Positions 1 to 64,000 of a stretch of 64,000 nt of DNA are shown here, one piece after another (the first letter of the stretch is position 1; each line of letters opens with the position of its first letter). The notes beneath the pieces are model-generated. The model was not told the DNA's origin and searched no databases. It saw only the letters and a program-made list of their open reading frames with translations. A program made the translations under genes and the position numbers. Source of the DNA: Vibrio bathopelagicus (lineage in GTDB: Bacteria; Pseudomonadota; Gammaproteobacteria; Enterobacterales; Vibrionaceae); contig NZ_CP062501.1 of the NCBI RefSeq assembly GCF_014879975.1, positions 1,798,001 to 1,862,000 on the forward strand, in the 5' to 3' direction.

Positions 1-1127
1 AAAGACATGCTGCGAATATGTAATTTGTTACTCTGGTAGTCGCCTACTTGGCTTACCCAAGCAACTTGGCCTGCGTCAGCCAATAACTGGCTTGAACGAT
101 AGCGATCGTCATTATCGAAGAAGTGTAAAGATTGAGACGCGCCACTCTGGCTAACAACTACAGCGCCAGACTCAAACAAATAGAAGTTACTGATTCTAGA
201 TCCGTCCGTCGGTTCAAAAACAGTTCGCCAAAGGTTGATATGTGTAGCCTGAGTAAGTGGTGCAGAGTAAAAAGCAAAATCATTGCGGTCGTGATTACTG
301 TTGGCAAACAACATAGAATCCGAAACATCAACGTAGTACTCCACCCCCGTTTTTCGTGGTAAAAGTGGTTTAGAGACTTCACCGCTATCAAGGTTTAACA
401 AACGTTGCTCGCTGGTGTTTTCACTGTTTGCCTGAACCACAGCAAATTGCGTATCACTTGAAAGATAATACGAAAGCAACCAAGCGGAGTCTGGCTCTTC
501 CATTAACTGAATTGGCTTTGACTGATTTAAGAAGTATTTCGTTAGCCCATAAGGTCTCGAAGTTTGTTGTTCAAGTTGAATCAAATACAGAGATTGACCG
601 TCTTTCGACCACGCAAGCGAGCTATCTACATTTTGAGCTATTAGTGTTACTTGCTGAGTTTTAAGATCAACAACACTCACTCGATACTGCTCAGTACCCG
701 TAATATCTTCTGCTATCGCGAGCTTGGTTTTAGTTGAGTCTAGCGCCCAATCACCTAACTGATAGTAATCATGCTCAGCAGATCGGGCGTCAAGGTTAAG
801 TAGCTCAGTTGAAACATCACTACCAACTTGTCGAGATAGTAAGATCCTTTCACCATTATGATTTAGGATCGCATACTCAGACCCATCGATTTCCTGCCAT
901 GGTTTTTCAGCATGCTCAGCACGGTTGTCTTGCCAATTTTTTTGTAGGGATTCGCTCAGAGATCGAATACGTTCTTGATACAACTGAGTTTGATCATTCT
1001 GTTGATTAAGATAATTGAGTACTTTATTTACACTACGGGAATCATCTCTGAGCCAAGAGAACTGATCCGAAGCGCTAACCGTTCCTGTCAGTAGGAGCGC
1101 AAAAGCTAACAACACACACGCTTTCAT
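1..1127 (-). CDS. S9 (prolyl oligopeptidase/oligopeptidase B-like) serine peptidase, partial
   Basis: Only the N-terminal 375 or so residues are present; the gene runs off the left edge and no stop is reached. Translation from the ATG at 1127 gives a signal peptide (MKACVLLAFALLLTGTVSA) followed by the WLRDDSRS...VLNYLNQQN segment that is typical of the start of oligopeptidase B/prolyl oligopeptidase proteins. The rest looks like the seven-bladed propeller (for example LAIAEDITGTEQYRV, DVSDSMLFANSNHDRND). The catalytic Ser-Asp-His domain lies outside the window. The signal peptide suggests a periplasmic enzyme cutting short peptides, unlike cytosolic E. coli PtrB. A Fur-box-like site lies about 57 bases upstream. 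The family call is fairly firm; the subfamily is uncertain. Confidence 0.82.
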   Translation of the reverse strand, partial: MKACVLLAFALLLTGTVSASDQFSWLRDDSRSVNKVLNYLNQQNDQTQLYQERIRSLSESLQKNWQDNRAEHAEKPWQEIDGSEYAILNHNGERILLSRQVGSDVSTELLNLDARSAEHDYYQLGDWALDSTKTKLAIAEDITGTEQYRVSVVDLKTQQVTLIAQNVDSSLAWSKDGQSLYLIQLEQQTSRPYGLTKYFLNQSKPIQLMEEPDSAWLLSYYLSSDTQFAVVQANSENTSEQRLLNLDSGEVSKPLLPRKTGVEYYVDVSDSMLFANSNHDRNDFAFYSAPLTQATHINLWRTVFEPTDGSRISNFYLFESGAVVVSQSGASQSLHFFDNDDRYRSSQLLADAGQVAWVSQVGDYQSNKLHIRSMS

Positions 1128-1437
1128 AAATACAAGAAATCCATACGCTAATTTAATAAATTTCGCGTATATTGCACCCAAACGATAATGAGATCAATTA
1201 TCATTTACATAATTACGTGAGATTAATCACAAGAAGGGCTTCAGTTATTGATGGATTACTATTGTAATCCTAGAAGGGATTTATATTTAGATAAGCCTGA
1301 TAAATCAGTCGATAGTGTTTATTTCAATCAGAAAATTGACCATTCACAGAATAAGCAAACGTTTACTAAGTTTGTGAAGCGACTATCTCCACTAAAGCAA
1401 TTTTGAAGACTTGGCTAACCTCGTTAGCTAGCAAACC
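1128..1437. other. Intergenic region between peptidase and lipase foldase
   Basis: About 310 bases with no convincing gene. It holds the Fur-box-like site (1184-1202) and a short hairpin, GCTAAC-ctc-GTTAGC near 1410-1424, just downstream of the foldase stop. That hairpin has no T tract, so I do not call it a terminator. Confidence 0.5.
1184..1202 (-). promoter_or_regulatory. Fur-box-like inverted repeat upstream of the S9 peptidase
   Basis: GATAATGAGATCAATTATC matches the classical 19-base Fur consensus (GATAATGATAATCATTATC) at 15 of 19 positions by eye and keeps the outer GATAAT/ATTATC arms intact. It sits 57 bases upstream of the peptidase start, where a promoter would be expected. Iron control of this gene is an inference. 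Confidence 0.45.
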
Positions 1438-2343
1438 TTACTGACCGTTCTCAGCGGCTCTGATTCTTTCAATCGCTTCGACCCTTCTAAGCTGTTGTGG
1501 ATGAAAATGAGCTTCTCTAAGCTGGGCAATCGTCTCTTTTTGTTCAATTTCTGAGAGTGCTGAGTCATTCAAAATGTCATTTCGTTCAACAAAGTAAACT
1601 TCTAAAGCTCCTTCAAAGCTCTCTCTTTGTTGATCAAGCGCTTCGAGCCGCTGCGTCGCTTCTTCGCCGACCAATTCATTTCTCTTCAAGTATTTGCCTT
1701 GTTCGTCTAGACCTTCTGAACTGGATAGCTGCGGGAGTAATACCTGATTTTGATGACTGACTTGAACGTAATCTGGCTGCTCAGATAGATAAGACTCAAG
1801 TCTTTGTTGATATTCCGACTCGTCTAGCCCTTCTTGTTTCAGAAGTAACTTTTCTAAAGCGATTTCCCTCATTCTGTTGTCATGGGTAAATAGAATACTT
1901 ACCTCGCTCTCACTGAAAAATTGAGATTGGAGATCGAGCAACGCTTGATTCAGTGCGCGTAGGTCCTCAGCGGATATTGATGTGGTGTCAAATTGCACGT
2001 CCAGTGATGTCAGTGCCGACTTGTACTCGAGATATTTGGCAAACAGTGCTTCATCGACAATAGCAGCTTGTGATTGCTCGTGGTGTTTTGCCACATTGTC
2101 ACGAATATCTTCAAGGGTTAACTCGGTGTTGCCTGACACAAAATATTCCATCATGTCTTTGGCTGATGCATTATCGATTTCGGTATCTTGTTGAGAGGTA
2201 ACCTTCAATGAGGAGGCGTTCTGTTGTTTGTTGTTTGAATTTAGATTGTCTGTTTTTGCAGGCGAAAAGATTACATAAAAAAAGACCGCCGCTGTGCTCA
2301 TCAGGGCTATCGTGGTTATCGACAAAATGGCGGTCTTTTTCAT
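1438..2343 (-). CDS. lifO: Lipase-specific foldase (lipase chaperone)
   Basis: A 301-residue protein with a single N-terminal membrane anchor (about residues 5-27) and a long, charged helical periplasmic part, the standard build of Lif foldases, which stay anchored in the inner membrane and fold secreted lipase in the periplasm. The YFVSGNTELTLEDI segment (about residues 67-80) resembles the conserved region near the start of the chaperone domain, and the C-terminal half is rich in Leu, Glu and Gln as expected for its helices. It begins 39 bases downstream of the lipase stop on the same strand, the usual lipase-then-foldase order. Length is close to other Vibrio Lif proteins. Confidence 0.9.
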   Translation of the reverse strand: MKKTAILSITTIALMSTAAVFFYVIFSPAKTDNLNSNNKQQNASSLKVTSQQDTEIDNASAKDMMEYFVSGNTELTLEDIRDNVAKHHEQSQAAIVDEALFAKYLEYKSALTSLDVQFDTTSISAEDLRALNQALLDLQSQFFSESEVSILFTHDNRMREIALEKLLLKQEGLDESEYQQRLESYLSEQPDYVQVSHQNQVLLPQLSSSEGLDEQGKYLKRNELVGEEATQRLEALDQQRESFEGALEVYFVERNDILNDSALSEIEQKETIAQLREAHFHPQQLRRVEAIERIRAAENGQ

Positions 2344-2382
2344 TACATTTTCCTTATGATCTTAACTTATGGGCAGTACGAC

Positions 2383-3324
2383 TTACAGGCCAGCTAACTT
2401 CAATCGATTAGCGTGTTGACGATATAGCGTCACGGGATCGGTCTCAAAAAGGTGATGAATACCCAATAACCCATTAATCTCGTCTAGGTGATTCATTTTG
2501 TAATCGTCACCAATCACTTTGCCCAAATGCGCGCTACATGCTCCCACTAATCCGTCATTAGGTTCATTAAAGGCCAAGCCAAGGATTGTCATCGCTCCGT
2601 CGGTAGGATCAAGAAGGTTGGTAAAAGTGGAAGATCCTGTCCATGAATAGTAATAAACACCGTTGTTTGCTTGCCATTCACCATCACCACACGCAGACGT
2701 CGGAACGCCTTCAGGGTAAAACTGATTGAATGCAAGCGAACCTTCAGTGGTCAACGCTTCAAGGGAAGCAAGGCCATCTTGATCAAGATCCGTTCCGCCA
2801 GATAATAGGTTGATAAGCGTAGTCAATCCGCCAGCCAACTTAACCGCAATACCTTCCGCGGTTGAACCTTCTGATACGGTTCCACGCACGAGGTCAGCGA
2901 CTTTAGATCCTTTATGAACACCGCCAATACTTGTCACCGAAGCAACCAGATCGGGGCGAACTGATGCAACATAACGCGCTGTTGGTCCACCATGGCTGTG
3001 ACCGACCAGATTCACTTTACTTGCCCCTGTTGCGGCTAACAGTGTTTCAACTTGAGCTAGCAATTGCTCGCCACGCACTTCAGAGCTGTTGGTCGCAGAT
3101 ACCTGCGCGACATAAACGCTGGCACCATCTTTGGTTAGGGATTCAGGTACGCCATAGAAATAGTCGACACCCGCTAATGTATCGAAACCAAACAAACCAT
3201 GTACCAACATAATGGGATATTTCGTTTCCGTGTATCCGCTAACTTCTAATGCAGATGCGCTCGTTCCGGCATAGACACCAAAACTGGATAGACAGGCTAT
3301 CGTCCAAATTAATATCTTTTTCAA
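2383..3324 (-). CDS. lipA: Secreted triacylglycerol lipase (family I.1/I.2 type)
   Basis: A 313-residue alpha/beta hydrolase with a signal peptide ending near Ala19-Gly20. YPIMLVHGLFGFD (about 36-48) forms the oxyanion-hole strand and turn. The nucleophile elbow GHSHGG puts the catalytic Ser at residue 110. Asp in EPNDGLVG and His in KMNHLDEINGL are the likely other triad members. Two cysteines (in SACGDGEW and GACSAHLG) fit the conserved disulfide of this family. It is followed by its foldase gene, so the enzyme is probably exported through Sec and then type II secretion after periplasmic folding. Confidence 0.93.
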   Translation of the reverse strand: MKKILIWTIACLSSFGVYAGTSASALEVSGYTETKYPIMLVHGLFGFDTLAGVDYFYGVPESLTKDGASVYVAQVSATNSSEVRGEQLLAQVETLLAATGASKVNLVGHSHGGPTARYVASVRPDLVASVTSIGGVHKGSKVADLVRGTVSEGSTAEGIAVKLAGGLTTLINLLSGGTDLDQDGLASLEALTTEGSLAFNQFYPEGVPTSACGDGEWQANNGVYYYSWTGSSTFTNLLDPTDGAMTILGLAFNEPNDGLVGACSAHLGKVIGDDYKMNHLDEINGLLGIHHLFETDPVTLYRQHANRLKLAGL

Positions 3325-3867
3325 TGCTCTTTCCTTAAACAGATTAGACCTCTGATGAGTAAAAGAACCGTAGTTGATGATTTTATAAAACTAAAAAGAT
3401 TGACTCGATATTTGTGATACTGAACTTGAATTAAACAGTTGTGATGAACATTAAACAAATAGAATCAGACCAGATTTTTACATCACAACTTATTGATTAA
3501 ATTAACATTTAATGAAGATTATGAAGCTACAACTTCAATTATCTTGACCAAAGATAAGCCCAACATTCACATAAACGGCTCACCTCGTTTGGATCTACGA
3601 CGACATACTGGCGAGTCATAACTCTCAGAAATCGAATATTAAATGATAAATCTCTCGCTTCGAATCGATTAATTTTCAATCAGAAAGTCGTTGGAAATTT
3701 GATACTTATTCCAATTATGAAACGCCAACAACCTGAATGCATTGACGGGAATTATTGATTTTCGATATAGGTCGTACCAGTTATTTACTTGTCTACTTAT
3801 CAACAAGCAATAGACAACAAGCAACAACGTTATGTTTGGCTCACTAAATATAAAAGAGAATACAGTG
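3325..3867. other. Long intergenic region between divergent lipase and haemolysin genes
   Basis: About 540 bases, AT-rich, between two divergently transcribed lipolytic genes, so it must carry both promoters. A short reverse-strand open frame here (3669-3902) overlaps the haemolysin start and looks spurious. I see no tRNA, repeat or clear operator. Confidence 0.5.
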
Positions 3868-5115
3868 ATGAAAAATACGGCTTTAATACTCGCGTTAACC
3901 ATACCATTTGGGGCTTATGCTGCAGAAGATTCAATACCGACACCAGAATCGATTACATCAGCACAAGTGCTCAGCACACAAGGTTCAGAAACCTATTCTT
4001 ATGTTCGATGTTGGTACCGAACTGACGCATCACATGATTCCCCTGCTACCGACTGGCAATGGGCAAAAAAGGAAAATGGTGATTACTACACAATCAACGG
4101 ATATTGGTGGTCTTCCGTTTCTTTCAAAAACATGTTCTACAGCGATGCACCTCAATCGGAAATCAAAGAACGTTGCGAGCAAACACTCGATATCCAACAT
4201 GGCGCCGCTGACATCACCTACTTTGCGGCAGACAATCGCTTCTCTTACAATCACTCGATCTGGACCAACGACAACGCCGTCCAAGCAAACACCATTAATC
4301 GTATAGTCGCCTTTGGTGATAGCCTCTCTGATACCGGCAACCTATTTAATGGCTCTCAATGGGTTTTTCCGAACGCTGATTCATGGTTTTTAGGACACTT
4401 TTCGAATGGTTTGGTTTGGACTGAGTATTTAGCAAAAGCAAAAGACCTCCCTCTTTATAACTGGGCTGTAGGCGGTGCGGCTGGCACCAATCAATACGTC
4501 GCGCTGACTGGCGTATATGACCAAGTCACGTCCTACCTAACCTACATGAAAGTCGCCAAAAATTATCGCCCTGAAAACTCACTATTTACTCTAGAATTTG
4601 GCCTCAATGACTTTATGAATTACGACCGAGAAGTCGCCGATGTCAAAGCCGATTTCAGTAGCGCTCTGATCCGATTAACAGAATCTGGCGCGAGTAATAT
4701 ACTTCTGTTCACATTGCCCGATGCGACTAAGGCACCGCAGTTCAAATACTCTACCGAACAAGAGATCATTAAAGTTCGCGGAAAGATCTTAGAGTTCAAT
4801 CAATTCATCAAGGCGCAGGCCGAGTATTACCAAAGCTTGGGGAAAAACGTGGTGCTTTTTGATGCAAGTGCACTGTTTGCTAGCATTACCGATAATCCAG
4901 AGCAACATGGTTTTCGAAACGCGAGTGATGCCTGTCTTGATATCAATAGAAGCTCAGCTGCAGACTACTTACGAAGCCATAGCTTGACTAATGATTGCGC
5001 GACCTATGGCTCAGACAGCTATGTATTCTGGGGCGTGACACACCCAACCACGGCTACTCATAAATACATTGCCGATCATATCTTGGCGTACTCGTTCTCT
5101 ACCTTTGATTTCTAA
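3868..5115 (+). CDS. tlh: Thermolabile haemolysin (lecithin-dependent GDSL phospholipase/lipase)
   Basis: A 415-residue secreted protein. I start it at the ATG at 3868, after AAAGAGAAT, because this gives a clean signal peptide (MKNTALILALTIPFGAYA). An N-terminal Vibrio-specific domain of about 140 residues precedes the SGNH hydrolase domain. Block I is VAFGDSLSDTGN with Ser152, block II GGAAG, block III the EFGLNDF segment, and block V ends at GVTHPTTATH. In V. parahaemolyticus TLH the catalytic serine is Ser153, so register and length (418 there) agree. These enzymes hydrolyse phospholipids such as lecithin and lyse red cells. The neighbouring lipase and foldase make this a small lipolytic cluster, as seen in other vibrios. 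Confidence 0.95.
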   Translation: MKNTALILALTIPFGAYAAEDSIPTPESITSAQVLSTQGSETYSYVRCWYRTDASHDSPATDWQWAKKENGDYYTINGYWWSSVSFKNMFYSDAPQSEIKERCEQTLDIQHGAADITYFAADNRFSYNHSIWTNDNAVQANTINRIVAFGDSLSDTGNLFNGSQWVFPNADSWFLGHFSNGLVWTEYLAKAKDLPLYNWAVGGAAGTNQYVALTGVYDQVTSYLTYMKVAKNYRPENSLFTLEFGLNDFMNYDREVADVKADFSSALIRLTESGASNILLFTLPDATKAPQFKYSTEQEIIKVRGKILEFNQFIKAQAEYYQSLGKNVVLFDASALFASITDNPEQHGFRNASDACLDINRSSAADYLRSHSLTNDCATYGSDSYVFWGVTHPTTATHKYIADHILAYSFSTFDF

Positions 5116-5191
5116 CGAGGAAACCTCGTCAAGTATCATCAAATACGGTCTGTAAGTACCAGAAGCTAAGGGCTTACACGAAGTACAGATA

Positions 5192-5222
5192 CAAAAAAAC
5201 CGCCATCATCGGCGGTTTTTAG
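5192..5222. terminator. Bidirectional rho-independent terminator
   Basis: AAAACCGCC-atcat-GGCGGTTTTT, with an A run on one side and a T run on the other. It lies between the convergent haemolysin and helicase genes and can serve both. Confidence 0.9.
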
Positions 5223-5267
5223 TTACATCAACCTTTCAAAGCCAAGCTTTTAGGTCACGCGAGTTGA

Positions 5268-6599
5268 TTACTCGTCGTCCACTTTTGGTGCGACTTTCTT
5301 CTTAGGGATAAACACTGTATCACCCACAGCCACATTTTGGTGGAAGCTCTTATCGCGCTTAACCGGTTTCTTCGGCGTTTTCTTAACTTGAGTGTTGGTC
5401 TTCTTCTTCGCAGGTCCGCCTTTAGCAAAAGCAGGTTTACGAGGCTTAATACCTTTGAATTTACCTTTCAAGCCTTCAAGCACAGAGAAAGTAAGATCTT
5501 GTTGAAGGTAAAGCTCAACACGCTTGAAGCTGTCCCAGTCTTTTGGACCAACCAAAGAGATTGCATCGCCTTTGTTACCCGCACGACCAGTACGACCAAC
5601 GCGGTGCACGTACTCTTCTGTATGCTTAGGCATATCAAAGTTGATAACGTGGCTTACGTTTGGAATATCAATACCACGTGAAGCAACATCTGTTGTTACC
5701 AAGATCTTGTAAACCGCACGCTCAAATTGGCTCATGATGGCATTACGTTGCGTTTGGTTTAGGTTGCCGCTCAATGCCACTGCTTTAAGCTTCTTCTCGT
5801 TTAACTTATCCGTTAAACGATCAGTATCGGCACGAGTTGCAGTGAAGATCATCACCTGACGGTATTCAGCTTCTTCAATCACACGATCCAAGATCGCTTC
5901 TTTGTGATCTAGATGGTCACACAGGTAGAACTTCTGAGTGATATCAAGGTGTTGTTCGTTAGAAACGCCCACTGAGATACACTTAGGTGCATCTAGCATT
6001 TCATTTGCAATGCCATTCACTTCCGCGTGATCAAGCGTTGCAGAGAACATCAACGTTTGACGACGACGGTGTTTAGCTGCATTCGCAATACGACGTAATT
6101 CAGGTGCGAAACCTAAATCTAGCATGCGGTCAGCTTCATCAAGGATTAGCGTTTCAACACCATCTAAAAACAGTGAGCGGTGCTCTAGGTGATCCGCAAG
6201 ACGGCCTGGAGTCGCAACAATAAAACGAGGGTACTTACGTAGAGCTTTAACTTGGTCGTTAAAGTTTTCACCACCCAAGATAAGTGTTGCTTCGTAAGAC
6301 AAACCGCCAAGCATGCTACGCAGCTCGCCGTAAACTTGTTTTGCTAGCTCACGAGTAGGAGCCAAAATTACACCACGAGGATCTTTAGCAGAAAACGCTT
6401 TTGTTTTTAATGCTTTATGTATCATCGGCAACACAAACGCCAATGTTTTTCCTGATCCCGTTTTTGATGAAGCCAATAGATCCTTACCAGCAATAGCAAC
6501 AGGGATCGCTTTTGATTGGATCTCTGTCGCCTTCTTGAAGTCGTAATGTTTTAAGTTCTTCAGTAAGCGGTTATCTAAGCCTAAATCTTTAAAGTGCAA
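5268..6599 (-). CDS. DEAD-box ATP-dependent RNA helicase (RhlE/SrmB-like)
   Basis: A 443-residue helicase with all core motifs: Q motif near residue 20, motif I SKTGSGKT, Ia PTRELA, Ib TPGR, II DEAD, III SAT, IV IFTAT, V TTDVASRGID and VI HRVGRTGRAG. A Lys replaces the more usual Ala or Gln just before motif I (SSKTGSGKT). The last 70 residues are lysine- and proline-rich, like RNA-binding tails in this family, and end in an acidic DDE. It probably remodels RNA structures in ribosome assembly or mRNA decay, often important in the cold. The exact subfamily cannot be fixed from motifs alone. Confidence 0.93.
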   Translation of the reverse strand: MHFKDLGLDNRLLKNLKHYDFKKATEIQSKAIPVAIAGKDLLASSKTGSGKTLAFVLPMIHKALKTKAFSAKDPRGVILAPTRELAKQVYGELRSMLGGLSYEATLILGGENFNDQVKALRKYPRFIVATPGRLADHLEHRSLFLDGVETLILDEADRMLDLGFAPELRRIANAAKHRRRQTLMFSATLDHAEVNGIANEMLDAPKCISVGVSNEQHLDITQKFYLCDHLDHKEAILDRVIEEAEYRQVMIFTATRADTDRLTDKLNEKKLKAVALSGNLNQTQRNAIMSQFERAVYKILVTTDVASRGIDIPNVSHVINFDMPKHTEEYVHRVGRTGRAGNKGDAISLVGPKDWDSFKRVELYLQQDLTFSVLEGLKGKFKGIKPRKPAFAKGGPAKKKTNTQVKKTPKKPVKRDKSFHQNVAVGDTVFIPKKKVAPKVDDE

Positions 6600-6961
6600 A
6601 GGACTCTCCAGTCATGATGGTATTGAATAAAATTAATTTAACGTGACATGATACCGCGAAAGTACTTTATAAGGATAGAGATCACAGTAAATTTATCCCT
6701 TTATCTAATGTTAACCAGAATATTATATGCACTGCTAACAAAGGGGTGACTCACCTTTTCACTGTATTATTACCGCGCCACCCACTTCATCTCAAAAGTG
6801 AGACAGATTGTGATACCTAGCTAATTAGCTCAAAAATTTAGCAATTTCTTTAGTTATTGTTTTTGCAGTTAAAAAATTTGTCGCTACAATCATTAATGAA
6901 GCGACTATATGATAAAGAATGTATAGCGCATCTTTTGATGATAAATAAGCAAGGAGTTCTT
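6600..6961. other. Intergenic region upstream of the Lpp-type lipoprotein
   Basis: About 360 bases between divergent helicase and lipoprotein genes. The right end holds the lipoprotein promoter and leader. I see no RNA gene or repeat in the rest. Confidence 0.5.
6863..6890 (+). promoter_or_regulatory. Probable sigma-70 promoter of the lipoprotein gene
   Basis: TTGCAG (6863-6868) and TACAAT (6885-6890) are separated by 16 bases. Transcription would start near 6897 and give a leader of about 65 bases ending in the strong ribosome site AAGGAG at 6951-6956. Confidence 0.6.
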
Positions 6962-7228
6962 ATGAATAAGACGTTAATCGCAGCTGCAGCCTCTGTGTTC
7001 ATTCTAGCAGGTTGTTCTTCTGAGCCAGAAGAAGCTGCAGTGTCTGAGATGGATCAACTAACGAATCAAGTTGCTCAACTAACAAGCGAAGTAGAAGCAC
7101 TTAAGAGTGACAAAGCGGCTGCTGAAATGAAAGCTCAAGAAGCATCAGCTGCGGCTATGGCAGCAAAAGAAGAAGCGGATCGTGCTAACGACCGTATCGA
7201 CAACATTGCTGAGTCTTACACTAAGTAA
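6962..7228 (+). CDS. lpp: Lpp/OprI-type alanine-zipper outer-membrane lipoprotein
   Basis: An 88-residue lipoprotein. The ATG at 6962 follows a textbook AAGGAG, so upstream in-frame ATGs are not used. The lipobox is LAGC, with Cys18 as the lipidation site. The mature part is an uninterrupted heptad helix (MDQLTNQVAQLTSEVEALKS) rich in Ala, and the last residue is Lys, the residue through which E. coli Lpp is joined to diaminopimelate of peptidoglycan. It faces a convergent L,D-transpeptidase gene, the enzyme class that makes this bond. Covalent attachment is inferred from the terminal Lys and the neighbour. Confidence 0.88.
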   Translation: MNKTLIAAAASVFILAGCSSEPEEAAVSEMDQLTNQVAQLTSEVEALKSDKAAAEMKAQEASAAAMAAKEEADRANDRIDNIAESYTK

Positions 7229-7291
7229 TTGAGATAGAAGCTCAATGAAGCTGTAGATTTCAAAAGACGTATATACATGCAGTAAATTGAC

Positions 7292-7323
7292 AACACCACC
7301 TCTTTTCGAGGTGGTGTTTTTTT
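7292..7323. terminator. Rho-independent terminator after the lipoprotein gene
   Basis: ACACCACCTC-tttt-GAGGTGGTGT followed by a T tract; strong stem, placed between convergent genes. Confidence 0.93.
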
Positions 7324-7346
7324 ATTGAGAGAGGGATGGTTCGTTT

Positions 7347-8306
7347 TTAAAACTCAATCACAGGTGGTGCGATTTCAACAGGTACACCGTTTTGAGCAAA
7401 GATCACCGCTTTCGCCTTTGAATTAGGAAGATCTGCGTCTTCAAGCCACCATTTTAATTCAACAGGGATTTGTAGTAATTTCTTAGAGCCATCACTTCGC
7501 GTCAATGGTTCGTGAGCCTCAACAAATACACTTCTATCGGGCTCTAAAGACACCTTAATCGGCTCGTCGATTATTGTGACTTGTTCACCACGACTCACCT
7601 GTTCAAAAAGCCACTCAATATCTTTAGGTTCCATACGGATACACCCAGAACTCACTCGCAAGCCAATACCAAAGTCTTTATTGGTACCGTGTATCAAATA
7701 GTCACCAGCACCATAAGCAAGTCGCAATGCATATTCACCTAAAGGATTTTCAGGCCCAGCAGGAACCACTCTTGGTAACTCTATCCCTTTCTCTAAGTAC
7801 TCTTTGCGGATTGAGTTTGGAGGAGTCCAAGTCGGGTTTGGACGTTTTTGGCTTATCTTGGTGATCATCTCGGGAGTATCACGCCCTACTCGACCAATAC
7901 CGACTGGGAAAACATGCACCTGGTTCTTCTCAGGCTCGAAGTAGTACAGCCTCAACTCAGCAAGGTTAATCACAATGCCTTTTCTCGGAGTGTCCGGCAG
8001 AATCAGACGACTAGGAATGCTTAACACATAGCCTTCAGCAGGAAGAAAAGGATCGACCCCTTTGTTTGCCGCCATCAAAGAGAGAAAGCCAATATCGTAT
8101 TGCTTTGCAATAATAGCCAACGTTTCACCCGCCGCAACTTCGTGTTGCTGTATTCTGCCCACGATACGACTTTCTGTCGGTGGCAACTCAAAAGTTGCAG
8201 CAGACACCCACGACGAAGTCATCGCGCCTGCAAGCAGAGTTGTTACCAGAGGGAACAAAGTCGTTCTCACAGTAAGCAAAGCAATCTTGCGCAGCTGTAT
8301 TTTCAT
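7347..8306 (-). CDS. Periplasmic L,D-transpeptidase with LysM domain (ErfK/YbiS/YcfS family)
   Basis: I place the start at the ATG at 8306 (319 residues), because it gives a basic n-region and hydrophobic core ending at SSWVSA-A; an upstream in-frame start at 8369 is also open. A LysM peptidoglycan-binding module covers about residues 52-98. The YkuD catalytic domain follows (about 110-250), with HGT at 206-208 and the motif SSGCIRM, whose Cys222 is the nucleophile. The enzyme cleaves after the diaminopimelate residue of tetrapeptides and joins it to a second amine, either Lpp lysine or another diaminopimelate. Convergent placement with the Lpp-type gene favours the lipoprotein-anchoring role. 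Confidence 0.92.
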   Translation of the reverse strand: MKIQLRKIALLTVRTTLFPLVTTLLAGAMTSSWVSAATFELPPTESRIVGRIQQHEVAAGETLAIIAKQYDIGFLSLMAANKGVDPFLPAEGYVLSIPSRLILPDTPRKGIVINLAELRLYYFEPEKNQVHVFPVGIGRVGRDTPEMITKISQKRPNPTWTPPNSIRKEYLEKGIELPRVVPAGPENPLGEYALRLAYGAGDYLIHGTNKDFGIGLRVSSGCIRMEPKDIEWLFEQVSRGEQVTIIDEPIKVSLEPDRSVFVEAHEPLTRSDGSKKLLQIPVELKWWLEDADLPNSKAKAVIFAQNGVPVEIAPPVIEF

Positions 8307-8688
8307 AGCGAGCAAAGGCATCAAGTTAGCGCAATACGACATACAATTCCTTGGTTTGTCTTTTATCAAAGTTTAGATTATCGCTGATCAAACGTCTCTA
8401 CAATGTATTGTTGCCTCCAAACCAATATGCAATAGGTTTGTATCTTGAGATTTATCTGTAGATAGCTTGCAAATTACCCATACAAAATCGATTGCCTTTA
8501 AGCTTTCAACATATTTGGTTATCAATATTAATAAAACTATAATGTTGGATCTATTTTGTGACTAAAGTCTCATGGAACCTCGTTTTAACTCGCTAATATT
8601 GCGTCAACAAAACGAATTCAATTCAACAGAATCGGTAATTTATTAAATCCTGTTCCTATAATTACCGTTTAAACTTTGGAGAACGACC
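8307..8688. other. Intergenic region between L,D-transpeptidase and deoD
   Basis: About 380 bases carrying divergent promoters. The right part holds a near-perfect CRP site (8557-8572). Two forward open frames seen inside the transpeptidase 5' end are shadows. No other element recognised. Confidence 0.5.
8557..8572 (+). promoter_or_regulatory. CRP-cAMP binding site upstream of deoD
   Basis: TGTGACTAAAGTCTCA matches TGTGA-N6-TCACA at 9 of 10 specified positions. It lies 117 bases upstream of the deoD start. CRP control of nucleoside catabolism is well known in enterobacteria; here it is inferred. Confidence 0.65.
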
Positions 8689-9399
8689 ATGGCTACACCT
8701 CATATTAATGCTCAAGCTGGTGATTTCGCAGAAACAGTACTTATGCCGGGCGACCCGCTTCGCGCAAAATACATTGCTGAAACATTCCTTGATGACGTGA
8801 AGCAAGTTTGTGACGTTCGCAACATGTTTGGTTACACAGGCACTTACAAAGGTAAGAAAGTTTCTGTAATGGGCCACGGTATGGGTATCCCATCATGCTG
8901 CATCTACGTACACGAGCTTATCGCTGAGTTCGGTGTGAAAAACGTTATTCGTGTAGGTAGCTGTGGTGCAGTACGTGACGACGTTAAACTAATGGACGTT
9001 GTTATCGGTATGGGTGCTTCTACTGACTCAAAAGTAAACCGTATTCGTTTCAACAACCATGACTTCGCTGCTATCGCTGATTTCGGTCTTCTAGAAGAAG
9101 CAGTAAGCCAAGCACGTGCTCAAGAAGTTCCAGTTAAAGTTGGTAACGTATTCTCTGCTGACCTTTTCTACACTCCAGAAGCTGACCTTTTCGAAAAAAT
9201 GGAAAAACTAGGCATCCTTGGTGTTGATATGGAAGCGGCTGGTATCTACGGCGTTGCTGCGGATCTTGGTGCTAAAGCGCTAACAATCCTAACAGTATCT
9301 GACCACATCATCCGTGGTGAGAAACTAAGCTCAGAAGAGCGTCAAAAATCTTTCAACGACATGATGAAAGTTGCTCTAGAGACTGCAATCAACATCTAA
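8689..9399 (+). CDS. deoD: Purine-nucleoside phosphorylase, DeoD type
   Basis: A 236-residue hexameric-type purine-nucleoside phosphorylase. It splits purine (deoxy)nucleosides with phosphate into free base and (deoxy)ribose 1-phosphate in the cytosol. Recognisable sites: MATPHINA at the N-terminus (subunit-crossing His), phosphate-binding GDPLRA (Arg24) and RVGSCG, the ribose/base pocket VDMEAAG, and SDHI with the catalytic Asp near 204. The start follows TTGGAGAACGACC. It stands alone rather than in a deoCABD operon, so it is probably a second copy, as in other vibrios with a chromosome II deoD. Codon use suggests high expression. Confidence 0.96.
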
Positions 9400-9481
9400 C
9401 GATTTGATAAAAGATACATTGAAAAGCGTTACCCCGCAGCCAAGCTCATTTGGCTGCTCAAATAATCCCGAGGGGGAGATC

Positions 9482-10951
9482 GTGTCTAACGACAAGCTGC
9501 CAAAAGATGCGGATGGTTTGCAACTCAACTTTTGTAAAACATTGGCGTGTGACAACTTTGGCTTGAGCGATGCAAAACGATATGTTTTGCAACACGCTAA
9601 CCCTAAGCGTCCAGCGATGGTTTGTCGTGAATGTGGAGCTTTCCCCCCCTTACTTAACAATCGTGAAGTGTTAAGCGAACTTCATCGCCTGAGACAACTT
9701 CACAGCGATGGCCTTCCTGCTTGCCGCAATGATGATTGCGATAACTTTGGCCTATCGGTTCATACCCACAAACATCTTTATCATGCCTTCGGTTACAGCG
9801 GTGACAGGCAGCGTTATCGATGCAAAGATTGCCAATCAACCTTCGTTGATAAGTGGTCTGGATCCAATAAAAAACTTCAGTTTCAAGAGAACCTCATGGG
9901 CTTATTGTTCATGGGCTATTCCGTACGTGAAATCTGTAGAAAGTTAGAGATCAACCCAAAGACTTTCTATGATCATGTTGACCATATCGCCAGCCGTTGT
10001 CGTCGCAAATTAGCGATGATCGATGCTCGATGGGTTAATCATGCCAAAGACTATCAATTTGCTTCCCATTATCAGCGCTTACAACCACAAAGTAATAACG
10101 GTGTGGTCTGGATAGCAACGGGCGAAGCACATTCGGGCTATATCCTTTGCCAGCATGTCAATTACTCTCAGAATGAAGAGCCTACGGGAAATGTTGACCA
10201 CAACCCTTACGATGATGTGGCACGCTTTGTCTCAAAAGAGCACTCGTCTGAGGCAAATCTCGAACTTCCTCAACCTTCTGACAAGCTTAAAGAACGCATT
10301 GAACAGCAGTACCAAGTGATTCTTGCGAGAGGCAACGTTGAAGACCCTATGGGTAACCTCACTACGTTTAGCTACCCGTCTAAAGGAGCACTCATTCGAC
10401 CGCCTTATACCTCCTATGCACACTTCTTACATGTGTTGGATATGTGTGACGAGAATAAGCATGTCGCCATTTATATGCCACAAGACCCATTACTAAGATC
10501 TGCCGCCCTAAGCGTTTGCTTGCCGCGCATACAGAGTCAAAATATTGACCTTATGTATGTAGAGGAAGATCCTGGCTGGCAAGACGATCAAAGTTTTGAA
10601 AAGATCGACATTGTACACATGAGTTGGTGGCGCGATCGTTGGGCTATTGCCAATCAAGGTGATAGCCAGAAAGGTATTTGCTACCTAACAGGTAACAATC
10701 CAGAACCAAAACAGTGGTTTAACACTGCATCCATTCAACAAACTAAGTTCTATCAACAACGCTTCCAAGTTCTGTTTGATAGCTTCATTAATGAGCCTAG
10801 ACGTAAACTTCGTCCCGGTGGCATTCTTCCATTGCTCGACATATTCAGAGCTTGGCACAATCTGTGCTACCAAGATAAGCAAGGGCTAACTGCGGCACAG
10901 CGTTTAGGCGTAACTGAGCAGCCATTAACCCTAAAGCAACTACTTTCATAG
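9482..10951 (+). CDS. Zinc-ribbon, transposase-like protein of unknown role
   Basis: About 489 residues from the GTG at 9482, chosen because GAGGGGGAG lies just upstream; the frame stays open to a TTG at 9404. The N-terminal third carries two similar zinc-ribbon units: C-x5-CDNFGLS...VCRECGAFPPL, then CRNDDCDNFGLS...YRCKDCQSTFVDKW. The second resembles the InsA-type zinc finger of IS1. An HTH follows (MGYSVREICRKLEINPKTFYDHV). The C-terminal part ends in RPGGILPLLDIFRAWHNLC...AAQRLG, like the tail of DDE integrase cores, but I cannot find a convincing DDE triad or flanking inverted repeats. It may be a domesticated transposase acting as a DNA-binding protein. It follows deoD by about 80 bases. 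Function unknown. Confidence 0.7.
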   Translation: MSNDKLPKDADGLQLNFCKTLACDNFGLSDAKRYVLQHANPKRPAMVCRECGAFPPLLNNREVLSELHRLRQLHSDGLPACRNDDCDNFGLSVHTHKHLYHAFGYSGDRQRYRCKDCQSTFVDKWSGSNKKLQFQENLMGLLFMGYSVREICRKLEINPKTFYDHVDHIASRCRRKLAMIDARWVNHAKDYQFASHYQRLQPQSNNGVVWIATGEAHSGYILCQHVNYSQNEEPTGNVDHNPYDDVARFVSKEHSSEANLELPQPSDKLKERIEQQYQVILARGNVEDPMGNLTTFSYPSKGALIRPPYTSYAHFLHVLDMCDENKHVAIYMPQDPLLRSAALSVCLPRIQSQNIDLMYVEEDPGWQDDQSFEKIDIVHMSWWRDRWAIANQGDSQKGICYLTGNNPEPKQWFNTASIQQTKFYQQRFQVLFDSFINEPRRKLRPGGILPLLDIFRAWHNLCYQDKQGLTAAQRLGVTEQPLTLKQLLS

Positions 10952-11137
10952 ACAGCTATAAACTAGACATTTATTTGGGAACTCATTGATTTTAAAGCAA
11001 CAACATGAGGTAACACCCATAAATGGAAAAGATACATGCTCCTTACATGCTCTACGAAAGATAATTAGTGCTTATCCTAAATCACACTCTTATAATGATT
11101 GTGTTATCAATATGTTCGATAATTATGGATCTAAGCC

Positions 11138-12607
11138 TTGGACAAAAATCAGTACCTTCTTGAAACAGAACTAGAACAACTCAAAACTCGTGTCGACTCT
11201 GAACCGTTGGTGATCCTTGAGATTGCACAACAGTGCCTCGTCAGATCAGAGCAAGTTCTGTTTGAAGAGGGCGCGATCCAGTCACTGATGCTGATGGCAA
11301 GATGTTGCTGGAACCTGATGGATTACCAGACAGGTTTAAAGCACATCAAAGAGGCCTACAAACGACAGAACCGCTTAGAGACCGACCTTTTCCTCCCTGA
11401 AATCCTTCACCTACATGCGCTCCAGTTCTGGGGACAAGCCAAATATTATTCAGCTCAACAGTTTTGGATCAATGCCTTAGAACAATCAGCGCTGGTTGAT
11501 GAAGTTGAGATACAAATTGAATGCTTGATTGGCCTCGGCAATATTTGGCGAATGACTCACGAATACAAGCTAGCCCGCTCAACCCACCAGCTCGCCGTGA
11601 AAGTGGCGAACATTAGCCGAATTGGCTGGTTAGAGGGCAAGGCGAGAATACTGCTCGCTTGGGATTACTACCTGCTCAACAATTACGTCGAGATGTTATC
11701 GGTACTGGATGGGGCGGAAGAAGCACTTAAAGAACATAAAGATAACACCTGGCATGCAGAAGTCTGGGACTTTAGAGGCCTTGCTCTGCTTGGCTTAGAA
11801 CGCTTAGACGACGCAGAACGAGCGACAGCCAAAGCACATACACTTGCAGTCGAGCACAACCTAATTTGGATGAAGGCGCACTCTTATATCAGTCGAGCTC
11901 GATTAGAACTTCTGAGAAAAAGACCTGAACACGCCGCTGAATTACTCAAACTTGCTGAACAATCTGCAAACGAGTTCGACAACGGTGAATTGCTGAGCCA
12001 GATCTGTTATCAACAATCTTTGGTTGCAGAAGAAAACCAAGATTTTAAAGCTGCATTAATTGCCTTTAAGAAATACCGTCAATATTCTATCGGTATGCTT
12101 CGTGAACAAACTACACGTGTCGGCCTAGATAAAGCGCGAAGCTCAAAACGCCAACTTGAGCAGAGAGCCCGAAAGCTTATAAACCGAATTCGCGGTCAAC
12201 ATGAATACGATCCAGAGAAACACTTTTCTTTTGTTGTCTCTGAGACGTTTTGGTGGGAACAACTGGTTCTCTTCAAAACAGAGCTCAAACGCTCGAATCA
12301 CAGCATCATCATGTTTCAACACGTAGACCCCGACTACTTAGATGTCTGTACCGAAATCGCTCATACCCTATGTAATCAAAACGATTTCATTTCAAGGCTG
12401 AGCTCTGAACGTGTCGCACTGATGCTTTCCGAGAAAGATGAGGCGGCAGAGCAAACCTTCAAAACTCTAACTACTATGCTTGATATGTTCCCTTGGCATC
12501 GAAAAGGATTAAAAGGTTCAAAGCCTACCGTCAGCCTCAATGACATTTTGACGTTCCCGTTCACTCTTGAACAACTAGAAGAAGATGATGCCGAGGTAAG
12601 AGTTTGA
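11138..12607 (+). CDS. TPR-repeat protein with degenerate GGDEF-like C-terminus
   Basis: Up to 489 residues. An N-terminal solenoid of about 320 residues is built of TPR-like helix pairs (for example QIECLIGLGNIWRMTHEYKL, EVWDFRGLALLGLERLDDAE). A short coiled coil (about 325-350) leads to a C-terminal piece (HSIIMFQHVDPDYLDV...FISRLSSERVALMLSE) that looks like the core of a GGDEF fold without the signature. No ATG starts this frame: the first usable codon is TTG 11138, with a weak ribosome site and a stop two codons upstream. A nearby ATG at 11125 is out of frame by one base. Stop and next start overlap by one base (TGATG), so the two genes are translationally coupled and probably act together. 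Confidence 0.72.
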   Translation: MDKNQYLLETELEQLKTRVDSEPLVILEIAQQCLVRSEQVLFEEGAIQSLMLMARCCWNLMDYQTGLKHIKEAYKRQNRLETDLFLPEILHLHALQFWGQAKYYSAQQFWINALEQSALVDEVEIQIECLIGLGNIWRMTHEYKLARSTHQLAVKVANISRIGWLEGKARILLAWDYYLLNNYVEMLSVLDGAEEALKEHKDNTWHAEVWDFRGLALLGLERLDDAERATAKAHTLAVEHNLIWMKAHSYISRARLELLRKRPEHAAELLKLAEQSANEFDNGELLSQICYQQSLVAEENQDFKAALIAFKKYRQYSIGMLREQTTRVGLDKARSSKRQLEQRARKLINRIRGQHEYDPEKHFSFVVSETFWWEQLVLFKTELKRSNHSIIMFQHVDPDYLDVCTEIAHTLCNQNDFISRLSSERVALMLSEKDEAAEQTFKTLTTMLDMFPWHRKGLKGSKPTVSLNDILTFPFTLEQLEEDDAEVRV

Positions 12608-14187
12608 TGGAAACGCTATTAAGTAAGATCACTGACGCTGGTTTAGATCCGTCATCGGTATCGGGCGAAGAAGCGATCATATTCTGGGATCACATTCGCC
12701 AGCACGTTTCGACAACCAAAACAGAACAAGCCCACTGCTATATCATCAGCTCGGAATACCGTGCTGAGTTGCAACAAAATCAAGCCAGCATCGACGAACT
12801 CAGGTTGGCACTCGACCTGCTCCATTTGCCTACCGACATCGAAGACATCCTTACGGTGAAAACCAGCCTAAGTGATCGTCTCGTCGAAATTGGTGACTAC
12901 ACCTCGGCATTGAATGAATTCGTCAGTTCATCGTCAATCGCTGTTGAACACGGCTACATTGATGAGTACGTGATGGCTATTTTGGGAATGGGCAACCTGT
13001 GCGACGCCTATGGTGATCACGGACGAGCACTACGCTACTATCAAAAAATCAACAGCATCGATCACGCAATAAGCAGTCGTTCACTTCGCCTTAAGTTCAA
13101 GCTGCATATGGTGGCGAGCCTTCTGCTACTCAATCGTATTACGGCGGCTTCGGATTTGCTCAACGAATGTGAAGAGCTGAGCATTCTCGTCAGCAACAAG
13201 TTGTTAACTGCACAGATAGCGCTTTATCAAGCCAAAGTGCTTCGCGCAAAGAAAAAGTACCATGAAGCACTGCGCTGCCTATCTAAGGTTCAATATTCAG
13301 CAAAGAATACACAAGCAAGCTGGTTAACCACCATGACTCGCTTAGAGCTCGCACGCAGCTTAAGTGCAATCAATAAGCAAGAATACGCAAGTATGATCTT
13401 ATCGAGCACAGACAAACGAGTGAAAGACTACTCGTCACCTGTGCTCGCAAAACGTTTCTATGATTCATTGAGTGATGTTTGTATGAATCAAGGCCACTTC
13501 CAAGAGGCGCTGAGCTATGAGAAGAAAGGCTACCGCATAGAAACAGACTTGATGAAGCAGATTCCAATCAGTGAGCTTGGTGCAAGTCAATTGCGTCGCC
13601 TCTCTCGTTTCGAACTGAAACTCAAACTGATCTTATCTGAACAAGAAAATAGAGAACTCAAAGAAACTACTGAGCAACACAAAAATGCCGTAGCTCAACT
13701 ACAACAAGACGTCTTCACCGATCCGCTGACGGGTTTGCATAACCGTCGATGGTTAGATGTAAAACTGAAAGACATGTTGCTACACGAAACACCTTTCGCA
13801 TTAATGGTGGTTGATATTGACCACTTTAAGTCTATCAACGACGAACTCAGCCACTTAGTGGGCGACAAAGCGATTGTAAGCGTGTCTCAAGAACTTAGTG
13901 CCTACTTCAAGTTTAGAGGCGCATCTTGTGTCAGGTTTGGTGGGGAGGAGTTCTTAGTCATCCTTGAGAACACCAACCTTGCTAAGGCAGAAATGCACTC
14001 GGAAAATTACCGCGAACGAATCTTCCAATTTGGTTGGCATGAGATACTAGGTGAACGCGGTTTAACCGTCAGTATAGGTATCACTTTGCATCGCGAAGGA
14101 GAAAATACTCAACGTACTTTCTATCGTGCAGATAAAGCCTTATACCGAGCGAAGGCTAATGGTCGAAATCAGGTCTGTACTGAGTAG
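12607..14187 (+). CDS. TPR-GGDEF diguanylate cyclase
   Basis: A 526-residue protein. TPR-like repeats fill about residues 50-340, a coiled coil follows (about 340-375), then a GGDEF domain starting at TDPLTGLHNRRWLD, with DIDHFKSINDELSH (metal site) and the active loop FGGEEF, and ending in ADKALYRAKANGRNQV. All residues needed for making cyclic di-GMP from two GTP are present. I see no RxxD inhibitory site ahead of GGEEF, so product inhibition is unlikely. There are no membrane segments, so it is a cytosolic enzyme probably controlled by partner binding to the TPRs. It is coupled to the upstream TPR protein, which may be its regulator. Confidence 0.92.
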   Translation: METLLSKITDAGLDPSSVSGEEAIIFWDHIRQHVSTTKTEQAHCYIISSEYRAELQQNQASIDELRLALDLLHLPTDIEDILTVKTSLSDRLVEIGDYTSALNEFVSSSSIAVEHGYIDEYVMAILGMGNLCDAYGDHGRALRYYQKINSIDHAISSRSLRLKFKLHMVASLLLLNRITAASDLLNECEELSILVSNKLLTAQIALYQAKVLRAKKKYHEALRCLSKVQYSAKNTQASWLTTMTRLELARSLSAINKQEYASMILSSTDKRVKDYSSPVLAKRFYDSLSDVCMNQGHFQEALSYEKKGYRIETDLMKQIPISELGASQLRRLSRFELKLKLILSEQENRELKETTEQHKNAVAQLQQDVFTDPLTGLHNRRWLDVKLKDMLLHETPFALMVVDIDHFKSINDELSHLVGDKAIVSVSQELSAYFKFRGASCVRFGGEEFLVILENTNLAKAEMHSENYRERIFQFGWHEILGERGLTVSIGITLHREGENTQRTFYRADKALYRAKANGRNQVCTE

Positions 14188-14332
14188 TTGCAATCGAGAA
14201 AGCATGATCCGAGAGTAGTTATACTAGATGCCAGTAACTATATAGATGAGAGAAAGTACAGACTAACTCTCATTCAGTGCAGCACTACTCTCAAATAACC
14301 TTCAATCTAGTGAAGTTATTGATAGTAATAGA

Positions 14333-15235
14333 CTATTGATAGAAAAACAGAGAGATCCCACCTAAAGCGACAAGCGTCCCGATTATACTTTGCTTTGACA
14401 CCTTTTCCCCTTTAAGCGCATAGATCACCAAAATAAAGACCGGACTGGTCGCTATCAATGTCTGTGCAATCGCAGGATTGGCATTTTTCAACGCCACTTG
14501 CTGCAACCATAAAGCGAGGAACGTCCCAACAAATATTGCCCCTAGGAGCCAAAGCTTATCGAGTTTAGTCATCGCCCATAAATCTCTTTTTATTGACGAA
14601 TATGGCTTCTTCTCAACAAACGGGATAATGAGCATCACGGCAAACACACCAATCGTCAGGCGAATTAAGGCGCCTAACAACGGCGGAATGTCACCTGCCA
14701 CTAAAGCATAATGAGAAATAACCACGCCCGAAGCCTGACACACACTCGCCACAAGCCCGTATCCAATGCCGCTCCATTGCGCTTTGTCACTAGATTCTCC
14801 GCTCACTGATTTGGACGGTTGAAACACGACAAAAGTGACTGCGAGCGTGGTGATTACAACACCTAACCAGCTTTGTAAGGTCAAGGCTGCACCGAGGAAC
14901 ATCAATGCCAGCACACCAGAAAGCGGAGGAGCCAATGATTCAAGTAGTAAAGTCTTGTTAGCCCCGATTCTTCTCAATGCCGCAAAATACGCGCTGTCTC
15001 CAATCGCGATTCCGATAACACCTGAGATAGCCAATATCCAAAAGTGGTTAGCACTCAGTTCAAAGTCAGGCATAGGAATAAGAGGCATCACAAGCAGCAT
15101 CATTCCAGAAGCGACCACACCTTTAACAATATTCAGCTGCATCGCTGAAAAACGATGCCCAAACTGTCCATAAATCCATGTCGCACACGCCCACACGATC
15201 GCAGCACCAATAGCGGCCAATTCACCTATATACAT
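14333..15235 (-). CDS. EamA-family (DMT superfamily) inner-membrane transporter
   Basis: A 300-residue membrane protein with about ten hydrophobic segments arranged as two EamA repeats: the first starts at GELAAIGAAIVWACATWIYG, the second at YGLVASVCQASGVVISHYAL. Typical family turns are GDSAYFAALRRIGA and IAQTLIATSPVFILVIYALKGEKVS. Members export or exchange small metabolites such as amino acids; the substrate cannot be read from sequence. It stands alone, convergent with the diguanylate cyclase gene and divergent from the yiaW-like gene. Confidence 0.9.
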   Translation of the reverse strand: MYIGELAAIGAAIVWACATWIYGQFGHRFSAMQLNIVKGVVASGMMLLVMPLIPMPDFELSANHFWILAISGVIGIAIGDSAYFAALRRIGANKTLLLESLAPPLSGVLALMFLGAALTLQSWLGVVITTLAVTFVVFQPSKSVSGESSDKAQWSGIGYGLVASVCQASGVVISHYALVAGDIPPLLGALIRLTIGVFAVMLIIPFVEKKPYSSIKRDLWAMTKLDKLWLLGAIFVGTFLALWLQQVALKNANPAIAQTLIATSPVFILVIYALKGEKVSKQSIIGTLVALGGISLFFYQ

Positions 15236-15503
15236 CCGAATTTATCCTTTGTGGTTATGCACGTCATTTAGAACCATACTCTTTATCAAACCAATGTCTT
15301 CATCGCTTCAACTGAATTACCTAACCTAATATCAAAAATCCCCCACCAAGCGTGGTTACGACTTTATAAGATTCAATAATGATTTTGTTCGCATTAGAAG
15401 CGAAAACACATTATTTGTAACTCGGTAAATCATTTTTATAACAATTACTTGGATGATAGCGTACTATATTTATAACTAATATCTAACATTACAAGGACCT
15501 GTT

Positions 15504-15899
15504 ATGTTTTTAGACTATTTTGCTCTCGGTCTACTTATTTTCGTAGCATTAGTAATCTTTTACGGCATCATCGTTATTCACGATATTCCCTATGAAATAG
15601 CGAAAGAACGCAATCACCCTCATCAAGATGCTATTCATGTCTCAGGCTGGGTTAGCCTATTCACCTTACACACTATTTGGCCATTTCTTTGGATTTGGGC
15701 CACGCTTTGGCGTAAAGATCGCGGTTGGGGTTTTGCCAAACTTGAAGAAGAACAACACGACATTCATCACCGTGTCGACATTTTAATTGATCAAGTCAGC
15801 ACCCTTCAGGAAGAAATCGCGCAACTCAAACAAGCCGATTCAGTGAAAGATAATCAAGCTAAAGATCAGAATAACGCTCAAGATCAGGAGGTTAAGTAA
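15504..15899 (+). CDS. yiaW: DUF3302 inner-membrane protein (YiaW-like)
   Basis: A 131-residue protein with two membrane segments (about 5-26 and 47-68) joined by HDIPYEIAKERNHPHQDAIHVSGWVSL, the characteristic DUF3302 stretch, then WATLWRKDRGWGF and a hydrophilic coiled-coil tail rich in Gln, Lys and Asp. Its stop overlaps the next start by one base (TAATG), so it is coupled to the HlyD-like partner. E. coli yiaW-yiaV has the same arrangement. The role is not established; the pair is usually viewed as an accessory membrane-fusion export system. Confidence 0.88.
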   Translation: MFLDYFALGLLIFVALVIFYGIIVIHDIPYEIAKERNHPHQDAIHVSGWVSLFTLHTIWPFLWIWATLWRKDRGWGFAKLEEEQHDIHHRVDILIDQVSTLQEEIAQLKQADSVKDNQAKDQNNAQDQEVK

Positions 15900-17029
15900 T
15901 GGATTTACTGCTGATAATGACCTATGCGGCGCTTTGTATCACCATTTTCAAGGTGTTCAATATCCCGCTAAATAAGTGGACAGTACCTACTGCTGTTCTT
16001 GGTGGTGTGATCATCGTAGGCACCCTCATTCTGCTGATGAACTACAATCACCCTTTCACGCAAATCGGTAACCAAGTTTACTCAACCACGCCAGTCGTTT
16101 CTGGAGTTAGAGGTAAAGTCATCGAAGTGCCTGTAGAAGCCAATAAGCCTCTTAAACAAGGGGATATTCTTTTCAAAATCGACCCTATTCCATTTGAAGC
16201 AGAGGTCGCAAGATTAGAGGCAAAAGTAAAAGAAGCAAGCCAAGGTGCCCTTGGAATGGAGTCTGAAGTCACTGAAGCAGAGGCTGCAAAAGTCAAAGCT
16301 ATCGCAGAGAGAGATAAGGCCCAACGTGAATTCTCTCGTTACAAGCGCGGTTATGACAGCGGAGCCTTTACCGAGCAGCAATTAGACACTCGCAGACAAG
16401 CTTACAAGGCATCAGAAGCCGCGGTAAAAGTTGCAGACGCGAATCTAGAACAAGCAAAAATTTCTTTGGATTCTGAAATAGGTGGCGAAAATACCGCTGT
16501 TTTAAGCTTATTAGCTGAATTGCGTAAAGCTCAGTTCGACTTAGAACAAACCGTAGTAAGAGCTCCAACCGATGGTTATGTCACTCAATTAGCTCTTCGT
16601 CCAGGCGTGATGGCTGTCCCTCTTCCTCTCGCACCGGTGATGACCTTTGTTCACACTGAGGCTCAGTTTTATACGGCAGCGTTTAGGCAAAACTCATTAC
16701 AGCGCCTACAAACAGGGTTTGAAGCCGAGTTCTTATTTAGAGCATTACCAGGGAAAGTGTTTAAGGGCCGAATTGACGAAGTAATTCCAGCGATTGGTGA
16801 GAGCCAATTCCAAGCGCGTGGTGCATTACTTGGAACTGAAGCACTGCGTACCAGTGGCCGTGTGTTCGTTAAGTTGACGATCACGGATGACCTGTCTGAC
16901 TACCATTTACCTATGGGTACTGCGGTTGAAGTAGCAGTATATTCTGACAGCTTCACCCACGTGTCTATCATGCGTAAGGTACTTATTCGTATGAAGAGCT
17001 GGCAGAATTACTTATACCTAGATCACTAA
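15899..17029 (+). CDS. yiaV: HlyD-family membrane-fusion protein (YiaV-like)
   Basis: A 376-residue protein with N-terminal membrane segments (about 3-20 and 28-52), then a periplasmic adaptor. The first lipoyl half is VSGVRGKVIEVPVEANKPLKQGDILFKIDP, followed by a long Ala/Glu/Lys coiled-coil hairpin (about 97-200), the second lipoyl half VRAPTDGYVTQLALRPG, and a beta-barrel domain. This is the standard order for RND/ABC/EmrA-type adaptors. No outer-membrane channel or pump gene is adjacent, so it must use partners elsewhere or act with the DUF3302 protein. The 3' end lies inside a short direct repeat (see 17016-17051). Confidence 0.9.
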   Translation: MDLLLIMTYAALCITIFKVFNIPLNKWTVPTAVLGGVIIVGTLILLMNYNHPFTQIGNQVYSTTPVVSGVRGKVIEVPVEANKPLKQGDILFKIDPIPFEAEVARLEAKVKEASQGALGMESEVTEAEAAKVKAIAERDKAQREFSRYKRGYDSGAFTEQQLDTRRQAYKASEAAVKVADANLEQAKISLDSEIGGENTAVLSLLAELRKAQFDLEQTVVRAPTDGYVTQLALRPGVMAVPLPLAPVMTFVHTEAQFYTAAFRQNSLQRLQTGFEAEFLFRALPGKVFKGRIDEVIPAIGESQFQARGALLGTEALRTSGRVFVKLTITDDLSDYHLPMGTAVEVAVYSDSFTHVSIMRKVLIRMKSWQNYLYLDH

Positions 17030-17051
17030 GCTATCCACACCTAGATCACTA
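17016..17051 (+). repeat. 13-base direct repeat at the 3' end of the HlyD-like gene
   Basis: ACCTAGATCACTA occurs at 17016-17028, spanning the stop codon, and again at 17039-17051. A shorter third copy (TCTAGATCAT) starts near 17062. Probably a small local duplication. Confidence 0.6.
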
Positions 17052-17125
17052 CGTAGTTTGTATCTAGATCATAAATAGCCAGTAACTGGGCCTTAAGTAG
17101 CTCTAACACATTGTTAATATGAATG

Positions 17126-17154
17126 AAAAAGCCAGACTCGTTCTGGCTTTTTTG
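17126..17154 (+). terminator. Rho-independent terminator of the yiaWV-like operon
   Basis: AAAAGCCAGA-ctcgt-TCTGGCTTTTTT; a good stem with an A run before and a T tract after it. Confidence 0.9.
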
Positions 17155-17324
17155 TTATGTATCACCTTCAGCAGCAAAGCAAAGTAGCTCTGTAGAATCC
17201 GTAGTCGTTAAAAGATCATTGGCAAGCTTACCTACTGTTCTACCTTCGTTCTCACCTTCTGAATCCGAGTAAAAAGCTGAGTGCTCGTTTCGATCTCGCT
17301 TGCATCATATGGTCTAAATTTCAT
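17155..17324 (-). pseudogene. Remnant of a GNAT-type N-acetyltransferase (frameshifted, truncated)
   Basis: Reading the reverse strand from the ATG at 17324 gives MKFRPYDASEIETSTQLF, then a frameshift, then YSDSEGENEGRTVGKLANDL followed by a frame ending at a TAA at 17157-17155 after CFAAEGDT. The combined sequence looks like the first 55 or so residues of a GNAT acetyltransferase; the acetyl-CoA-binding remainder is missing. The remnant abuts the terminator of the neighbouring operon. The family call is by pattern recognition and not certain. Confidence 0.6.
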
Positions 17325-17336
17325 AGTGTTCTTCAC

Positions 17337-18557
17337 TTACTGTACTTTCTTCAACACAAAAAAGTGATAGTCAAAATCACGCTTAGCTGAGCCTTGAGAA
17401 CCTTCCAAAGCTTCGCTGTTATTGAAAAATTGTTTAATTTCATTGTCGCAATCCGCCAGCGCTTTCGAGTTCGGCATTGTCGCTTTCAATGCTTCTACTT
17501 GCTTTTGCAAAGGCTGATAATAGGCAAGCCAACCGGCATCACTCATCGCAAAGTCACCCAAGACTTGATAGCCAGCTGCCTTAGCCTGCTTAATGCGCTC
17601 AGAGACCGTCGTCATATCTGAGTACTCTTTTTGCCAGAAAGCTTTGACTGATTCTCTAGGGTTCTCGGTGTTCCACACCAGATCATTCACAACCAATATG
17701 CCGTCATCAGTAAGTAGCTTTCGCCACTGCTTAAGTGCCTTCTGGACACCCATGATGTACGCACTGCCCTCTGACCAAATTAAGTCGAACGATTTAGCTT
17801 CAAACGGTAAGTCCATCATGCTTGCACACACGGTTTTAATATTGCTTTCTAGAGCAAGTTCTAATGCTTGTTGGTTTAGAATATCCAAAAACGGTTGATC
17901 ATTGTCGACCGCAGTAATCTGAAGTTCAGCCTGATGCTCTTTCATCGCGTTCGCTAATACAGAGGTCGCGATACCTTTACCACAACCAATCTCAAGCACG
18001 TGTTTCGGTGAGCTAGGCACTTGAGCCAACGCTTCTAAGGTATCTTCAGCCGTTCCTGGTCCTAAACGTTCTAATCCGTCAAAGATGACGCTGAAATCCG
18101 CCATATATTGTTCGTGTTCATTCATGTCTTTCGATAACCACTTCAATCGCAGAGCCTGTTTCTCATCAAAGCCCTGCTTAATTAACCAATCGAGGTGTGC
18201 ATCTGGCGCAAGCTTGTCCATTGACTCATGCCACTCTTCTAATCCTCTTTCGCCTAGCATTGCAGCTAATAGATCTCGTGAACGCTGCTTTTGTACTAGC
18301 TCTTCATCCAACTGCTTAAGGCGGTTTTCTAACAAAGGGCGTTCTATTTTGGCATCCAAGCACGCTTGGCACTCTTTGAGCGTTAACCCACCCGCTTGTA
18401 ATTGCTGTAACAAACGAACACGTTGCAGATCCTTTTCTGAGTAAAGACGATAGCCATTACTCTGGCGTTGAGCTTCAATCAAACCTAGCTTGCCGTAATA
18501 CAACAATGTGGAGCGACTCAGCCCAACTAATTCGGCCAGTTCAGAGATACGATACAT
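17337..18557 (-). CDS. MerR-type regulator fused to a SAM-dependent methyltransferase
   Basis: A 406-residue fusion. Residues 1-70 are a MerR winged helix (YRISELAELVGLSRSTLLYYGKLGLIEAQRQSNGYRLYS) with the RLLQQLQAGGLTLKEC continuation. A coiled-coil linker (about 75-110) leads to a class I methyltransferase: motif I VLEIGCGKG, motif II ITAVDND, and FDLIWSEGSAYIMG with LTDDGILVVNDLVW beyond it, resembling small-molecule methyltransferases. The coiled coil that normally dimerises MerR proteins is present. The fusion suggests that the catalytic domain serves as the ligand sensor, or that the protein both senses and methylates a toxic compound. Single-gene transcript next to the GNAT remnant. 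Confidence 0.88.
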   Translation of the reverse strand: MYRISELAELVGLSRSTLLYYGKLGLIEAQRQSNGYRLYSEKDLQRVRLLQQLQAGGLTLKECQACLDAKIERPLLENRLKQLDEELVQKQRSRDLLAAMLGERGLEEWHESMDKLAPDAHLDWLIKQGFDEKQALRLKWLSKDMNEHEQYMADFSVIFDGLERLGPGTAEDTLEALAQVPSSPKHVLEIGCGKGIATSVLANAMKEHQAELQITAVDNDQPFLDILNQQALELALESNIKTVCASMMDLPFEAKSFDLIWSEGSAYIMGVQKALKQWRKLLTDDGILVVNDLVWNTENPRESVKAFWQKEYSDMTTVSERIKQAKAAGYQVLGDFAMSDAGWLAYYQPLQKQVEALKATMPNSKALADCDNEIKQFFNNSEALEGSQGSAKRDFDYHFFVLKKVQ

Positions 18558-18621
18558 GCACTTCCCCTCTCATTTCAGTAGCGAAGATAAACTATGAAGC
18601 TGTAGTCAGGTCAACAATCAA

Positions 18622-19590
18622 CTAACTCTTTTTTTCATCCAATCGGTATAAATCTCTGAGGGTATCTTTGAGCCATAACACTATAGGATTGTAGGCATTT
18701 CGCTTATGCCAAACCATCGTAAATGGGATCAGTAGCTTATTGGCATGTTCTTCGTCTAACGGAATAGGTAAGCAGGTTAGATTGGGGTGAAGTTGCTCTG
18801 CATAGCGTCGGCAGTAGTTGGGCGCAACCGTCGTCATAGTGTGATTAGATTGAGCCGCCATAAACAGAGACTGCTCGAAGCCTGCAAGCGTAAGGGCAAT
18901 GTTTCGGTCTAGTTGCAAATCGGTGAGCACCTCATCCAGCGCCCATCTCTCACTTTTCTCCCAAACAATATTGATATGAGGGTATTTAAGAAAGGCCTCT
19001 AGATTCCACTCTTCTTGTAAAGCGGGATGGTCTTTTCTTAGGTAGACCACGGGAAGATCATGAAACAGAATTTCATAATCAATGAAATACGGCAGCGCGT
19101 TTAAAGACTCTTTTGAGCGAGGGTGACTTTCTCGTCCTGAGAATCCGATATCAGACTCTCCACGGACGATGGAGTCGATTGAATCGTAATCCCAGTTACG
19201 CATTTTTATTTTCGCATCTGGGTAACGTTGATACACACTGTGTGTCAGCTCATTAAGCATGATCAGCGACAGAGGAGATTCTGCCTCGAGATTCAAGCGT
19301 ATGTCTTTTGGCGTATCGTCGCCCCGAGTCGTCAATATCTGACTGCCTATCTGCAACCAATCTTGTAAATCTTTTTCCATGGTTAACGCGAGAGGCGTTG
19401 CTGTTAAGCCACTTGGCGTTTTCACAAACAGCGGATCATCAAACCAATCACGTAGCTTCGTCAGAGATTTACTCACCGTTGAAGGGGTAACATTCAGCTT
19501 CTTTGCTGCTTTTGACACACTCTGCTCTTGTAATAACAATTGCAGAGTAAACAGCAGATTCAAATCAAGACGGGCTAGTGGCTTCTTCAT
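18622..19590 (-). CDS. yidZ: LysR-type transcriptional regulator, YidZ-like
   Basis: About 322 residues from the ATG at 19590 ([14 protein letters not shown]); an in-frame ATG two codons earlier is also possible. The N-terminal winged HTH is [38 protein letters not shown] and a periplasmic-binding-protein-like effector domain follows. The long stretch around [29 protein letters not shown] closely resembles E. coli YidZ as I remember it, a regulator linked to nitric oxide tolerance in anaerobic growth. Its start lies inside the end of the mdtL-like gene, so the two are cotranscribed, and E. coli also has mdtL next to yidZ. Confidence 0.9.
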
Positions 19591-20776
19591 AATCACTTTT
19601 AACTTGGGAAGGACCTACACATAGTATTAGAGCAATACTGATAACTCCACCAGCAGCCAGTATAAATACCAACATATTCAATGCACTTAGCCCAACAACA
19701 CCCATCAACCAAATGAACAGTGCCGAAGTACACACCTGAGAAACACCCAGTATTGAACTGGCCATGCCTGCTCGCTGTGAATAACAACTCAATGCTTGGC
19801 TCATCGCGACACCAAAACCTAACGAGAAGCCACCGCACACGAAGGCAAAACCAATAAGCGTCACGTAATGCCCTAAGCCGCCATCAATCGATGCAAGCAG
19901 CAAGACAGCCGCAATAACAAAGCACATTTGAGATGTCAGCATCAGGCTTTTCTGCTTAAACACGTTCAATGCAAACGGAGACGAGAACGACACCAACATA
20001 CTCACTAACGCTGTGAGAGCCATGGTGTAGGAATACTGACCACGGTCGAAGCCAAGTTCTGTCATGATCAACATTGGAGAGACATTCACGTAAGTCAGAA
20101 TCGCCGTCACACCCAAACTGGTCATGATCACTCGGCTAATGAACAACGGTTCTTTAAATGTTTCGATTGACGTCGCTTGAGATGCCTCAGATACAGAGGC
20201 TTTTGTTACCATTGACTCTGTAACGTTAGGTTTAGTCTCTTTTAGCACAAACACCGACAACAAGCCCACCACGACGCCCATACTCGCCATGGTCGTAAAC
20301 AAGCTCGGCCATGGGTATACCATCATGATTAAGTGACCAATCACCGGAGCCAACACGGGAACAATACAGGTAATGCCATTCATCATCGACAAAACCTTGG
20401 CTCGCTTTTGGTCGTCCAATACATCTCGCAAAATGGCAAACGCAACAACGTAACAAGAGCCCGCACCTACACCTTGAAAAAAGCGTACAGCTAGAAATGG
20501 TTCGGCACTGGTGACACTCGCACCCAGCATCGAAGAAGCGGTAAACACGATAGCACCGAAAATCGCGACAGGCTTTCGCCCCACCGTATCGGCGAACTTA
20601 CCAGCAAACAGCATAGTGGTTGCCATACCAGCTAAATAAATAGAAAACGCGACATGCAATTGCGCTTCAGAAGCATTCAGATCCGAAGCAATTTGAGGTA
20701 ACCCAACAAGATACAGATCAATCGCTGTTGGGTATAAAAGAACAAGCGCAAAACTACAAAACAGAAAACGATACAT
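19565..20776 (-). CDS. mdtL: MFS drug exporter, MdtL-like
   Basis: A 403-residue, 12-helix major facilitator of the DHA1 (Bcr/CflA) group. The opening [21 protein letters not shown], the motif-A loop [14 protein letters not shown], the helix segment [21 protein letters not shown] and [10 protein letters not shown] match E. coli MdtL closely. It should export toxic compounds such as chloramphenicol using the proton gradient. It overlaps the downstream yidZ-like gene by about 26 bases. A hairpin sits immediately in front of its start codon (20782-20802) and hides the only ribosome-site-like sequence. Confidence 0.92.
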
Positions 20777-20781
20777 AACAC

Positions 20782-20802
20782 CCCCACATAATTGATGTGG
20801 GG
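20782..20802 (-). promoter_or_regulatory. Hairpin covering the mdtL ribosome-binding site
   Basis: On the minus strand CCCCACAT-caatt-ATGTGGGG forms an 8-base perfect stem ending 5 bases before the mdtL ATG. The G-run in the 3' arm is the only Shine-Dalgarno-like sequence available, so the stem could control translation. It has no T tract, so it is a poor terminator. Confidence 0.5.
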
Positions 20803-20860
20803 ATAGTATGAGCCAAACGACAAACTAGCGAGTGGCATCTGCGACAGTAGGTCTTTCCAT

Positions 20861-22084
20861 TTACGACATACCATTTCTAAGTGCTGCATCTTTGATGGAG
20901 GCATACATCAAACAACTCACGACACATACCCCACCCATGATGAGATAACCCGCACTCACACCAAAGAATTTCACGCTCATCCCCGCGATCAAATAAGTAA
21001 ACAACCACCAGAAATGCGTTAAAGAGAAGTGCGCTGCAAAATACGGGGCGGTGTCTTCTCCCTCGCACGCTTGGGTGATCAATAGGCCTGCGGAAGTTTG
21101 AATACAAGACATCCCTACTCCCATGGCTAAACACATTACGCCAAAGCCGACCCAACCAGGCGTGAAGCTACCCACCATAAAAGAGGCACAAATTGTCAGT
21201 AAACCTATCCAGTGGAAATGTTGAGGAGAATGATTTTCTAGCCACTTTGGTAACCGAAGCGCCATCAACATAGAGCCCAAGCCAACAACCATCATCGCTA
21301 ATGCGGTTTGCGTTTCGTCACCATGCAGCACTTCATGCACATAGATAACCGTATTCACCAGCACCATCGCAGAAGCACTGGCCGCTGCCAGATACGCAAA
21401 CCATAAAGCTCTCAATTTAGGTTTATTCAAATAATTGCGCAGCCCTTGCATCACACTAAGTTTCTGAGTTTTATAAGCTGATTCTGTTACTCCTTTCAAA
21501 TTCGGAAGTGTACACAACAAGATCAAAACCCCAGACAGCAAAAAAGTAGCTGCATCAAGCATGAACAGCTGTCTAAAACCAATTAAGCTCAGCAATAAGG
21601 CCGTTAGCATCGGGCTAAAGATCTGTTCAAGATCGTAAGCCATTCGGCTGAACGACAGGGCTTTCGCATACTGTGTTTTATCCACCAACACCAACGGCAA
21701 CGTGGATTGAAACAGCGGAGTAAACCCCGCAGAACATGCATTGATGAGAAACATCAACACATAGACTTCCCATACTTCAGTGACAAACGGCAAACATACA
21801 AATAGCAACGCCCTAATCAAATCGAGCGCGACCAAAGTCCGTCTTTTCGGTAACTTATGTGCGATAGCACCAAATACCGGAGCTAATCCAATGTACGCCA
21901 ACATCTTCAAAGCGAAAGCGATACTCAGCACCATACCTGCGTCATCACCCGACAGTTCATAAGCGAGCAACGCTAAGCAGATAGAACTCATGCCCGTGCC
22001 GACCAAAGAGATAATCTGCGCAGACAGCAGGCGTATATAGTCTCGGTTGCGCCACATTGGCGTCGTGCTCATTTCAGTGATCAT
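20861..22084 (-). CDS. MFS exporter in the MurE-like operon
   Basis: A 407-residue, 12-helix major facilitator of the DHA3/EntS-like group: WRNRDYIRLLSAQIISLVGTGMSS at the N-terminus is the typical first helix of macrolide- or siderophore-type exporters, followed by APVFGAIAHKLPKRRTLVALDLIRA (motif A). Its ATG overlaps the stop of the DD-carboxypeptidase gene (ATGA), so translation is coupled. In this operon it most likely exports a cell-wall-related or antibiotic molecule, which is an inference. The substrate is unknown. Confidence 0.85.
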   Translation of the reverse strand: MITEMSTTPMWRNRDYIRLLSAQIISLVGTGMSSICLALLAYELSGDDAGMVLSIAFALKMLAYIGLAPVFGAIAHKLPKRRTLVALDLIRALLFVCLPFVTEVWEVYVLMFLINACSAGFTPLFQSTLPLVLVDKTQYAKALSFSRMAYDLEQIFSPMLTALLLSLIGFRQLFMLDAATFLLSGVLILLCTLPNLKGVTESAYKTQKLSVMQGLRNYLNKPKLRALWFAYLAAASASAMVLVNTVIYVHEVLHGDETQTALAMMVVGLGSMLMALRLPKWLENHSPQHFHWIGLLTICASFMVGSFTPGWVGFGVMCLAMGVGMSCIQTSAGLLITQACEGEDTAPYFAAHFSLTHFWWLFTYLIAGMSVKFFGVSAGYLIMGGVCVVSCLMYASIKDAALRNGMS

Positions 22085-23352
22085 TCGTTCACCTCAATCC
22101 GACCCATCAAGTCAGAGAATAACCCACCGAACCAAAGTTTGACGCTGTCCCAAAGTCGCACCATCCAAGAGCCTTGTTCTACAGTTTGATCTGCGACTAA
22201 AGCGTAACTTGCCACCGTAGTACCGTTACTCTTCCAGACGACTTTGCCCACCTCAGATCCCTGCTCAACAGGCGCAATAAGCGGATCAATCATTACCACA
22301 GATTTTTGCAGCGAATCGACTAACCCTCTAGGCATAGTCAGGTACGCATCTTCGGCTATCTTGGCACTAACTTGTTCGATATCCCCCTTCCACACTCGCA
22401 CCTGAGATTCGACTTGATTGTGCTGCATTACTTGTTTGGTATCGTAGAAACGAAATCCATAACTCAGTAGGTTCTTTGAAGCTGTGGTTCGTGCTTGCGG
22501 GCTATTGGTACCCATCACGACCGATATCAACCGCATCTTACCTTCCGTAGCAGAGCTGACTAAGCTGTAGCCCGCATTCTCTGTGTAACCCGTTTTGCCA
22601 CCATCGACGTTAATGGACTTGTCCCAAAGCAGCTTGTTTCGATTGTATTGAGTGATCTCATTCCATTTGAACAGACGCTCTTGGTATAACACATAAACGT
22701 CTGGTACATCCTTGATGATCGACCGCATCAAAATCGCCATATCAAGCGGAGAAGTTTGGATGCCTTCGCCATCTAAGCCATGCGCATTCACAAAGTTAGT
22801 ATCTTGCAGCCCAAGCGATTTCGCCCAACCATTCATTAGGCTAACAAAAGCTTGCTCACTCCCCGCGATGTGTTCGGCCAAAGCGACAGAAGCATCATTA
22901 CCCGACTGAATGATCACCCCTTTCATAAGGTTCGAGACCGAAATCTCATCTCCAGGCTGAATAAACATCTTGGATGACTCTGAAAATTTTGCCGACCACG
23001 CATTTTCACTGACCGAGACTTTATCCTGCCATGTCAATCTACCGGACTTAATCTCTTGTCCAATCACATAAGCCGTCATCAACTTCGTCAAACTGGCGGG
23101 CGCTAAAATCGCGCGTGAGTTTTGCTCTGCAATGATGGTGCCTGACTGAAAGTCCATCAAAACATAACCTTTGGCGGGCAACTCAGGCGGATTGGGCGTT
23201 ACCACCGCCAAGCTTGGTGTACTTATCCCCGCTAACGTTAAGCAAGCCAAGGCTAGCCGCCATCGAAGCTTCGCTTTAAACTTCATTTTAGTCTTTGCTT
23301 TCACAGCAAAATATGAGGAGACCCTGAACTTCAATACCGAGACCTTCCTCAT
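22081..23352 (-). CDS. D-alanyl-D-alanine carboxypeptidase, PBP5/6 (DacA) type
   Basis: A 423-residue penicillin-binding protein of type S11. I choose the ATG at 23352: it overlaps the MurE-like stop (ATGA) and follows a strong GGAGGAGG. An extended basic N-terminus and a hydrophobic core form the signal peptide (to about SLA49). Active-site motifs are SLTK (87-90, Ser87 acylated), SGN (150-152) and KTG (253-255). A C-terminal PBP5 beta domain follows, and the end (WMVRLWDSVKLWFGGLF) is an amphipathic membrane anchor like that of PBP5. The enzyme removes the terminal D-Ala from peptidoglycan pentapeptides in the periplasm. A paralogue in an accessory operon is unusual. Confidence 0.93.
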   Translation of the reverse strand: MRKVSVLKFRVSSYFAVKAKTKMKFKAKLRWRLALACLTLAGISTPSLAVVTPNPPELPAKGYVLMDFQSGTIIAEQNSRAILAPASLTKLMTAYVIGQEIKSGRLTWQDKVSVSENAWSAKFSESSKMFIQPGDEISVSNLMKGVIIQSGNDASVALAEHIAGSEQAFVSLMNGWAKSLGLQDTNFVNAHGLDGEGIQTSPLDMAILMRSIIKDVPDVYVLYQERLFKWNEITQYNRNKLLWDKSINVDGGKTGYTENAGYSLVSSATEGKMRLISVVMGTNSPQARTTASKNLLSYGFRFYDTKQVMQHNQVESQVRVWKGDIEQVSAKIAEDAYLTMPRGLVDSLQKSVVMIDPLIAPVEQGSEVGKVVWKSNGTTVASYALVADQTVEQGSWMVRLWDSVKLWFGGLFSDLMGRIEVNE

Positions 23353-24785
23353 AGTACCTCCTCCAAAGTCAGTGCCGCGACATCGCCGATATAACATTGC
23401 CGACCCACTTGATTAGTCGTGATGTATTGATGAGTTTCCGAGCCTTTGCCACACACTAAGATAAGGTCACCACTGCGACTCAATTGCTTGGCAACCTGAA
23501 TCGCCTCATGGCGGTCACTGATTTCGTAGCAAAGCGTACTACTCACTTGCGAAGTTAATGCACGGAAAATATCCTCCTGCATTTCGCCAAGTGGGTTGTC
23601 TGAGGTGAAAATAACAACATCAGAATGGGTAGCGCATAACTTCCCAATGTCAGCTGCATCCCGTATTCGGTCGCCCGTCACACCGACGACCGTTATCACT
23701 CGCTTAGCCAACTGAGAGTGAATGCCTTGGTAAAGAGCCGAAAGGCCATCAAAGTTATGTGCATAATCCACTAAAGCCAAAGCACCATTGTCTAGCGATA
23801 AATACTTTGAACGCCCGTCAGGTGCAACAACACCATTCAGCGCGCTTGCGATGTCCGATAACGACCACTTCAATGTCAACAGGGTTGCTGCCATCGCTAA
23901 GGCATTCTCGACATTAAACTGAAAGGGAAGTTGGCTAAAAACAGGCTCTTTTCTACCTTGATTATTGAGAATAAAAGTAGCGCCAAATTGCTCAACCTTC
24001 AGTTGTTCAACATAAAGATCCGCCTCTGGATTGTACATTGAGAATGTCACAACATTAACTCGGCTGCTTGCTCGCTCTATCGCAACATTGGCGTGCGCAT
24101 CATCTAGGTTGATCACCGCAAAACCATTGGGTTGAATACGATCTAAAATCTGAAGTTTCGCCTGAACATAGCCATCAACCGTTCTGTGATAATCAAGGTG
24201 GTCACGGCCAATATTGGTGATCACCCCAACAGACAACGGTACAAATCCGGCTCTGTCTTGCACCAATGCATGACTGCTTAGCTCCATAACGTTATCCGTG
24301 ACCTGCGCTTCAGCCATATCCTTAAATAAATTCAACAGAGTGACACCGTCTGGTGTGGTATTACTCAGCTCTTGTTTCTTGCCCGCGAACTCCACACCGA
24401 GCGTTCCAATGTAGGCGCTCCGTTGCTTGTGCTTGAGGATCTGATTCAAACCATGAGCAACCGTCGTTTTTCCATTTGTTCCGGTAATACCGATGTGATT
24501 AATCTTCTTATGCGGGTATTGATAAAAAGCCTTAATAAGCAACAAGCTTTGGTAATGACTTCCAGTCACCAACACAGGCACCGATGCTGAAACAGGTTTT
24601 GTTGCAATAATGGCAACCGCCCCATTCGCAATCGCACTTTCAATATAACGATGACTGTCATGAGCAGCCCCTTCGCGGCAAACAAACACATCCTGAGACT
24701 CGATATGCTCACTGTTTGTTGAGAAGCGCCTAATCGACAGTGCGCCCAGTTGTTTTAAAAAGCCTTTCAATTTGTCACTCAACAT
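23349..24785 (-). CDS. Divergent Mur ligase, MurE-like (UDP-MurNAc-tripeptide synthetase family)
   Basis: A 478-residue protein from the ATG at 24785, since this start matches the usual MurE N-terminus (short helix, then FSTNSEHIESQDVFV); the frame is open to 24887. The ATP loop GITGTNGKTT ends near residue 108, then NTTPDG, GRDHLDYH with Lys210 in YVQAK as the likely carbamylated lysine, NVENALAMAA and VDYAHNFDG. The meso-diaminopimelate motif DNPR of Gram-negative MurE reads DNPL here (396-399), and the GKR segment after GDR is also changed (GDRIRDAAD). It should add an amino acid to a UDP-MurNAc-dipeptide or similar acceptor, but perhaps not diaminopimelate. It is the first gene of a coupled operon with a DacA-type enzyme and an exporter. 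Confidence 0.85.
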   Translation of the reverse strand: MLSDKLKGFLKQLGALSIRRFSTNSEHIESQDVFVCREGAAHDSHRYIESAIANGAVAIIATKPVSASVPVLVTGSHYQSLLLIKAFYQYPHKKINHIGITGTNGKTTVAHGLNQILKHKQRSAYIGTLGVEFAGKKQELSNTTPDGVTLLNLFKDMAEAQVTDNVMELSSHALVQDRAGFVPLSVGVITNIGRDHLDYHRTVDGYVQAKLQILDRIQPNGFAVINLDDAHANVAIERASSRVNVVTFSMYNPEADLYVEQLKVEQFGATFILNNQGRKEPVFSQLPFQFNVENALAMAATLLTLKWSLSDIASALNGVVAPDGRSKYLSLDNGALALVDYAHNFDGLSALYQGIHSQLAKRVITVVGVTGDRIRDAADIGKLCATHSDVVIFTSDNPLGEMQEDIFRALTSQVSSTLCYEISDRHEAIQVAKQLSRSGDLILVCGKGSETHQYITTNQVGRQCYIGDVAALTLEEVL

Positions 24786-24847
24786 CCACTTGTCCCTTAA
24801 GTTGGCTAGGATTTCTTGATTAAGTTGAGTATATTTTGCTGACCAAC

Positions 24848-24871
24848 ATCGATAAAATTGAACAAATCGAT
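24848..24871. promoter_or_regulatory. Paired ATCGAT repeats between the MurE-like and LysR genes
   Basis: ATCGAT at 24848-24853 and 24866-24871, centres 18 bases apart, lie in the middle of the divergent gap. Size and position suit a LysR-type operator for the adjacent regulator. This is an inference from position and symmetry. Confidence 0.4.
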
Positions 24872-24938
24872 CCAAGTTATTAGTCACCTTGATAACCTAG
24901 ATTCTTTTGTGTTACCTCTACCAGATGCGAGTATTGCT

Positions 24939-25877
24939 GTGAAAGATCTTAATTGGCGTGGAATCGACCTCAACCTACTGCTGACTTTTGATGCACTTTT
25001 TCGTTTAAAGAGTGTTTCCGCAGCCTCAAAAGAACTGCACTTGGGGCAGCCTGCCACCAGTTATAACCTCAAGCGGCTCCGTGAGTTATTGGGTGACCCT
25101 CTGTTTGAAAGGCAAGGCAATAAAATGCAGCCGACCGTGAGAGCACATGAAGTCGCCCCCAAAGTTCAGCAAATTTTGTCGATTTTCACGCAAGATATTT
25201 TACCTGCTGAGCAATTTGAGCCACAAAACTACACAGGTCAGTTCATCATTGGCGTTAGTGATTATGCAGAGCAGATCTTTGGCCCAGATATTTTCGACAC
25301 GCTTCAGAAACTTGCTCCTCAAAGTAAGGTTCTGCTCAAGCCTGTCGACAGTGCAAATTGCGTAACGTTACTCGAAGATCAAGATACTGACTTATGCATT
25401 GGCGTATTTCAGGAGCTACCAAACCACCTCAACACCACCTTTCTTTACCGAGAAAAGCACCTGTGTACCTTTGATAACAAGGTATTGAATACCAAACTTC
25501 CAATTCCGCTAGACACCTACTTAGATACACCGCAAATGATCATTACGGCGAATCAAGAGTTAACCAGCCAAGTTGACGGCACATTGGAAAAAGTGGGAGT
25601 TAAACGAAATGTGGTACTTGGGACGACCCGTTTTCTAACGATTCGCAGGATGCTTTCAGGAAGAAATCTGTTGGCTGTAATGGCCGAGATGGTCGGTCGT
25701 TCTGAGTTAATTGACGATGACTTGGTGTTATGCGATCCGCCGATTGATATCCCTGACTTTGATATCGATATGGTGACTTTAAAACGCGACGCGAACCACC
25801 CTCGAATTCAGTTTCTGACGCAACTCGTCCAAAACCTCATTCAAGATAAAGTGAGAGAGCTAAGATTAATCAGATAA
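24939..25877 (+). CDS. LysR-type regulator divergent from the MurE-like operon
   Basis: About 312 residues from the GTG at 24939, which gives a normal LysR opening (KDLNWRGIDLNLLLTFDALF); a TTG at 24858 would add 27 residues and run through the likely operator. HTH: SVSAASKELHLGQPATSYNLKRLRELLGDPLFERQGNKM. The effector domain begins near TGQFIIGVSDYAEQI, a NodD/SyrM-like flavour. LysR proteins usually control the divergent operon and their own gene, so this one probably responds to a ligand linked to cell-wall or antibiotic stress. AmpR, another LysR protein, senses muropeptides; the parallel is suggestive only. Confidence 0.88.
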   Translation: MKDLNWRGIDLNLLLTFDALFRLKSVSAASKELHLGQPATSYNLKRLRELLGDPLFERQGNKMQPTVRAHEVAPKVQQILSIFTQDILPAEQFEPQNYTGQFIIGVSDYAEQIFGPDIFDTLQKLAPQSKVLLKPVDSANCVTLLEDQDTDLCIGVFQELPNHLNTTFLYREKHLCTFDNKVLNTKLPIPLDTYLDTPQMIITANQELTSQVDGTLEKVGVKRNVVLGTTRFLTIRRMLSGRNLLAVMAEMVGRSELIDDDLVLCDPPIDIPDFDIDMVTLKRDANHPRIQFLTQLVQNLIQDKVRELRLIR

Positions 25878-26173
25878 GCACAAATCGAGGTCAATTCTAC
25901 AAATATTCATGCTCCACTTTATGGTCGAATCTGCTCGAACTTGAATTGCCAAGCAATTTATAAACGTTAATCGACCGATAAATGCAATTACATGAAAAAT
26001 ACAACCACCCACAAACCATAACCCTGAAACATGTCTTTGCAATTTTTTTAGAAAATTTCAAAAATTATTAGAATTTAATCCCTAAGTCTAATGAGTATTT
26101 TGTTAGTCTTGGAAACAATTATTTACAATCCAAAGAAAATTTATTTGGATCGCTAGAGGTTGTTTTTTTGAAT
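25878..26173. other. Intergenic region before the aromatic amino acid permease
   Basis: About 300 bases, AT-rich toward the right end. No clear terminator follows the LysR gene and I see no gene or defined operator. Confidence 0.4.
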
Positions 26174-27337
26174 ATGAAATTATTCGGTAGTTCCCTAATC
26201 CTTTCAGGAACTGCACTAGGGGCTGGCATGTTGGCCATCCCAATGGTTTTAGCTCAGTTCGGCTTTTTGATCAGCTCTGTGCTGATGTTGCTGATTTTTG
26301 TTGGCACCACATACTCAGCACTGCTACTCGCAGAAGCCTGCACCAAAACCAAAGACAACAGTGGCATGAGCAGTGTTGCTTACCTGACTTTGGGCAGCAA
26401 AGGTAAACATTTTATCAATGCACTCTTCTACCTGCTGTTGGTATGCATGCTCATCGCTTATATCTTGGGTGTTGGTGACATCATTCACAAGCTACTGCTC
26501 GATGTTGACGTAGACGTATCTGCATCTGTTGCCTATACGATCTTCAGCCTATTAATGGGTGTGATTGTAGTATCGGGTAAATCCTACATCGATAAACTAA
26601 ATCGCGGACTATTCATCCTGATGGTAGCCATGTTGTTTATTGTGATTGCTTCTCTATTTAGCAATATTCGTTTGGATTACCTAACTCAAACTAGCAACTA
26701 CACAGCCAACGATGTCGTTCAATACAGCGCGGTTATCTTTACCAGCTTTGCCTCTATGGTGGTGATACCATCACTGGTTATCTACAACCGAGAAGCGACT
26801 CAAAAGCAGATCCGCAATATGATTCTGCTGGGCTCAGTGATTCCACTAATCTGCTACCTAACTTGGTTGTTCGCGATTATCGGTAACCTTGGCACAGATG
26901 CAATCAGCCAATTCCATAATATTTCAGAACTGATCTCGGCGTTTAGCGGACAGTCTGCTTGGCTGAAAGTCGTGATTGCGCTGTTCTCAGCATTGGCATT
27001 GGTGACCTCTTTCCTTGGTGTGTCCATGGCGCTTTACGACCAAAACAAAGACGCTGTTACCAATAACAAGCTGCTGGCTTACGCTCTGACCTTTGTATTG
27101 CCTTTGGTACTCGCTGAACTGTTCGCGAGCCAGTTTGTGAGCATGCTGGATTATGCGGGCATGGTATTGGTGTTCTTAGCTATCTGGGGCCCTCTGGCGA
27201 TGGTAGTTAAGGTTCGTAGACCTGATTTCCCTCACCTACAAACCGAAGGCAGCTACACAGCAGCTGGTGGCGATACGGCACTGATGGCAACATTCGGTTT
27301 TGGCGCGTTGATTTTTATCTCTTGGTTTATGGGTTAA
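26174..27337 (+). CDS. Aromatic amino acid permease (TyrP/Mtr/TnaB family)
   Basis: A 387-residue HAAAP-family symporter with 11 likely membrane helices. I use the ATG at 26174; a TTG two codons earlier is in frame. The opening GSSLILSGTALGAGMLAIPMVLAQFGF and the central VIFTSFASMVVIPSLVIYNRE are hallmark segments of TyrP, Mtr and TnaB. It takes up tyrosine or tryptophan with protons across the inner membrane. Which of the two is carried cannot be decided here; there is no tnaA beside it. It is transcribed alone and closed by a good terminator. Confidence 0.9.
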   Translation: MKLFGSSLILSGTALGAGMLAIPMVLAQFGFLISSVLMLLIFVGTTYSALLLAEACTKTKDNSGMSSVAYLTLGSKGKHFINALFYLLLVCMLIAYILGVGDIIHKLLLDVDVDVSASVAYTIFSLLMGVIVVSGKSYIDKLNRGLFILMVAMLFIVIASLFSNIRLDYLTQTSNYTANDVVQYSAVIFTSFASMVVIPSLVIYNREATQKQIRNMILLGSVIPLICYLTWLFAIIGNLGTDAISQFHNISELISAFSGQSAWLKVVIALFSALALVTSFLGVSMALYDQNKDAVTNNKLLAYALTFVLPLVLAELFASQFVSMLDYAGMVLVFLAIWGPLAMVVKVRRPDFPHLQTEGSYTAAGGDTALMATFGFGALIFISWFMG

Positions 27338-27372
27338 CTATTCACTGAGTAATAGACCCAAACTAAGACCAG

Positions 27373-27400
27373 AAAGAGCAGCGTTGGCTGCTCTTTTTTT
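27373..27400 (+). terminator. Rho-independent terminator after the permease gene
   Basis: AAAGAGCAGC-gttg-GCTGCTCTTTTTTT; strong stem and T tract. Confidence 0.92.
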
Positions 27401-27608
27401 ATGCCCAATTTCCCTACCCACGTTATTCCTTCCTCCTTCTCGATAAACATCGCCTGAGACCTTCAAACAACGTATTTAGAAACAATCATTTAGATAAACA
27501 ACTCGCCATATTTAGATCTCAGCACCAGCTCAAAACACCATGTTCTATGATCATATAAAGTAACTCCATTGCTGATACATCTGATAATTAGATCACAAAA
27601 CAACCTCA

Positions 27609-27644
27609 ATGGTATTGTATTGGTAATATCATTTAAAATACCAT
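27609..27644 (+). promoter_or_regulatory. Candidate YegW/GntR operator
   Basis: The arms ATGGTATT (27609-27616) and AATACCAT (27637-27644) are a perfect inverted repeat around an internal TTGGTAATATCA. TGGTAT half-sites are common among HutC-type GntR regulators, and a GntR gene of that type closes this cluster. Lies 35-70 bases before yegT. Confidence 0.5.
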
Positions 27645-27678
27645 CATTGCGTACCCTACAGTACTAAAGGACATAATA

Positions 27679-28977
27679 ATGAAATCGACTAACTTCAAAC
27701 TGTCTTCAATGATGTTCATTGAATGGTTTATCTGGGGAGCATGGTTTGTTCCCTTATGGCAAATACTCAATACCAATGGTTTTACACCGACTGAGATCGC
27801 ATGGTCTTATGCATGTACCGCAATCGCAGCGATCATTTCACCGATCCTAGTTGGATCAATCACCGACCGTTTCTTCGCGGCGCAGAAAGTACTTTCTGTG
27901 ATGCTGATAGCGGGTGCAGGTTTAATGTACTTAGCAGCTCAACAAACCGAGTTTGCCACCTTCTTCCCAATCCTTTTGCTTTACTCGTTAACTTACATGC
28001 CGACGATTGCACTGACCAACAGCATTGCTTTCTCTAACGTAGAAGACGTAGAGCGTGACTTCCCGCGTATCCGTGTAATGGGCACCATCGGCTGGATCGC
28101 TTCTGGTATCGCGATTGGTTTCTTACCTGGTTGGTTGGGTTACGGTGATATTTCATCAAGTAATATCCCTCTAATTCTGACTGCACTAGCTTCGGCTGCT
28201 CTGGGTATCTTCGCACTGACATTGCCAGACACTCCGCCAAAAAGTACGGGTAAACTTAGCCTAAAAGTGATGCTTGGCCTTGATGCTCTCGTGTTACTGA
28301 AAGACAAAAATTTCCTCGCATTCTTCGTTTGTTCTTTTATGTTCAGCATGCCATTGGCGTTCTACTACATCTTCGCAAACGGCTACTTAACCGAAGTCGG
28401 CATGAGCAACGCGACTGGCTGGATGACGCTGGGTCAGTTCTCTGAAATCTTCTTCATGTTGGCATTACCTTTCTTCACCAAACGATTTGGTATTAAGAAG
28501 GTACTATTACTTGGTCTCTTTACGGCAGCAGTTCGTTACGGTTTCTTCGTCTACGGAAGCGCAGACACTTGGTACCTATACTCACTGCTGTTCGCAGGCA
28601 TCCTCTTGCACGGCGTGAGCTACGACTTCTACTTCGTAACGGCTTACATCTATGTCGACAAAAAAGCACCCGCTCACATGCGTACCGCAGCACAAGGCCT
28701 TATCACATTGGGTTGCCAAGGTATCGGTAGCTTACTGGGTTACCGCTTAGGTGGCGTATTAATGGAGAAGATGTTTGCTTACGACGAACCACAGAATGGA
28801 CTCACGTTTGATTGGTCCGGCATGTGGGGCTTCGGTGCCATCATGATTGCGATCATCCTCGTTATCTTTATGTACTTCTTCCGTGAACCAAACGGCGAAA
28901 TCAAAGAGATTAAAATCGACAACAAATCAGATGGAAATCCATCAGAGCAGACTCAAGTAGAAAAAGCTCAAGCGTAA
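27679..28977 (+). CDS. yegT: Nucleoside:H+ symporter, YegT/NupG family
   Basis: A 432-residue, 12-helix transporter. SSMMFIEWFIWGAWFVPLWQIL at the N-terminus and RDFPRIRVMGTIGWIASG are typical of the NupG/XapB/YegT nucleoside permeases. The C-terminal tail (after FREPNGEIKEIKID) is hydrophilic. It should import a nucleoside or related glycoside. It heads a set whose order (permease, ADP-ribosylglycohydrolase-like protein, PfkB kinase) equals E. coli yegTUV. A hairpin with T tract between it and the next gene may lower downstream expression. Confidence 0.9.
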   Translation: MKSTNFKLSSMMFIEWFIWGAWFVPLWQILNTNGFTPTEIAWSYACTAIAAIISPILVGSITDRFFAAQKVLSVMLIAGAGLMYLAAQQTEFATFFPILLLYSLTYMPTIALTNSIAFSNVEDVERDFPRIRVMGTIGWIASGIAIGFLPGWLGYGDISSSNIPLILTALASAALGIFALTLPDTPPKSTGKLSLKVMLGLDALVLLKDKNFLAFFVCSFMFSMPLAFYYIFANGYLTEVGMSNATGWMTLGQFSEIFFMLALPFFTKRFGIKKVLLLGLFTAAVRYGFFVYGSADTWYLYSLLFAGILLHGVSYDFYFVTAYIYVDKKAPAHMRTAAQGLITLGCQGIGSLLGYRLGGVLMEKMFAYDEPQNGLTFDWSGMWGFGAIMIAIILVIFMYFFREPNGEIKEIKIDNKSDGNPSEQTQVEKAQA

Positions 28978-28985
28978 TTTTGTAC

Positions 28986-29026
28986 CTGCTCAGTCTCTCC
29001 CCCTAGTTTCTGACTGAGCAGTTTTT
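28986..29026 (+). terminator. Intra-operon terminator or attenuator after the yegT-like gene
   Basis: CTGCTCAGTC...GACTGAGCAG followed by TTTTT; a 10-base perfect stem with a 16-base loop. Only 27 bases separate it from the next start, so it probably gives partial termination. Confidence 0.75.
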
Positions 29027-29052
29027 AAATAACCTATTTTTGGTGAAGTAAG

Positions 29053-30075
29053 ATGAACATTTCAAAACAAGACAGAATTTTAGGCACATTTTATGGTCAA
29101 GCACTGGGTGATTCGATGGGAATGCCATCAGAGCTTTGGCCAAGAAGCCGAGTAAAAGCACACTTTGGTTGGATTGACTCATTCCTGCCGGGGCCTGCTG
29201 AAAACAACGCCGCTTGTTATTTCGATGCTTGCCAGTTCACGGATGACACCTCAATGGCGCTGGCTCTTGCTGACGCTATCATCGAATGCGACGGTGAGAT
29301 CTCACCAGAGATCATTGCTCGTAACGTATTAAGTTGGGCTGAAGGCTTCGACGCATTCAACAAGAATATCTTCGGCCCAAGCTCGAAAGCCGCAATGCGT
29401 GCCATCAAAGAAGGCACTTCAATCGATGAGCTTGAAAACAACGGTGTGACCAATGGCGCTGCGATGCGTGTATCGCCTATGGGTTGCCTTGTTCCAACCA
29501 CTAGCCTAGATACATTCATTGACCAAGTTGCACTGGCCTCAAGCCCTACGCACAAATCAGATGTCGCTATCGCGGGCGCGGTTGCAATTGCTTGGTCAGT
29601 ATCAAAAGCGATTGAAGGACATAGCTGGAGCGCAATCAAAGATCAATTACCTGCGATTGCCAACGCAGCACAAACCAAAAACATCACCACATTCAGTGCC
29701 TCAATGGGCGCTCGTATTGAACTTGCTTTAATGGTTGCTTCAGAAAACAGTGGTATTGAAGAGCGTATGGAAAAAGTCTACAACTTAGTCGGTGCTGGCG
29801 TGAGCACGATCGAATCCGTACCGGCAGCCATTGCGATGGTTGAACTGGCGCAAACCGATCCAAACCGCTGTGCGATTCTGTGTGCTAACTTAGGTGGTGA
29901 TACCGACACGATTGGTGCAATGGCGACCGCAATTTGTGGCGCATTAAATGGTATCCAAGCTATTGATGTTGATTTGAAGAAACAGCTAGATGACGAAAAC
30001 CAACTCGACTTTGCAGGTTACGCCGCAACCTTCCTGCGTTTAAGAGAAATTAAGGAGCAAGGGTATGCCTCATAG
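29053..30075 (+). CDS. yegU: ADP-ribosylglycohydrolase-family protein, YegU-like
   Basis: A 340-residue, all-helical DraG/ARH-type protein. The metal-binding motifs are FTDDTSMALALADA (about residues 61-74) near the N-terminus and NLGGDTDTIGAMATAICG near the C-terminus, with GDSMGMPSE at the start of the fold. Family members cleave N-glycosidic bonds of ADP-ribose attached to proteins or small molecules; given the neighbours, a nucleoside or ribosyl compound is a likely substrate. The stop overlaps the kinase start by 11 bases, so translation is coupled. Confidence 0.9.
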   Translation: MNISKQDRILGTFYGQALGDSMGMPSELWPRSRVKAHFGWIDSFLPGPAENNAACYFDACQFTDDTSMALALADAIIECDGEISPEIIARNVLSWAEGFDAFNKNIFGPSSKAAMRAIKEGTSIDELENNGVTNGAAMRVSPMGCLVPTTSLDTFIDQVALASSPTHKSDVAIAGAVAIAWSVSKAIEGHSWSAIKDQLPAIANAAQTKNITTFSASMGARIELALMVASENSGIEERMEKVYNLVGAGVSTIESVPAAIAMVELAQTDPNRCAILCANLGGDTDTIGAMATAICGALNGIQAIDVDLKKQLDDENQLDFAGYAATFLRLREIKEQGYAS

Positions 30076-31018
30076 TTCTTTGGTTACACTGATTCCAACC
30101 CTAAAGAATCAACGACAGCTGTGCCTGATTGGCGCTGCTGTGGTCGATATCGTGACAGAAACACCTGCCCTACCGAAACGTGGTACCGATGTAGAACTGA
30201 CCGAGAAAGGCATTCATGTCGGCGGTTGCGCCCTAAATATCGCGATTGCTCTGAAAAAGCTCGGTGTTGAATCAATCAATGCCTTACCAATTGGTCAAGG
30301 TAAGTGGGCAGACATCATCACCGCGGCAATGGCTGAAAAAGGTCTAACAAGTCACCTACAAGATCCAAGCGGCGACAATGGCTGGTGTTTAGCGCTCGTT
30401 GAGCCCGACGGTGAACGAACCTTCTTGTCTGTTAGCGGTGTCGAGAACAACTGGAACCAACAAGCACTTGAGCAGTTAGATCTGCAAGACGATGCGATTA
30501 TCTACCTTTCTGGTTATCAGTTGTCTTCGGGTTGTGGTGAAGAGATCGTTAGCTGGCTAGAAACGTTGCCCAACAGTATTGAGCTGTTCATCGATTTTGG
30601 CCCTCGTATTGGTGATATTCCAAAACCGCTATTTGATCGCCTAATCAAACTGAAGCCAACGGTGTCTTTGAATCGCCAGGAAGCTGAAGTGCTCGGCATG
30701 CAAGACATCAACACCTTCGTTGAGCAATGGCATCACACTTATCGCTGCCCTCTGATTCTACGCATCGACAGTGATGGTGCTTTGTTCGCCACTCATGACG
30801 GCTACGGAAACGTTGCACCGTTTAAAGCTACGGTGGTTGATACCATAGGTGCAGGCGATACCCATGCCGGAGGTGTATTAGCTGGCTTGGCTTCTGGCTG
30901 GGAATTACCCGACGCAATCTTGTTAGGCAATGCCGTAGCATCTTATGTGGTGAGCCATGTAGGAGGCGATTGTGCCCCGAGTGTTAGTGAGATAACTGAC
31001 TACCTCAACCAGTACTAA
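30065..31018 (+). CDS. yegV: PfkB-family sugar/nucleoside kinase, YegV-like
   Basis: A 317-residue ribokinase-fold enzyme. It begins at ATG 30065 after AAGGAGCAAGGGT. The PfkB signatures are present: GGCALNIAIALKKLGV (signature 1 region) and VDTIGAGDTHAGGVLAGLASG, whose Asp in GAGD is the catalytic base. It would phosphorylate the sugar or nucleoside released after import by YegT and cleavage by YegU. The substrate is not known; E. coli YegV is also uncharacterised. Confidence 0.9.
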   Translation: MPHSSLVTLIPTLKNQRQLCLIGAAVVDIVTETPALPKRGTDVELTEKGIHVGGCALNIAIALKKLGVESINALPIGQGKWADIITAAMAEKGLTSHLQDPSGDNGWCLALVEPDGERTFLSVSGVENNWNQQALEQLDLQDDAIIYLSGYQLSSGCGEEIVSWLETLPNSIELFIDFGPRIGDIPKPLFDRLIKLKPTVSLNRQEAEVLGMQDINTFVEQWHHTYRCPLILRIDSDGALFATHDGYGNVAPFKATVVDTIGAGDTHAGGVLAGLASGWELPDAILLGNAVASYVVSHVGGDCAPSVSEITDYLNQY

Positions 31019-31042
31019 CCCTTACCTGCTCATGTAGACACT

Positions 31043-31067
31043 AGGCTCAGTATTACTGGGCCTTTTT
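31043..31067 (+). terminator. Rho-independent terminator after the YegV-like gene
   Basis: AGGCTCAGTA and TACTGGGCCT pair with one G-U, then TTTTT. It separates the kinase from the OFA-type transporter gene. Confidence 0.75.
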
Positions 31068-31111
31068 GTTACGCCTATCTTTCTTTTACCTACCTTTTTG
31101 GCCTTTCTCCC

Positions 31112-32398
31112 ATGATTAATTTTTCTGCTTTGAACCGCTTTTCCAATGCAAATAACAAAGCAACAAGGATTCTGCTCGCGAGCTGTGGAATCAACCTGTG
31201 CATCGGTGTTCTCTATACCTGGAGTGTATTCAAAAACTCGCTTTTAGAACTCGGTTGGAACAACACTCAAGCCTCGATGCCCTACACGATCACCATCATC
31301 ACTCTTTCATTGGCACTGCTCATTGCTGGTCGTATTCAAGATAAGATTGGCCCACAAAAGGTATTGATGGTGGGTTCTTTGATGGCGGGCGCAGGAATGA
31401 TCTTAGCGAGCCTATCTTTGACGCCATGGAACCTTAATGTGAGCTTTGGTTTGATCACTGGTGCGGGAATTGGCTTCGCTTACGCATGCTTGAACCCAAC
31501 TGCAATGAAGTGGTTTCATGCTTCTCAGAAAGGCATGGTGAATGGGTTACTCGCCACAGCATTTGGCCTTGCTGCTATCTACTTGGCTCCGCTTACTAGC
31601 TACCTAATATCCGTCGTTGGATTGGAACAAAGCCTTCTCATACTTGGAACTGGGCTCATCGTCACTGCTTTCCCACTGGCTTGTTCGATCAAGAACCCGC
31701 CAACTGGGTATGAGCCGAAAGCAAGCTCAGAAAAATCTGGTGCCTCAAAGCCTGCACCACCTCCCGCACGTAATTACGTGTGGAAAGAGATGCTCGCCAC
31801 CAAGCAGTTCTATCTGTTGTGGTTCACTTACGCTTTTGGTGCGGCGGCTGGTTTGATGATCATAGCCAACATCACTTCAATTGCTGCAGAACAAGCCAAT
31901 ATCCTAGAAGGCGCTTATTTGATTGTGACCTTATCGATATTTAACTCGGCAGGCCGACTGGTATCAGGGTTACTGAGCGACAAGATTGGCGCATTAAAAA
32001 CATTGGCTATCGCGCTAGGGCTACAAACCATCAATATGCTGTTATTCAGTCAGTTTGTTTCTAGCCCTACTCTGATGGTTGGCGCGGCGTTGGCAGGAGT
32101 TGGATATGGCACGTTATTAGCCGTGTTTCCCTCTATCATGGCGGACTTATACGGCCTGAAGAACTTCGGCGCCAACTACGGCGTGCTTTACACCGCCTGG
32201 GGCATTGGCGGCTTTATCGGCCCTATCCTTGCTGCGATATCGATGGATTGGTATGGCAGTTACTCAATCGCTTACTTGATATGTGCGGTCTTAGTGAGCA
32301 TCGCTACTGTACTGACCTTCCGAGTAAAACCCATTACAACAGAGCCATGTAGCGACAAAGAATCGGCTCCAAGTTGTCAGTTGGAACGTTCAAGCTAG
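31112..32398 (+). CDS. OFA-family MFS transporter
   Basis: A 428-residue, 12-helix major facilitator. The opening LLASCGINLCIGVLYTWSVFKNSL and GAGIGFAYACLNPTAMKWF are diagnostic of the oxalate/formate antiporter group, and SIFNSAGRLVSGLLSDKIGALKTL is the second-half motif A. Members move organic acids such as oxalate, formate or pyruvate. It lies between the YegV-like kinase and the YegW-like regulator, a place that E. coli fills with nothing, so it may carry a product of the same pathway. Expression may start from its own promoter because a terminator precedes it. Confidence 0.88.
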   Translation: MINFSALNRFSNANNKATRILLASCGINLCIGVLYTWSVFKNSLLELGWNNTQASMPYTITIITLSLALLIAGRIQDKIGPQKVLMVGSLMAGAGMILASLSLTPWNLNVSFGLITGAGIGFAYACLNPTAMKWFHASQKGMVNGLLATAFGLAAIYLAPLTSYLISVVGLEQSLLILGTGLIVTAFPLACSIKNPPTGYEPKASSEKSGASKPAPPPARNYVWKEMLATKQFYLLWFTYAFGAAAGLMIIANITSIAAEQANILEGAYLIVTLSIFNSAGRLVSGLLSDKIGALKTLAIALGLQTINMLLFSQFVSSPTLMVGAALAGVGYGTLLAVFPSIMADLYGLKNFGANYGVLYTAWGIGGFIGPILAAISMDWYGSYSIAYLICAVLVSIATVLTFRVKPITTEPCSDKESAPSCQLERSS

Positions 32399-32519
32399 CT
32401 CAATAAAACCTCTGAGTGGTGGAATCTTTGTTTCGCCCTCAGATTTCACATTTCTATTAAGTGTGGGCTGAGAACTTCGGGTATACTTTGGTTAAATATA
32501 AAAGCTAAAACAGACCTTT

Positions 32520-33263
32520 ATGAGCGCTTATCAACCACTGCTTACCCTGATTCAAGAACGAATCGACCAGAAAGATAAATCACCTCTGTATCTGAAGATT
32601 GCTGATTCAGTGAAGCTGGCGACTGAACAACAAATGCTCAAAGGTGGAGACTTCATTCCTACCGAGCGTGAGTTCAGTGACAAGCTTGGTGTGTCTCGTA
32701 TTACCGTTCGCAAAGCGTTGGATATATTAGATAAAGAAGGTGTGATAGTCCGTTCTCGTGGCTTGGGGACTATGATCAGCGAAACTGTCGAATATTCAAG
32801 TAAAGAGGCGACCGGTTTCTCTCAACAAGTGGTTCTGAAAGGCAAAAAGCCCGACACGTTATGGATTAAGAAAGACGTAATTGCGTGTTCTTCTGAAATC
32901 GCCAAGATGCTCAAAATCGCCGAGAACGATCAAGTCTTTCTGTTGAAGCGTGTTCGTTACATCGACGAGCAAGCCGTATCCATTGAAGAATCTTACGTTC
33001 CTGCGCATCTTATCCATGACCCAGACGAGATTCAGTTGTCGCTTTACGACTACTTCCGTAGCCAAGATATTTCGCCAACCAAAACACAGAGTCGTGTTTC
33101 AGCTAAAATGCCAACAGAAGAGTTCCTAGATAAGCTCAATATCGATGAGACAGTTCCTGTACTACTTATTGAACAAACGGCTTACGACAAGAAAGGCGTG
33201 CCGATTGAATACAGTATCAATCATTGTCGTGGTGATATGTATGTATTCGTTAGTGAAGACTAA
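32520..33263 (+). CDS. yegW: GntR-family (HutC subfamily) regulator, YegW-like
   Basis: A 247-residue repressor. The winged HTH is KIADSVKLATEQQML...FIPTEREFSDKLGVSRITVRKALDILDKEGVIVRSRGLGT, and the UTRA effector domain starts near SSKEATGFSQQVVLKGKKP and includes RVRYIDEQAVSIEESYVP. UTRA domains bind sugars, sugar phosphates and nucleosides. The gene closes the cluster, as yegW accompanies yegTUV in E. coli, so it most likely represses yegT and following genes through the inverted repeat at 27609-27644. Confidence 0.9.
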   Translation: MSAYQPLLTLIQERIDQKDKSPLYLKIADSVKLATEQQMLKGGDFIPTEREFSDKLGVSRITVRKALDILDKEGVIVRSRGLGTMISETVEYSSKEATGFSQQVVLKGKKPDTLWIKKDVIACSSEIAKMLKIAENDQVFLLKRVRYIDEQAVSIEESYVPAHLIHDPDEIQLSLYDYFRSQDISPTKTQSRVSAKMPTEEFLDKLNIDETVPVLLIEQTAYDKKGVPIEYSINHCRGDMYVFVSED

Positions 33264-33300
33264 CCTTCTATTTTTGAAAAGCACGTTTTAAAACAGATCA

Positions 33301-33362
33301 AAAAAGCCCGTTCCCCAACCTATTATTCAATATGACTAACAGGCTAGGTAACGGGCTTTTTA
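33301..33362. terminator. Bidirectional terminator between yegW and the chemoreceptor gene
   Basis: AAAAAGCCCGTT pairs with AACGGGCTTTTT across a 35-base AT-rich loop; A run and T run on the two sides suit the convergent genes. Confidence 0.85.
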
Positions 33363-33460
33363 TTGTCGATATATAACTCACTCACAAACTAACGAGCTAA
33401 CGAGCTAACAGCGATGGAATGCCTTAAACACGGGACATCCCACCATAAGTCTGAGGTTGA

Positions 33461-35440
33461 TTAGATCTTAAAAGTACTGGAAATCAGTTTAAGTGACGCT
33501 GCCAACTCCGCTTGTTCTTTAGCTGTTGCTGCAATTTGAGTCGCACCCGTCGTAGATTCTGTCGATTTCTGCTCCACAGCCATCACGTTCTGAGCAATGT
33601 CTTGAGTCACGACCGCTTGCTCTTCTGTAGCTGTCGCAATTTGTTCTGTCATGCTGAAGATCTCACTCACTGCGTTTGAAATTCCTTGCAAGGTCTGCTC
33701 AACTTCTCTTGAATCTTCTACTGCTTTCGAAGACATCTTTTTGCTGTTATCAATGACATTGAAGGCGGTTTGTACATCAGATTGCAATGAACTGATAAAA
33801 CCTTCAATCTCTAACGTGGATTGTTGAGTACGTTGTGCCAGTGTTCGAACTTCATCAGCAACAACGGCAAAGCCACGCCCTTGCTCACCCGCTCGCGCTG
33901 CTTCAATCGCTGCATTCAATGCCAGTAGGTTGGTTTGTTCTGCTACCGACTTAATCACATCAATCACACTGTTAATGTTGTTGCTGCTCTCATGCAGGTG
34001 CGTGATTTTCTCAGCCAAGCCGTTAATTTCAGAAGCCAATATTTCAATAGATTGGTAAGAGTGCTGAACAATGCTCAACCCCTCTTGAGACTGCTCGTCT
34101 ACCTGTTTGGCTGAACTCGCCGTTTGTTGCGTTTTCGCCGCAACCTCATTCACAGTCGCAGAAAGCTCTTCAGTGGCTGTCGCAATCAAACCGATTTGGC
34201 CTTGCTGCTCTACTAGGGTGTTAGAGTTGTACTGACATGTCTGAGCTGTCTCTTCCGCAGCTGAAGCCAATGTAAGGCTCGATTGAGATAGGTTATCGAT
34301 GACTTGAGAAAACTTCTCGAGCGTTTCATTGAGTGATGATGAGATAAGCCCTAATTCACTGTTGCCAAGGTACTTTGCTCTTACTGTTAAGTCATTGTCA
34401 TCACGAACGACAGAAAGCACTGAGGTTAGGTTCTTCACTCTGGTCGTTAAATCGGTAATGACCTTAAAGCTCACAAACGCCGCAAATAAAGTGATTGCAA
34501 CAAACATCGCTATACTCGCGAACATCGCAGATTGAGCCTCATTCGCTTTTTTCTCAGTCAATGCAATCAGTGAATCTGCCAGCTGGTTTTCTGTTTTCTT
34601 TAGCTGAACAATACGACCTGTTGCTTGAGCGAACCAATAAACTGGGTCCACATCAAAACCACTCATTTTCGATTCAGCTAATTGGCGCAGTTTTGCGACT
34701 TCAGCAACCGAGTTGTCTTTCAACTGCTGTTCGAAAAAACGAACGTTCGCTTGATTACTCAATACTTCGAAGTTAGAGAAATAAGTATTTTGCTCAGTCA
34801 CTAACGAGATGAATTTCACTAACATCCCTGGGCCAAATTCATTTTTCGAAAAAGTATTGTTTAAAACCGCACGTTCGATACCAGCACGCTCTTTACCTTG
34901 TAAGAAATTGTAGTAAGCAATGGTTTCGGTAGTGATCGCGGCATCTGAACTCAACTCTGCAATCAATGCTGATACGCTAAGCAATTTGGCATTCAACTGA
35001 GTGTAATAACCTAACGCTTCAGAAAGAGGGATAGATTGAGAGTCAACTCGACTTCGAATAGAAGAAAGCTGGTTTAGGCTATTGCTGATCTCTGTATTGA
35101 GTCGAGTGATTTGCGGCAAGGTAATATCAGCCGTCTGCCAGTATTCATTTCGCTGATCACGTCTACTATCCGCGTTGATTCTTTGTGAACGTAGCTCACC
35201 CACAAACTTAGTACCCTGCGAACCAATAAAACCCGCTGTCATTCCACGCTCTTTTTGTAGCTCATGGACAAGCTCACTGTACACAACAGAAAGGCGCGTA
35301 AGTTGGTTTAATGAGGACATTTCACTGGTGGTTTCTACGCCTTTTGAAATAGCGGAGACACTAAGCCAAAGAAACCCCAAAATCGGTAATATAAGCAAAG
35401 CGACTATTTTTTGCTTAAAAGACATATCAGTTAATTTCAT
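33461..35440 (-). CDS. Methyl-accepting chemotaxis protein with NIT sensor domain
   Basis: A 659-residue chemoreceptor starting at the ATG at 35440 (AGGGA upstream). A first membrane helix (about 12-30) is followed by a roughly 270-residue periplasmic NIT domain, marked by [27 protein letters not shown], then a second membrane helix (about 305-325), HAMP, and a long MCP signalling coiled coil with the hairpin tip [40 protein letters not shown] domains are named for nitrate and nitrite sensing, but ligands of most are unknown. Monocistronic; it would feed the CheA/CheW array. Confidence 0.94.
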
Positions 35441-35833
35441 TTTCAATCCCTAGCAGCTAACAAATCTTTATCAGTCATCTAATTAGGCGCGCTTCTAACA
35501 ACACACACCCAATGTGTAACTATATAATTATTCAGTTTCTCAATTACCGTACACATAGTCCGGTAAGCGGAGAAACTAACATTTAACCTTACAAAATTCA
35601 TTGGATTATCAATAAAATTGTTAGCTAATCGACTTAACTTTACAAAAAATACGTGCAACAACATTTTTCCGACGCAAGTGACTGAAAATTGACAGTTTTT
35701 ACACACTACTAAAGAGGTAGGAAATCGCTAATAATGTACTCCGTAGCCACTATATATCCAGCACCAACTATGTATAATGCCGGGCTCGTAAAGTTAAGAA
35801 TTCAATTAACGTAGAAGCATAATCAGAGGTTTT
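35441..35833. other. Intergenic region between chemoreceptor and zinc-ribbon genes
   Basis: About 390 bases, AT-rich, with divergent promoters. Reverse open frames here have no coding signature. No operator recognised. Confidence 0.4.
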
Positions 35834-36007
35834 ATGAACTGTCCCGCTTGCGAAGAACACATCGGATGGGAATGGGTGGAAGAAGAAGCAATCGAACCCA
35901 ATGAAGAGTTCGATTGTCCTGAGTGTAAGGAAGCTTTGATGTATACCATCGATGAAGGCACCTACTACGGCGCACAGCATAAAACCGTGGAAGTGGTCGA
36001 TAATTAA
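35834..36007 (+). CDS. Small zinc-ribbon protein, 57 residues
   Basis: ATG 35834 follows AGAGGT. The 57-residue product has two CxxC knuckles, MNCPACEEHIGW and EFDCPECKEALMY, spaced like a compact zinc ribbon, and is strongly acidic (WEWVEEEAIEPNEEFD) with a VEVVDN tail. It is probably a real small protein because the Cys pairs, start site and codon use all fit, and the other frames here are noisy. No known partner; possible role as a protein-interaction module. It is transcribed toward the neighbouring membrane-protein gene on the opposite strand. Confidence 0.75.
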   Translation: MNCPACEEHIGWEWVEEEAIEPNEEFDCPECKEALMYTIDEGTYYGAQHKTVEVVDN

Positions 36008-36079
36008 CAGCCAACGCTAGTTTAAATTCAAGCCACACGAACTAGCGTAAACCCATATTTTTACTCTCTTCCAGGTAGA

Positions 36080-36679
36080 TTAAGCCTCTTCAATTTCTGG
36101 ACGGTAAGGCTCCTCTCGTAAAATATGGCTGATCAATAACTTCAGGTAGAACACAGGTAAAAACCACTCTAAGCCGACAGGTGATTCGACCACATAGAGC
36201 GATATAATTAAGCTCAGTGTATACAAGATCAAAGCAACAGGGCGTTGAAGGTAAAGTGCGGTTTTCAGTACCAAGGCACATGCCAACATCATGTACCCCC
36301 CAGTCACCACAACCCACATCAGGTTCAAATCCAAGAACAGCCAACTGAATACCGTGAGCTGGATGAAATGGATGGCGATAAAAGTCATGTGTTGCTTAAA
36401 GCCTTCCCCTTCTCTGTGGAACCAGCGCTTGGCACTTGAAGTCGCGTTGGTGATCACGCCACCCAACATATCGATAGTTAACAGAACCGCTGCTACGTAT
36501 TGTCCCCAAGACCAACCCAACTCTGCATGATTGGCATACGCGGCAATAAGCGCACCCGCTATGAACGGAATGTACAGTTGCAGGTTCTTCTCTGCTGATG
36601 TCGCACCCGGACCAATAAATTTATCTAGTCCACCTAAGAAGCCCGCTCTGAATGGGGGTAGGTTCCAATCAATTCTCAT
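36080..36679 (-). CDS. Inner-membrane protein of unknown function
   Basis: A 199-residue protein with five or six hydrophobic segments (for example LYIPFIAGALIAAYANH, VAAVLLTIDMLGGVI, FIQLTVFSWLFLDLNLMW, VALILYTLSLIISLYVV). Short charged loops include SSAKRWFHREGEGFKQH, and the N-terminal MRIDWNLPPFRAGFLGGLDKFIGPGATSAEKNLQLY is conserved-looking. I do not recognise a named family. It is divergent from a TetR gene with repeated half-sites between them, so it is probably the repressor's target. Confidence 0.75.
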   Translation of the reverse strand: MRIDWNLPPFRAGFLGGLDKFIGPGATSAEKNLQLYIPFIAGALIAAYANHAELGWSWGQYVAAVLLTIDMLGGVITNATSSAKRWFHREGEGFKQHMTFIAIHFIQLTVFSWLFLDLNLMWVVVTGGYMMLACALVLKTALYLQRPVALILYTLSLIISLYVVESPVGLEWFLPVFYLKLLISHILREEPYRPEIEEA

Positions 36680-36718
36680 AGTTACCTCGAATAATCGTCG
36701 TTTAATTTTTATTTAGAA

Positions 36719-36784
36719 CACTTGGTCTTTTTAAATTAGATCGAAGTTTAACCACTGTAAAGAATTATTTTGACCACTTGGACT
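36719..36784. promoter_or_regulatory. Repeated CACTTGG-type half-sites in the membrane protein/TetR promoter region
   Basis: CACTTGGTCT at 36719-36728 and CACTTGGACT at 36775-36784 are near-identical direct copies, and TTAAATTAG (36731-36739) faces CTAATTTAA (36783-36791) as an inverted repeat. They lie in the roughly 200-base divergent gap and probably bind the TetR protein. Confidence 0.45.
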
Positions 36785-36881
36785 AATTTAAACTAAGATG
36801 ACACTCATCAGCTGCATTAAGCTATTGCTGCGGTTGCCTAAATCGACCGAACATTCAAACATTTAGTTCCGAGGAAGACTC

Positions 36882-37427
36882 ATGCCAAAGATCGTCGATC
36901 ATGACAAAAGACGCGAAGAGATCGCACTGAAAGCCGCAGGTGTATTTTTGGAATTTGGTTATAAAGAATTGGGAATGAGACAACTGTGCTCACACCTCAA
37001 CATGAGTAAAAGCGCGGTTTATCACTACTACAAAAGTAAGGACGAACTTTTCAAGGCTGCGACCGAAGCCATTGTTCGACACGATAGCGGTAACCTCGCC
37101 GACTTGCCCCTTGCTGTTGATGCTACAACCGAGCAAAAGGTTGAAAACTTCGTCCATATCTTTCAAGCGATAGAGTCACGCTACTTCCAAGAGATGAAGT
37201 TAGTCTTTGATTACATTGATGTGATTGGCCAAGACGCCGTGGCACAAGATGCCAGCATCGAGATCGCCAACAATAAGTATCAACAGCTACTGGCTCAATA
37301 CATCGATGCCGAGAGTGCGGTCGAGCTGTATAGCGTCCTCATCGGCCTGCTGACCCACCAAACCCTGTGTGGTGGAAAGCTTGAACCTGAATATGTGCGT
37401 TCCGTGGCAAGCAAATACTTAACCTAA
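36882..37427 (+). CDS. TetR-family transcriptional regulator
   Basis: A 181-residue protein with N-terminal HTH KRREEIALKAAGVFLEFGYKELGMRQLCSHLNMSKSAVYHYYKSKDELF, ending in the family-typical YHYYKSKDELF. The C-terminal half is the helical ligand-binding domain. Preceded by GAGGAAGACTC. Divergent from the unknown membrane protein, with repeated half-sites between, so a local one-target repressor is likely; the inducer is unknown. Confidence 0.92.
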   Translation: MPKIVDHDKRREEIALKAAGVFLEFGYKELGMRQLCSHLNMSKSAVYHYYKSKDELFKAATEAIVRHDSGNLADLPLAVDATTEQKVENFVHIFQAIESRYFQEMKLVFDYIDVIGQDAVAQDASIEIANNKYQQLLAQYIDAESAVELYSVLIGLLTHQTLCGGKLEPEYVRSVASKYLT

Positions 37428-37561
37428 CCAGTCTCTCGAAAGATTAGAACATAGCCAAACAGCATCAAGGGCTAGTTGCTTTAAGACGCTCAAGTAAGGT
37501 CGATTGGAATCAAGCTGAGCCAAACATCCCTTTACTGGAACGAGCGTTCAGCATAAAATAT

Positions 37562-37575
37562 TGAACATATGTTCA
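37562..37575 (+). promoter_or_regulatory. Perfect 14-base palindrome in front of the second TetR gene
   Basis: TGAACATATGTTCA is a perfect palindrome ending 19 bases before the TetR ATG at 37595. Size and position suggest an autoregulatory operator. Confidence 0.6.
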
Positions 37576-37594
37576 GATTAATGAAGTAAATGTT

Positions 37595-38179
37595 ATGGCC
37601 AAGACCGCGAAGTTCGATAGACAAGACGTAGTAGATAAAGCAACGAACCTGTATTGGGAAAAGGGCTTTCACGCGACTTCTATGCGTAACCTGCAAGACG
37701 TGATTGATATGCGTCCGGGTAGCATCTACGCGACTTTTGGCAGCAAAGAAGGGTTGTTTAAAGAGACATTGGCTCGCTATACCGAACTTGGCATCCTTAA
37801 TTTGAACCGCTTCCGCAGTGAAACGGATTCTCCAATCAAAGCGCTAGAAAACTTCGTAAAACGTGCAGTTGTTGAATCAAAACAGAGTGCGCCAAACGGC
37901 ATGTGTATGCTGGCAAAAACGGTCGCTGAACTGACCGATGAGCACGCAGAATTATTAGAAGAGGCGAAGAAATCACTTAAGATCATGGAAGGCGAATTCG
38001 CCAAGTTGATTGCAGAAGCACAAGAACTGGGTGAGATCAGCAAAGAGCGCGAGCCGACTCAACTAGCTCGTCATGTTCAGGTTCAAATCGCAGGCCTGCG
38101 TACCTACGCGAAAACCTGTAACGACATCGATTTGCTCAACTCAATGGTTGAAGACGTATTTAAGTACCACCCTTTTTAG
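37595..38179 (+). CDS. TetR-family transcriptional regulator
   Basis: A 194-residue regulator with HTH FDRQDVVDKATNLYWEKGFHATSMRNLQDVIDMRPGSIYATFGSKEGLF and a helical effector domain containing PNGMCMLAKTVAEL, whose cysteine could be redox- or electrophile-reactive, as in NemR-like sensors (speculative). Related to but clearly distinct from the TetR gene just upstream (about 170 bases away). No transport or enzyme gene accompanies it, so its targets lie elsewhere apart from its own promoter. Confidence 0.92.
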   Translation: MAKTAKFDRQDVVDKATNLYWEKGFHATSMRNLQDVIDMRPGSIYATFGSKEGLFKETLARYTELGILNLNRFRSETDSPIKALENFVKRAVVESKQSAPNGMCMLAKTVAELTDEHAELLEEAKKSLKIMEGEFAKLIAEAQELGEISKEREPTQLARHVQVQIAGLRTYAKTCNDIDLLNSMVEDVFKYHPF

Positions 38180-38207
38180 CGCCTGACCTTATAGATTGGG
38201 CACAATA

Positions 38208-38254
38208 CAAAAAGACTCCACTTTCACCTTAACAGGTCTGAGCGGAGTCTTTTT
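38208..38254. terminator. Bidirectional terminator between TetR and PTS genes
   Basis: AAAAAGACTCC pairs with GGAGTCTTTTT; A and T runs flank the stem between convergent genes. Confidence 0.82.
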
Positions 38255-38286
38255 AGTTGGAAGCGATAAACTTTGCGGTTTAAGGG

Positions 38287-40152
38287 TTACACCTTTCTCA
38301 TGATCAGCGCCTGCGCATTAAGCATCGCCTCTTTGGTGCTGACATCTAAGGTTTTCACATTCGCAAAGCGCTCGACTTCTTTAATCGCCACATCATGAGC
38401 AAAAATCACTAACCTCGCCCTATCAATGTCTTTTTGTGTAATGCGATTGCCTATTCCGTTAGCACCCTGTGTTTCGACTTTGATCCGAACCCCAAGATGA
38501 TACGCCGCTTTTTCCAAAGATTTAGCCGCTAGGAAAGTGTGAGCAACACCAGACGGACAAGAAGTGATCGCGAGTACATCCGCTTGCCCTTCTTCCGTCA
38601 CCGAACCACCCGCAAACTGATTAGAGCGAGCCTCACCTTCGACCACATTCTTTTTCAGCAATATTACGATTAAAGCCGTGGTAAGAGCCCCAGCGAGTGT
38701 GCCAATGATGTAGCCAATCTTGCCATCAACCACAGGCAGAACAATCCAGCCTCCCCATGGCGCATGGTTTACCACATGAAACATAAAGCCAACCACATTA
38801 CCGACAATGCCACCAGCCACGACAGCAGGCAGAACACGTGCAGGATCAGCGGCAGCAAATGGAATTGCCCCTTCGCTAATGCCGATCATTCCCATGATGC
38901 CCGCCGCTTTGCCCGCTTCGCGTTCGTCTCTTTTAAACTTCTTCGGCGATATAAAAGTCGCGAGAGCCATGCCCAGTGGCGGCGTACAAATCGCAATGCC
39001 AACGCCACCCATCAACCAAGGCTGGGTATTTACCTGCGTTTGAGCAAACAACGTTGCGACCTTGTTGATTGGGCCCCCCATATCAAAGGCCGTCATCGCG
39101 CCTAAAATACTGCCGAGCACCATTTTCCCCGAACCTGCCATGCCAGTCAGCATCTGGTTCATCTCAAGCATCACTTGTGCAATCGGCGAGCCAATCACCC
39201 ACATCACAGCGCCACAAGTGACGAAAGTGCCGACGAGTGGATAGATGAAGATAGAGCTCAACGAGATCATACTGTCTGGCAGTTTGATCTTCTTGAGTAG
39301 ATTAACCACAAAACCGGCAAAGAAACCGACCACAATCGCGCCGAGGAAGCCGGTATTGTATTGATTCACCGCCACCCAAGAACCAATCATGCCTGGAGCT
39401 AAACCGGGTTTATCAGCCATTGAGTACGCGATGTAGCCACCTAGAACGGCAGTAAACAGCGTTAAGCCCGCGATGCCCATCTGTGCGATGTCCGCCAGAA
39501 CTCCGCTCTCAGGCACAGCACCATGGCCCGAAATCATCACCGACAAAGACAACAAAACACCACCCGCGACCACAAAGGGAATCATGTGTGAGGTGCCGTA
39601 TAACAAGTGCTCTTTAAGGCGATTCAGCGACTGCGCCCAAGGGCTCAGTGGCTCGACGTAAACTTCATGATGGCTTGAGGCATAACTATCGAACGATTCA
39701 GAATTGGCTTCGAGAAACAGCTCTTGAGCTTCCTCAACCGACTCGACTGCCTTTAATTTTGTAACAAAGTCATCTTCAATCAATTTGGTCGAGATCTGAG
39801 CCAGTACCTCGATATGGTGGTCGTCATTGTTGTCTGGTGAAGCGAGCATAAAAAACACATCCGACAGTTCACCGCCATCGGCACCATAATCAATGCCCGT
39901 TCGGCTGATACCTACCGCGACGGCAGGTTTAGCAACGGCGGTACTTTTCGCGTGTGGAATAGCGATACCATCGTCAAAGCCCGTGTTACCTATGGCTTCA
40001 CGCTTCCAAATGTCATCAAGGAATTCACTTTTATTCGAGAGCTTACCGGCACGATCGAGTAACTCGACTAGCTCTTCAAATACCGCCTGTTTAGAGTCGG
40101 CTTGTAGTTCCAAGCAGATAATCTCGGGCTCGATAATGTCAGTGATATCCAT
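38287..40152 (-). CDS. PTS fructose-type EIIABC permease (A-C-B order)
   Basis: A 621-residue PTS permease. EIIA (about 1-150) carries GIAIPHAKS with the phosphorylated His; EIIC (about 170-500) has eight or more membrane segments and SHMIPFVVAGGVLLSLSVM and MTAFDMGGPINKVATLF; EIIB (about 520-615) has ITSCPSGVAHTFLAAK with the phosphorylated Cys. It imports and phosphorylates a hexose of the fructose/mannitol class. It is transcribed away from the lone EIIB gene across a shared 330-base gap. The EIICB protein at 46752 is its closest local relative, sharing the IIC motifs nearly verbatim. Confidence 0.93.
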   Translation of the reverse strand: MDITDIIEPEIICLELQADSKQAVFEELVELLDRAGKLSNKSEFLDDIWKREAIGNTGFDDGIAIPHAKSTAVAKPAVAVGISRTGIDYGADGGELSDVFFMLASPDNNDDHHIEVLAQISTKLIEDDFVTKLKAVESVEEAQELFLEANSESFDSYASSHHEVYVEPLSPWAQSLNRLKEHLLYGTSHMIPFVVAGGVLLSLSVMISGHGAVPESGVLADIAQMGIAGLTLFTAVLGGYIAYSMADKPGLAPGMIGSWVAVNQYNTGFLGAIVVGFFAGFVVNLLKKIKLPDSMISLSSIFIYPLVGTFVTCGAVMWVIGSPIAQVMLEMNQMLTGMAGSGKMVLGSILGAMTAFDMGGPINKVATLFAQTQVNTQPWLMGGVGIAICTPPLGMALATFISPKKFKRDEREAGKAAGIMGMIGISEGAIPFAAADPARVLPAVVAGGIVGNVVGFMFHVVNHAPWGGWIVLPVVDGKIGYIIGTLAGALTTALIVILLKKNVVEGEARSNQFAGGSVTEEGQADVLAITSCPSGVAHTFLAAKSLEKAAYHLGVRIKVETQGANGIGNRITQKDIDRARLVIFAHDVAIKEVERFANVKTLDVSTKEAMLNAQALIMRKV

Positions 40153-40483
40153 ATGTTGATCTGCCTCACCTGATTTCAGACTGAAGTAATTAGGTTCTTC
40201 CGACCTAAGTTAAAATTCGATGTTAATAGGATGAAAAGATTAGCGGTGTGAGGGCACTCAATATATAGGACGAAAGGTGCATTAACTGGATTATTGTAAC
40301 CAAGAACTCAGAGTGTGACGTCCACCTTGGAATAAAAAACGCCAATCCATAAAATCCACAGAACCCATAACAATATCGCCCCTCCCCTATGCGAGCTTTC
40401 CATACTGGATTTCCCATGCAAGATAGCTTTTGCAAGGTAGCTTATGAAAGGTAATAAGGGACGACATTAAGCCGAGAATAATA
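40153..40483. other. Divergent promoter region between the EIIABC and EIIB genes
   Basis: About 330 bases. It contains the small inverted repeat TTAGGT/ACCTAA (40190-40208) near the EIIABC start and two copies of TGCAAG(A/G)TAGCTT (40417-40429 and 40431-40443) ahead of the EIIB gene. No gene seen. Confidence 0.45.
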
Positions 40484-40786
40484 ATGAGAATTGTAGCGGT
40501 AACTGCGTGCCCTACAGGCATTGCGCACACCTATATGGCAGCTGATGCATTAAATAAAACTGCCCCTAAATTCAACGTTTCAATTAAAGTTGAAACACAA
40601 GGCGCTATGGGTATTGAAAACTTACTCTCTGCACAGGACATTACCCTCGCAGACAAAGTGTTGATCGTCTCTGATATCGACATTGAACAACCAAGCCGCT
40701 TCGACCCAGCTAAAACCTTATTCATTCCTATGGAAGAGGTGCTGTTAAGCGTCGACAAGGTTTTTATTAAGCATTGTCGAGCTTAA
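40484..40786 (+). CDS. PTS fructose-type EIIB protein, stand-alone
   Basis: A 100-residue EIIB domain. The phosphorylated Cys sits in TACPTGIAHTYMAADAL, followed by the usual IKVETQGAMGIEN. It accepts phosphate from an EIIA and passes it to sugar on a partner EIIC. No EIIC lies directly beside it, so it may serve one of the local permeases or act in regulation. The HPr-like/EIIA gene follows 7 bases after the stop, probably as one operon. Confidence 0.9.
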   Translation: MRIVAVTACPTGIAHTYMAADALNKTAPKFNVSIKVETQGAMGIENLLSAQDITLADKVLIVSDIDIEQPSRFDPAKTLFIPMEEVLLSVDKVFIKHCRA

Positions 40787-40793
40787 ACCTTTC

Positions 40794-41567
40794 ATGAATG
40801 AATATCAGCTTACCTTCTTCGTTGACGATCCTGCCGCGAACTCACACGTCGCGCAGCCACTTAGCCGCTTGGCTAAGAAATTCAAAAGTACCATCCGTAT
40901 TATCAACATCACTCAAAACCGAACCGCCGAACTCTCCAAATCTGTCGCGATGTTACAAGTGGGTTTACTCCGAGGGGATTTGTGCCAGATTACCGCTGTG
41001 GGTATTGATGCAGAGCTCGCGTGTTTCGTTCTTAAAGACGTGATTGCCGAGCATTACGCTATGGTTGGTTCGCAAGTGAATCATGAGTTCTCCAAAGATC
41101 TAATCCAGCGCATGCCGCAGATATGTCCACCTTGTGAGATCAATTGGCATCATGCTAAAGCTCAAACCCAACTGACTAAATTTGAATGCCTAAAAGGGCT
41201 CGCTCATCTGGTGTATCCACAAGACCCGGATGAACTGATTCTGGCGTTTATTAAACGAGAAGAACGCTCCTCTACCTGCGTGTCACCGGGGATCGCACTG
41301 CCACATGTGATGTTTGAATCGACTCAAGATCTCTCGATTGCGGTCATCGTCAGCGACGACCCGATTGATTGGGCATCACGTATCGGCGAAGTACACGTTG
41401 CGATCGCTTTAGTGCTACCAACCAAGCCGCAACGAGAGCATATTGTGGCAGCTACCAACCTAACCAGAAATCTGCTTCACGATCAGGTCAACGAGCGTTT
41501 ACAGAAGACCCGCAGCAGTGTCGATCTGCAAGCCCTGTTGATGTACATCTCATCTCGCCTTATTTGA
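40794..41567 (+). CDS. HPr-like/EIIA fusion protein of the PTS
   Basis: A 257-residue fusion. Residues 1-90 resemble HPr: the helix around LSRLAKKF, then SKSVAMLQVGLLRGDLCQITAVG, which matches the HPr [22 protein letters not shown] region. But at the register of the HPr active-site His I read Asn16 in AANSHVAQP, with a His two residues later, so the phosphocarrier role is doubtful. Residues about 110-257 are an EIIA domain with SPGIALPHVMFE (phosphorylated His). It probably supplies phosphate to the EIIB encoded just upstream. Confidence 0.8.
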   Translation: MNEYQLTFFVDDPAANSHVAQPLSRLAKKFKSTIRIINITQNRTAELSKSVAMLQVGLLRGDLCQITAVGIDAELACFVLKDVIAEHYAMVGSQVNHEFSKDLIQRMPQICPPCEINWHHAKAQTQLTKFECLKGLAHLVYPQDPDELILAFIKREERSSTCVSPGIALPHVMFESTQDLSIAVIVSDDPIDWASRIGEVHVAIALVLPTKPQREHIVAATNLTRNLLHDQVNERLQKTRSSVDLQALLMYISSRLI

Positions 41568-41586
41568 TTCATCAAATAGCTTGGGA

Positions 41587-42426
41587 CTAGATAGATCCAC
41601 GGTATTCGGTTGGGGTTTTTCCGGTTCGGTTTTTAAATACTCGGCAGAAGTAGTTCACGTCTTTGAAACCGCAACGAACCGACACTTCATTGAGCTTGAA
41701 GTTGTACTTCTTGAGCATGAACTTAGCGCGGTCAACTCGCACACGGGTGATGTATTCTGCTAGCGTCATGTGGCCTTGTTGACGGAACATTCGCGACAAG
41801 TGGTTCGATGAAATGCTAAAGCGCGAGGCGATGCTGTCTCGGGTGATTTGGCGGTGGAAGTTCTCTTGAATGTAGATACAAATCCCCTGATACACATCTT
41901 GTACTCGGCTGTGAGATTTTTCGACGGGCGCTTCCAACATCGCCTTGCTGTATTGCAGCAGAGCTTGCAGCAATAACTCGTCCATTGGCTGCTTATTACT
42001 CTCTCTCGCTAACGAGCTGAGCGCTTCTAGAATGTTATCAATCGCAAAACCAGAGCGAGTCTGAATACTGTGCTTTTGAATATCGTAAAACCTCTCCTCA
42101 CCTTTGCGTTTGCTCACCAAACTTAAACCCAGCTGACGACGACCAAACAACATACTCAACACCGAACAGTCAGTGTCCCAATTGGGTTTATTCCAACAGT
42201 TGGGTGGGATGAAAATCGCGTCTCCGGCTTTGGCTATAACATTGGTGATCTTGCGGTCATGGCTTTCCATTTCATTAATATACTCTCCGTCTAGCACCAG
42301 CTCTAAGCGCGGAAAGTTCACCTGATAACTACACGCTGAAGGTGTATGAAAATCTCCAGCAAACCAGATGTTATGAAACGGTTCGCGCTCATTTAACACA
42401 GACGAGATTAAGTCATGAAATATCAT
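41587..42426 (-). CDS. AraC-family regulator of the PTS cluster
   Basis: About 279 residues from the ATG at 42426 (MIFHDLISSVLNER); a TTG eight codons earlier is in frame. The N-terminal half is a cupin-like effector domain (GDAIFIPPNCWNKP), and the C-terminus is a double HTH: ITRDSIASRFSISSNHLSRMFRQQGHMTLAEYITRVRVDRAKFML and VSVRCGFKDVNYFCRVFKNRTGKTPTEYR. It is divergent from the A-B-C type EIIABC gene. Gene order resembles the V. cholerae PTS cluster that includes manA and an AraC gene, so it probably activates mannose or fructose uptake. TCCAGTC direct repeats upstream are a likely binding site. Confidence 0.9.
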   Translation of the reverse strand: MIFHDLISSVLNEREPFHNIWFAGDFHTPSACSYQVNFPRLELVLDGEYINEMESHDRKITNVIAKAGDAIFIPPNCWNKPNWDTDCSVLSMLFGRRQLGLSLVSKRKGEERFYDIQKHSIQTRSGFAIDNILEALSSLARESNKQPMDELLLQALLQYSKAMLEAPVEKSHSRVQDVYQGICIYIQENFHRQITRDSIASRFSISSNHLSRMFRQQGHMTLAEYITRVRVDRAKFMLKKYNFKLNEVSVRCGFKDVNYFCRVFKNRTGKTPTEYRGSI

Positions 42427-42494
42427 TATACGAACTCTAGTGGGCAGCAATAAGGCTACGGGAATAGATATACCCCTTAGTGAAACATAGCGCT

Positions 42495-42510
42495 ATTGAG
42501 CAAAATCACA
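42495..42510 (+). promoter_or_regulatory. CRP-like site upstream of the AraC and mannose-type PTS genes
   Basis: ATTGA-gcaaaa-TCACA: one perfect and one 3-of-5 half-site. It lies between the divergent regulator and permease genes, so it could serve both. Moderate support. Confidence 0.4.
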
Positions 42511-42533
42511 ATTTGAGATCTAGGTTACAAAAA

Positions 42534-42560
42534 TCCAGTCGTGGAAATAAATCTCCAGTC
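42534..42560. promoter_or_regulatory. TCCAGTC direct repeats, candidate AraC-family operator
   Basis: TCCAGTC at 42534-42540 and 42554-42560 are exactly 20 bases apart, about two helical turns, the pattern typical of AraC-family activator sites. They lie about 110 bases from the AraC start. Confidence 0.5.
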
Positions 42561-42803
42561 ACAAATCTGATATAGCACGTAATCCCCCTGAGAACCCAAC
42601 ACGCTACAGCCCTTATAAATAAAAGCCTAAGCTCCTCAAGATCGCTGTCAACAGTGATCGAAAAACGCACCACTAACCGATCAAAATCACACTCCATTTA
42701 GAACGCATCAATCATCCAGTAAATGCATTTTTTCTTCACTACAGAAGGTAAGCAGTAGATTCCAGAATACCCCTAACAAAATAAAAAAGAGTAGGGGTTC
42801 ATT

Positions 42804-44708
42804 ATGATCACAACATTGATCAATCAAGATTTGATTAAACTTTCGCTTAGCGCTGATTCAAAAGAAGAAGTATTCAAAGAGCTGATAGACGTGCTTTATG
42901 CACAAGGTCGAATTTCAGACAAAGCACAGTTCCTTGCCGACATTAAAGCGCGAGAAGAGCAAGGTAATACCGGGTTTGAAGAAGGCATTGCTCTACCACA
43001 CGCAAAAAGCAGCGCGGTTATCAAACCCGCGGTTGTTATCGGCGTCCACAAGCAGGGCATTGAGTACGGTGCCGATGACGGCCAGCCATCAAAACTGTTC
43101 TTTATGATTGCCTCTCCCGATGGCGGCGACAACCATCACATCGAAGTACTGGCAGAGCTTTCTTCAAAACTGATTGAAGAAGGTTTTATCGAAAACTTCA
43201 TGAATGCTGACTCTGAACAAGCGGCGTTAGAACTGCTGCTTACCAAACCTGAACCATCAGCAACCGAAACAAACGTTGAGAAGCAAGGCTTCATCATTGG
43301 CGTGACTGGCTGTCCTGCTGGCGTTGCACACACTTATTTAGCAGCCGAAGCACTAGAGAAAGGCGCTGCGGCTCTTGGCTACGACATCAAGGTAGAGACC
43401 AACGGTTCTATCGGGGTCAAAAACAGCCCAACTCAAGAAGAAATCGAACGTGCGGACGCTATCGTTGTTGCTTGTGACAAACAAGTCGACATGGCTCGCT
43501 TTGCTGGAAAGCGCGTTATCAAAACCAACGTAAAAGCGCCAATCAAAGACGCGCAAGGCTTGATTAAACAAGCACTCAACGCACCTAGCTACCAAGCCGA
43601 ACAAACGCCGACCAATCAATCTGTTGTAGAGAAAGCATCACAAGCGCGTTCTGACCTTTATCGTTACTTGATGAATGGCGTCTCACACATGATTCCATTC
43701 GTGGTGACTGGCGGCCTTTTGATTGCCTTAGCATTGGCGATTGGCGGCGAACCAAGTGAATCCGGTATGGCAATTCCTGCTGGTAGCATGTGGAACCAAA
43801 TTCTAGAAGTCGGTGTGGTTGCGTTCACCCTGATGATCCCAATCTTGGCTGGCTACATTGCTTACGCGATTGCAGACCGCCCTGCCTTAACTCCAGGTTT
43901 GATTGGCGGTTGGATTGCCAACAACGGTTCTTTCTACGGTGCTGATGCAGGTACAGGCTTCATTGGCGCAATCATCGCCGGCCTATTGGTTGGTTACTTC
44001 GTTAAGTGGATTACCTCGTTTAACTACCACAAATTCGTTCAACCGCTTGTGCCTATCATGATCGCTCCGATCACTGGCTCTCTATTCATCGCGGGTCTGT
44101 TCATCTTTGTTATCGGCGCGCCAATCGCTGGGCTGATGGATGCTCTTACTGCGCTGCTAACCAGCATGAGCACAGGCAACGTGGTTCTGCTTGGTATTGT
44201 CCTTGGTGGTATGGCCGGCTTTGATATGGGCGGTCCATTCAACAAGGTGGCGTTCCTATTCTCGGTCGGCATGATTGCCAGCGGTCAAACTCAGTTCATG
44301 GGTGCAATGGCGTGTGCTATTCCTGTCGCTCCACTAGGCATGGCTATCGCAACCAGACTTGGCCGTAAGTTCGACCTGTTCGAATCTTCTGAAATCGAAG
44401 CGGGTAAAGCAGCAGGTGCGATGGGCTTGGTGGGTATCTCTGAAGGTGCGATTCCTTTCGCGGCTCAAGACCCAATGTCGGTTATCCCTGCCAACGTACT
44501 TGGTTCAATGACTGCAGCGGTTATGGCGTTCTCATTCGGCATCACCAACAGCGTTGCTCACGGTGGTCCAGTAGTCGCTCTGCTTGGCGCAATGAACTAC
44601 CCAATGCTGGCACTTCTGTGCATGGCATCAGGGGCGGGCGTGACTGCGGTTACTTGTATCGCGCTTAAAAATCTACGTAAAGCCAAGCTAACAACAGCAG
44701 CGGCTTAA
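42804..44708 (+). CDS. PTS fructose/mannose-type EIIABC permease (A-B-C order)
   Basis: A 634-residue PTS permease. EIIA (about 1-145) has GFEEGIALPHAKS with the phosphorylated His; EIIB (about 155-250) has GVTGCPAGVAHTYLAAEAL with the Cys; EIIC (about 285-620) has SHMIPFVVTGGLLIALALAIGG and MAGFDMGGPFNKVAFLFS. The manA gene follows after 66 bases, so mannose (giving mannose 6-phosphate) is the likely substrate, as reported for the matching V. cholerae cluster. The AraC regulator lies divergently upstream, with CRP-like and AraC-like sites between. Confidence 0.93.
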   Translation: MITTLINQDLIKLSLSADSKEEVFKELIDVLYAQGRISDKAQFLADIKAREEQGNTGFEEGIALPHAKSSAVIKPAVVIGVHKQGIEYGADDGQPSKLFFMIASPDGGDNHHIEVLAELSSKLIEEGFIENFMNADSEQAALELLLTKPEPSATETNVEKQGFIIGVTGCPAGVAHTYLAAEALEKGAAALGYDIKVETNGSIGVKNSPTQEEIERADAIVVACDKQVDMARFAGKRVIKTNVKAPIKDAQGLIKQALNAPSYQAEQTPTNQSVVEKASQARSDLYRYLMNGVSHMIPFVVTGGLLIALALAIGGEPSESGMAIPAGSMWNQILEVGVVAFTLMIPILAGYIAYAIADRPALTPGLIGGWIANNGSFYGADAGTGFIGAIIAGLLVGYFVKWITSFNYHKFVQPLVPIMIAPITGSLFIAGLFIFVIGAPIAGLMDALTALLTSMSTGNVVLLGIVLGGMAGFDMGGPFNKVAFLFSVGMIASGQTQFMGAMACAIPVAPLGMAIATRLGRKFDLFESSEIEAGKAAGAMGLVGISEGAIPFAAQDPMSVIPANVLGSMTAAVMAFSFGITNSVAHGGPVVALLGAMNYPMLALLCMASGAGVTAVTCIALKNLRKAKLTTAAA

Positions 44709-44730
44709 GCCATTTCAACTCCAATGGCTT
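44707..44730 (+). terminator. Intercistronic hairpin between EIIABC and manA
   Basis: AAGCCATT (44707-44714) pairs with AATGGCTT (44723-44730), overlapping the EIIABC stop codon. There is no T tract, so it is likely a processing or weak attenuation hairpin rather than a full terminator. Confidence 0.4.
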
Positions 44731-44774
44731 GAGCCCCTCTACTCTCCTTTTTAGGAACGAATAGAGCTCAAGCC

Positions 44775-46016
44775 ATGCTTCCTTTCATGGTGATTTCGAT
44801 GTCTGATTTTTCTTTAGCGAACGACTCGTTCGCACAACGCTTTTTCTACCCTATGACTAACGTCATTCAAAACTACGCATGGGGTAGCCCGTCTTCATTC
44901 AAGCAACTGTTTGGTATTGATAACCAGTCTGGCGAGCCGCAAGCGGAGATCTGGATGGGGGCTCACCCGAATGGTTGCTCAATGGTGACCGACAATGGTC
45001 AGCAAACCACGTTGTCGAACTTGATTTCTAAGAATCTAAACCTATTTCTAAGTGAGAAAGTCGCGAGTCGTTTTGGCGAGTTACCATACCTTTTTAAGGT
45101 GTTAGCGGCTGAAAAAGCGCTGTCTGTACAAGTACACCCAAACAAACAACAAGCTGAATCTGGCTATGCTCTAGAAGAGCAGCAAGGCATTCCGATGACA
45201 GCTGGCAATCGTAACTACAAGGATGCCAACCACAAACCAGAACTGGTGTATGCCCTAACCGACTACACGGCGATGAATGGTTTTAGATCAATCAGCGAGA
45301 TCCTTGAGCACTTCCATTACCTCGATATTCCAGAGCTGCACTCGATGGTTAACGATCTCGCGGGCGACCAAACCCCCAATGGCTTAGCATGCTTTTTTGC
45401 GAGCTTATTGTCTTTAGAAGGCGAGCAAAAAGGAATGGCACTTACCATGTTGATCATGAAGGCTAAGCTTTCAGATAAACATGTATTCCAATTGATTTCA
45501 GAACTGGAAGCTCAATACCCAGGTGATGTCGGCTTGTTCGCTCCGCTGCTATTGAATGTGATAACCCTAAAGCCAGGGCAAGCCATGTATCTGGATGCCG
45601 AAACGCCTCACGCTTACATCAAAGGCACAGGCTTAGAAATCATGGCGAACTCAGACAATGTGTTACGTGCAGGGCTGACGCCTAAATACATGGACGTGAA
45701 TGAACTGGTTTCTTGTACTCGATTTAATGAAAAGCCCGCGGATAGATTACTGCTAAGCCCGATAGAGCAAGGTGATGTGATGGAATACCAAATTCCAGTC
45801 GAGGATTTTAAGTTCTCTATCGTGCAGAATTCTCATCAGAGAAAAATCACCACCGAAGGTGCCGAGATCCTACTACCACTTGATGAATCCATGGTGCTAA
45901 CCCATCAATGTGGTGAAACTTGCGTAATAGAGAAAGGCCAATCGGTGTTCATTCCAGCTTACGCAGAGAGCTACAAACTGGATTGCGTTGGACGCGTAGC
46001 GCGCGCTTACAGCTAG
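44775..46016 (+). CDS. manA: Mannose-6-phosphate isomerase, class I
   Basis: Up to 413 residues. The conserved start of the fold is MTNVIQNYAWGSPSSFKQLFGI, with AEIWMGAHPNGCS, the zinc-site segment KALSVQVHPNKQQAE and the active-site NYKDANHKPELVYAL. LDAETPHAYIKGTGLEIMANSDNVLRAGLTPK is the family signature. It converts mannose 6-phosphate to fructose 6-phosphate. The start is uncertain: ATG 44775 and ATG 44799 are both possible. It pairs with the upstream PTS permease, so mannose taken up feeds glycolysis. Confidence 0.95.
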   Translation: MLPFMVISMSDFSLANDSFAQRFFYPMTNVIQNYAWGSPSSFKQLFGIDNQSGEPQAEIWMGAHPNGCSMVTDNGQQTTLSNLISKNLNLFLSEKVASRFGELPYLFKVLAAEKALSVQVHPNKQQAESGYALEEQQGIPMTAGNRNYKDANHKPELVYALTDYTAMNGFRSISEILEHFHYLDIPELHSMVNDLAGDQTPNGLACFFASLLSLEGEQKGMALTMLIMKAKLSDKHVFQLISELEAQYPGDVGLFAPLLLNVITLKPGQAMYLDAETPHAYIKGTGLEIMANSDNVLRAGLTPKYMDVNELVSCTRFNEKPADRLLLSPIEQGDVMEYQIPVEDFKFSIVQNSHQRKITTEGAEILLPLDESMVLTHQCGETCVIEKGQSVFIPAYAESYKLDCVGRVARAYS

Positions 46017-46044
46017 CTTTCTAACAACTCACAACACACTCTTC

Positions 46045-46069
46045 ATGCCCTGCTTTGCGGGGCATTTTT
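46045..46069 (+). terminator. Rho-independent terminator after manA
   Basis: ATGCCCTGC-ttt-GCGGGGCAT followed by TTTTT; a 9-base stem with one G-U. Confidence 0.9.
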
Positions 46070-46169
46070 GTTCCTACTGCTTTTTTGTTCCTAGAGCTCT
46101 TTTCTTCCTACAGAAAGTTATTTCAACACCGAAATACGCCATCAAATATGACCCACTTCACACTGGATG

Positions 46170-46185
46170 AATGATGCAAATCACA
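46170..46185 (+). promoter_or_regulatory. CRP-like site upstream of the EIIA/EIICB operon
   Basis: AATGA-tgcaaa-TCACA lies about 113 bases before the EIIA start. One perfect half-site and one 3-of-5 half-site; PTS genes are common CRP targets. Confidence 0.45.
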
Positions 46186-46297
46186 CTTAATTTTGCTTGG
46201 TACAAATGTACAGTGAAGGGCTTTTATTTGCTATTTCGCGAATCGGGTTAATCCATTAATTTTAATTCAAGAACTTCAATAGTGAATGAGTTAATAA

Positions 46298-46738
46298 ATG
46301 ATCACACAGCTAACTAACGTCAACTTAATTAATAACAACCTTCAAGCGAATAATAAAAAAGAACTGTTTGAAGAATTGGCAGGCATGTTATTTGAGAACA
46401 ACCGAATCAGCAATAAAGAAGCCTTCTTGGCAGACATCGAAATTCGTGAATCTCAAAGCATTACCTCGATGGACGGCATCGCTTACCCACACTCGAAAAG
46501 TAAGTCAGTAACAGAGCCAGCAATCGCTGTCGGAGTTAAGCGTGAAGGTATCGAGTATGGCGATGAAGACGGCATTAATCCAACCGTGTTTTTTATGATT
46601 GCGTCACCAGATAACGGTGCTGACCATCATATTTATGTACTACAAGAACTATTTGGAAAATTCAGTGATGACTTTATCCAAAATATCCATAACGCAAAAG
46701 ATGAACATCAAATCCTTAATATTTTAATTAATTCATAA
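46298..46738 (+). CDS. PTS fructose-type EIIA protein
   Basis: A 146-residue stand-alone EIIA. The phosphorylated His lies in MDGIAYPHSKS, with the family-typical VFFMIASPDNGADHHIYVLQEL. It transfers phosphate from HPr to the EIIB domain of the protein encoded 13 bases downstream. Its Lys- and Asn-rich N-terminus and AT-rich codons differ somewhat from the other local EIIA domains. Together with the next gene it forms a complete permease split over two polypeptides. Confidence 0.93.
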   Translation: MITQLTNVNLINNNLQANNKKELFEELAGMLFENNRISNKEAFLADIEIRESQSITSMDGIAYPHSKSKSVTEPAIAVGVKREGIEYGDEDGINPTVFFMIASPDNGADHHIYVLQELFGKFSDDFIQNIHNAKDEHQILNILINS

Positions 46739-46751
46739 GGCGTAGAAAATT

Positions 46752-48182
46752 ATGAGCACCCTAGCAAACCAAGCTACGAATACCAGTAGCAATTCTAATA
46801 AAACAAATAAGAATAGTAGTAGCGACTATAAAAAAATCCTTAGTACCATGAAAGGTCACCTGCTTTTCGGTACATCACACATGCTGCCTTTCATCGTAGC
46901 TGGTGGTGTTCTGTTGGCTTTAGCGGTAATGGCATCAGGTAAAGGTGCAGTTCCAGCAGACGGCTTGCTGGCAGACATCTCTAATATCGGTATCAAAGGC
47001 CTTGTTCTTTTCCCAATCATTCTTGGCGGCTTTATTGGTTACTCAATTGCAGATAAACCAGCACTAGCACCTGCGATGATCTCTTCTGGCATCATGGCAG
47101 ACATGGGCGGCGGCTTCCTTGGTTGTATCGTGGCTGGCTTTATTGCAGGTGGTGTGGTGCTTCAACTCAAGAAGATCCCACTTTCTACCAACATGACAGC
47201 GTTAGGTGCGTACTTCATCTACCCGCTTCTAGGCACATTAATCTCTGCAGGTATCGTACTGTGGGGCATCGGTGAACCAATCAAGCTGTTCATGTCTTCA
47301 ATGAACGAGTTCCTAGCGTCAATGGCTGGCGCATCTAAGATGGTTCTAGGCACAATCCTTGGTGGTATGACGGCGTTTGATATGGGCGGCCCTATCAACA
47401 AAGTAGCAACCCTATTTGCTCAAACTCAAGTAGACACACAACCATGGTTAATGGGCGGCGTAGGCATTGCGATTTGTACACCACCTCTAGGCATGGCACT
47501 GGCAACGTTCCTATTCAAAAACAAGTTCTCTAAACAAGAACAAGAAGCAGGTAAAGCGGCTGCAATCATGGGTTCTATCGGTATCTCTGAAGGCGCTATC
47601 CCGTTCGCAGCGAACGACCCAATGCGCGTACTTCCTTCAATCGTTGCCGGTGGTATCGTTGGCTGTGTGTTCGGCTTCATGACAGACGTTCTACTGCACG
47701 CACCATGGGGCGGCCTAATCACTGCGCCAGTATCAAGCAACATTCCTATGTACGTAGTGGGTATTGCACTTGGCTCATTAACTACAGCCGTTATCGTTGG
47801 CTTCTGGAAACCTGTCGCGGTAGAAACGGACGAAGACATGACTGAAGCGCCAGTACAAGCTCAGACAGCGCCTGTAGCAGGCGAAGGCGAGTACGACATC
47901 GTAGCAGTAACATGTTGCCCTTCTGGTGTTGCACACACCTTCATGGCAGCCAAAGCACTAGAAAAAGCAGGCTTAGCAGCAGGCCTTAAGATTAAGGTAG
48001 AAACACAAGGTCAAAACGGTATTCAGAACCGCATCAGCGACCTAGATGTTGCGAACGCAAGACTGGTTATCTTAGCTCACGATATTCAAGTGAAAGACGC
48101 TCACCGCTTTGCTAACGCGAACGTGATTGAGTGTTCAACTAAGGAAGCAATGAAGAAAGCTGCGACTATGGTGGCGATCTAA
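46752..48182 (+). CDS. PTS fructose-type EIICB permease
   Basis: A 476-residue permease. A Ser/Asn-rich leader of about 30 residues precedes EIIC (about 35-360), which has SHMLPFIVAGGVLLALAVMASGKG and MTAFDMGGPINKVATLFAQTQVDTQPW, almost identical to the matching part of the protein at 38287-40152. EIIB (about 380-475) has VTCCPSGVAHTFMAAKALEK. It needs the upstream EIIA. Fructose or a related hexose is the likely substrate. The near identity of the IIC stretch to the other gene suggests duplication within the cluster. Confidence 0.93.
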   Translation: MSTLANQATNTSSNSNKTNKNSSSDYKKILSTMKGHLLFGTSHMLPFIVAGGVLLALAVMASGKGAVPADGLLADISNIGIKGLVLFPIILGGFIGYSIADKPALAPAMISSGIMADMGGGFLGCIVAGFIAGGVVLQLKKIPLSTNMTALGAYFIYPLLGTLISAGIVLWGIGEPIKLFMSSMNEFLASMAGASKMVLGTILGGMTAFDMGGPINKVATLFAQTQVDTQPWLMGGVGIAICTPPLGMALATFLFKNKFSKQEQEAGKAAAIMGSIGISEGAIPFAANDPMRVLPSIVAGGIVGCVFGFMTDVLLHAPWGGLITAPVSSNIPMYVVGIALGSLTTAVIVGFWKPVAVETDEDMTEAPVQAQTAPVAGEGEYDIVAVTCCPSGVAHTFMAAKALEKAGLAAGLKIKVETQGQNGIQNRISDLDVANARLVILAHDIQVKDAHRFANANVIECSTKEAMKKAATMVAI

Positions 48183-48261
48183 AGCTAAAAGCTATCTAAA
48201 TAAAGAATCAATAAATTAGTGAATGCTCACTATTGATAAAGTAACTACCCCCTAGTAACTA

Positions 48262-48300
48262 AAATCCCCATTCGTTTTGTCAGCGAATGGGGATTTGTTT
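48262..48300. terminator. Terminator between EIICB and ugpC-like genes
   Basis: AAATCCCCATTCG pairs with CGAATGGGGATTT around a 9-base loop; long stem between convergent genes. Confidence 0.85.
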
Positions 48301-48347
48301 ATCTAAAGGATTTGGTCACAAATTTTAACTCTGTAGCGTCAGTTTGA

Positions 48348-49484
48348 TCAGCCCTGAGGAACAAGCGTCTCTTCGGTTTCCAAATCAAACAAGTGACACT
48401 GTAGCGTATTAAAATGGAGTACTGTCTCTTCACCACTGTTTGCCGTGCGATCTGCATCGAAAGGCACTCGTGCCACCAGCTTATCTGCACCGAGTTTAAA
48501 GTAAAGATACAGCTCGTTACCCATCGACTCGACCACATCAAGCCTGTGCGTTTGAGTATTCACCTCAGACAATGGAGCATCGTGATTAGCCAATTGAATA
48601 TGCTCAGGGCGAACACCAAACCACAACCACTCACCTACCTTCTCACGTACGATAGCTTGCTTGTCTTGCGGCAACGTCCAACGTGCGCCACTTTCTGATA
48701 CCACATTCATTGCGCCGTCAATCTCGTCCACTCTGACCTTGATAAGGTTCATGGCTGGCGAACCAATAAAGCCTGCAACAAACTTATTGGCTGGGTACTG
48801 ATAAAGATTCATCGGCGTATCGACTTGCATGATCTCACCTTGATTCAGCACGCAGATGCGGTCACCAAGAGTCATGGCTTCCACCTGATCGTGTGTCACG
48901 TAGATCATGGTGGCGTTCTGTCCTTCTTGCTTTAGGTTATTATGCAGCTGTGCAATGCTGACTCGCGTTGAAACACGCAGCTTGGCATCTAAGTTAGACA
49001 AAGGCTCATCAAACAGAAATACATCCGGCTTACGAACCATCGCACGGCCCAGCGCCACACGCTGCCTTTGACCGCCCGACATTTCACCCGGCTTGTTATT
49101 CAACAAGTGTTCGATATCCAGAGTCTTGGCTGCGTCTTCAATACGTTCATTGATTTCATGCTTTGGCAGCTTCTGTTGCTTAAGGCCAAAAGCCATATTT
49201 TCATACACCGACATGTGCGGATAAAGCGCGTAGTTCTGAAACACCATTGAGATGCCTCGATCTTTGGGTGGCAGCTCGTTTACACGCTTATCGCCAATGT
49301 AGACATCGCCTTCTGAGATATCTTCAAGGCCTGCGATCATTCGAAGTGTGGTGGATTTTGCGCAGCCAGACGGCCCTACAAATACCATGAACTCACCTTC
49401 GCGAATATTCAGATCGACACCGTGCACGGCCTTAAAACCATTTGGGTAGGTTTTCTCTACCCCTCTCAGTGTGACTTCAGCCAT
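48348..49484 (-). CDS. ugpC: ABC importer ATPase, UgpC/MalK type
   Basis: A 378-residue ATPase. Walker A reads GPSGCAKST, with Ala replacing the usual Gly before Lys; Q-loop MVFQNYALYPHMSVYENMAFGLK, signature LSGGQ-like EMSGGQRQRVALGRAMVRKP, Walker B VFLFDEPLSNLDAKLR and the switch His in YVTHDQVEAMTL. A C-terminal TOBE domain (about 235-378) starts after FVAGFIGSPAMN. It powers the permeases at 53132-54987. It is the last gene of the operon, separated by about 60 bases from the HAD gene. Confidence 0.93.
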   Translation of the reverse strand: MAEVTLRGVEKTYPNGFKAVHGVDLNIREGEFMVFVGPSGCAKSTTLRMIAGLEDISEGDVYIGDKRVNELPPKDRGISMVFQNYALYPHMSVYENMAFGLKQQKLPKHEINERIEDAAKTLDIEHLLNNKPGEMSGGQRQRVALGRAMVRKPDVFLFDEPLSNLDAKLRVSTRVSIAQLHNNLKQEGQNATMIYVTHDQVEAMTLGDRICVLNQGEIMQVDTPMNLYQYPANKFVAGFIGSPAMNLIKVRVDEIDGAMNVVSESGARWTLPQDKQAIVREKVGEWLWFGVRPEHIQLANHDAPLSEVNTQTHRLDVVESMGNELYLYFKLGADKLVARVPFDADRTANSGEETVLHFNTLQCHLFDLETEETLVPQG

Positions 49485-49540
49485 AACCTGTCCTTAAATC
49501 AATTCGTTAAATACTATCTTTGCAATCTGTCGTGGACGTT

Positions 49541-50275
49541 TTAGCCACGTTCTTGCAGTTGATTGAGCTCAAAATGGGCTACTGATGCGATGACCAGATC
49601 TGCCACAGGCTCTAACTCGCTATGTTGCGCCGTACCCGTCAGAACACCGACATTGCTTGCGCCTGCATTGCGGCCAAATTCCATATCTGAAACCGTGTCA
49701 CCAAACATGATCACTTCGTGTGGCTCAATACCGCATTGCTCACAGAATGCGTTAAGCAGTGCTGGCGCTGGTTTAGGTTCAATATCACCATCGGAGTAAC
49801 CAACATAATCGAACATCTCGCTCAAACCCGATTGCTCTAATGTGTAGATGGTTGAATCTTTAGTGTCTGCCGTCGCGATGCCTAAAATCATGCCTTGTTG
49901 CTTGAACAGACCGAGCTTTTCGGTCACACCCGGTAGGGCTTCAATCCAGCTTGGATTCTCTTCCACTTCGTCATTGAAAGCGGCTTTGGTCACCTTAGTA
50001 AACTCAGTGAGCGAAACATTAGGTTGCAGCATGTCGAACCACGCTATCGCGGTATCTTCCACTGGGTTTGAGGCTAATAATCCATAGTTATCAACCACAT
50101 CACCTTCAACGCCGATGGCCAAGAGTAACTCAGCAGGTGTGACAGTTTGATTACCTTGATGCTGGTCACTGTAAGATTTCACACGCTCACAAGCACCACG
50201 AGAAACGTTAAGCCACATCTTATGGAACTCTAACAATGTGCCGTCTTTATCAAATAACATCGCCTTAAACTTCAT
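49541..50275 (-). CDS. HAD-superfamily phosphatase
   Basis: A 244-residue HAD hydrolase starting at ATG 50275 and overlapping the upstream stop by 11 bases. Motif I is MLFDKDGTLLEF, motif II IATADTKDS, motif III the Lys in DIEPKPAPALL, motif IV VIMFGDTVSDMEFGRNAG: all four catalytic motifs present, with the usual DxDGT. Substrate unknown; phosphoglycolate- or glycerol-phosphate-like compounds are plausible. In this operon it probably dephosphorylates an imported or processed phosphoester. Confidence 0.9.
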   Translation of the reverse strand: MKFKAMLFDKDGTLLEFHKMWLNVSRGACERVKSYSDQHQGNQTVTPAELLLAIGVEGDVVDNYGLLASNPVEDTAIAWFDMLQPNVSLTEFTKVTKAAFNDEVEENPSWIEALPGVTEKLGLFKQQGMILGIATADTKDSTIYTLEQSGLSEMFDYVGYSDGDIEPKPAPALLNAFCEQCGIEPHEVIMFGDTVSDMEFGRNAGASNVGVLTGTAQHSELEPVADLVIASVAHFELNQLQERG

Positions 50276-51740
50276 CACGGCTCATTCGCTCCATTAGTTC
50301 TCCCCAAGTACGCACTGGGGGTTGGTTAAATTCTGGTTGTTTGCCGTCGAATACGGCATTGATGCAGCCTTCAAACTCACGTTCGTCAGATACAGATTGA
50401 GTACTATTCATTAATGCTGAAGCAAGCTCTCCGCGACGGATATCCACTCGGCACCAACGGTAGCCCTCATCAATATGGATACTTTGCAGCTCATCACTCA
50501 AAGCGATTCGCTCAATAATTTCACCATCAACCACGCACTCAGCGTAGTAAGGGTTTTCTGAGTCAGAGACTGCAATTCGGTAGGTTAGTGCTTGGCCTTT
50601 AGAGTCGTTGCCCGGTAGCAAATCACCTAAGTTAATATCAAACTTCAAGCCGCAACGGCGCTCTAGGTAAACTTGTCCATTACGCAGACCAGACAAGATG
50701 CCTTCGCCAGTCAAACCATGGCTGTATACGAAGGTTGATGGGTCACCATAGATAGAGGGTTCATCCGATTTTGGATTACGTTCATGGGGCTCAAGGTGTG
50801 AATCACTGCCACCAATCGCGGTAATGCGCTGGCCGCAATTCCACATTTCATTGAGAACCAATAACGCTTCTTCGGTCGCTTTTGGCGAGGTTGACCAAGT
50901 CGGGTCACAACACACTTCAAACGTAGACACTTGGCTTAGATCCACTTGATCATAATGCCAATGCCACGGCTTCATCATCGGGTGATTAATGCCAAGGGAG
51001 CTGTGTCCACTTTTAGCTAAGCTCAATCCGGCTTCCATGGTCGCTTGGCTGCTGTGTTTAACGTCTCTCAGGTCTAAAGACTTAACCGGGCCATGCACAT
51101 TAAAGTGCCCAAGGTCGGTTGTGACTTCTAAAGCGGGTAAGAACAAGCACTGCTTTGATACTGGCAGTTTAGGCTGGCAGATGTTGTGCTCTGTGAAGAA
51201 GAAGAAATCGAGCCCTTGTGATTCCACAATGTCTCTAGCCGCGGCTAAGGTATTGTGACCATCAGAAAGCTGTGTATGGGCGTGCAAATCACCACGATAC
51301 CAACGAGATTCAGAACTCAGCATGTGGCTGTAATCGAACTCGATATCGTGATCCGTTGTTACTGTTGAGTTCAGCTCAAGCTCGGTCTCAATTCCGTCAG
51401 TATTTTGCTCATCAGAGCACAGCACATCGACTTGATACTGCATCGCGCGCTCAGTGCGAAACTCACCTTCGAGGTTATAAAGTTCTAAAAACCACTCGCC
51501 CGATGGAATCGCTCCATCAATCGCGCCTAGCCCTGAGTTTTTCGGCTGGATAGTGAGTGACTTGTGCGCCTTTTCAAACAACACCTTGCCACGAAATGCT
51601 TGGTTGGCATCGTAGGCTGCTGCGTATAAGAATCCTTTTTTCACCGTCGTGCCGGTAATCGCTACGCTGTGAGAGCCTGTTGGCACATCAAAGGGGATAC
51701 GTACTCTGCCAAACGGCAGCTCACCTTGAAATTGGGTCAT
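50265..51740 (-). CDS. PHP-domain phosphoesterase (CehA/McbA family)
   Basis: A 491-residue protein from ATG 51740 (GGTGAAGAC upstream). The N-terminal third looks like a beta-rich domain (TGSHSVAITGTTVKKGFLYAAA). The PHP domain starts at WYRGDLHAHTQLSDG (metal ligands His-x-His), with FFFFTEHNICQPK, LGINHPMMKPWHWH and IGGSDSHLEPHERN. Related proteins hydrolyse phosphodiesters or glycerophosphoesters, so it may replace UgpQ by breaking imported glycerophosphodiesters. It lacks a signal peptide and so is probably cytosolic. Coupled to the HAD gene downstream. Confidence 0.85.
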   Translation of the reverse strand: MTQFQGELPFGRVRIPFDVPTGSHSVAITGTTVKKGFLYAAAYDANQAFRGKVLFEKAHKSLTIQPKNSGLGAIDGAIPSGEWFLELYNLEGEFRTERAMQYQVDVLCSDEQNTDGIETELELNSTVTTDHDIEFDYSHMLSSESRWYRGDLHAHTQLSDGHNTLAAARDIVESQGLDFFFFTEHNICQPKLPVSKQCLFLPALEVTTDLGHFNVHGPVKSLDLRDVKHSSQATMEAGLSLAKSGHSSLGINHPMMKPWHWHYDQVDLSQVSTFEVCCDPTWSTSPKATEEALLVLNEMWNCGQRITAIGGSDSHLEPHERNPKSDEPSIYGDPSTFVYSHGLTGEGILSGLRNGQVYLERRCGLKFDINLGDLLPGNDSKGQALTYRIAVSDSENPYYAECVVDGEIIERIALSDELQSIHIDEGYRWCRVDIRRGELASALMNSTQSVSDEREFEGCINAVFDGKQPEFNQPPVRTWGELMERMSRDEV

Positions 51741-51778
51741 TGTCTTCACCAAATTCGTCCTAATTGAAGGACTGGGTC

Positions 51779-51811
51779 AAAAAGAGGCCCACCCGAATAG
51801 ATGGGCCTTTA
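51779..51811 (-). terminator. Intra-operon hairpin after the solute-binding protein gene
   Basis: On the minus strand AAAGGCCCAT and GTGGGCCTCTTTTT pair around CTATTCGG and run into a T tract. It sits between the binding-protein and PHP genes, so it probably lets the binding protein be made in excess over downstream products. Confidence 0.7.
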
Positions 51812-51844
51812 TGCATGCAAAGATAGTTTTAACCACTTTACCGA

Positions 51845-53125
51845 TTAAGAACGATTCGCTCGGTCTAGTGCACGTTGCGCTTTCTTAGCCGCTTGTTTTA
51901 GCGCTTTGTCAGCAGGCACGTTTTGAATCTGAATCTGATCCGCTGCCACTTTTAGAGCATCCATGATCTTACCGTTGGTAGGATCTAAGAAGTCTTTGGT
52001 TGCCGTGTTCGCTTGCTTCAACGGAATCAGAGCTTGCGGATTATCTTTAGTGAACGCTTGGTATTCTGGTACTTCAGAAACGCTATTACGCACTGGGATG
52101 TAACCCGTAAACATTGACCATGCCGCCGTGTTTTTCGCGTTGGTGTAGAACTCAACAAACTCGAACGCGCCTTTTGCTGCTGCTTCGTCTGTGCCTTTTG
52201 GCATCACGTAAACCAGCGCACCCGCTTGTGGCGCAGAAGGGTTTGAACCCCAGCCTGGCTGTGTGGTTGCTGAAAGCTTAGTGAAGTCCAAGTCACCTTG
52301 GTCGCCCGATGAACCGGTGTAACCAAGCGCGTTATCTTTCATTACGTCATCAATGGTTTTGTACCAGTATTCCCAACCTTGACCGCCGTAGTGAATACGC
52401 ATAATTTGATCATCGTGGATCCACTTACGGAAGCTGTCCCACACCTCAACCCACTCAGGTGAATCGATAAGTACGGTTTTGCCATCATCACTGATGATCT
52501 GCGCGCCATTAGAGAAAGCCGCGTCAATCATGTTATCTTGACCCCACATCGGCTCCCAGCCATAAAACGTTACCTTGCCTTTCTCGTCACGCTGTGTGAC
52601 TTTCTCTGCGACCTTAGCCACGCCTTGCCATGTGTTTAGGTCTTGCTCGGTAAAGCCGTTCTCCGCTAACACCTGCTTGTTGTAGTAAAACACTTGGGTT
52701 GTACCGTAAGCAGGCAGACCAATGATGGTGCCATCGTCTGCTGTCACTTGATCTTTGAACGCGCCAATGAAATCAGAGAAGTTGAACTCTTCATCCATGA
52801 ACGGCATTAGGTCACGGCTCAAACCACGTCCGTGCATCGCTTCCGCACGACCTGAATCTAACAGCACAAGTTCAGGTGCCGTTTTCGACGCTAAACCGGC
52901 TTGCAGCTTCTGGTAGGTTTCCGTGTAGTTACCTTGCAATGCAGGCTTCACCACATACTCATCTTGGCTCGCGTTGAACTCTTCGATGAGTTTAGTCATC
53001 ATTTGCTGTGGCTTAGTACCACCGGAATACCAAAAGTTAACTTCGGTTGCGGCCAGAACACTGCTAGAGAACATAGACGCGCTTGCTGCGCCGGCACACA
53101 CTAGTGCGAGAGTTTTTAATTTCAT
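51845..53125 (-). CDS. ugpB: Periplasmic solute-binding protein, UgpB type
   Basis: A 426-residue binding protein with a signal peptide (MKLKTLALVCAGAASASMFSSSVLA). The mature start VNFWYSGGTKPQQMMTKLIEEFNASQDEYVV is typical of UgpB-like family 1 extracellular solute-binding proteins; EAMHGRGLSRDLMPFMDEEF and GYTGSSGDQGDL follow in the body. The Lys/Ala-rich end (KALKQAAKKAQRALDRANRS) is common in this group. It captures glycerol 3-phosphate, glycerophosphodiesters or a similar phosphorylated solute for the permease pair. First expressed in excess because of the downstream hairpin. Confidence 0.92.
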   Translation of the reverse strand: MKLKTLALVCAGAASASMFSSSVLAATEVNFWYSGGTKPQQMMTKLIEEFNASQDEYVVKPALQGNYTETYQKLQAGLASKTAPELVLLDSGRAEAMHGRGLSRDLMPFMDEEFNFSDFIGAFKDQVTADDGTIIGLPAYGTTQVFYYNKQVLAENGFTEQDLNTWQGVAKVAEKVTQRDEKGKVTFYGWEPMWGQDNMIDAAFSNGAQIISDDGKTVLIDSPEWVEVWDSFRKWIHDDQIMRIHYGGQGWEYWYKTIDDVMKDNALGYTGSSGDQGDLDFTKLSATTQPGWGSNPSAPQAGALVYVMPKGTDEAAAKGAFEFVEFYTNAKNTAAWSMFTGYIPVRNSVSEVPEYQAFTKDNPQALIPLKQANTATKDFLDPTNGKIMDALKVAADQIQIQNVPADKALKQAAKKAQRALDRANRS

Positions 53126-53131
53126 TTCCGT

Positions 53132-54079
53132 TTACTCTTTTACGCCGTTATCGGCGATACCTGAAAGAATCGTCTTTTGACAAATGACGAATAGAATTAA
53201 CAAAGGCAATACTGCAATGGTGCTCGCCGCCATGATTTGCGACCAGTTCAACCCATAGTTACCTTCGGCAATAAAGTAGTGACGAATACCAGTAGCGATC
53301 AGATTTAAATCCTGAGTCGTAATCACCAGACTTGGCCACATGTAGCTGTTGTAATTGGTAATAAAAGTGATGAGGAACAGTGTTGCGACTGCTGCTCGGC
53401 ATTGCGGTAAGATGATTGCCCATAAGATCTTGAGCTCACCTGCACCATCAATTCGTGCCGCTTCAATCAGCGACGGATGCACCTTGATAAACACTTGGCG
53501 TAGATAGAACACACCGAACACCGACGCCGCGTTCGACGCCACCAAGCCCATGTGTGAATCCAACAAACCCAGTTTTGCCAAGGTGATGTAAGACGGAATG
53601 TAAGTCACTGCGCCCGGCAGCATGTAACAACCCATCACGATGAAATAGAGCACTGTCTTCGAGCGAAACTTCAGCTGAGTCAGCGCGTATGCAAACATCG
53701 CTGAATTCACAATCACCAATAAGGTCGTGAACAAAGCCACGCTAAAGCTGTTGAAGATGTACAAACCAAACGGCGCGCTGTGAAAGGTTTCTACGAAGGT
53801 TTCCCAGCGAAACTGCTCTGGAATCAAGTCCAGCGGGTTAGCAAAGATCTCATCATTGGTTTTCAGCGAGCCTGACAGCATCCATAAGAACGGGAACACC
53901 ATAATGGTTCCGCAGGTTGCCAAGAACAGGTGCTTAGCCAATGCGATAAACGAACGGCGATCCACTGAGGCTTTCTTTGACACAATCTCTGATTTGGTCG
54001 CTTTCGTTTGGGCTCTAACTTTGGCTTTAGCTACACTCTGATTTAAGACTTGGTTGGCATCCAATACTTGCGTGGTCAT
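53132..54079 (-). CDS. ugpE: ABC importer inner-membrane permease, UgpE type
   Basis: A 315-residue permease with six membrane helices and the EAA loop EAARIDGAGELKILWAIILPQCRAA (ATPase contact). A hydrophilic N-terminal extension of about 45 residues (rich in Lys, Ala, Thr) precedes the first helix. It begins after the permease gene at 54103 and ends 6 bases before the binding-protein gene. With the UgpA-type partner it forms the membrane channel. Confidence 0.92.
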   Translation of the reverse strand: MTTQVLDANQVLNQSVAKAKVRAQTKATKSEIVSKKASVDRRSFIALAKHLFLATCGTIMVFPFLWMLSGSLKTNDEIFANPLDLIPEQFRWETFVETFHSAPFGLYIFNSFSVALFTTLLVIVNSAMFAYALTQLKFRSKTVLYFIVMGCYMLPGAVTYIPSYITLAKLGLLDSHMGLVASNAASVFGVFYLRQVFIKVHPSLIEAARIDGAGELKILWAIILPQCRAAVATLFLITFITNYNSYMWPSLVITTQDLNLIATGIRHYFIAEGNYGLNWSQIMAASTIAVLPLLILFVICQKTILSGIADNGVKE

Positions 54080-54102
54080 AATTCTGTCCTTTCAAAAATC
54101 GA

Positions 54103-54987
54103 CTAGTAGTACACCCAGCGCTTGCCGATGTAGGTATTAATAAGTGCCAGCAATCCAGTAATCAGGAATATCACTAACGATGTCGCAGCTGCAGGCCCCA
54201 TTTCGTAACGCTCAAATGCTTGTTGGTAGAACAGGTACAGCAAGGTACGTGTCTCACCACCCGGCCCGCCTTGCGTTAGAATCTGGAACTGATCGAACGC
54301 CTGCATTGCTGTGATAATGTTAACCACCACCAAGAAGAATGTGGTTGGAGAAATCAGTGGCAGCGTTATCTTCAAAAAGCGCGTTAAGCTACTGCAACCA
54401 TCAATCAAAGAGGCCTCATACAGTGACTCTGGAATCTTGTTGAGTGCACTGATGTAGAACAGCATCGTCCAACCAATCGCCTGCCACACCGTCACAATAA
54501 TCACGGCAATCAAGGCTGTGTTACCGTTCTCTAGCCATGGAATCGCGCTAAACCCTGCCGACTCTAGTAAGTGGTTTGCCAAGCCCGATTTAGTTTCAAA
54601 AACCCAAGACCACACAATCGACACAGCGACGGTTGGTGTAATCCAAGGTGAGAAGATCACCGCACGATAAAACTGGCTGCCCTTAAAGTTTTTGTGTAGC
54701 AACAGCGCAAACACAAGACCAAGAATGATGGTGGGAATCACCACACCAACCGAGAACCAAAACGTGTTGAGTACCGCTTGAATGAACTCATAGTCTTCAA
54801 CCATGTACTGGTAATTTTCTAAACCGATGAACGAGTAATCTGGTGAGATGTAATCCCAATCGGTGAAGCTGATATAAATCGAATAACCAAATGGTACGAG
54901 CCAAAAAGTAAACAGTGGCACCAACAACGGTGCGGTAAATAACAGTACCTTTAAGCGGTTTTTCATTGGTTGTGAGAAAGCACTCAT
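54103..54987 (-). CDS. ugpA: ABC importer inner-membrane permease, UgpA type
   Basis: A 294-residue permease with six membrane helices: FTAPLLVPLFTFWLVPFGYSIYISFTDWDY is the typical first helix and loop, and EASLIDGCSSLTRFLKITLPLISPTT is the EAA loop. It is the first gene of the operon, which runs UgpA, UgpE, UgpB, PHP, HAD, UgpC on the minus strand. The combination of importer with two phosphohydrolases indicates uptake and use of a phosphorylated organic compound. Confidence 0.92.
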   Translation of the reverse strand: MSAFSQPMKNRLKVLLFTAPLLVPLFTFWLVPFGYSIYISFTDWDYISPDYSFIGLENYQYMVEDYEFIQAVLNTFWFSVGVVIPTIILGLVFALLLHKNFKGSQFYRAVIFSPWITPTVAVSIVWSWVFETKSGLANHLLESAGFSAIPWLENGNTALIAVIIVTVWQAIGWTMLFYISALNKIPESLYEASLIDGCSSLTRFLKITLPLISPTTFFLVVVNIITAMQAFDQFQILTQGGPGGETRTLLYLFYQQAFERYEMGPAAATSLVIFLITGLLALINTYIGKRWVYY

Positions 54988-55089
54988 GGTGACCTCGTCC
55001 TTATTTGTATGCGGTTAAACTAAGTGTTTTTTATGACAGGTTAGTAAGAGCGCCCTTCATTTTTTTTATGGCTACCCATAAGAAAATCT

Positions 55090-55974
55090 TTACTCCAGTT
55101 CACCGTCTTCCATCTGGTGATAGAGCCAATCGCAGAAGAAATTCACCTTGGCACTGCGACTGTGTTTGGTAATCAGGTAGTGGGCCGATTCGGCAGGCAT
55201 TGACGAATCACTTGCTAATACAAGGTCGTTTTTCTTTAGCAATTCAGACACAGCGAGGGAGCGCACTAACAACATTCCAATGCCATGCTTGACCGCTTCT
55301 AAGGCATGCAGAGAGTTACTCACTTCGAGCAACACTTTGGGCAATGTCATCTCGAATTGGTTATGACTGAGCCATTGCAACCAGTTCTCTCGGTAGCCTT
55401 TCACCTGAACCGTTGGCAAAGCAGCGAAGTCGGGCTTGCTGAGTAGTTCTTGATGGTCGGTTTTGAATTGAGGGCTGCACACCAGTTGCCAGTGTTCTTG
55501 AAACAGTCTCTCGCAATGGGTGTCTTCGCTTTCGACCTTGCCGTTGGTCAGTTCGATATCAACATTCTGACAAGGTGTGGTTGATGGCCAGTCCACCAGC
55601 TGAATATAGAGCCTGATAAAAGGGTATTTTTGATAGAAAGATGGCAGACGAGGTAACAGCCAGTTATGGCAAAAGGTGTGATTAACGCGCAGGCTCAACA
55701 CGTCGGTTTCTTTTTCTCCGAACAAGATCTGAGTCTGCAATTTCAGGTGAGCGAGCGAGCCCGCCACAATCGGTTGATAATGTTGAGCCGAAGAGGTCAG
55801 CTTCACGCCTTTAGAACTGCGTTCAAACAGGGTGGTATCGAGGAAGGTTTCTAAACTTTTGAGCTGCTGACTAACCGCAGCTTGAGTGACGCAAAGCTCT
55901 CGCGCAGCGGCGCCAATGGAACCGAGACGAGCAACAGCTTCGAACGCAACAAGGGCGCGCAGAGGGGGTAACAT
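55090..55974 (-). CDS. LysR-type regulator, GcvA-like
   Basis: About 294 residues from ATG 55974 (MLPPLRALVAFEAVARLGSIGAAARELCVTQAAVSQQLKSLETFLDTTLFERSSKGVKLT); an upstream ATG 13 codons earlier gives a poor fit. The start matches the GcvA/AmpR branch, which includes regulators tied to murein peptides. The effector domain follows. It sits beside the mppA gene on the same strand and could regulate it, but the nearer feature is the hairpin between them. Confidence 0.88.
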   Translation of the reverse strand: MLPPLRALVAFEAVARLGSIGAAARELCVTQAAVSQQLKSLETFLDTTLFERSSKGVKLTSSAQHYQPIVAGSLAHLKLQTQILFGEKETDVLSLRVNHTFCHNWLLPRLPSFYQKYPFIRLYIQLVDWPSTTPCQNVDIELTNGKVESEDTHCERLFQEHWQLVCSPQFKTDHQELLSKPDFAALPTVQVKGYRENWLQWLSHNQFEMTLPKVLLEVSNSLHALEAVKHGIGMLLVRSLAVSELLKKNDLVLASDSSMPAESAHYLITKHSRSAKVNFFCDWLYHQMEDGELE

Positions 55975-56057
55975 GGCTTCACCTGATTGAAATAAAAGTG
56001 AAAAATACTTCAATCAGGTTTCAGTTTTTTGCGGTTCCAGTTACAGATTAATGACGA

Positions 56058-56097
56058 AGGGACATTGATCAAATATTTATGATCAACGTCCCTTTTC
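56058..56097. terminator. Hairpin between mppA and the LysR gene
   Basis: AAGGGACATTGATCA pairs with TGATCAACGTCCCTT around an 8-base AT loop (one mismatch). The T-rich side is on the plus strand, so as an mppA terminator it is imperfect. TGATCAA-type arms could also be an operator. Confidence 0.5.
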
Positions 56098-56168
56098 TTC
56101 TATTTCTTATTTCTATTTTTATACGTAATACCTTAGCTCCGTCATATCAGAGCTCGCATCAGGCTTAT

Positions 56169-57794
56169 CTATTCTTTGATATAAAGATCCTTAGAATAGA
56201 TGCGCCCTTCTACGTTGTTCTTCGCAAAGCCACCAACACTTGGTCTCACTAGTCGAGCCTGCATGTAGTAATAGATTGGCGCGATAGGCATATCTTCAGC
56301 CAGTAACTGCTCCGCTTGGTCATAGAAGCCTTGGCGATCTTGCTCATTAGTTGCGGCTAACGCACTGTCCATGGCTGAGTCGTACTTGTCATTGTTGTAA
56401 CGCGCAAAGTTACCCGAAGACTCAGAGCGTAGCAGGCTCAAGAAAGTCGATGCTTCATTGTAGTCACCACACCAAGACGCTCGCATCACATCAAAATCAC
56501 CTTGGCGACGTGATACTAGGTAAGATTTCCACTCTTGATTTTCTAACTCAACTTGAGCGCCTAGATTACCTTTCAGCATCGACGCAATAGCCACTGCAAT
56601 CGACTTGTTCGACTCACTGGTGTTGTAGAGCAATTTGAAATCCAATGGATTAGCCGAATCGTAACCCGCTTCTTTCAACAACTCTTTCGCCTTTTGGTCG
56701 CGTTCCTTTTGAGTCCATTCACTGTATTCAGGCTGAGTCGCATCAAAGCCTGCCGTGTACTCATGGGCAAAAGTATAAGCAGGTAGGTTACCCACCTGAG
56801 TAACACCATTGGTAATCACATCACGCATCATTGAATAAGACACCGCTTTACGCACTCGCGCGTCATCAAATGGCGGACGCGTGGTATTAAACGCGTAGTA
56901 ATAAGTACACAGTAAAGGCACAGCGGTAAACGCATCTTGATATTTAGTTTTAAGTTGCTGCGCCATGTGTGTCGGCACATCAGATGTGATATCGACCTCG
57001 CCCACCGCATAACGGTTGATCGACGCATTCTGGTTCTCGAACGGAATGTAAGTCACTTCGGTTAGATTGGTATCTGAACTGTTCCAATAGTTAGAGTTCT
57101 TCTTCAGTTCAATGCGCTCGTTAACCACCCACTCATCCAGCACAAACGCACCATTACCGACAAATTGCTTAGGATCGCTCCACGGCTTGTCGTTACTTTC
57201 TAGCGTTGCCTTGTGAACTGGCATCATTGAGGTGTGGCCTGTCATCGCCACAAAATAAGGCACTTTGCTATCGAGTTCGAACTTTACGGTGTGCTTGTCG
57301 ACAGCGGAAATGCCTAACTCTTCAACAGGCTTCTTGCCTTCTGCCACGTCAGCAATGTTGTTGATTTGGGTGAGCTTGAGGTACCAAACATTCGGCGAAG
57401 CGAGTTTCGGGTCGACCGCACGTCTTATCGCGTACACGAAATCATCGGCCGTCACCGGATCGCCATTCGACCATTTAGCATCTTTACGCAGGTGGAATAC
57501 AAACCTCTGGTTGTCTTCAGTTTCCCAAGATTCCGCAACACCTGGAGTGATGTTGCCATCGCGATCTTGAATCACTAAACCTTCAAATAGGTCGCGTAGA
57601 ATGTGCATTTCAGGCAAGCCTTCTGCCTTAGCCGGATCGAGTGTCGCCGCTTCTGCATCATTAGCGCGCACCAAGTGTTGCTCTTTCGCCAGAGAAGTTC
57701 CGGCAGGCAATGTGTCAGCAACGGCAGTCACTGATATAAAAGGGGTCAATAAAGATGAAATGATTAAAGCCGTTGAATGTTTCTTAAAATCCAT
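56169..57794 (-). CDS. mppA: Periplasmic murein-peptide-binding protein, MppA-like (OppA family)
   Basis: A 541-residue binding protein with a signal peptide (to about AVA26). PAGTSLAKEQHLVRANDAEAATLDPAKAEG and EGLVIQDRDGNITPGVAESWE are family hallmarks. The ligand segment VMRASWCGDYNEASTFLSLLRSESSGN is closer to E. coli MppA (RASWVGDYNEPSTFLTLL) than to OppA (RAGWCADYNEPTSFL), as I recall them. MppA binds the murein tripeptide L-Ala-D-Glu-diaminopimelate and uses the Opp permease. The divergent neighbour encodes MpaA, the enzyme that cuts this tripeptide, which supports the call. Confidence 0.88.
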   Translation of the reverse strand: MDFKKHSTALIISSLLTPFISVTAVADTLPAGTSLAKEQHLVRANDAEAATLDPAKAEGLPEMHILRDLFEGLVIQDRDGNITPGVAESWETEDNQRFVFHLRKDAKWSNGDPVTADDFVYAIRRAVDPKLASPNVWYLKLTQINNIADVAEGKKPVEELGISAVDKHTVKFELDSKVPYFVAMTGHTSMMPVHKATLESNDKPWSDPKQFVGNGAFVLDEWVVNERIELKKNSNYWNSSDTNLTEVTYIPFENQNASINRYAVGEVDITSDVPTHMAQQLKTKYQDAFTAVPLLCTYYYAFNTTRPPFDDARVRKAVSYSMMRDVITNGVTQVGNLPAYTFAHEYTAGFDATQPEYSEWTQKERDQKAKELLKEAGYDSANPLDFKLLYNTSESNKSIAVAIASMLKGNLGAQVELENQEWKSYLVSRRQGDFDVMRASWCGDYNEASTFLSLLRSESSGNFARYNNDKYDSAMDSALAATNEQDRQGFYDQAEQLLAEDMPIAPIYYYMQARLVRPSVGGFAKNNVEGRIYSKDLYIKE

Positions 57795-57938
57795 GTTTTT
57801 TTGCTCTCCTAGCCTATCTTTGAAGCAAGTAATAAAATTAACAATGCGACTGTTGACGAGTTTTAACGCTTTAGTTTATTTAAGTAAGTTGGTGTAATCG
57901 TTAATACTTGATAGTACTTGATCAATCAGGAGATAAAG

Positions 57939-58649
57939 GTGAGTTTAATTCCAAGAACGGAAAGAGCTGCATTTTCAATAAAGCCGCTACAATATGGAAA
58001 GTCAGTATTGGGCGCACCCTTGCTCTACTTCCCCGCGCAAGTAGAAAGCGAATCTCGCGGGCTGATTTTAGCGGGCACACACGGCGATGAAACCGCTTCT
58101 ATCGCGGGTTTGTCTTGCGCACTAAGAAGCCTACCTGCCACCAACTTACGACACGATGTGATTCTGTCGATGAACCCAGATGGCAACCAACTAGGCACCC
58201 GTGCCAACGCTAATCAAGTCGATCTAAACCGCGCTTTCCCAACTCAAAACTGGACAGAAAACGGCACCGTCTATCGCTGGAGTTCTCACACCCCAGTCAG
58301 AGATGTAAAAGTAAAAACGGGACAAGCCGATCAGCTTGAACCGGAAGTGCAATCGCTCATCAACCTCATCGAACAACGCCAACCTAAATTCGTCATCTCG
58401 TTCCACGAACCACTCGCCATGGTCGACGACCCCACTCAATCGGAACTCGCCACTTGGCTAGGCAAGCAGTTCAACCTGCCGCTCGTCGAAGACGTCGATT
58501 ACGAAACCCCAGGCTCATTCGGAACATGGTGCCAAGAAAAAAACCTGCCGTGCATTACCGTAGAACTGCCGCCCGTTTCTTCAGATTTGACTATCGAACA
58601 GTATTTGGATGCGTTTGTGGCAGTGTTGCGGGGGCGAGAGGGAGGTTAG
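57939..58649 (+). CDS. mpaA: Murein peptide amidase A, zinc carboxypeptidase (MpaA)
   Basis: A 236-residue M14-type metallopeptidase. I start it at GTG 57939, after AGGAG with 6-base spacing; a TTG 7 codons earlier is in frame. Zinc ligands are His and Glu in LAGTHGDETASIAG and His in FVISFHEPLAMVDD, and VELPP carries the general-base Glu; NPDGNQLGTRANANQVDLNRAFP is the substrate-binding stretch. MpaA cleaves the D-Glu-diaminopimelate bond of murein tripeptide in the cytosol, so that diaminopimelate and L-Ala-D-Glu can be reused. Divergent from the mppA-like gene. Confidence 0.93.
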   Translation: MSLIPRTERAAFSIKPLQYGKSVLGAPLLYFPAQVESESRGLILAGTHGDETASIAGLSCALRSLPATNLRHDVILSMNPDGNQLGTRANANQVDLNRAFPTQNWTENGTVYRWSSHTPVRDVKVKTGQADQLEPEVQSLINLIEQRQPKFVISFHEPLAMVDDPTQSELATWLGKQFNLPLVEDVDYETPGSFGTWCQEKNLPCITVELPPVSSDLTIEQYLDAFVAVLRGREGG

Positions 58650-58741
58650 TGTGACTCGTTGTTGGGCATCTATTTGTCAGCGACTTTGCTAAATTAGCAA
58701 TTCATGAATAATTAGGTATGGAAAAGTTATTCATGAAGAAC

Positions 58742-58766
58742 TAGTGCGATGAGTAAAATCGCACTA
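58742..58766. terminator. Hairpin between mpaA and the unknown secreted protein gene
   Basis: TAGTGCGAT-gagtaaa-ATCGCACTA is a 9-base perfect stem between convergent genes; it lacks a T tract, so termination strength is doubtful. Confidence 0.5.
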
Positions 58767-58794
58767 CGAAAGGGCTTGATTTTAAAATAGATGA

Positions 58795-59652
58795 TTAATC
58801 TATATTTGAATTCTTGATATTTATTGTTATTTGTCCGTCATTATTAACATCATCGTCAATAATAAAGAATTGCAGCTCACCATCAATGGCACTTACTGTT
58901 GTGGCATCTTCTTGGTTTATTACGGAAAGGCGCTTGTTTCTCTCATTATCCAAATAAGCTACACCAACAGATTTAAATTGTGTCTCATCTTTACTTGTAT
59001 CATGATTAGAACGATTTTCGTGAATTTTGATAGAATAAGATACATTTTTCTCCACAACATGTTTATAAAGCTCGCCAGCGCCTAGTGCACCCAAAGTGTT
59101 AGAGGGGATATCAAGTACGATATTATCTCCAGTTGTGTTTGTTTCACCTGTAATTTCAACCCATATTTCATCGTAACGAACAGAACTGCTCCAAGTGTAT
59201 AAAGTGAAGCTCCACTTGCCCGATCTTTGTAGACGTTTAAAAAATTCGGGGTGGCTATCCCAACCTTCGCTTCTATGGCAAGAAGTGTTAACCCCATTAC
59301 TAAACCAACCTCCAAAGTCGAGACCATAGCTTTGACCTGGGGCGGTATACACTTTAGTTCTATGACCATATGACGGTGAATTCCCAGAATTATATCTTCT
59401 CTCGCCTTTTGTCTTTACACACATTTTAGAAATCGTAGTAAAAGTCTCGCCAAGATCGAGAGTCCATTTTGTACCCTTTCCATCGTCTGGTGCAGCATAG
59501 ATTGGAAATGTTGTATCTATTTGAGGTCGGAATATTATTGTTTCTGCTGACTGAGCAGGGAATGTAAGAGCAATACAAGCTGAAGATAGAGTCGTTAGGA
59601 AAAGGTAATTTAATTTATTCACTTTTAAGCCTTTATTATTAATTTTTTTCAT
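58795..59652 (-). CDS. Secreted protein of unknown function
   Basis: A 285-residue protein with a signal peptide ending near FPAQSA35. The mature part is rich in Thr, Ser, Asn and aromatics (TTISKMCVKTKGERRY, GWFSNGVNTSCHRSEGWDSHPEFF), with two cysteines that could form a disulfide. The second half (NVSYSIKIHENRSN...GELQFFIIDDDVNNDGQITINIKN) looks like a beta-sandwich of the lectin or carbohydrate-binding kind, with a DDDVNNDG metal-loop-like sequence. No family recognised. It lies in an AT-rich segment with AT-rich flanks, which suggests recent gain. Function cannot be inferred. Confidence 0.7.
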   Translation of the reverse strand: MKKINNKGLKVNKLNYLFLTTLSSACIALTFPAQSAETIIFRPQIDTTFPIYAAPDDGKGTKWTLDLGETFTTISKMCVKTKGERRYNSGNSPSYGHRTKVYTAPGQSYGLDFGGWFSNGVNTSCHRSEGWDSHPEFFKRLQRSGKWSFTLYTWSSSVRYDEIWVEITGETNTTGDNIVLDIPSNTLGALGAGELYKHVVEKNVSYSIKIHENRSNHDTSKDETQFKSVGVAYLDNERNKRLSVINQEDATTVSAIDGELQFFIIDDDVNNDGQITINIKNSNID

Positions 59653-60021
59653 ATCTGATTCCTACTATTCAAAAAAATAATAGAAATGGTATTCCAAAAT
59701 CTAAATTTTAGAGCTGCTAGTTTATATAAATATAGTTGCATTGCAAGCGAGTGCTCTTTATGGCAGGGCAAGATCCTACTTGGATGGAAATTTAAGCAGA
59801 AGTCACGACCAGATCGATATCCCACAAAAAATGAGATATCAAAATAATTTTGTAGACCACTTTAGCAACATTGAAGGCAACTAATCTTATATATGGTCTG
59901 TTCCAAATGAGCATTGTCTGACCCTCTCAAATTGGATTAGATTTAGTAGGGAAAACGCCCCAAAAAATTTTGCAGATTATTTGATCTAACTTATTTCATG
60001 GCAAAAACGAGTTAGAGCTCC
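59653..60021. other. AT-rich region between the secreted protein and SMR genes
   Basis: About 370 bases without a gene, noticeably AT-rich, upstream of the secreted protein. I found no tRNA, insertion sequence end or clear operator. Confidence 0.45.
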
Positions 60022-60378
60022 CTAATGACTCACCAAACTCGAAAACAGGTTGATGATCACCACACCCGACAGAATCAAAGCGATGCCAATGATCGCGTAG
60101 ATATCCAGTTTTTGCCCGTAGACCAGCCAAGACAAAGCTGCGACTAGCACTATCCCTGCCCCACACCAAATCGCATACGCCACACCCAAAGACATGGTTT
60201 GAACTGTTAGAGACAATAGATAGAAAGCAAAGCCGTAGCCGACTAAAACAGCGGTGGTAGCAGGAAGGGAAGTAAATTGCTGCGTCTTCGGTAATAAAGA
60301 AGTTGCGACAACTTCAAGCACAATGGCAAGTGACAGCATCACTGGAGGGGGAAGAGATAAAAGCATGTTTGAATCCAC
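60022..60378 (-). CDS. Small multidrug resistance (SMR) family exporter
   Basis: A 118-residue, four-helix protein. AIVLEVVATSLLPKTQQFTSL carries the membrane-embedded Glu of EmrE/SugE-type transporters (Glu14 in EmrE), and VAYAIWCGAGIVLVAALSWLVYGQKLD is the fourth-helix region. It exports cationic drugs or, in the guanidinium group, small guanidine compounds. Which group it belongs to cannot be set from this sequence. Monocistronic. Confidence 0.92.
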   Translation of the reverse strand: MDSNMLLSLPPPVMLSLAIVLEVVATSLLPKTQQFTSLPATTAVLVGYGFAFYLLSLTVQTMSLGVAYAIWCGAGIVLVAALSWLVYGQKLDIYAIIGIALILSGVVIINLFSSLVSH

Positions 60379-60509
60379 AACAATAAAATACGGCGCTCAG
60401 AATATTGTAGTTTTATTTCCGATTCATGCGATTTTCAGTAAGTAATTATTATGATGCACCTTAAAAATTCTTAGGTGTAATTCTCGATTAAAACCTACGC
60501 TCAGACAAA

Positions 60510-60547
60510 CAAAAGAGCCCACTAACTCATGGCTAGCAGGCTCTTCA
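60510..60547. terminator. Terminator downstream of the metallophosphoesterase gene
   Basis: AAGAGCC pairs with GGCTCTT around a partly paired loop; on the minus strand the stem runs into TTTTGTTTG, so it can end the metallophosphoesterase transcript. Confidence 0.7.
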
Positions 60548-60576
60548 TCAATCTAATCATCTAATCGGTAAGACAC

Positions 60577-62748
60577 TTAATTTGCTGACGTTGAGCCTCT
60601 TAGAATATCGCGCTTCACTTCACCTTTCAGGTCGGTCAAGGTTTGTTGGTCGATATCAATCAAGAAGTGATCACTCGCTTGGCCAGTCGCAAACTTTTCA
60701 AGAATCACAAACAAGCTACCAAAACGAGAACGGAACACTTCACCAACGGTATATTGGCCAAGGTCACCTAGCTCAGAATCCACAGTGCCATCAAACTCAG
60801 CTAGCTCGCGGCTTAACAGTTCGTATTGACGAAGCTGTGTTTCACCAATATCACGGAACGCCAACTCGTCTGCATTACGTAGTCGGTAAAAATCTGTCGC
60901 TAGTAGCTCACCGCTCCACTCTGCAAAGTCAGCTAAGCTTAACCCCTCAGTAGATGCCAAAACCTCGGCTTCTTCTTTGGCTGCCTGCCAATCTTTCTGG
61001 AACTGTTCCTCATCAACGACACCATTCGCAGTACAGCCTTCAACTGGATAGCCCAGCTTGTCTGCTAATTGACAAACCGTGAATTGCGTTTCTAGTTGAG
61101 ACATGATCATCATCTCTTCACCGTTCATGTTCATGATCATTGCGCGCATTTCTAGCGGCCAATCGCTCGGAAGAAAACGTAGACGCGTCAGTTCACGAAT
61201 GTGCCAATCAGTGAGTTCGTAATAGCTTTCAGAATCTAGAATTTCTTTATTCCAAATCTTAGCTTTTGCTTCATCATCATCGCCCGCGCTTGCTGTTAGG
61301 TACGCATGCTCTTCTTCATAGTGACTAAACAACTCGTTGTAACGTGCCACTTGATCTATAACTACCGTCTCTACTTCGATTTGATTGTCAGGGCGAATGT
61401 TCAATAGTTTATAGGCCGGAATGTAACCCGCTAGCGATGGTGCTTGAATATTGAAGAGTGTGTGCTGTACGCCATCGATATTGAAGCTCTTCTTGCCCGT
61501 ATCGTTAAAGTGCATGTGACCGCCAACGTGGATATTCAATCCTGTTGCAGCAAGTGCACGACTGGTATTGTCATCTGGTTCGCGAGCCAGTTGATGGCTT
61601 CCTTCACCAAACAGATCTTCAATCTCTTCAGAGGCACCGTTGTAGAAATCTGTCATTGGGAAGTGCGAGAAGGAAACAAGCGTCTTATTCTGCTCTTTCG
61701 CTGCTTTTACTACATCAGAGATCCAATCGATCACATGTTCTTTGTGAGTCAGCATCATGTTGTAGCCAGCGCTACTTGAGCCATCAAACGTATTGCCATC
61801 TACAGAGCTATCAGACGAGTTTTCTTTAGGGCGATAAACATTCGCGTCAATAGCTAACAACCACAAGCCTTTAACTGGCTCGACTAAGTAACTGGTATCA
61901 GGCACTTCAGAACAACTTGTGTAACCACTCTCTTTATAACTGCCGCCAGTGCCTTCATAACAGATCTCGTACATTCGCTGATCAAAAGCCGCTTCTTCTT
62001 TGGCTAATTCATAACTGTAATCGGTACGAGCTAGATCGCTGCTGTAAGGGGTTTCAAAGTAGAGGTAATCTTGTTGAGGGTAGAAACCGTGAGTTCCAAG
62101 AATACCCATGATCTCTTCATAACCCCATTCACGGACTTCTTCTGTACAGATGGTCGCTAGGTTGTCGCCTTGACCAGGAATGGTTGTCCACTCATCGTCG
62201 TAGCCAACACACTCTTCTTTACCGCGGCTATAGATACGTTGATTCTTGCCTCCTTCTCCCAAAAAGTCCGACTTACCCGCTGGGATAGTAAATGGACGAA
62301 CTGGATCGTGGTTTCCTGGCGCCGCAAAAAACTCAAGACCGTAAGTATCACGGTAGTGGTCAAAGATGCTAACCAAGCCACGCATATGAACAGGTTGGCC
62401 GTCGTCACTAAAATCACCGGGTAAGGCTACGTACTTCACGCCACGCTCAACCACATCATCCAGTGCCGCTATCATCGCAAAGTAGTTTTCATTGAATAAA
62501 CGAGTAGAGTTCATTTGAGACTCCATCGTTCTTATCGTTGCATTCTCACCACTGATTGGATTCGGCAAACCAGCGAACGAGCCATCTTGAAAATCACCGT
62601 AAACGTCATGGAAGTGGATATCAGGCATGAAGGCGACTTGCACCGCGCTATCTAGATTACCGCTGTCATCACTTGGAGAGCTTGAATTACAACCCACCAG
62701 TGTGGCTGCCATCAAGCCCGACAGTACAGTCAATGTACTCTTTTTCAT
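60577..62748 (-). CDS. Calcineurin-like metallophosphoesterase lipoprotein
   Basis: A 723-residue lipoprotein: lipobox ATLVGC with Cys20, then a Ser/Asp linker. The metallophosphoesterase motifs run PDIHFHDVYG (I), LPGDFSDDGQP (II), APGNHDPVRP (III), SFSHFPMTDF (IV) and VGGHMHFND (V), giving the two-metal site. About 250 further residues of helices follow. The long insert between motifs III and IV contains many acidic and aromatic residues. It should act on phosphate esters in the periplasm or outer membrane surface. No operon partner. Substrate unknown. Confidence 0.9.
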   Translation of the reverse strand: MKKSTLTVLSGLMAATLVGCNSSSPSDDSGNLDSAVQVAFMPDIHFHDVYGDFQDGSFAGLPNPISGENATIRTMESQMNSTRLFNENYFAMIAALDDVVERGVKYVALPGDFSDDGQPVHMRGLVSIFDHYRDTYGLEFFAAPGNHDPVRPFTIPAGKSDFLGEGGKNQRIYSRGKEECVGYDDEWTTIPGQGDNLATICTEEVREWGYEEIMGILGTHGFYPQQDYLYFETPYSSDLARTDYSYELAKEEAAFDQRMYEICYEGTGGSYKESGYTSCSEVPDTSYLVEPVKGLWLLAIDANVYRPKENSSDSSVDGNTFDGSSSAGYNMMLTHKEHVIDWISDVVKAAKEQNKTLVSFSHFPMTDFYNGASEEIEDLFGEGSHQLAREPDDNTSRALAATGLNIHVGGHMHFNDTGKKSFNIDGVQHTLFNIQAPSLAGYIPAYKLLNIRPDNQIEVETVVIDQVARYNELFSHYEEEHAYLTASAGDDDEAKAKIWNKEILDSESYYELTDWHIRELTRLRFLPSDWPLEMRAMIMNMNGEEMMIMSQLETQFTVCQLADKLGYPVEGCTANGVVDEEQFQKDWQAAKEEAEVLASTEGLSLADFAEWSGELLATDFYRLRNADELAFRDIGETQLRQYELLSRELAEFDGTVDSELGDLGQYTVGEVFRSRFGSLFVILEKFATGQASDHFLIDIDQQTLTDLKGEVKRDILRGSTSAN

Positions 62749-64000
<1,252 letters not shown>

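What the first reader, a model, noticed from the sequence alone, without database searches (positions are those of the whole stretch)
20861..25877. Coupled MurE-like / DacA-like / MFS operon under a divergent LysR gene
Three genes overlap stop-to-start (ATGA twice) and join a Mur ligase, a PBP5-type DD-carboxypeptidase and a DHA3-type exporter. A divergent LysR gene shares the promoter region. These functions normally sit in separate places; here they act as one unit. Possible roles: altered muropeptide synthesis, tolerance to a cell-wall antibiotic, or ligation and export of a small peptide. Seen: gene order, overlaps, motifs. Known: LysR proteins such as AmpR can sense muropeptides. Inferred: a single cell-wall-related pathway.
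Basis: partly seen in the sequence, partly recalled or inferred. Interest (0 to 1): 0.78.

Follow-up and report, generated by a model that had tools for sequence, protein, structure and literature searches.

The report
Spare non-DAP-type MurE cassette, Vibrio
Some marine Vibrio and relatives carry, besides their normal cell-wall gene murE, a second MurE-like enzyme that has lost the residue used to grip the usual wall building block, often packed with a wall-trimming enzyme and an exporter under one switch; it looks like an inducible way to change or protect the cell wall, but its job has not been tested.

Summary
The four genes and both ATGA overlaps are real. Likely starts are MurE2 ATG 24785 and LysR GTG 24939, leaving a 153-bp region with a conserved LysR-type operator. 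A canonical murE is kept in 29 of 29 MurE2 genomes searched, so this is not the essential copy. LysR|MurE2-DacA2-MFS is complete at 14 of 22 MurE2 loci examined, in about eight neighbourhoods, and on one 519-kb Vibrio plasmid; proteins of complete units fall to 49-57% identity. MurE2 forms its own MurE clade. The DNPR arginine that binds the distal mDAP carboxylate is Leu, Met or Gln in 63 of 63 clusters, Arg in 56 of 56 next hits; the amino-group-binding Glu is kept. Best fold match: lysine-adding S. aureus MurE. Seven genomes have LysR|MFS alone; some MurE2 loci lack the partners. Best reading: an inducible efflux pair that often carries an alternative, probably non-mDAP, MurE plus a DD-carboxypeptidase, altering or bypassing the DAP stem peptide under attack. 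Conservation is shown; substrate and purpose are inferred. New variant of a known kind.

The parts
23349..24785 (-). MurE2: second MurE-type Mur ligase (478 aa from ATG 24785); DNPL in place of DNPR
   Evidence: (TIGR01085 327.2 bits, cut-off 257.3)
22081..23352 (-). DacA2: PBP5-type D,D-carboxypeptidase (423 aa) with SLTK, SGN and KTG motifs, an apparent N-terminal signal peptide and an amphipathic C-terminus (motif names recalled; signal and C-terminus judged by eye)
   Evidence: one of three S11 peptidases of the genome; 54% and 51% identical to the two others
20861..22084 (-). MFS exporter of the DHA3 / TIGR00900 'H+ antiporter' type (407 aa)
   Evidence: TIGR00900 219.8 bits, below its cut-off of 319.6
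24939..25877 (+). Divergent LysR-type regulator (312 aa from GTG 24939)
24828..24833 (-). Putative -10 hexamer TATACT of the MurE2 operon promoter; 25 bp from box 2 in 15 of the 17 MurE2-side regions, not found in L050 and L054
24853..24862 (.). Conserved box 2 of the operator ([TA][GA]AAAT[CT]GAA)
   Evidence: 21 of 24 LysR-upstream regions; mean 0.24 in letter shuffles
24877..24896 (.). LysR-type recognition site, here TTAT-N11-ATAA; exactly 25 bp from box 2 in the 15 regions that have both
   Evidence: TAT-N11-ATA in 18 of 24 LysR-upstream regions; mean 5.4 in letter shuffles

Best explanation
An inducible accessory module for protecting or altering the cell wall. LysR binds a two-box operator and controls a divergent operon. 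The last gene, an MFS exporter, occurs with LysR even without the other two, so it is probably LysR's basic partner and removes a small molecule that is, or is related to, the LysR ligand. Between operator and exporter sit MurE2 and DacA2. [quoted passage not shown] DacA2 then trims the terminal D-Ala from new stem peptides in the periplasm. Together this would change or bypass the DAP stem peptide when a DAP-directed or cell-wall-directed agent is present, while the exporter lowers its dose. Shown: gene content, coupling, conservation, operator, canonical murE kept, residue changes, MurE fold, purifying selection. Inferred: substrate, induction, protective role.
Against: The MurE2 substrate was not measured; in PMC3829189 (passages) putting Arg into the S. 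aureus motif did not give DAP activity, so the motif alone does not set specificity. T. maritima MurE has Arg there yet is titled an LD-lysine ligase. The best mDAP-ligase equivalog model is missed by only 3.5 bits, while the L-lysine-ligase model is missed by far. Four of 63 clusters have His for the Asp of DNP. LysR|MFS without MurE2 (7 genomes) and MurE2 without MFS show that the parts can exist apart. No inducer, phenotype or expression data were found.
Confidence: 0.42

Rival explanations
1. Inhibitor-insensitive spare mDAP ligase: MurE2 still adds meso-DAP but resists a natural MurE inhibitor that the exporter also pumps out (target duplicate plus efflux), DacA2 being a helper.
For: Target duplicate beside an exporter is a familiar self-protection design (recalled). 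Canonical murE is retained and MurE2 is 30-34% identical to it. One mDAP-ligase equivalog model is missed by only 3.5 bits.
Against: Loss of the DAP-carboxylate arginine in 63 of 63 clusters argues against efficient DAP use. No biosynthetic cluster was noticed beside the unit, but flanks were only listed as ORFs, with selected neighbours run through Pfam and one annotated plasmid stretch read.
Confidence: 0.22
2. MurE2 makes a small peptide or amino-acid conjugate, which DacA2 processes and the MFS protein exports (signal or antibiotic).
For: Ligase, peptidase and exporter in one coupled operon. MurE2 has no Pfam hit for the Mur ligase N-terminal domain at E 0.001.
Against: LysR|MFS occurs without MurE2 in 7 genomes and MurE2 without MFS at other loci. 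The model aligns over its whole length with MurE product complexes. PF01225 is precomputed for other members of the clade such as P0023.
Confidence: 0.13
3. Two independent modules joined by chance or as a mobile pack: an efflux pair (LysR|MFS) and a cell-wall pair (MurE2-DacA2), without a common task.
For: The parts exist apart; the unit lies in about eight neighbourhoods and on a plasmid; sites without it and a remnant exist.
Against: Gene order, overlaps and operator geometry are kept while the proteins of complete units fall to 49-57% identity.
Confidence: 0.18
4. Ordinary essential murE that has moved to chromosome 2.
For: Many relatives are named as the mDAP-adding ligase by sources.
Against: Canonical murE present at C1:510481-511962 and in 29 of 29 genomes searched.
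Confidence: 0.01

Closest known systems
S. aureus MurE, L-lysine-adding (PDB 4c12)
   Different: 26% identity in that alignment; DNPLG instead of DNPA; sits in a genome that also has a canonical proteobacterial MurE with DNPR
Thermotoga maritima MurE, LD-lysine ligase (PDB 4bub)
   Same: Best sequence match in the PDB (216 bits); similar N-domain wording F-[VI]-C-R-x-G...D-S-H (by eye from that alignment)
   Different: Has DDPR where MurE2 has DNPL
E. coli / Vibrio canonical MurE
   Same: Same ligase family, P-loop, carbamylated Lys and GDR Arg
   Different: MurE2 proteins are 30-34% identical to the window genome's canonical MurE, lack the mDAP Arg and lie elsewhere in the genome
PBP5 / DacA
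   Same: Peptidase_S11 plus PBP5_C; best PDB match 5tr7, a D-alanyl-D-alanine carboxypeptidase
   Different: Extra copy, coupled to murE2; below the DacA equivalog cut-off (385.5 of 694 bits)
DHA3 MFS exporters (TIGR00900)
   Same: Near whole-length match, 219.8 bits
   Different: Below the model's cut-off; substrate unknown

Membership tests
MurE (UDP-MurNAc-tripeptide synthetase) | Family profile TIGR01085 above cut-off | tested here: met
   327.2 bits against 257.3
MurE (UDP-MurNAc-tripeptide synthetase) | Catalytic frame: GTNGKTT, carbamylated Lys, GDR Arg, GKGxE Glu | tested here: met
   TGTNGKTT invariant in 16 of 16 rows; Lys and Arg 63 of 63, Glu 62 of 62 with a letter there
mDAP-adding MurE | DNPR motif with Arg for the distal DAP carboxylate | tested here: not met
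   Leu 41, Met 21, Gln 1 of 63 clusters; Arg in 56 of 56 next hits
mDAP-adding MurE | NCBIfam mDAP-ligase equivalog cut-offs | tested here: not met
   Best 369.5 against 373 bits; a near miss
L-Lys-adding MurE | NCBIfam PRK14022 L-lysine ligase cut-off | tested here: not met
   254.8 against 536 bits
L-Lys-adding MurE | Asp and Glu for the epsilon-amino group, no Arg in the motif | tested here: met
   Glu 62 of 62 with a letter there, Asp 59 of 63, Arg 0 of 63; Asp and Glu both present in the window protein
L-Lys-adding MurE | Lysine-adding activity | not testable with these tools
   Needs enzyme assay
PBP5-type DD-carboxypeptidase | Peptidase_S11 and PBP5_C domains | tested here: met
   296.6 and 77.2 bits, both over cut-off
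LysR-type regulator with T-N11-A operator | HTH_1 and LysR_substrate domains; dyad near the divergent promoter | tested here: met
   Domains; dyad in the window region and in 18 of 24 regions; binding itself not tested
DHA3 / TIGR00900 exporter | Family cut-off | tested here: not met
   219.8 against 319.6 bits; MFS_1 cut-off met

The most novel reading that the evidence does not exclude
An inducible stem-peptide switch in Gram-negative bacteria: under LysR control the cell makes part of its peptidoglycan with a non-DAP (Lys- or Orn-type) third residue and trims it, making the wall a poor substrate for DAP-directed weapons of competitors (such as the secreted D-Glu-mDAP endopeptidase PnpA of Photobacterium) or a poor ligand for DAP-sensing immune receptors of marine animal hosts.
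Probability: 0.17. Interest if true: 0.85.

Novelty: new variant of a known kind. Interest (0 to 1): 0.52.

Why it matters
DAP at position 3 is generally taken as fixed in Gram-negative peptidoglycan (recalled), and overexpressing S. aureus murE in E. coli gives lysis (PMC3829189, passages). A conserved, regulated second MurE without the DAP-binding arginine, kept beside the normal one and coupled to a DD-carboxypeptidase, makes it directly testable whether Vibrionaceae alter their stem peptide on demand. If so it matters for antibiotic tolerance, warfare between marine bacteria, and recognition of Vibrio and Photobacterium by animal hosts. Even if MurE2 adds DAP, it would be a target-duplicate plus efflux arrangement worth testing.

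Tried and rejected
Ordinary essential murE: rejected. Operon reaching into the downstream MdtL-like MFS and YidZ-like LysR genes: rejected as a fixed part, because these occur without the cassette in relatives and are missing at G140 where the cassette is intact (L039). Cassette as part of a larger biosynthetic cluster: none noticed, but flanks were mostly only listed as ORFs and clustered, with selected neighbours run through Pfam. Gain or loss of MurE2 on the MFS tree: 3 changes, direction unresolved, long branches meet. G446 matched the MurE2 profile at 309 bits, but its neighbours include further Mur-ligase-like ORFs as in a dcw cluster, so it was dropped as a canonical murE. L035 (Paucilactobacillus, 33% identity) has DNPR and was used only in the tree. 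Endozoicomonas MurE2 context could not be fetched (genome-contig scan used; in the class sample only the own genome was positive). The Ferrimonas ORF list kept one strand where ORFs overlap and so missed MurE2 itself at L079; absence of LysR, DacA2 and MFS there rests on that list. Paper searches: nothing on this unit in the lists shown, which were capped (8 of 9, 3 of 3, 20 of 32, 15 of 215, 20 of 104, 0 of 0). Read: passages of PMC3829189 and PMC9602339, and outline, abstract section and passages of PMC7860986. The model's coordinates were not among the files laid for scripts, so pocket geometry was not measured. Letter shuffles keep base composition only, not dinucleotides or relatedness.
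Full report
Observation. The window lies on the second, 2.02-Mb contig of a two-contig, 5.67-Mb genome. Among named records found, the nearest is Vibrio lentus, 91% identical at MurE2 (records very near the window's genome may be left out there). The ATGA overlaps at 23349-23352 and 22081-22084 are real. The starts need correction: relatives point to ATG 24785 for MurE2 and GTG 24939 for LysR, which frees a 153-bp intergenic region.

Not the essential copy. The Mur ligase search of the own genome gives seven matches, this gene and six on the other contig, four of them in a row at C1:510829-519025. Searching 29 genomes (23 Vibrionaceae, 6 of genus g40) with the own canonical MurE finds a canonical copy in 29 of 29; in 28 of 29 a second, 30-34% identical match at the MurE2 place also passes E 1e-40, and in G638 only the canonical copy passes that limit.

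Distribution. MurE2 is present in 23 of 296 sampled Vibrionaceae genomes at E <= 1e-60: 12 of the window's genus and 11 of genus g8, which contig lengths identify as Photobacterium (G133, G139, G148, G150 against names). In an order-wide sample 7 of 394 genomes matched the A1 profile at E <= 1e-90: four of the window's genus already known, two of genus g40, and G446, set aside as canonical. In a class-wide sample 1 of 369 matched at E <= 1e-110, the own genome. The protein search adds Endozoicomonas, Sansalvadorimonas and a spirochaete MAG (best 120 of 7278 listed, and only 7998 candidates scored).

The unit. Of the 23 Vibrionaceae genomes, 22 loci were examined with flanks; G146 sits on a 3.5-kb contig and was left out of this count (MurE2 followed by the MFS gene). 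All four genes in the same order are at 14 of 22 loci: L036-L047, L050 and L058, the window's own. The other eight: MurE2+MFS with truncated LysR (L053) or whole LysR (L054) and no DacA2; LysR cut and MFS broken (L049); MurE2+MFS only (L052, L056); MurE2 alone (L048, L055); MurE2 with a LysR fragment (L051). Judged by shared flanking ORFs the 14 fall into about eight neighbourhoods; plasmid pTHAF190c_b carries the complete unit in another. Five of 72,556 plasmid records held MurE2; H1-H3, of 1.85 Mb, and H5, of 2.1 Mb, look like second chromosomes filed as plasmids (inference). The lowest identities to the window's proteins in complete units are 49% (MurE2), 55% (DacA2), 57% (MFS) and 57% (LysR).

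Coupling. MurE2 and DacA2 can overlap by 4 bases at 13 of 14 complete loci and by 1 at the other; DacA2 and MFS by 4 at 8 of 14, the other six lying between -8 and +2 bases by nearest possible start.

Modules. Searching with the MFS protein gives 27 of 296 genomes at E <= 1e-80, eight of them without MurE2. Seven of these have LysR divergent from the MFS gene with nothing between; the eighth, G214, is a deletion remnant in which LysR and MFS lie end to end. Of 14 regions fetched around the neighbouring permease gene of relatives, 13 show none of the four genes beside it and one is the G214 remnant; G054 among them has the cassette elsewhere. In the six Ferrimonas loci no listed ORF matches LysR, DacA2 or MFS; that list missed MurE2 itself at L079.

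Operator. In 24 LysR-upstream regions (17 with MurE2, 7 MFS-only), box 2 is in 21 (mean 0.24 in shuffles) and a TAT-N11-ATA dyad in 18 (mean 5.4). The 15 regions with both have them exactly 25 bp apart. The hexamer AGTATA (TATACT toward MurE2) is in 17 regions (mean 3.9): 15 of the 17 MurE2 regions, always 25 bp from box 2 and missing at L050 and L054, and two MFS-only regions that lack box 2. Box 2 is missing at three MFS-only regions (L127, L129, L132) and the dyad at six regions (L039, L042, L043, L054, L081, L128). The expectation comes from 200 letter shuffles, and several loci are close relatives, so the counts overstate independence. Boxes shared by both arrangements suggest one regulator controlling whichever gene stands first.

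MurE2 chemistry. In an alignment with E. coli MurE, the Arg of DNPR is Leu in 41, Met in 21 and Gln in 1 of 63 clusters P0002-P0064, and Arg in 56 of 56 of P0066-P0121; the spirochaete P0065 has Leu. The group P0002-P0064 was set by the drop in score below it. Asp of the motif is kept in 59 of 63 (His in P0054, P0058, P0059, P0061), the Glu of GKGxE in 62 of 62 with a letter there, the carbamylated Lys and the GDR Arg in 63 of 63. PMC3829189 (passages) reports that in S. aureus MurE the corresponding Asp and Glu hold the lysine epsilon-amino group, that E. coli Arg-416 holds the mDAP carboxylate, that L-Orn is accepted with 400-fold lower specificity, that overexpressed wild-type enzyme made E. 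coli lyse, and that putting Arg in did not give DAP activity. The motif is therefore a pointer, not proof; and the NCBIfam models favour neither reading (369.5 of 373 bits for an mDAP model, 254.8 of 536 for the lysine model).

Selection. By Nei-Gojobori counts MurE2 pairs give dN/dS of 0.17, 0.05 and 0.06 among the Photobacterium loci L049, L053 and L054, two of which have damaged LysR, and 0.05 in two Vibrio pairs; two further pairs were saturated at synonymous sites, and three of the five have dS above 1, so only the 0.17 pair and one Vibrio pair rest on moderate distances. MurE2 seems retained even where its regulator decays.

Mechanism. Steps shown: coupled genes, conserved operator, retained canonical murE, residue changes. 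Steps inferred: LysR responds to a compound that the MFS protein exports; MurE2 places a non-DAP residue, Lys or Orn most likely; DacA2 trims the product. Marine neighbours do use DAP-directed weapons: PnpA of Photobacterium damselae is secreted, is specific for the D-Glu-mDAP bond and degrades the wall of V. anguillarum and V. vulnificus, although its authors put susceptibility down to wall architecture and not to composition (PMC7860986, abstract section and passages). That makes the stem-switch reading possible but not favoured over simple drug tolerance.

Literature. Six searches listed no paper on a second MurE in Vibrionaceae or on this gene set; the lists were capped and only open-licence papers are held, so absence is weak evidence.

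Noticed in passing
18622-20776 and 17337-18557: Downstream of the cassette lie an MdtL-type efflux gene overlapping a YidZ-type LysR gene, then a MerR-methyltransferase fusion; the first pair also occurs in relatives without the cassette and looks like a separate variable unit.
   Followed up: partly
L114 (G214) 3652-5757: A natural deletion has removed MurE2 and DacA2 and the region between LysR and MFS, leaving LysR and MFS remnants end to end.
   Followed up: partly
L076:6428-7525, L078:6483-7421, L079:6011-6988: At 3 of 6 Ferrimonas MurE2 loci a gene of one cluster lies just downstream; its L076 member is of the arginase family, and an ORF just upstream at L076 is of the glyoxalase family. 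Arginase makes L-ornithine, a possible hint at the substrate.
   Followed up: no
L035:3995-5527 and 5714-7267: Paucilactobacillus nenjiangensis has two divergently oriented MurE-like ORFs side by side, one with DNPR and a very divergent one with DDPD.
   Followed up: no
L049, L051, L053: Photobacterium relatives with LysR truncated or reduced to a fragment, and the MFS gene broken in L049, keep an open MurE2.
   Followed up: partly
L051:3764-4900 and L055:5541-6689: Two of the Photobacterium loci with MurE2 without whole partners have a Beta-lactamase-family protein (PF00144, scanned at L051) and a MaoC-like gene (scanned at L051) nearby, with ORFs of the same clusters at L055.
   Followed up: no
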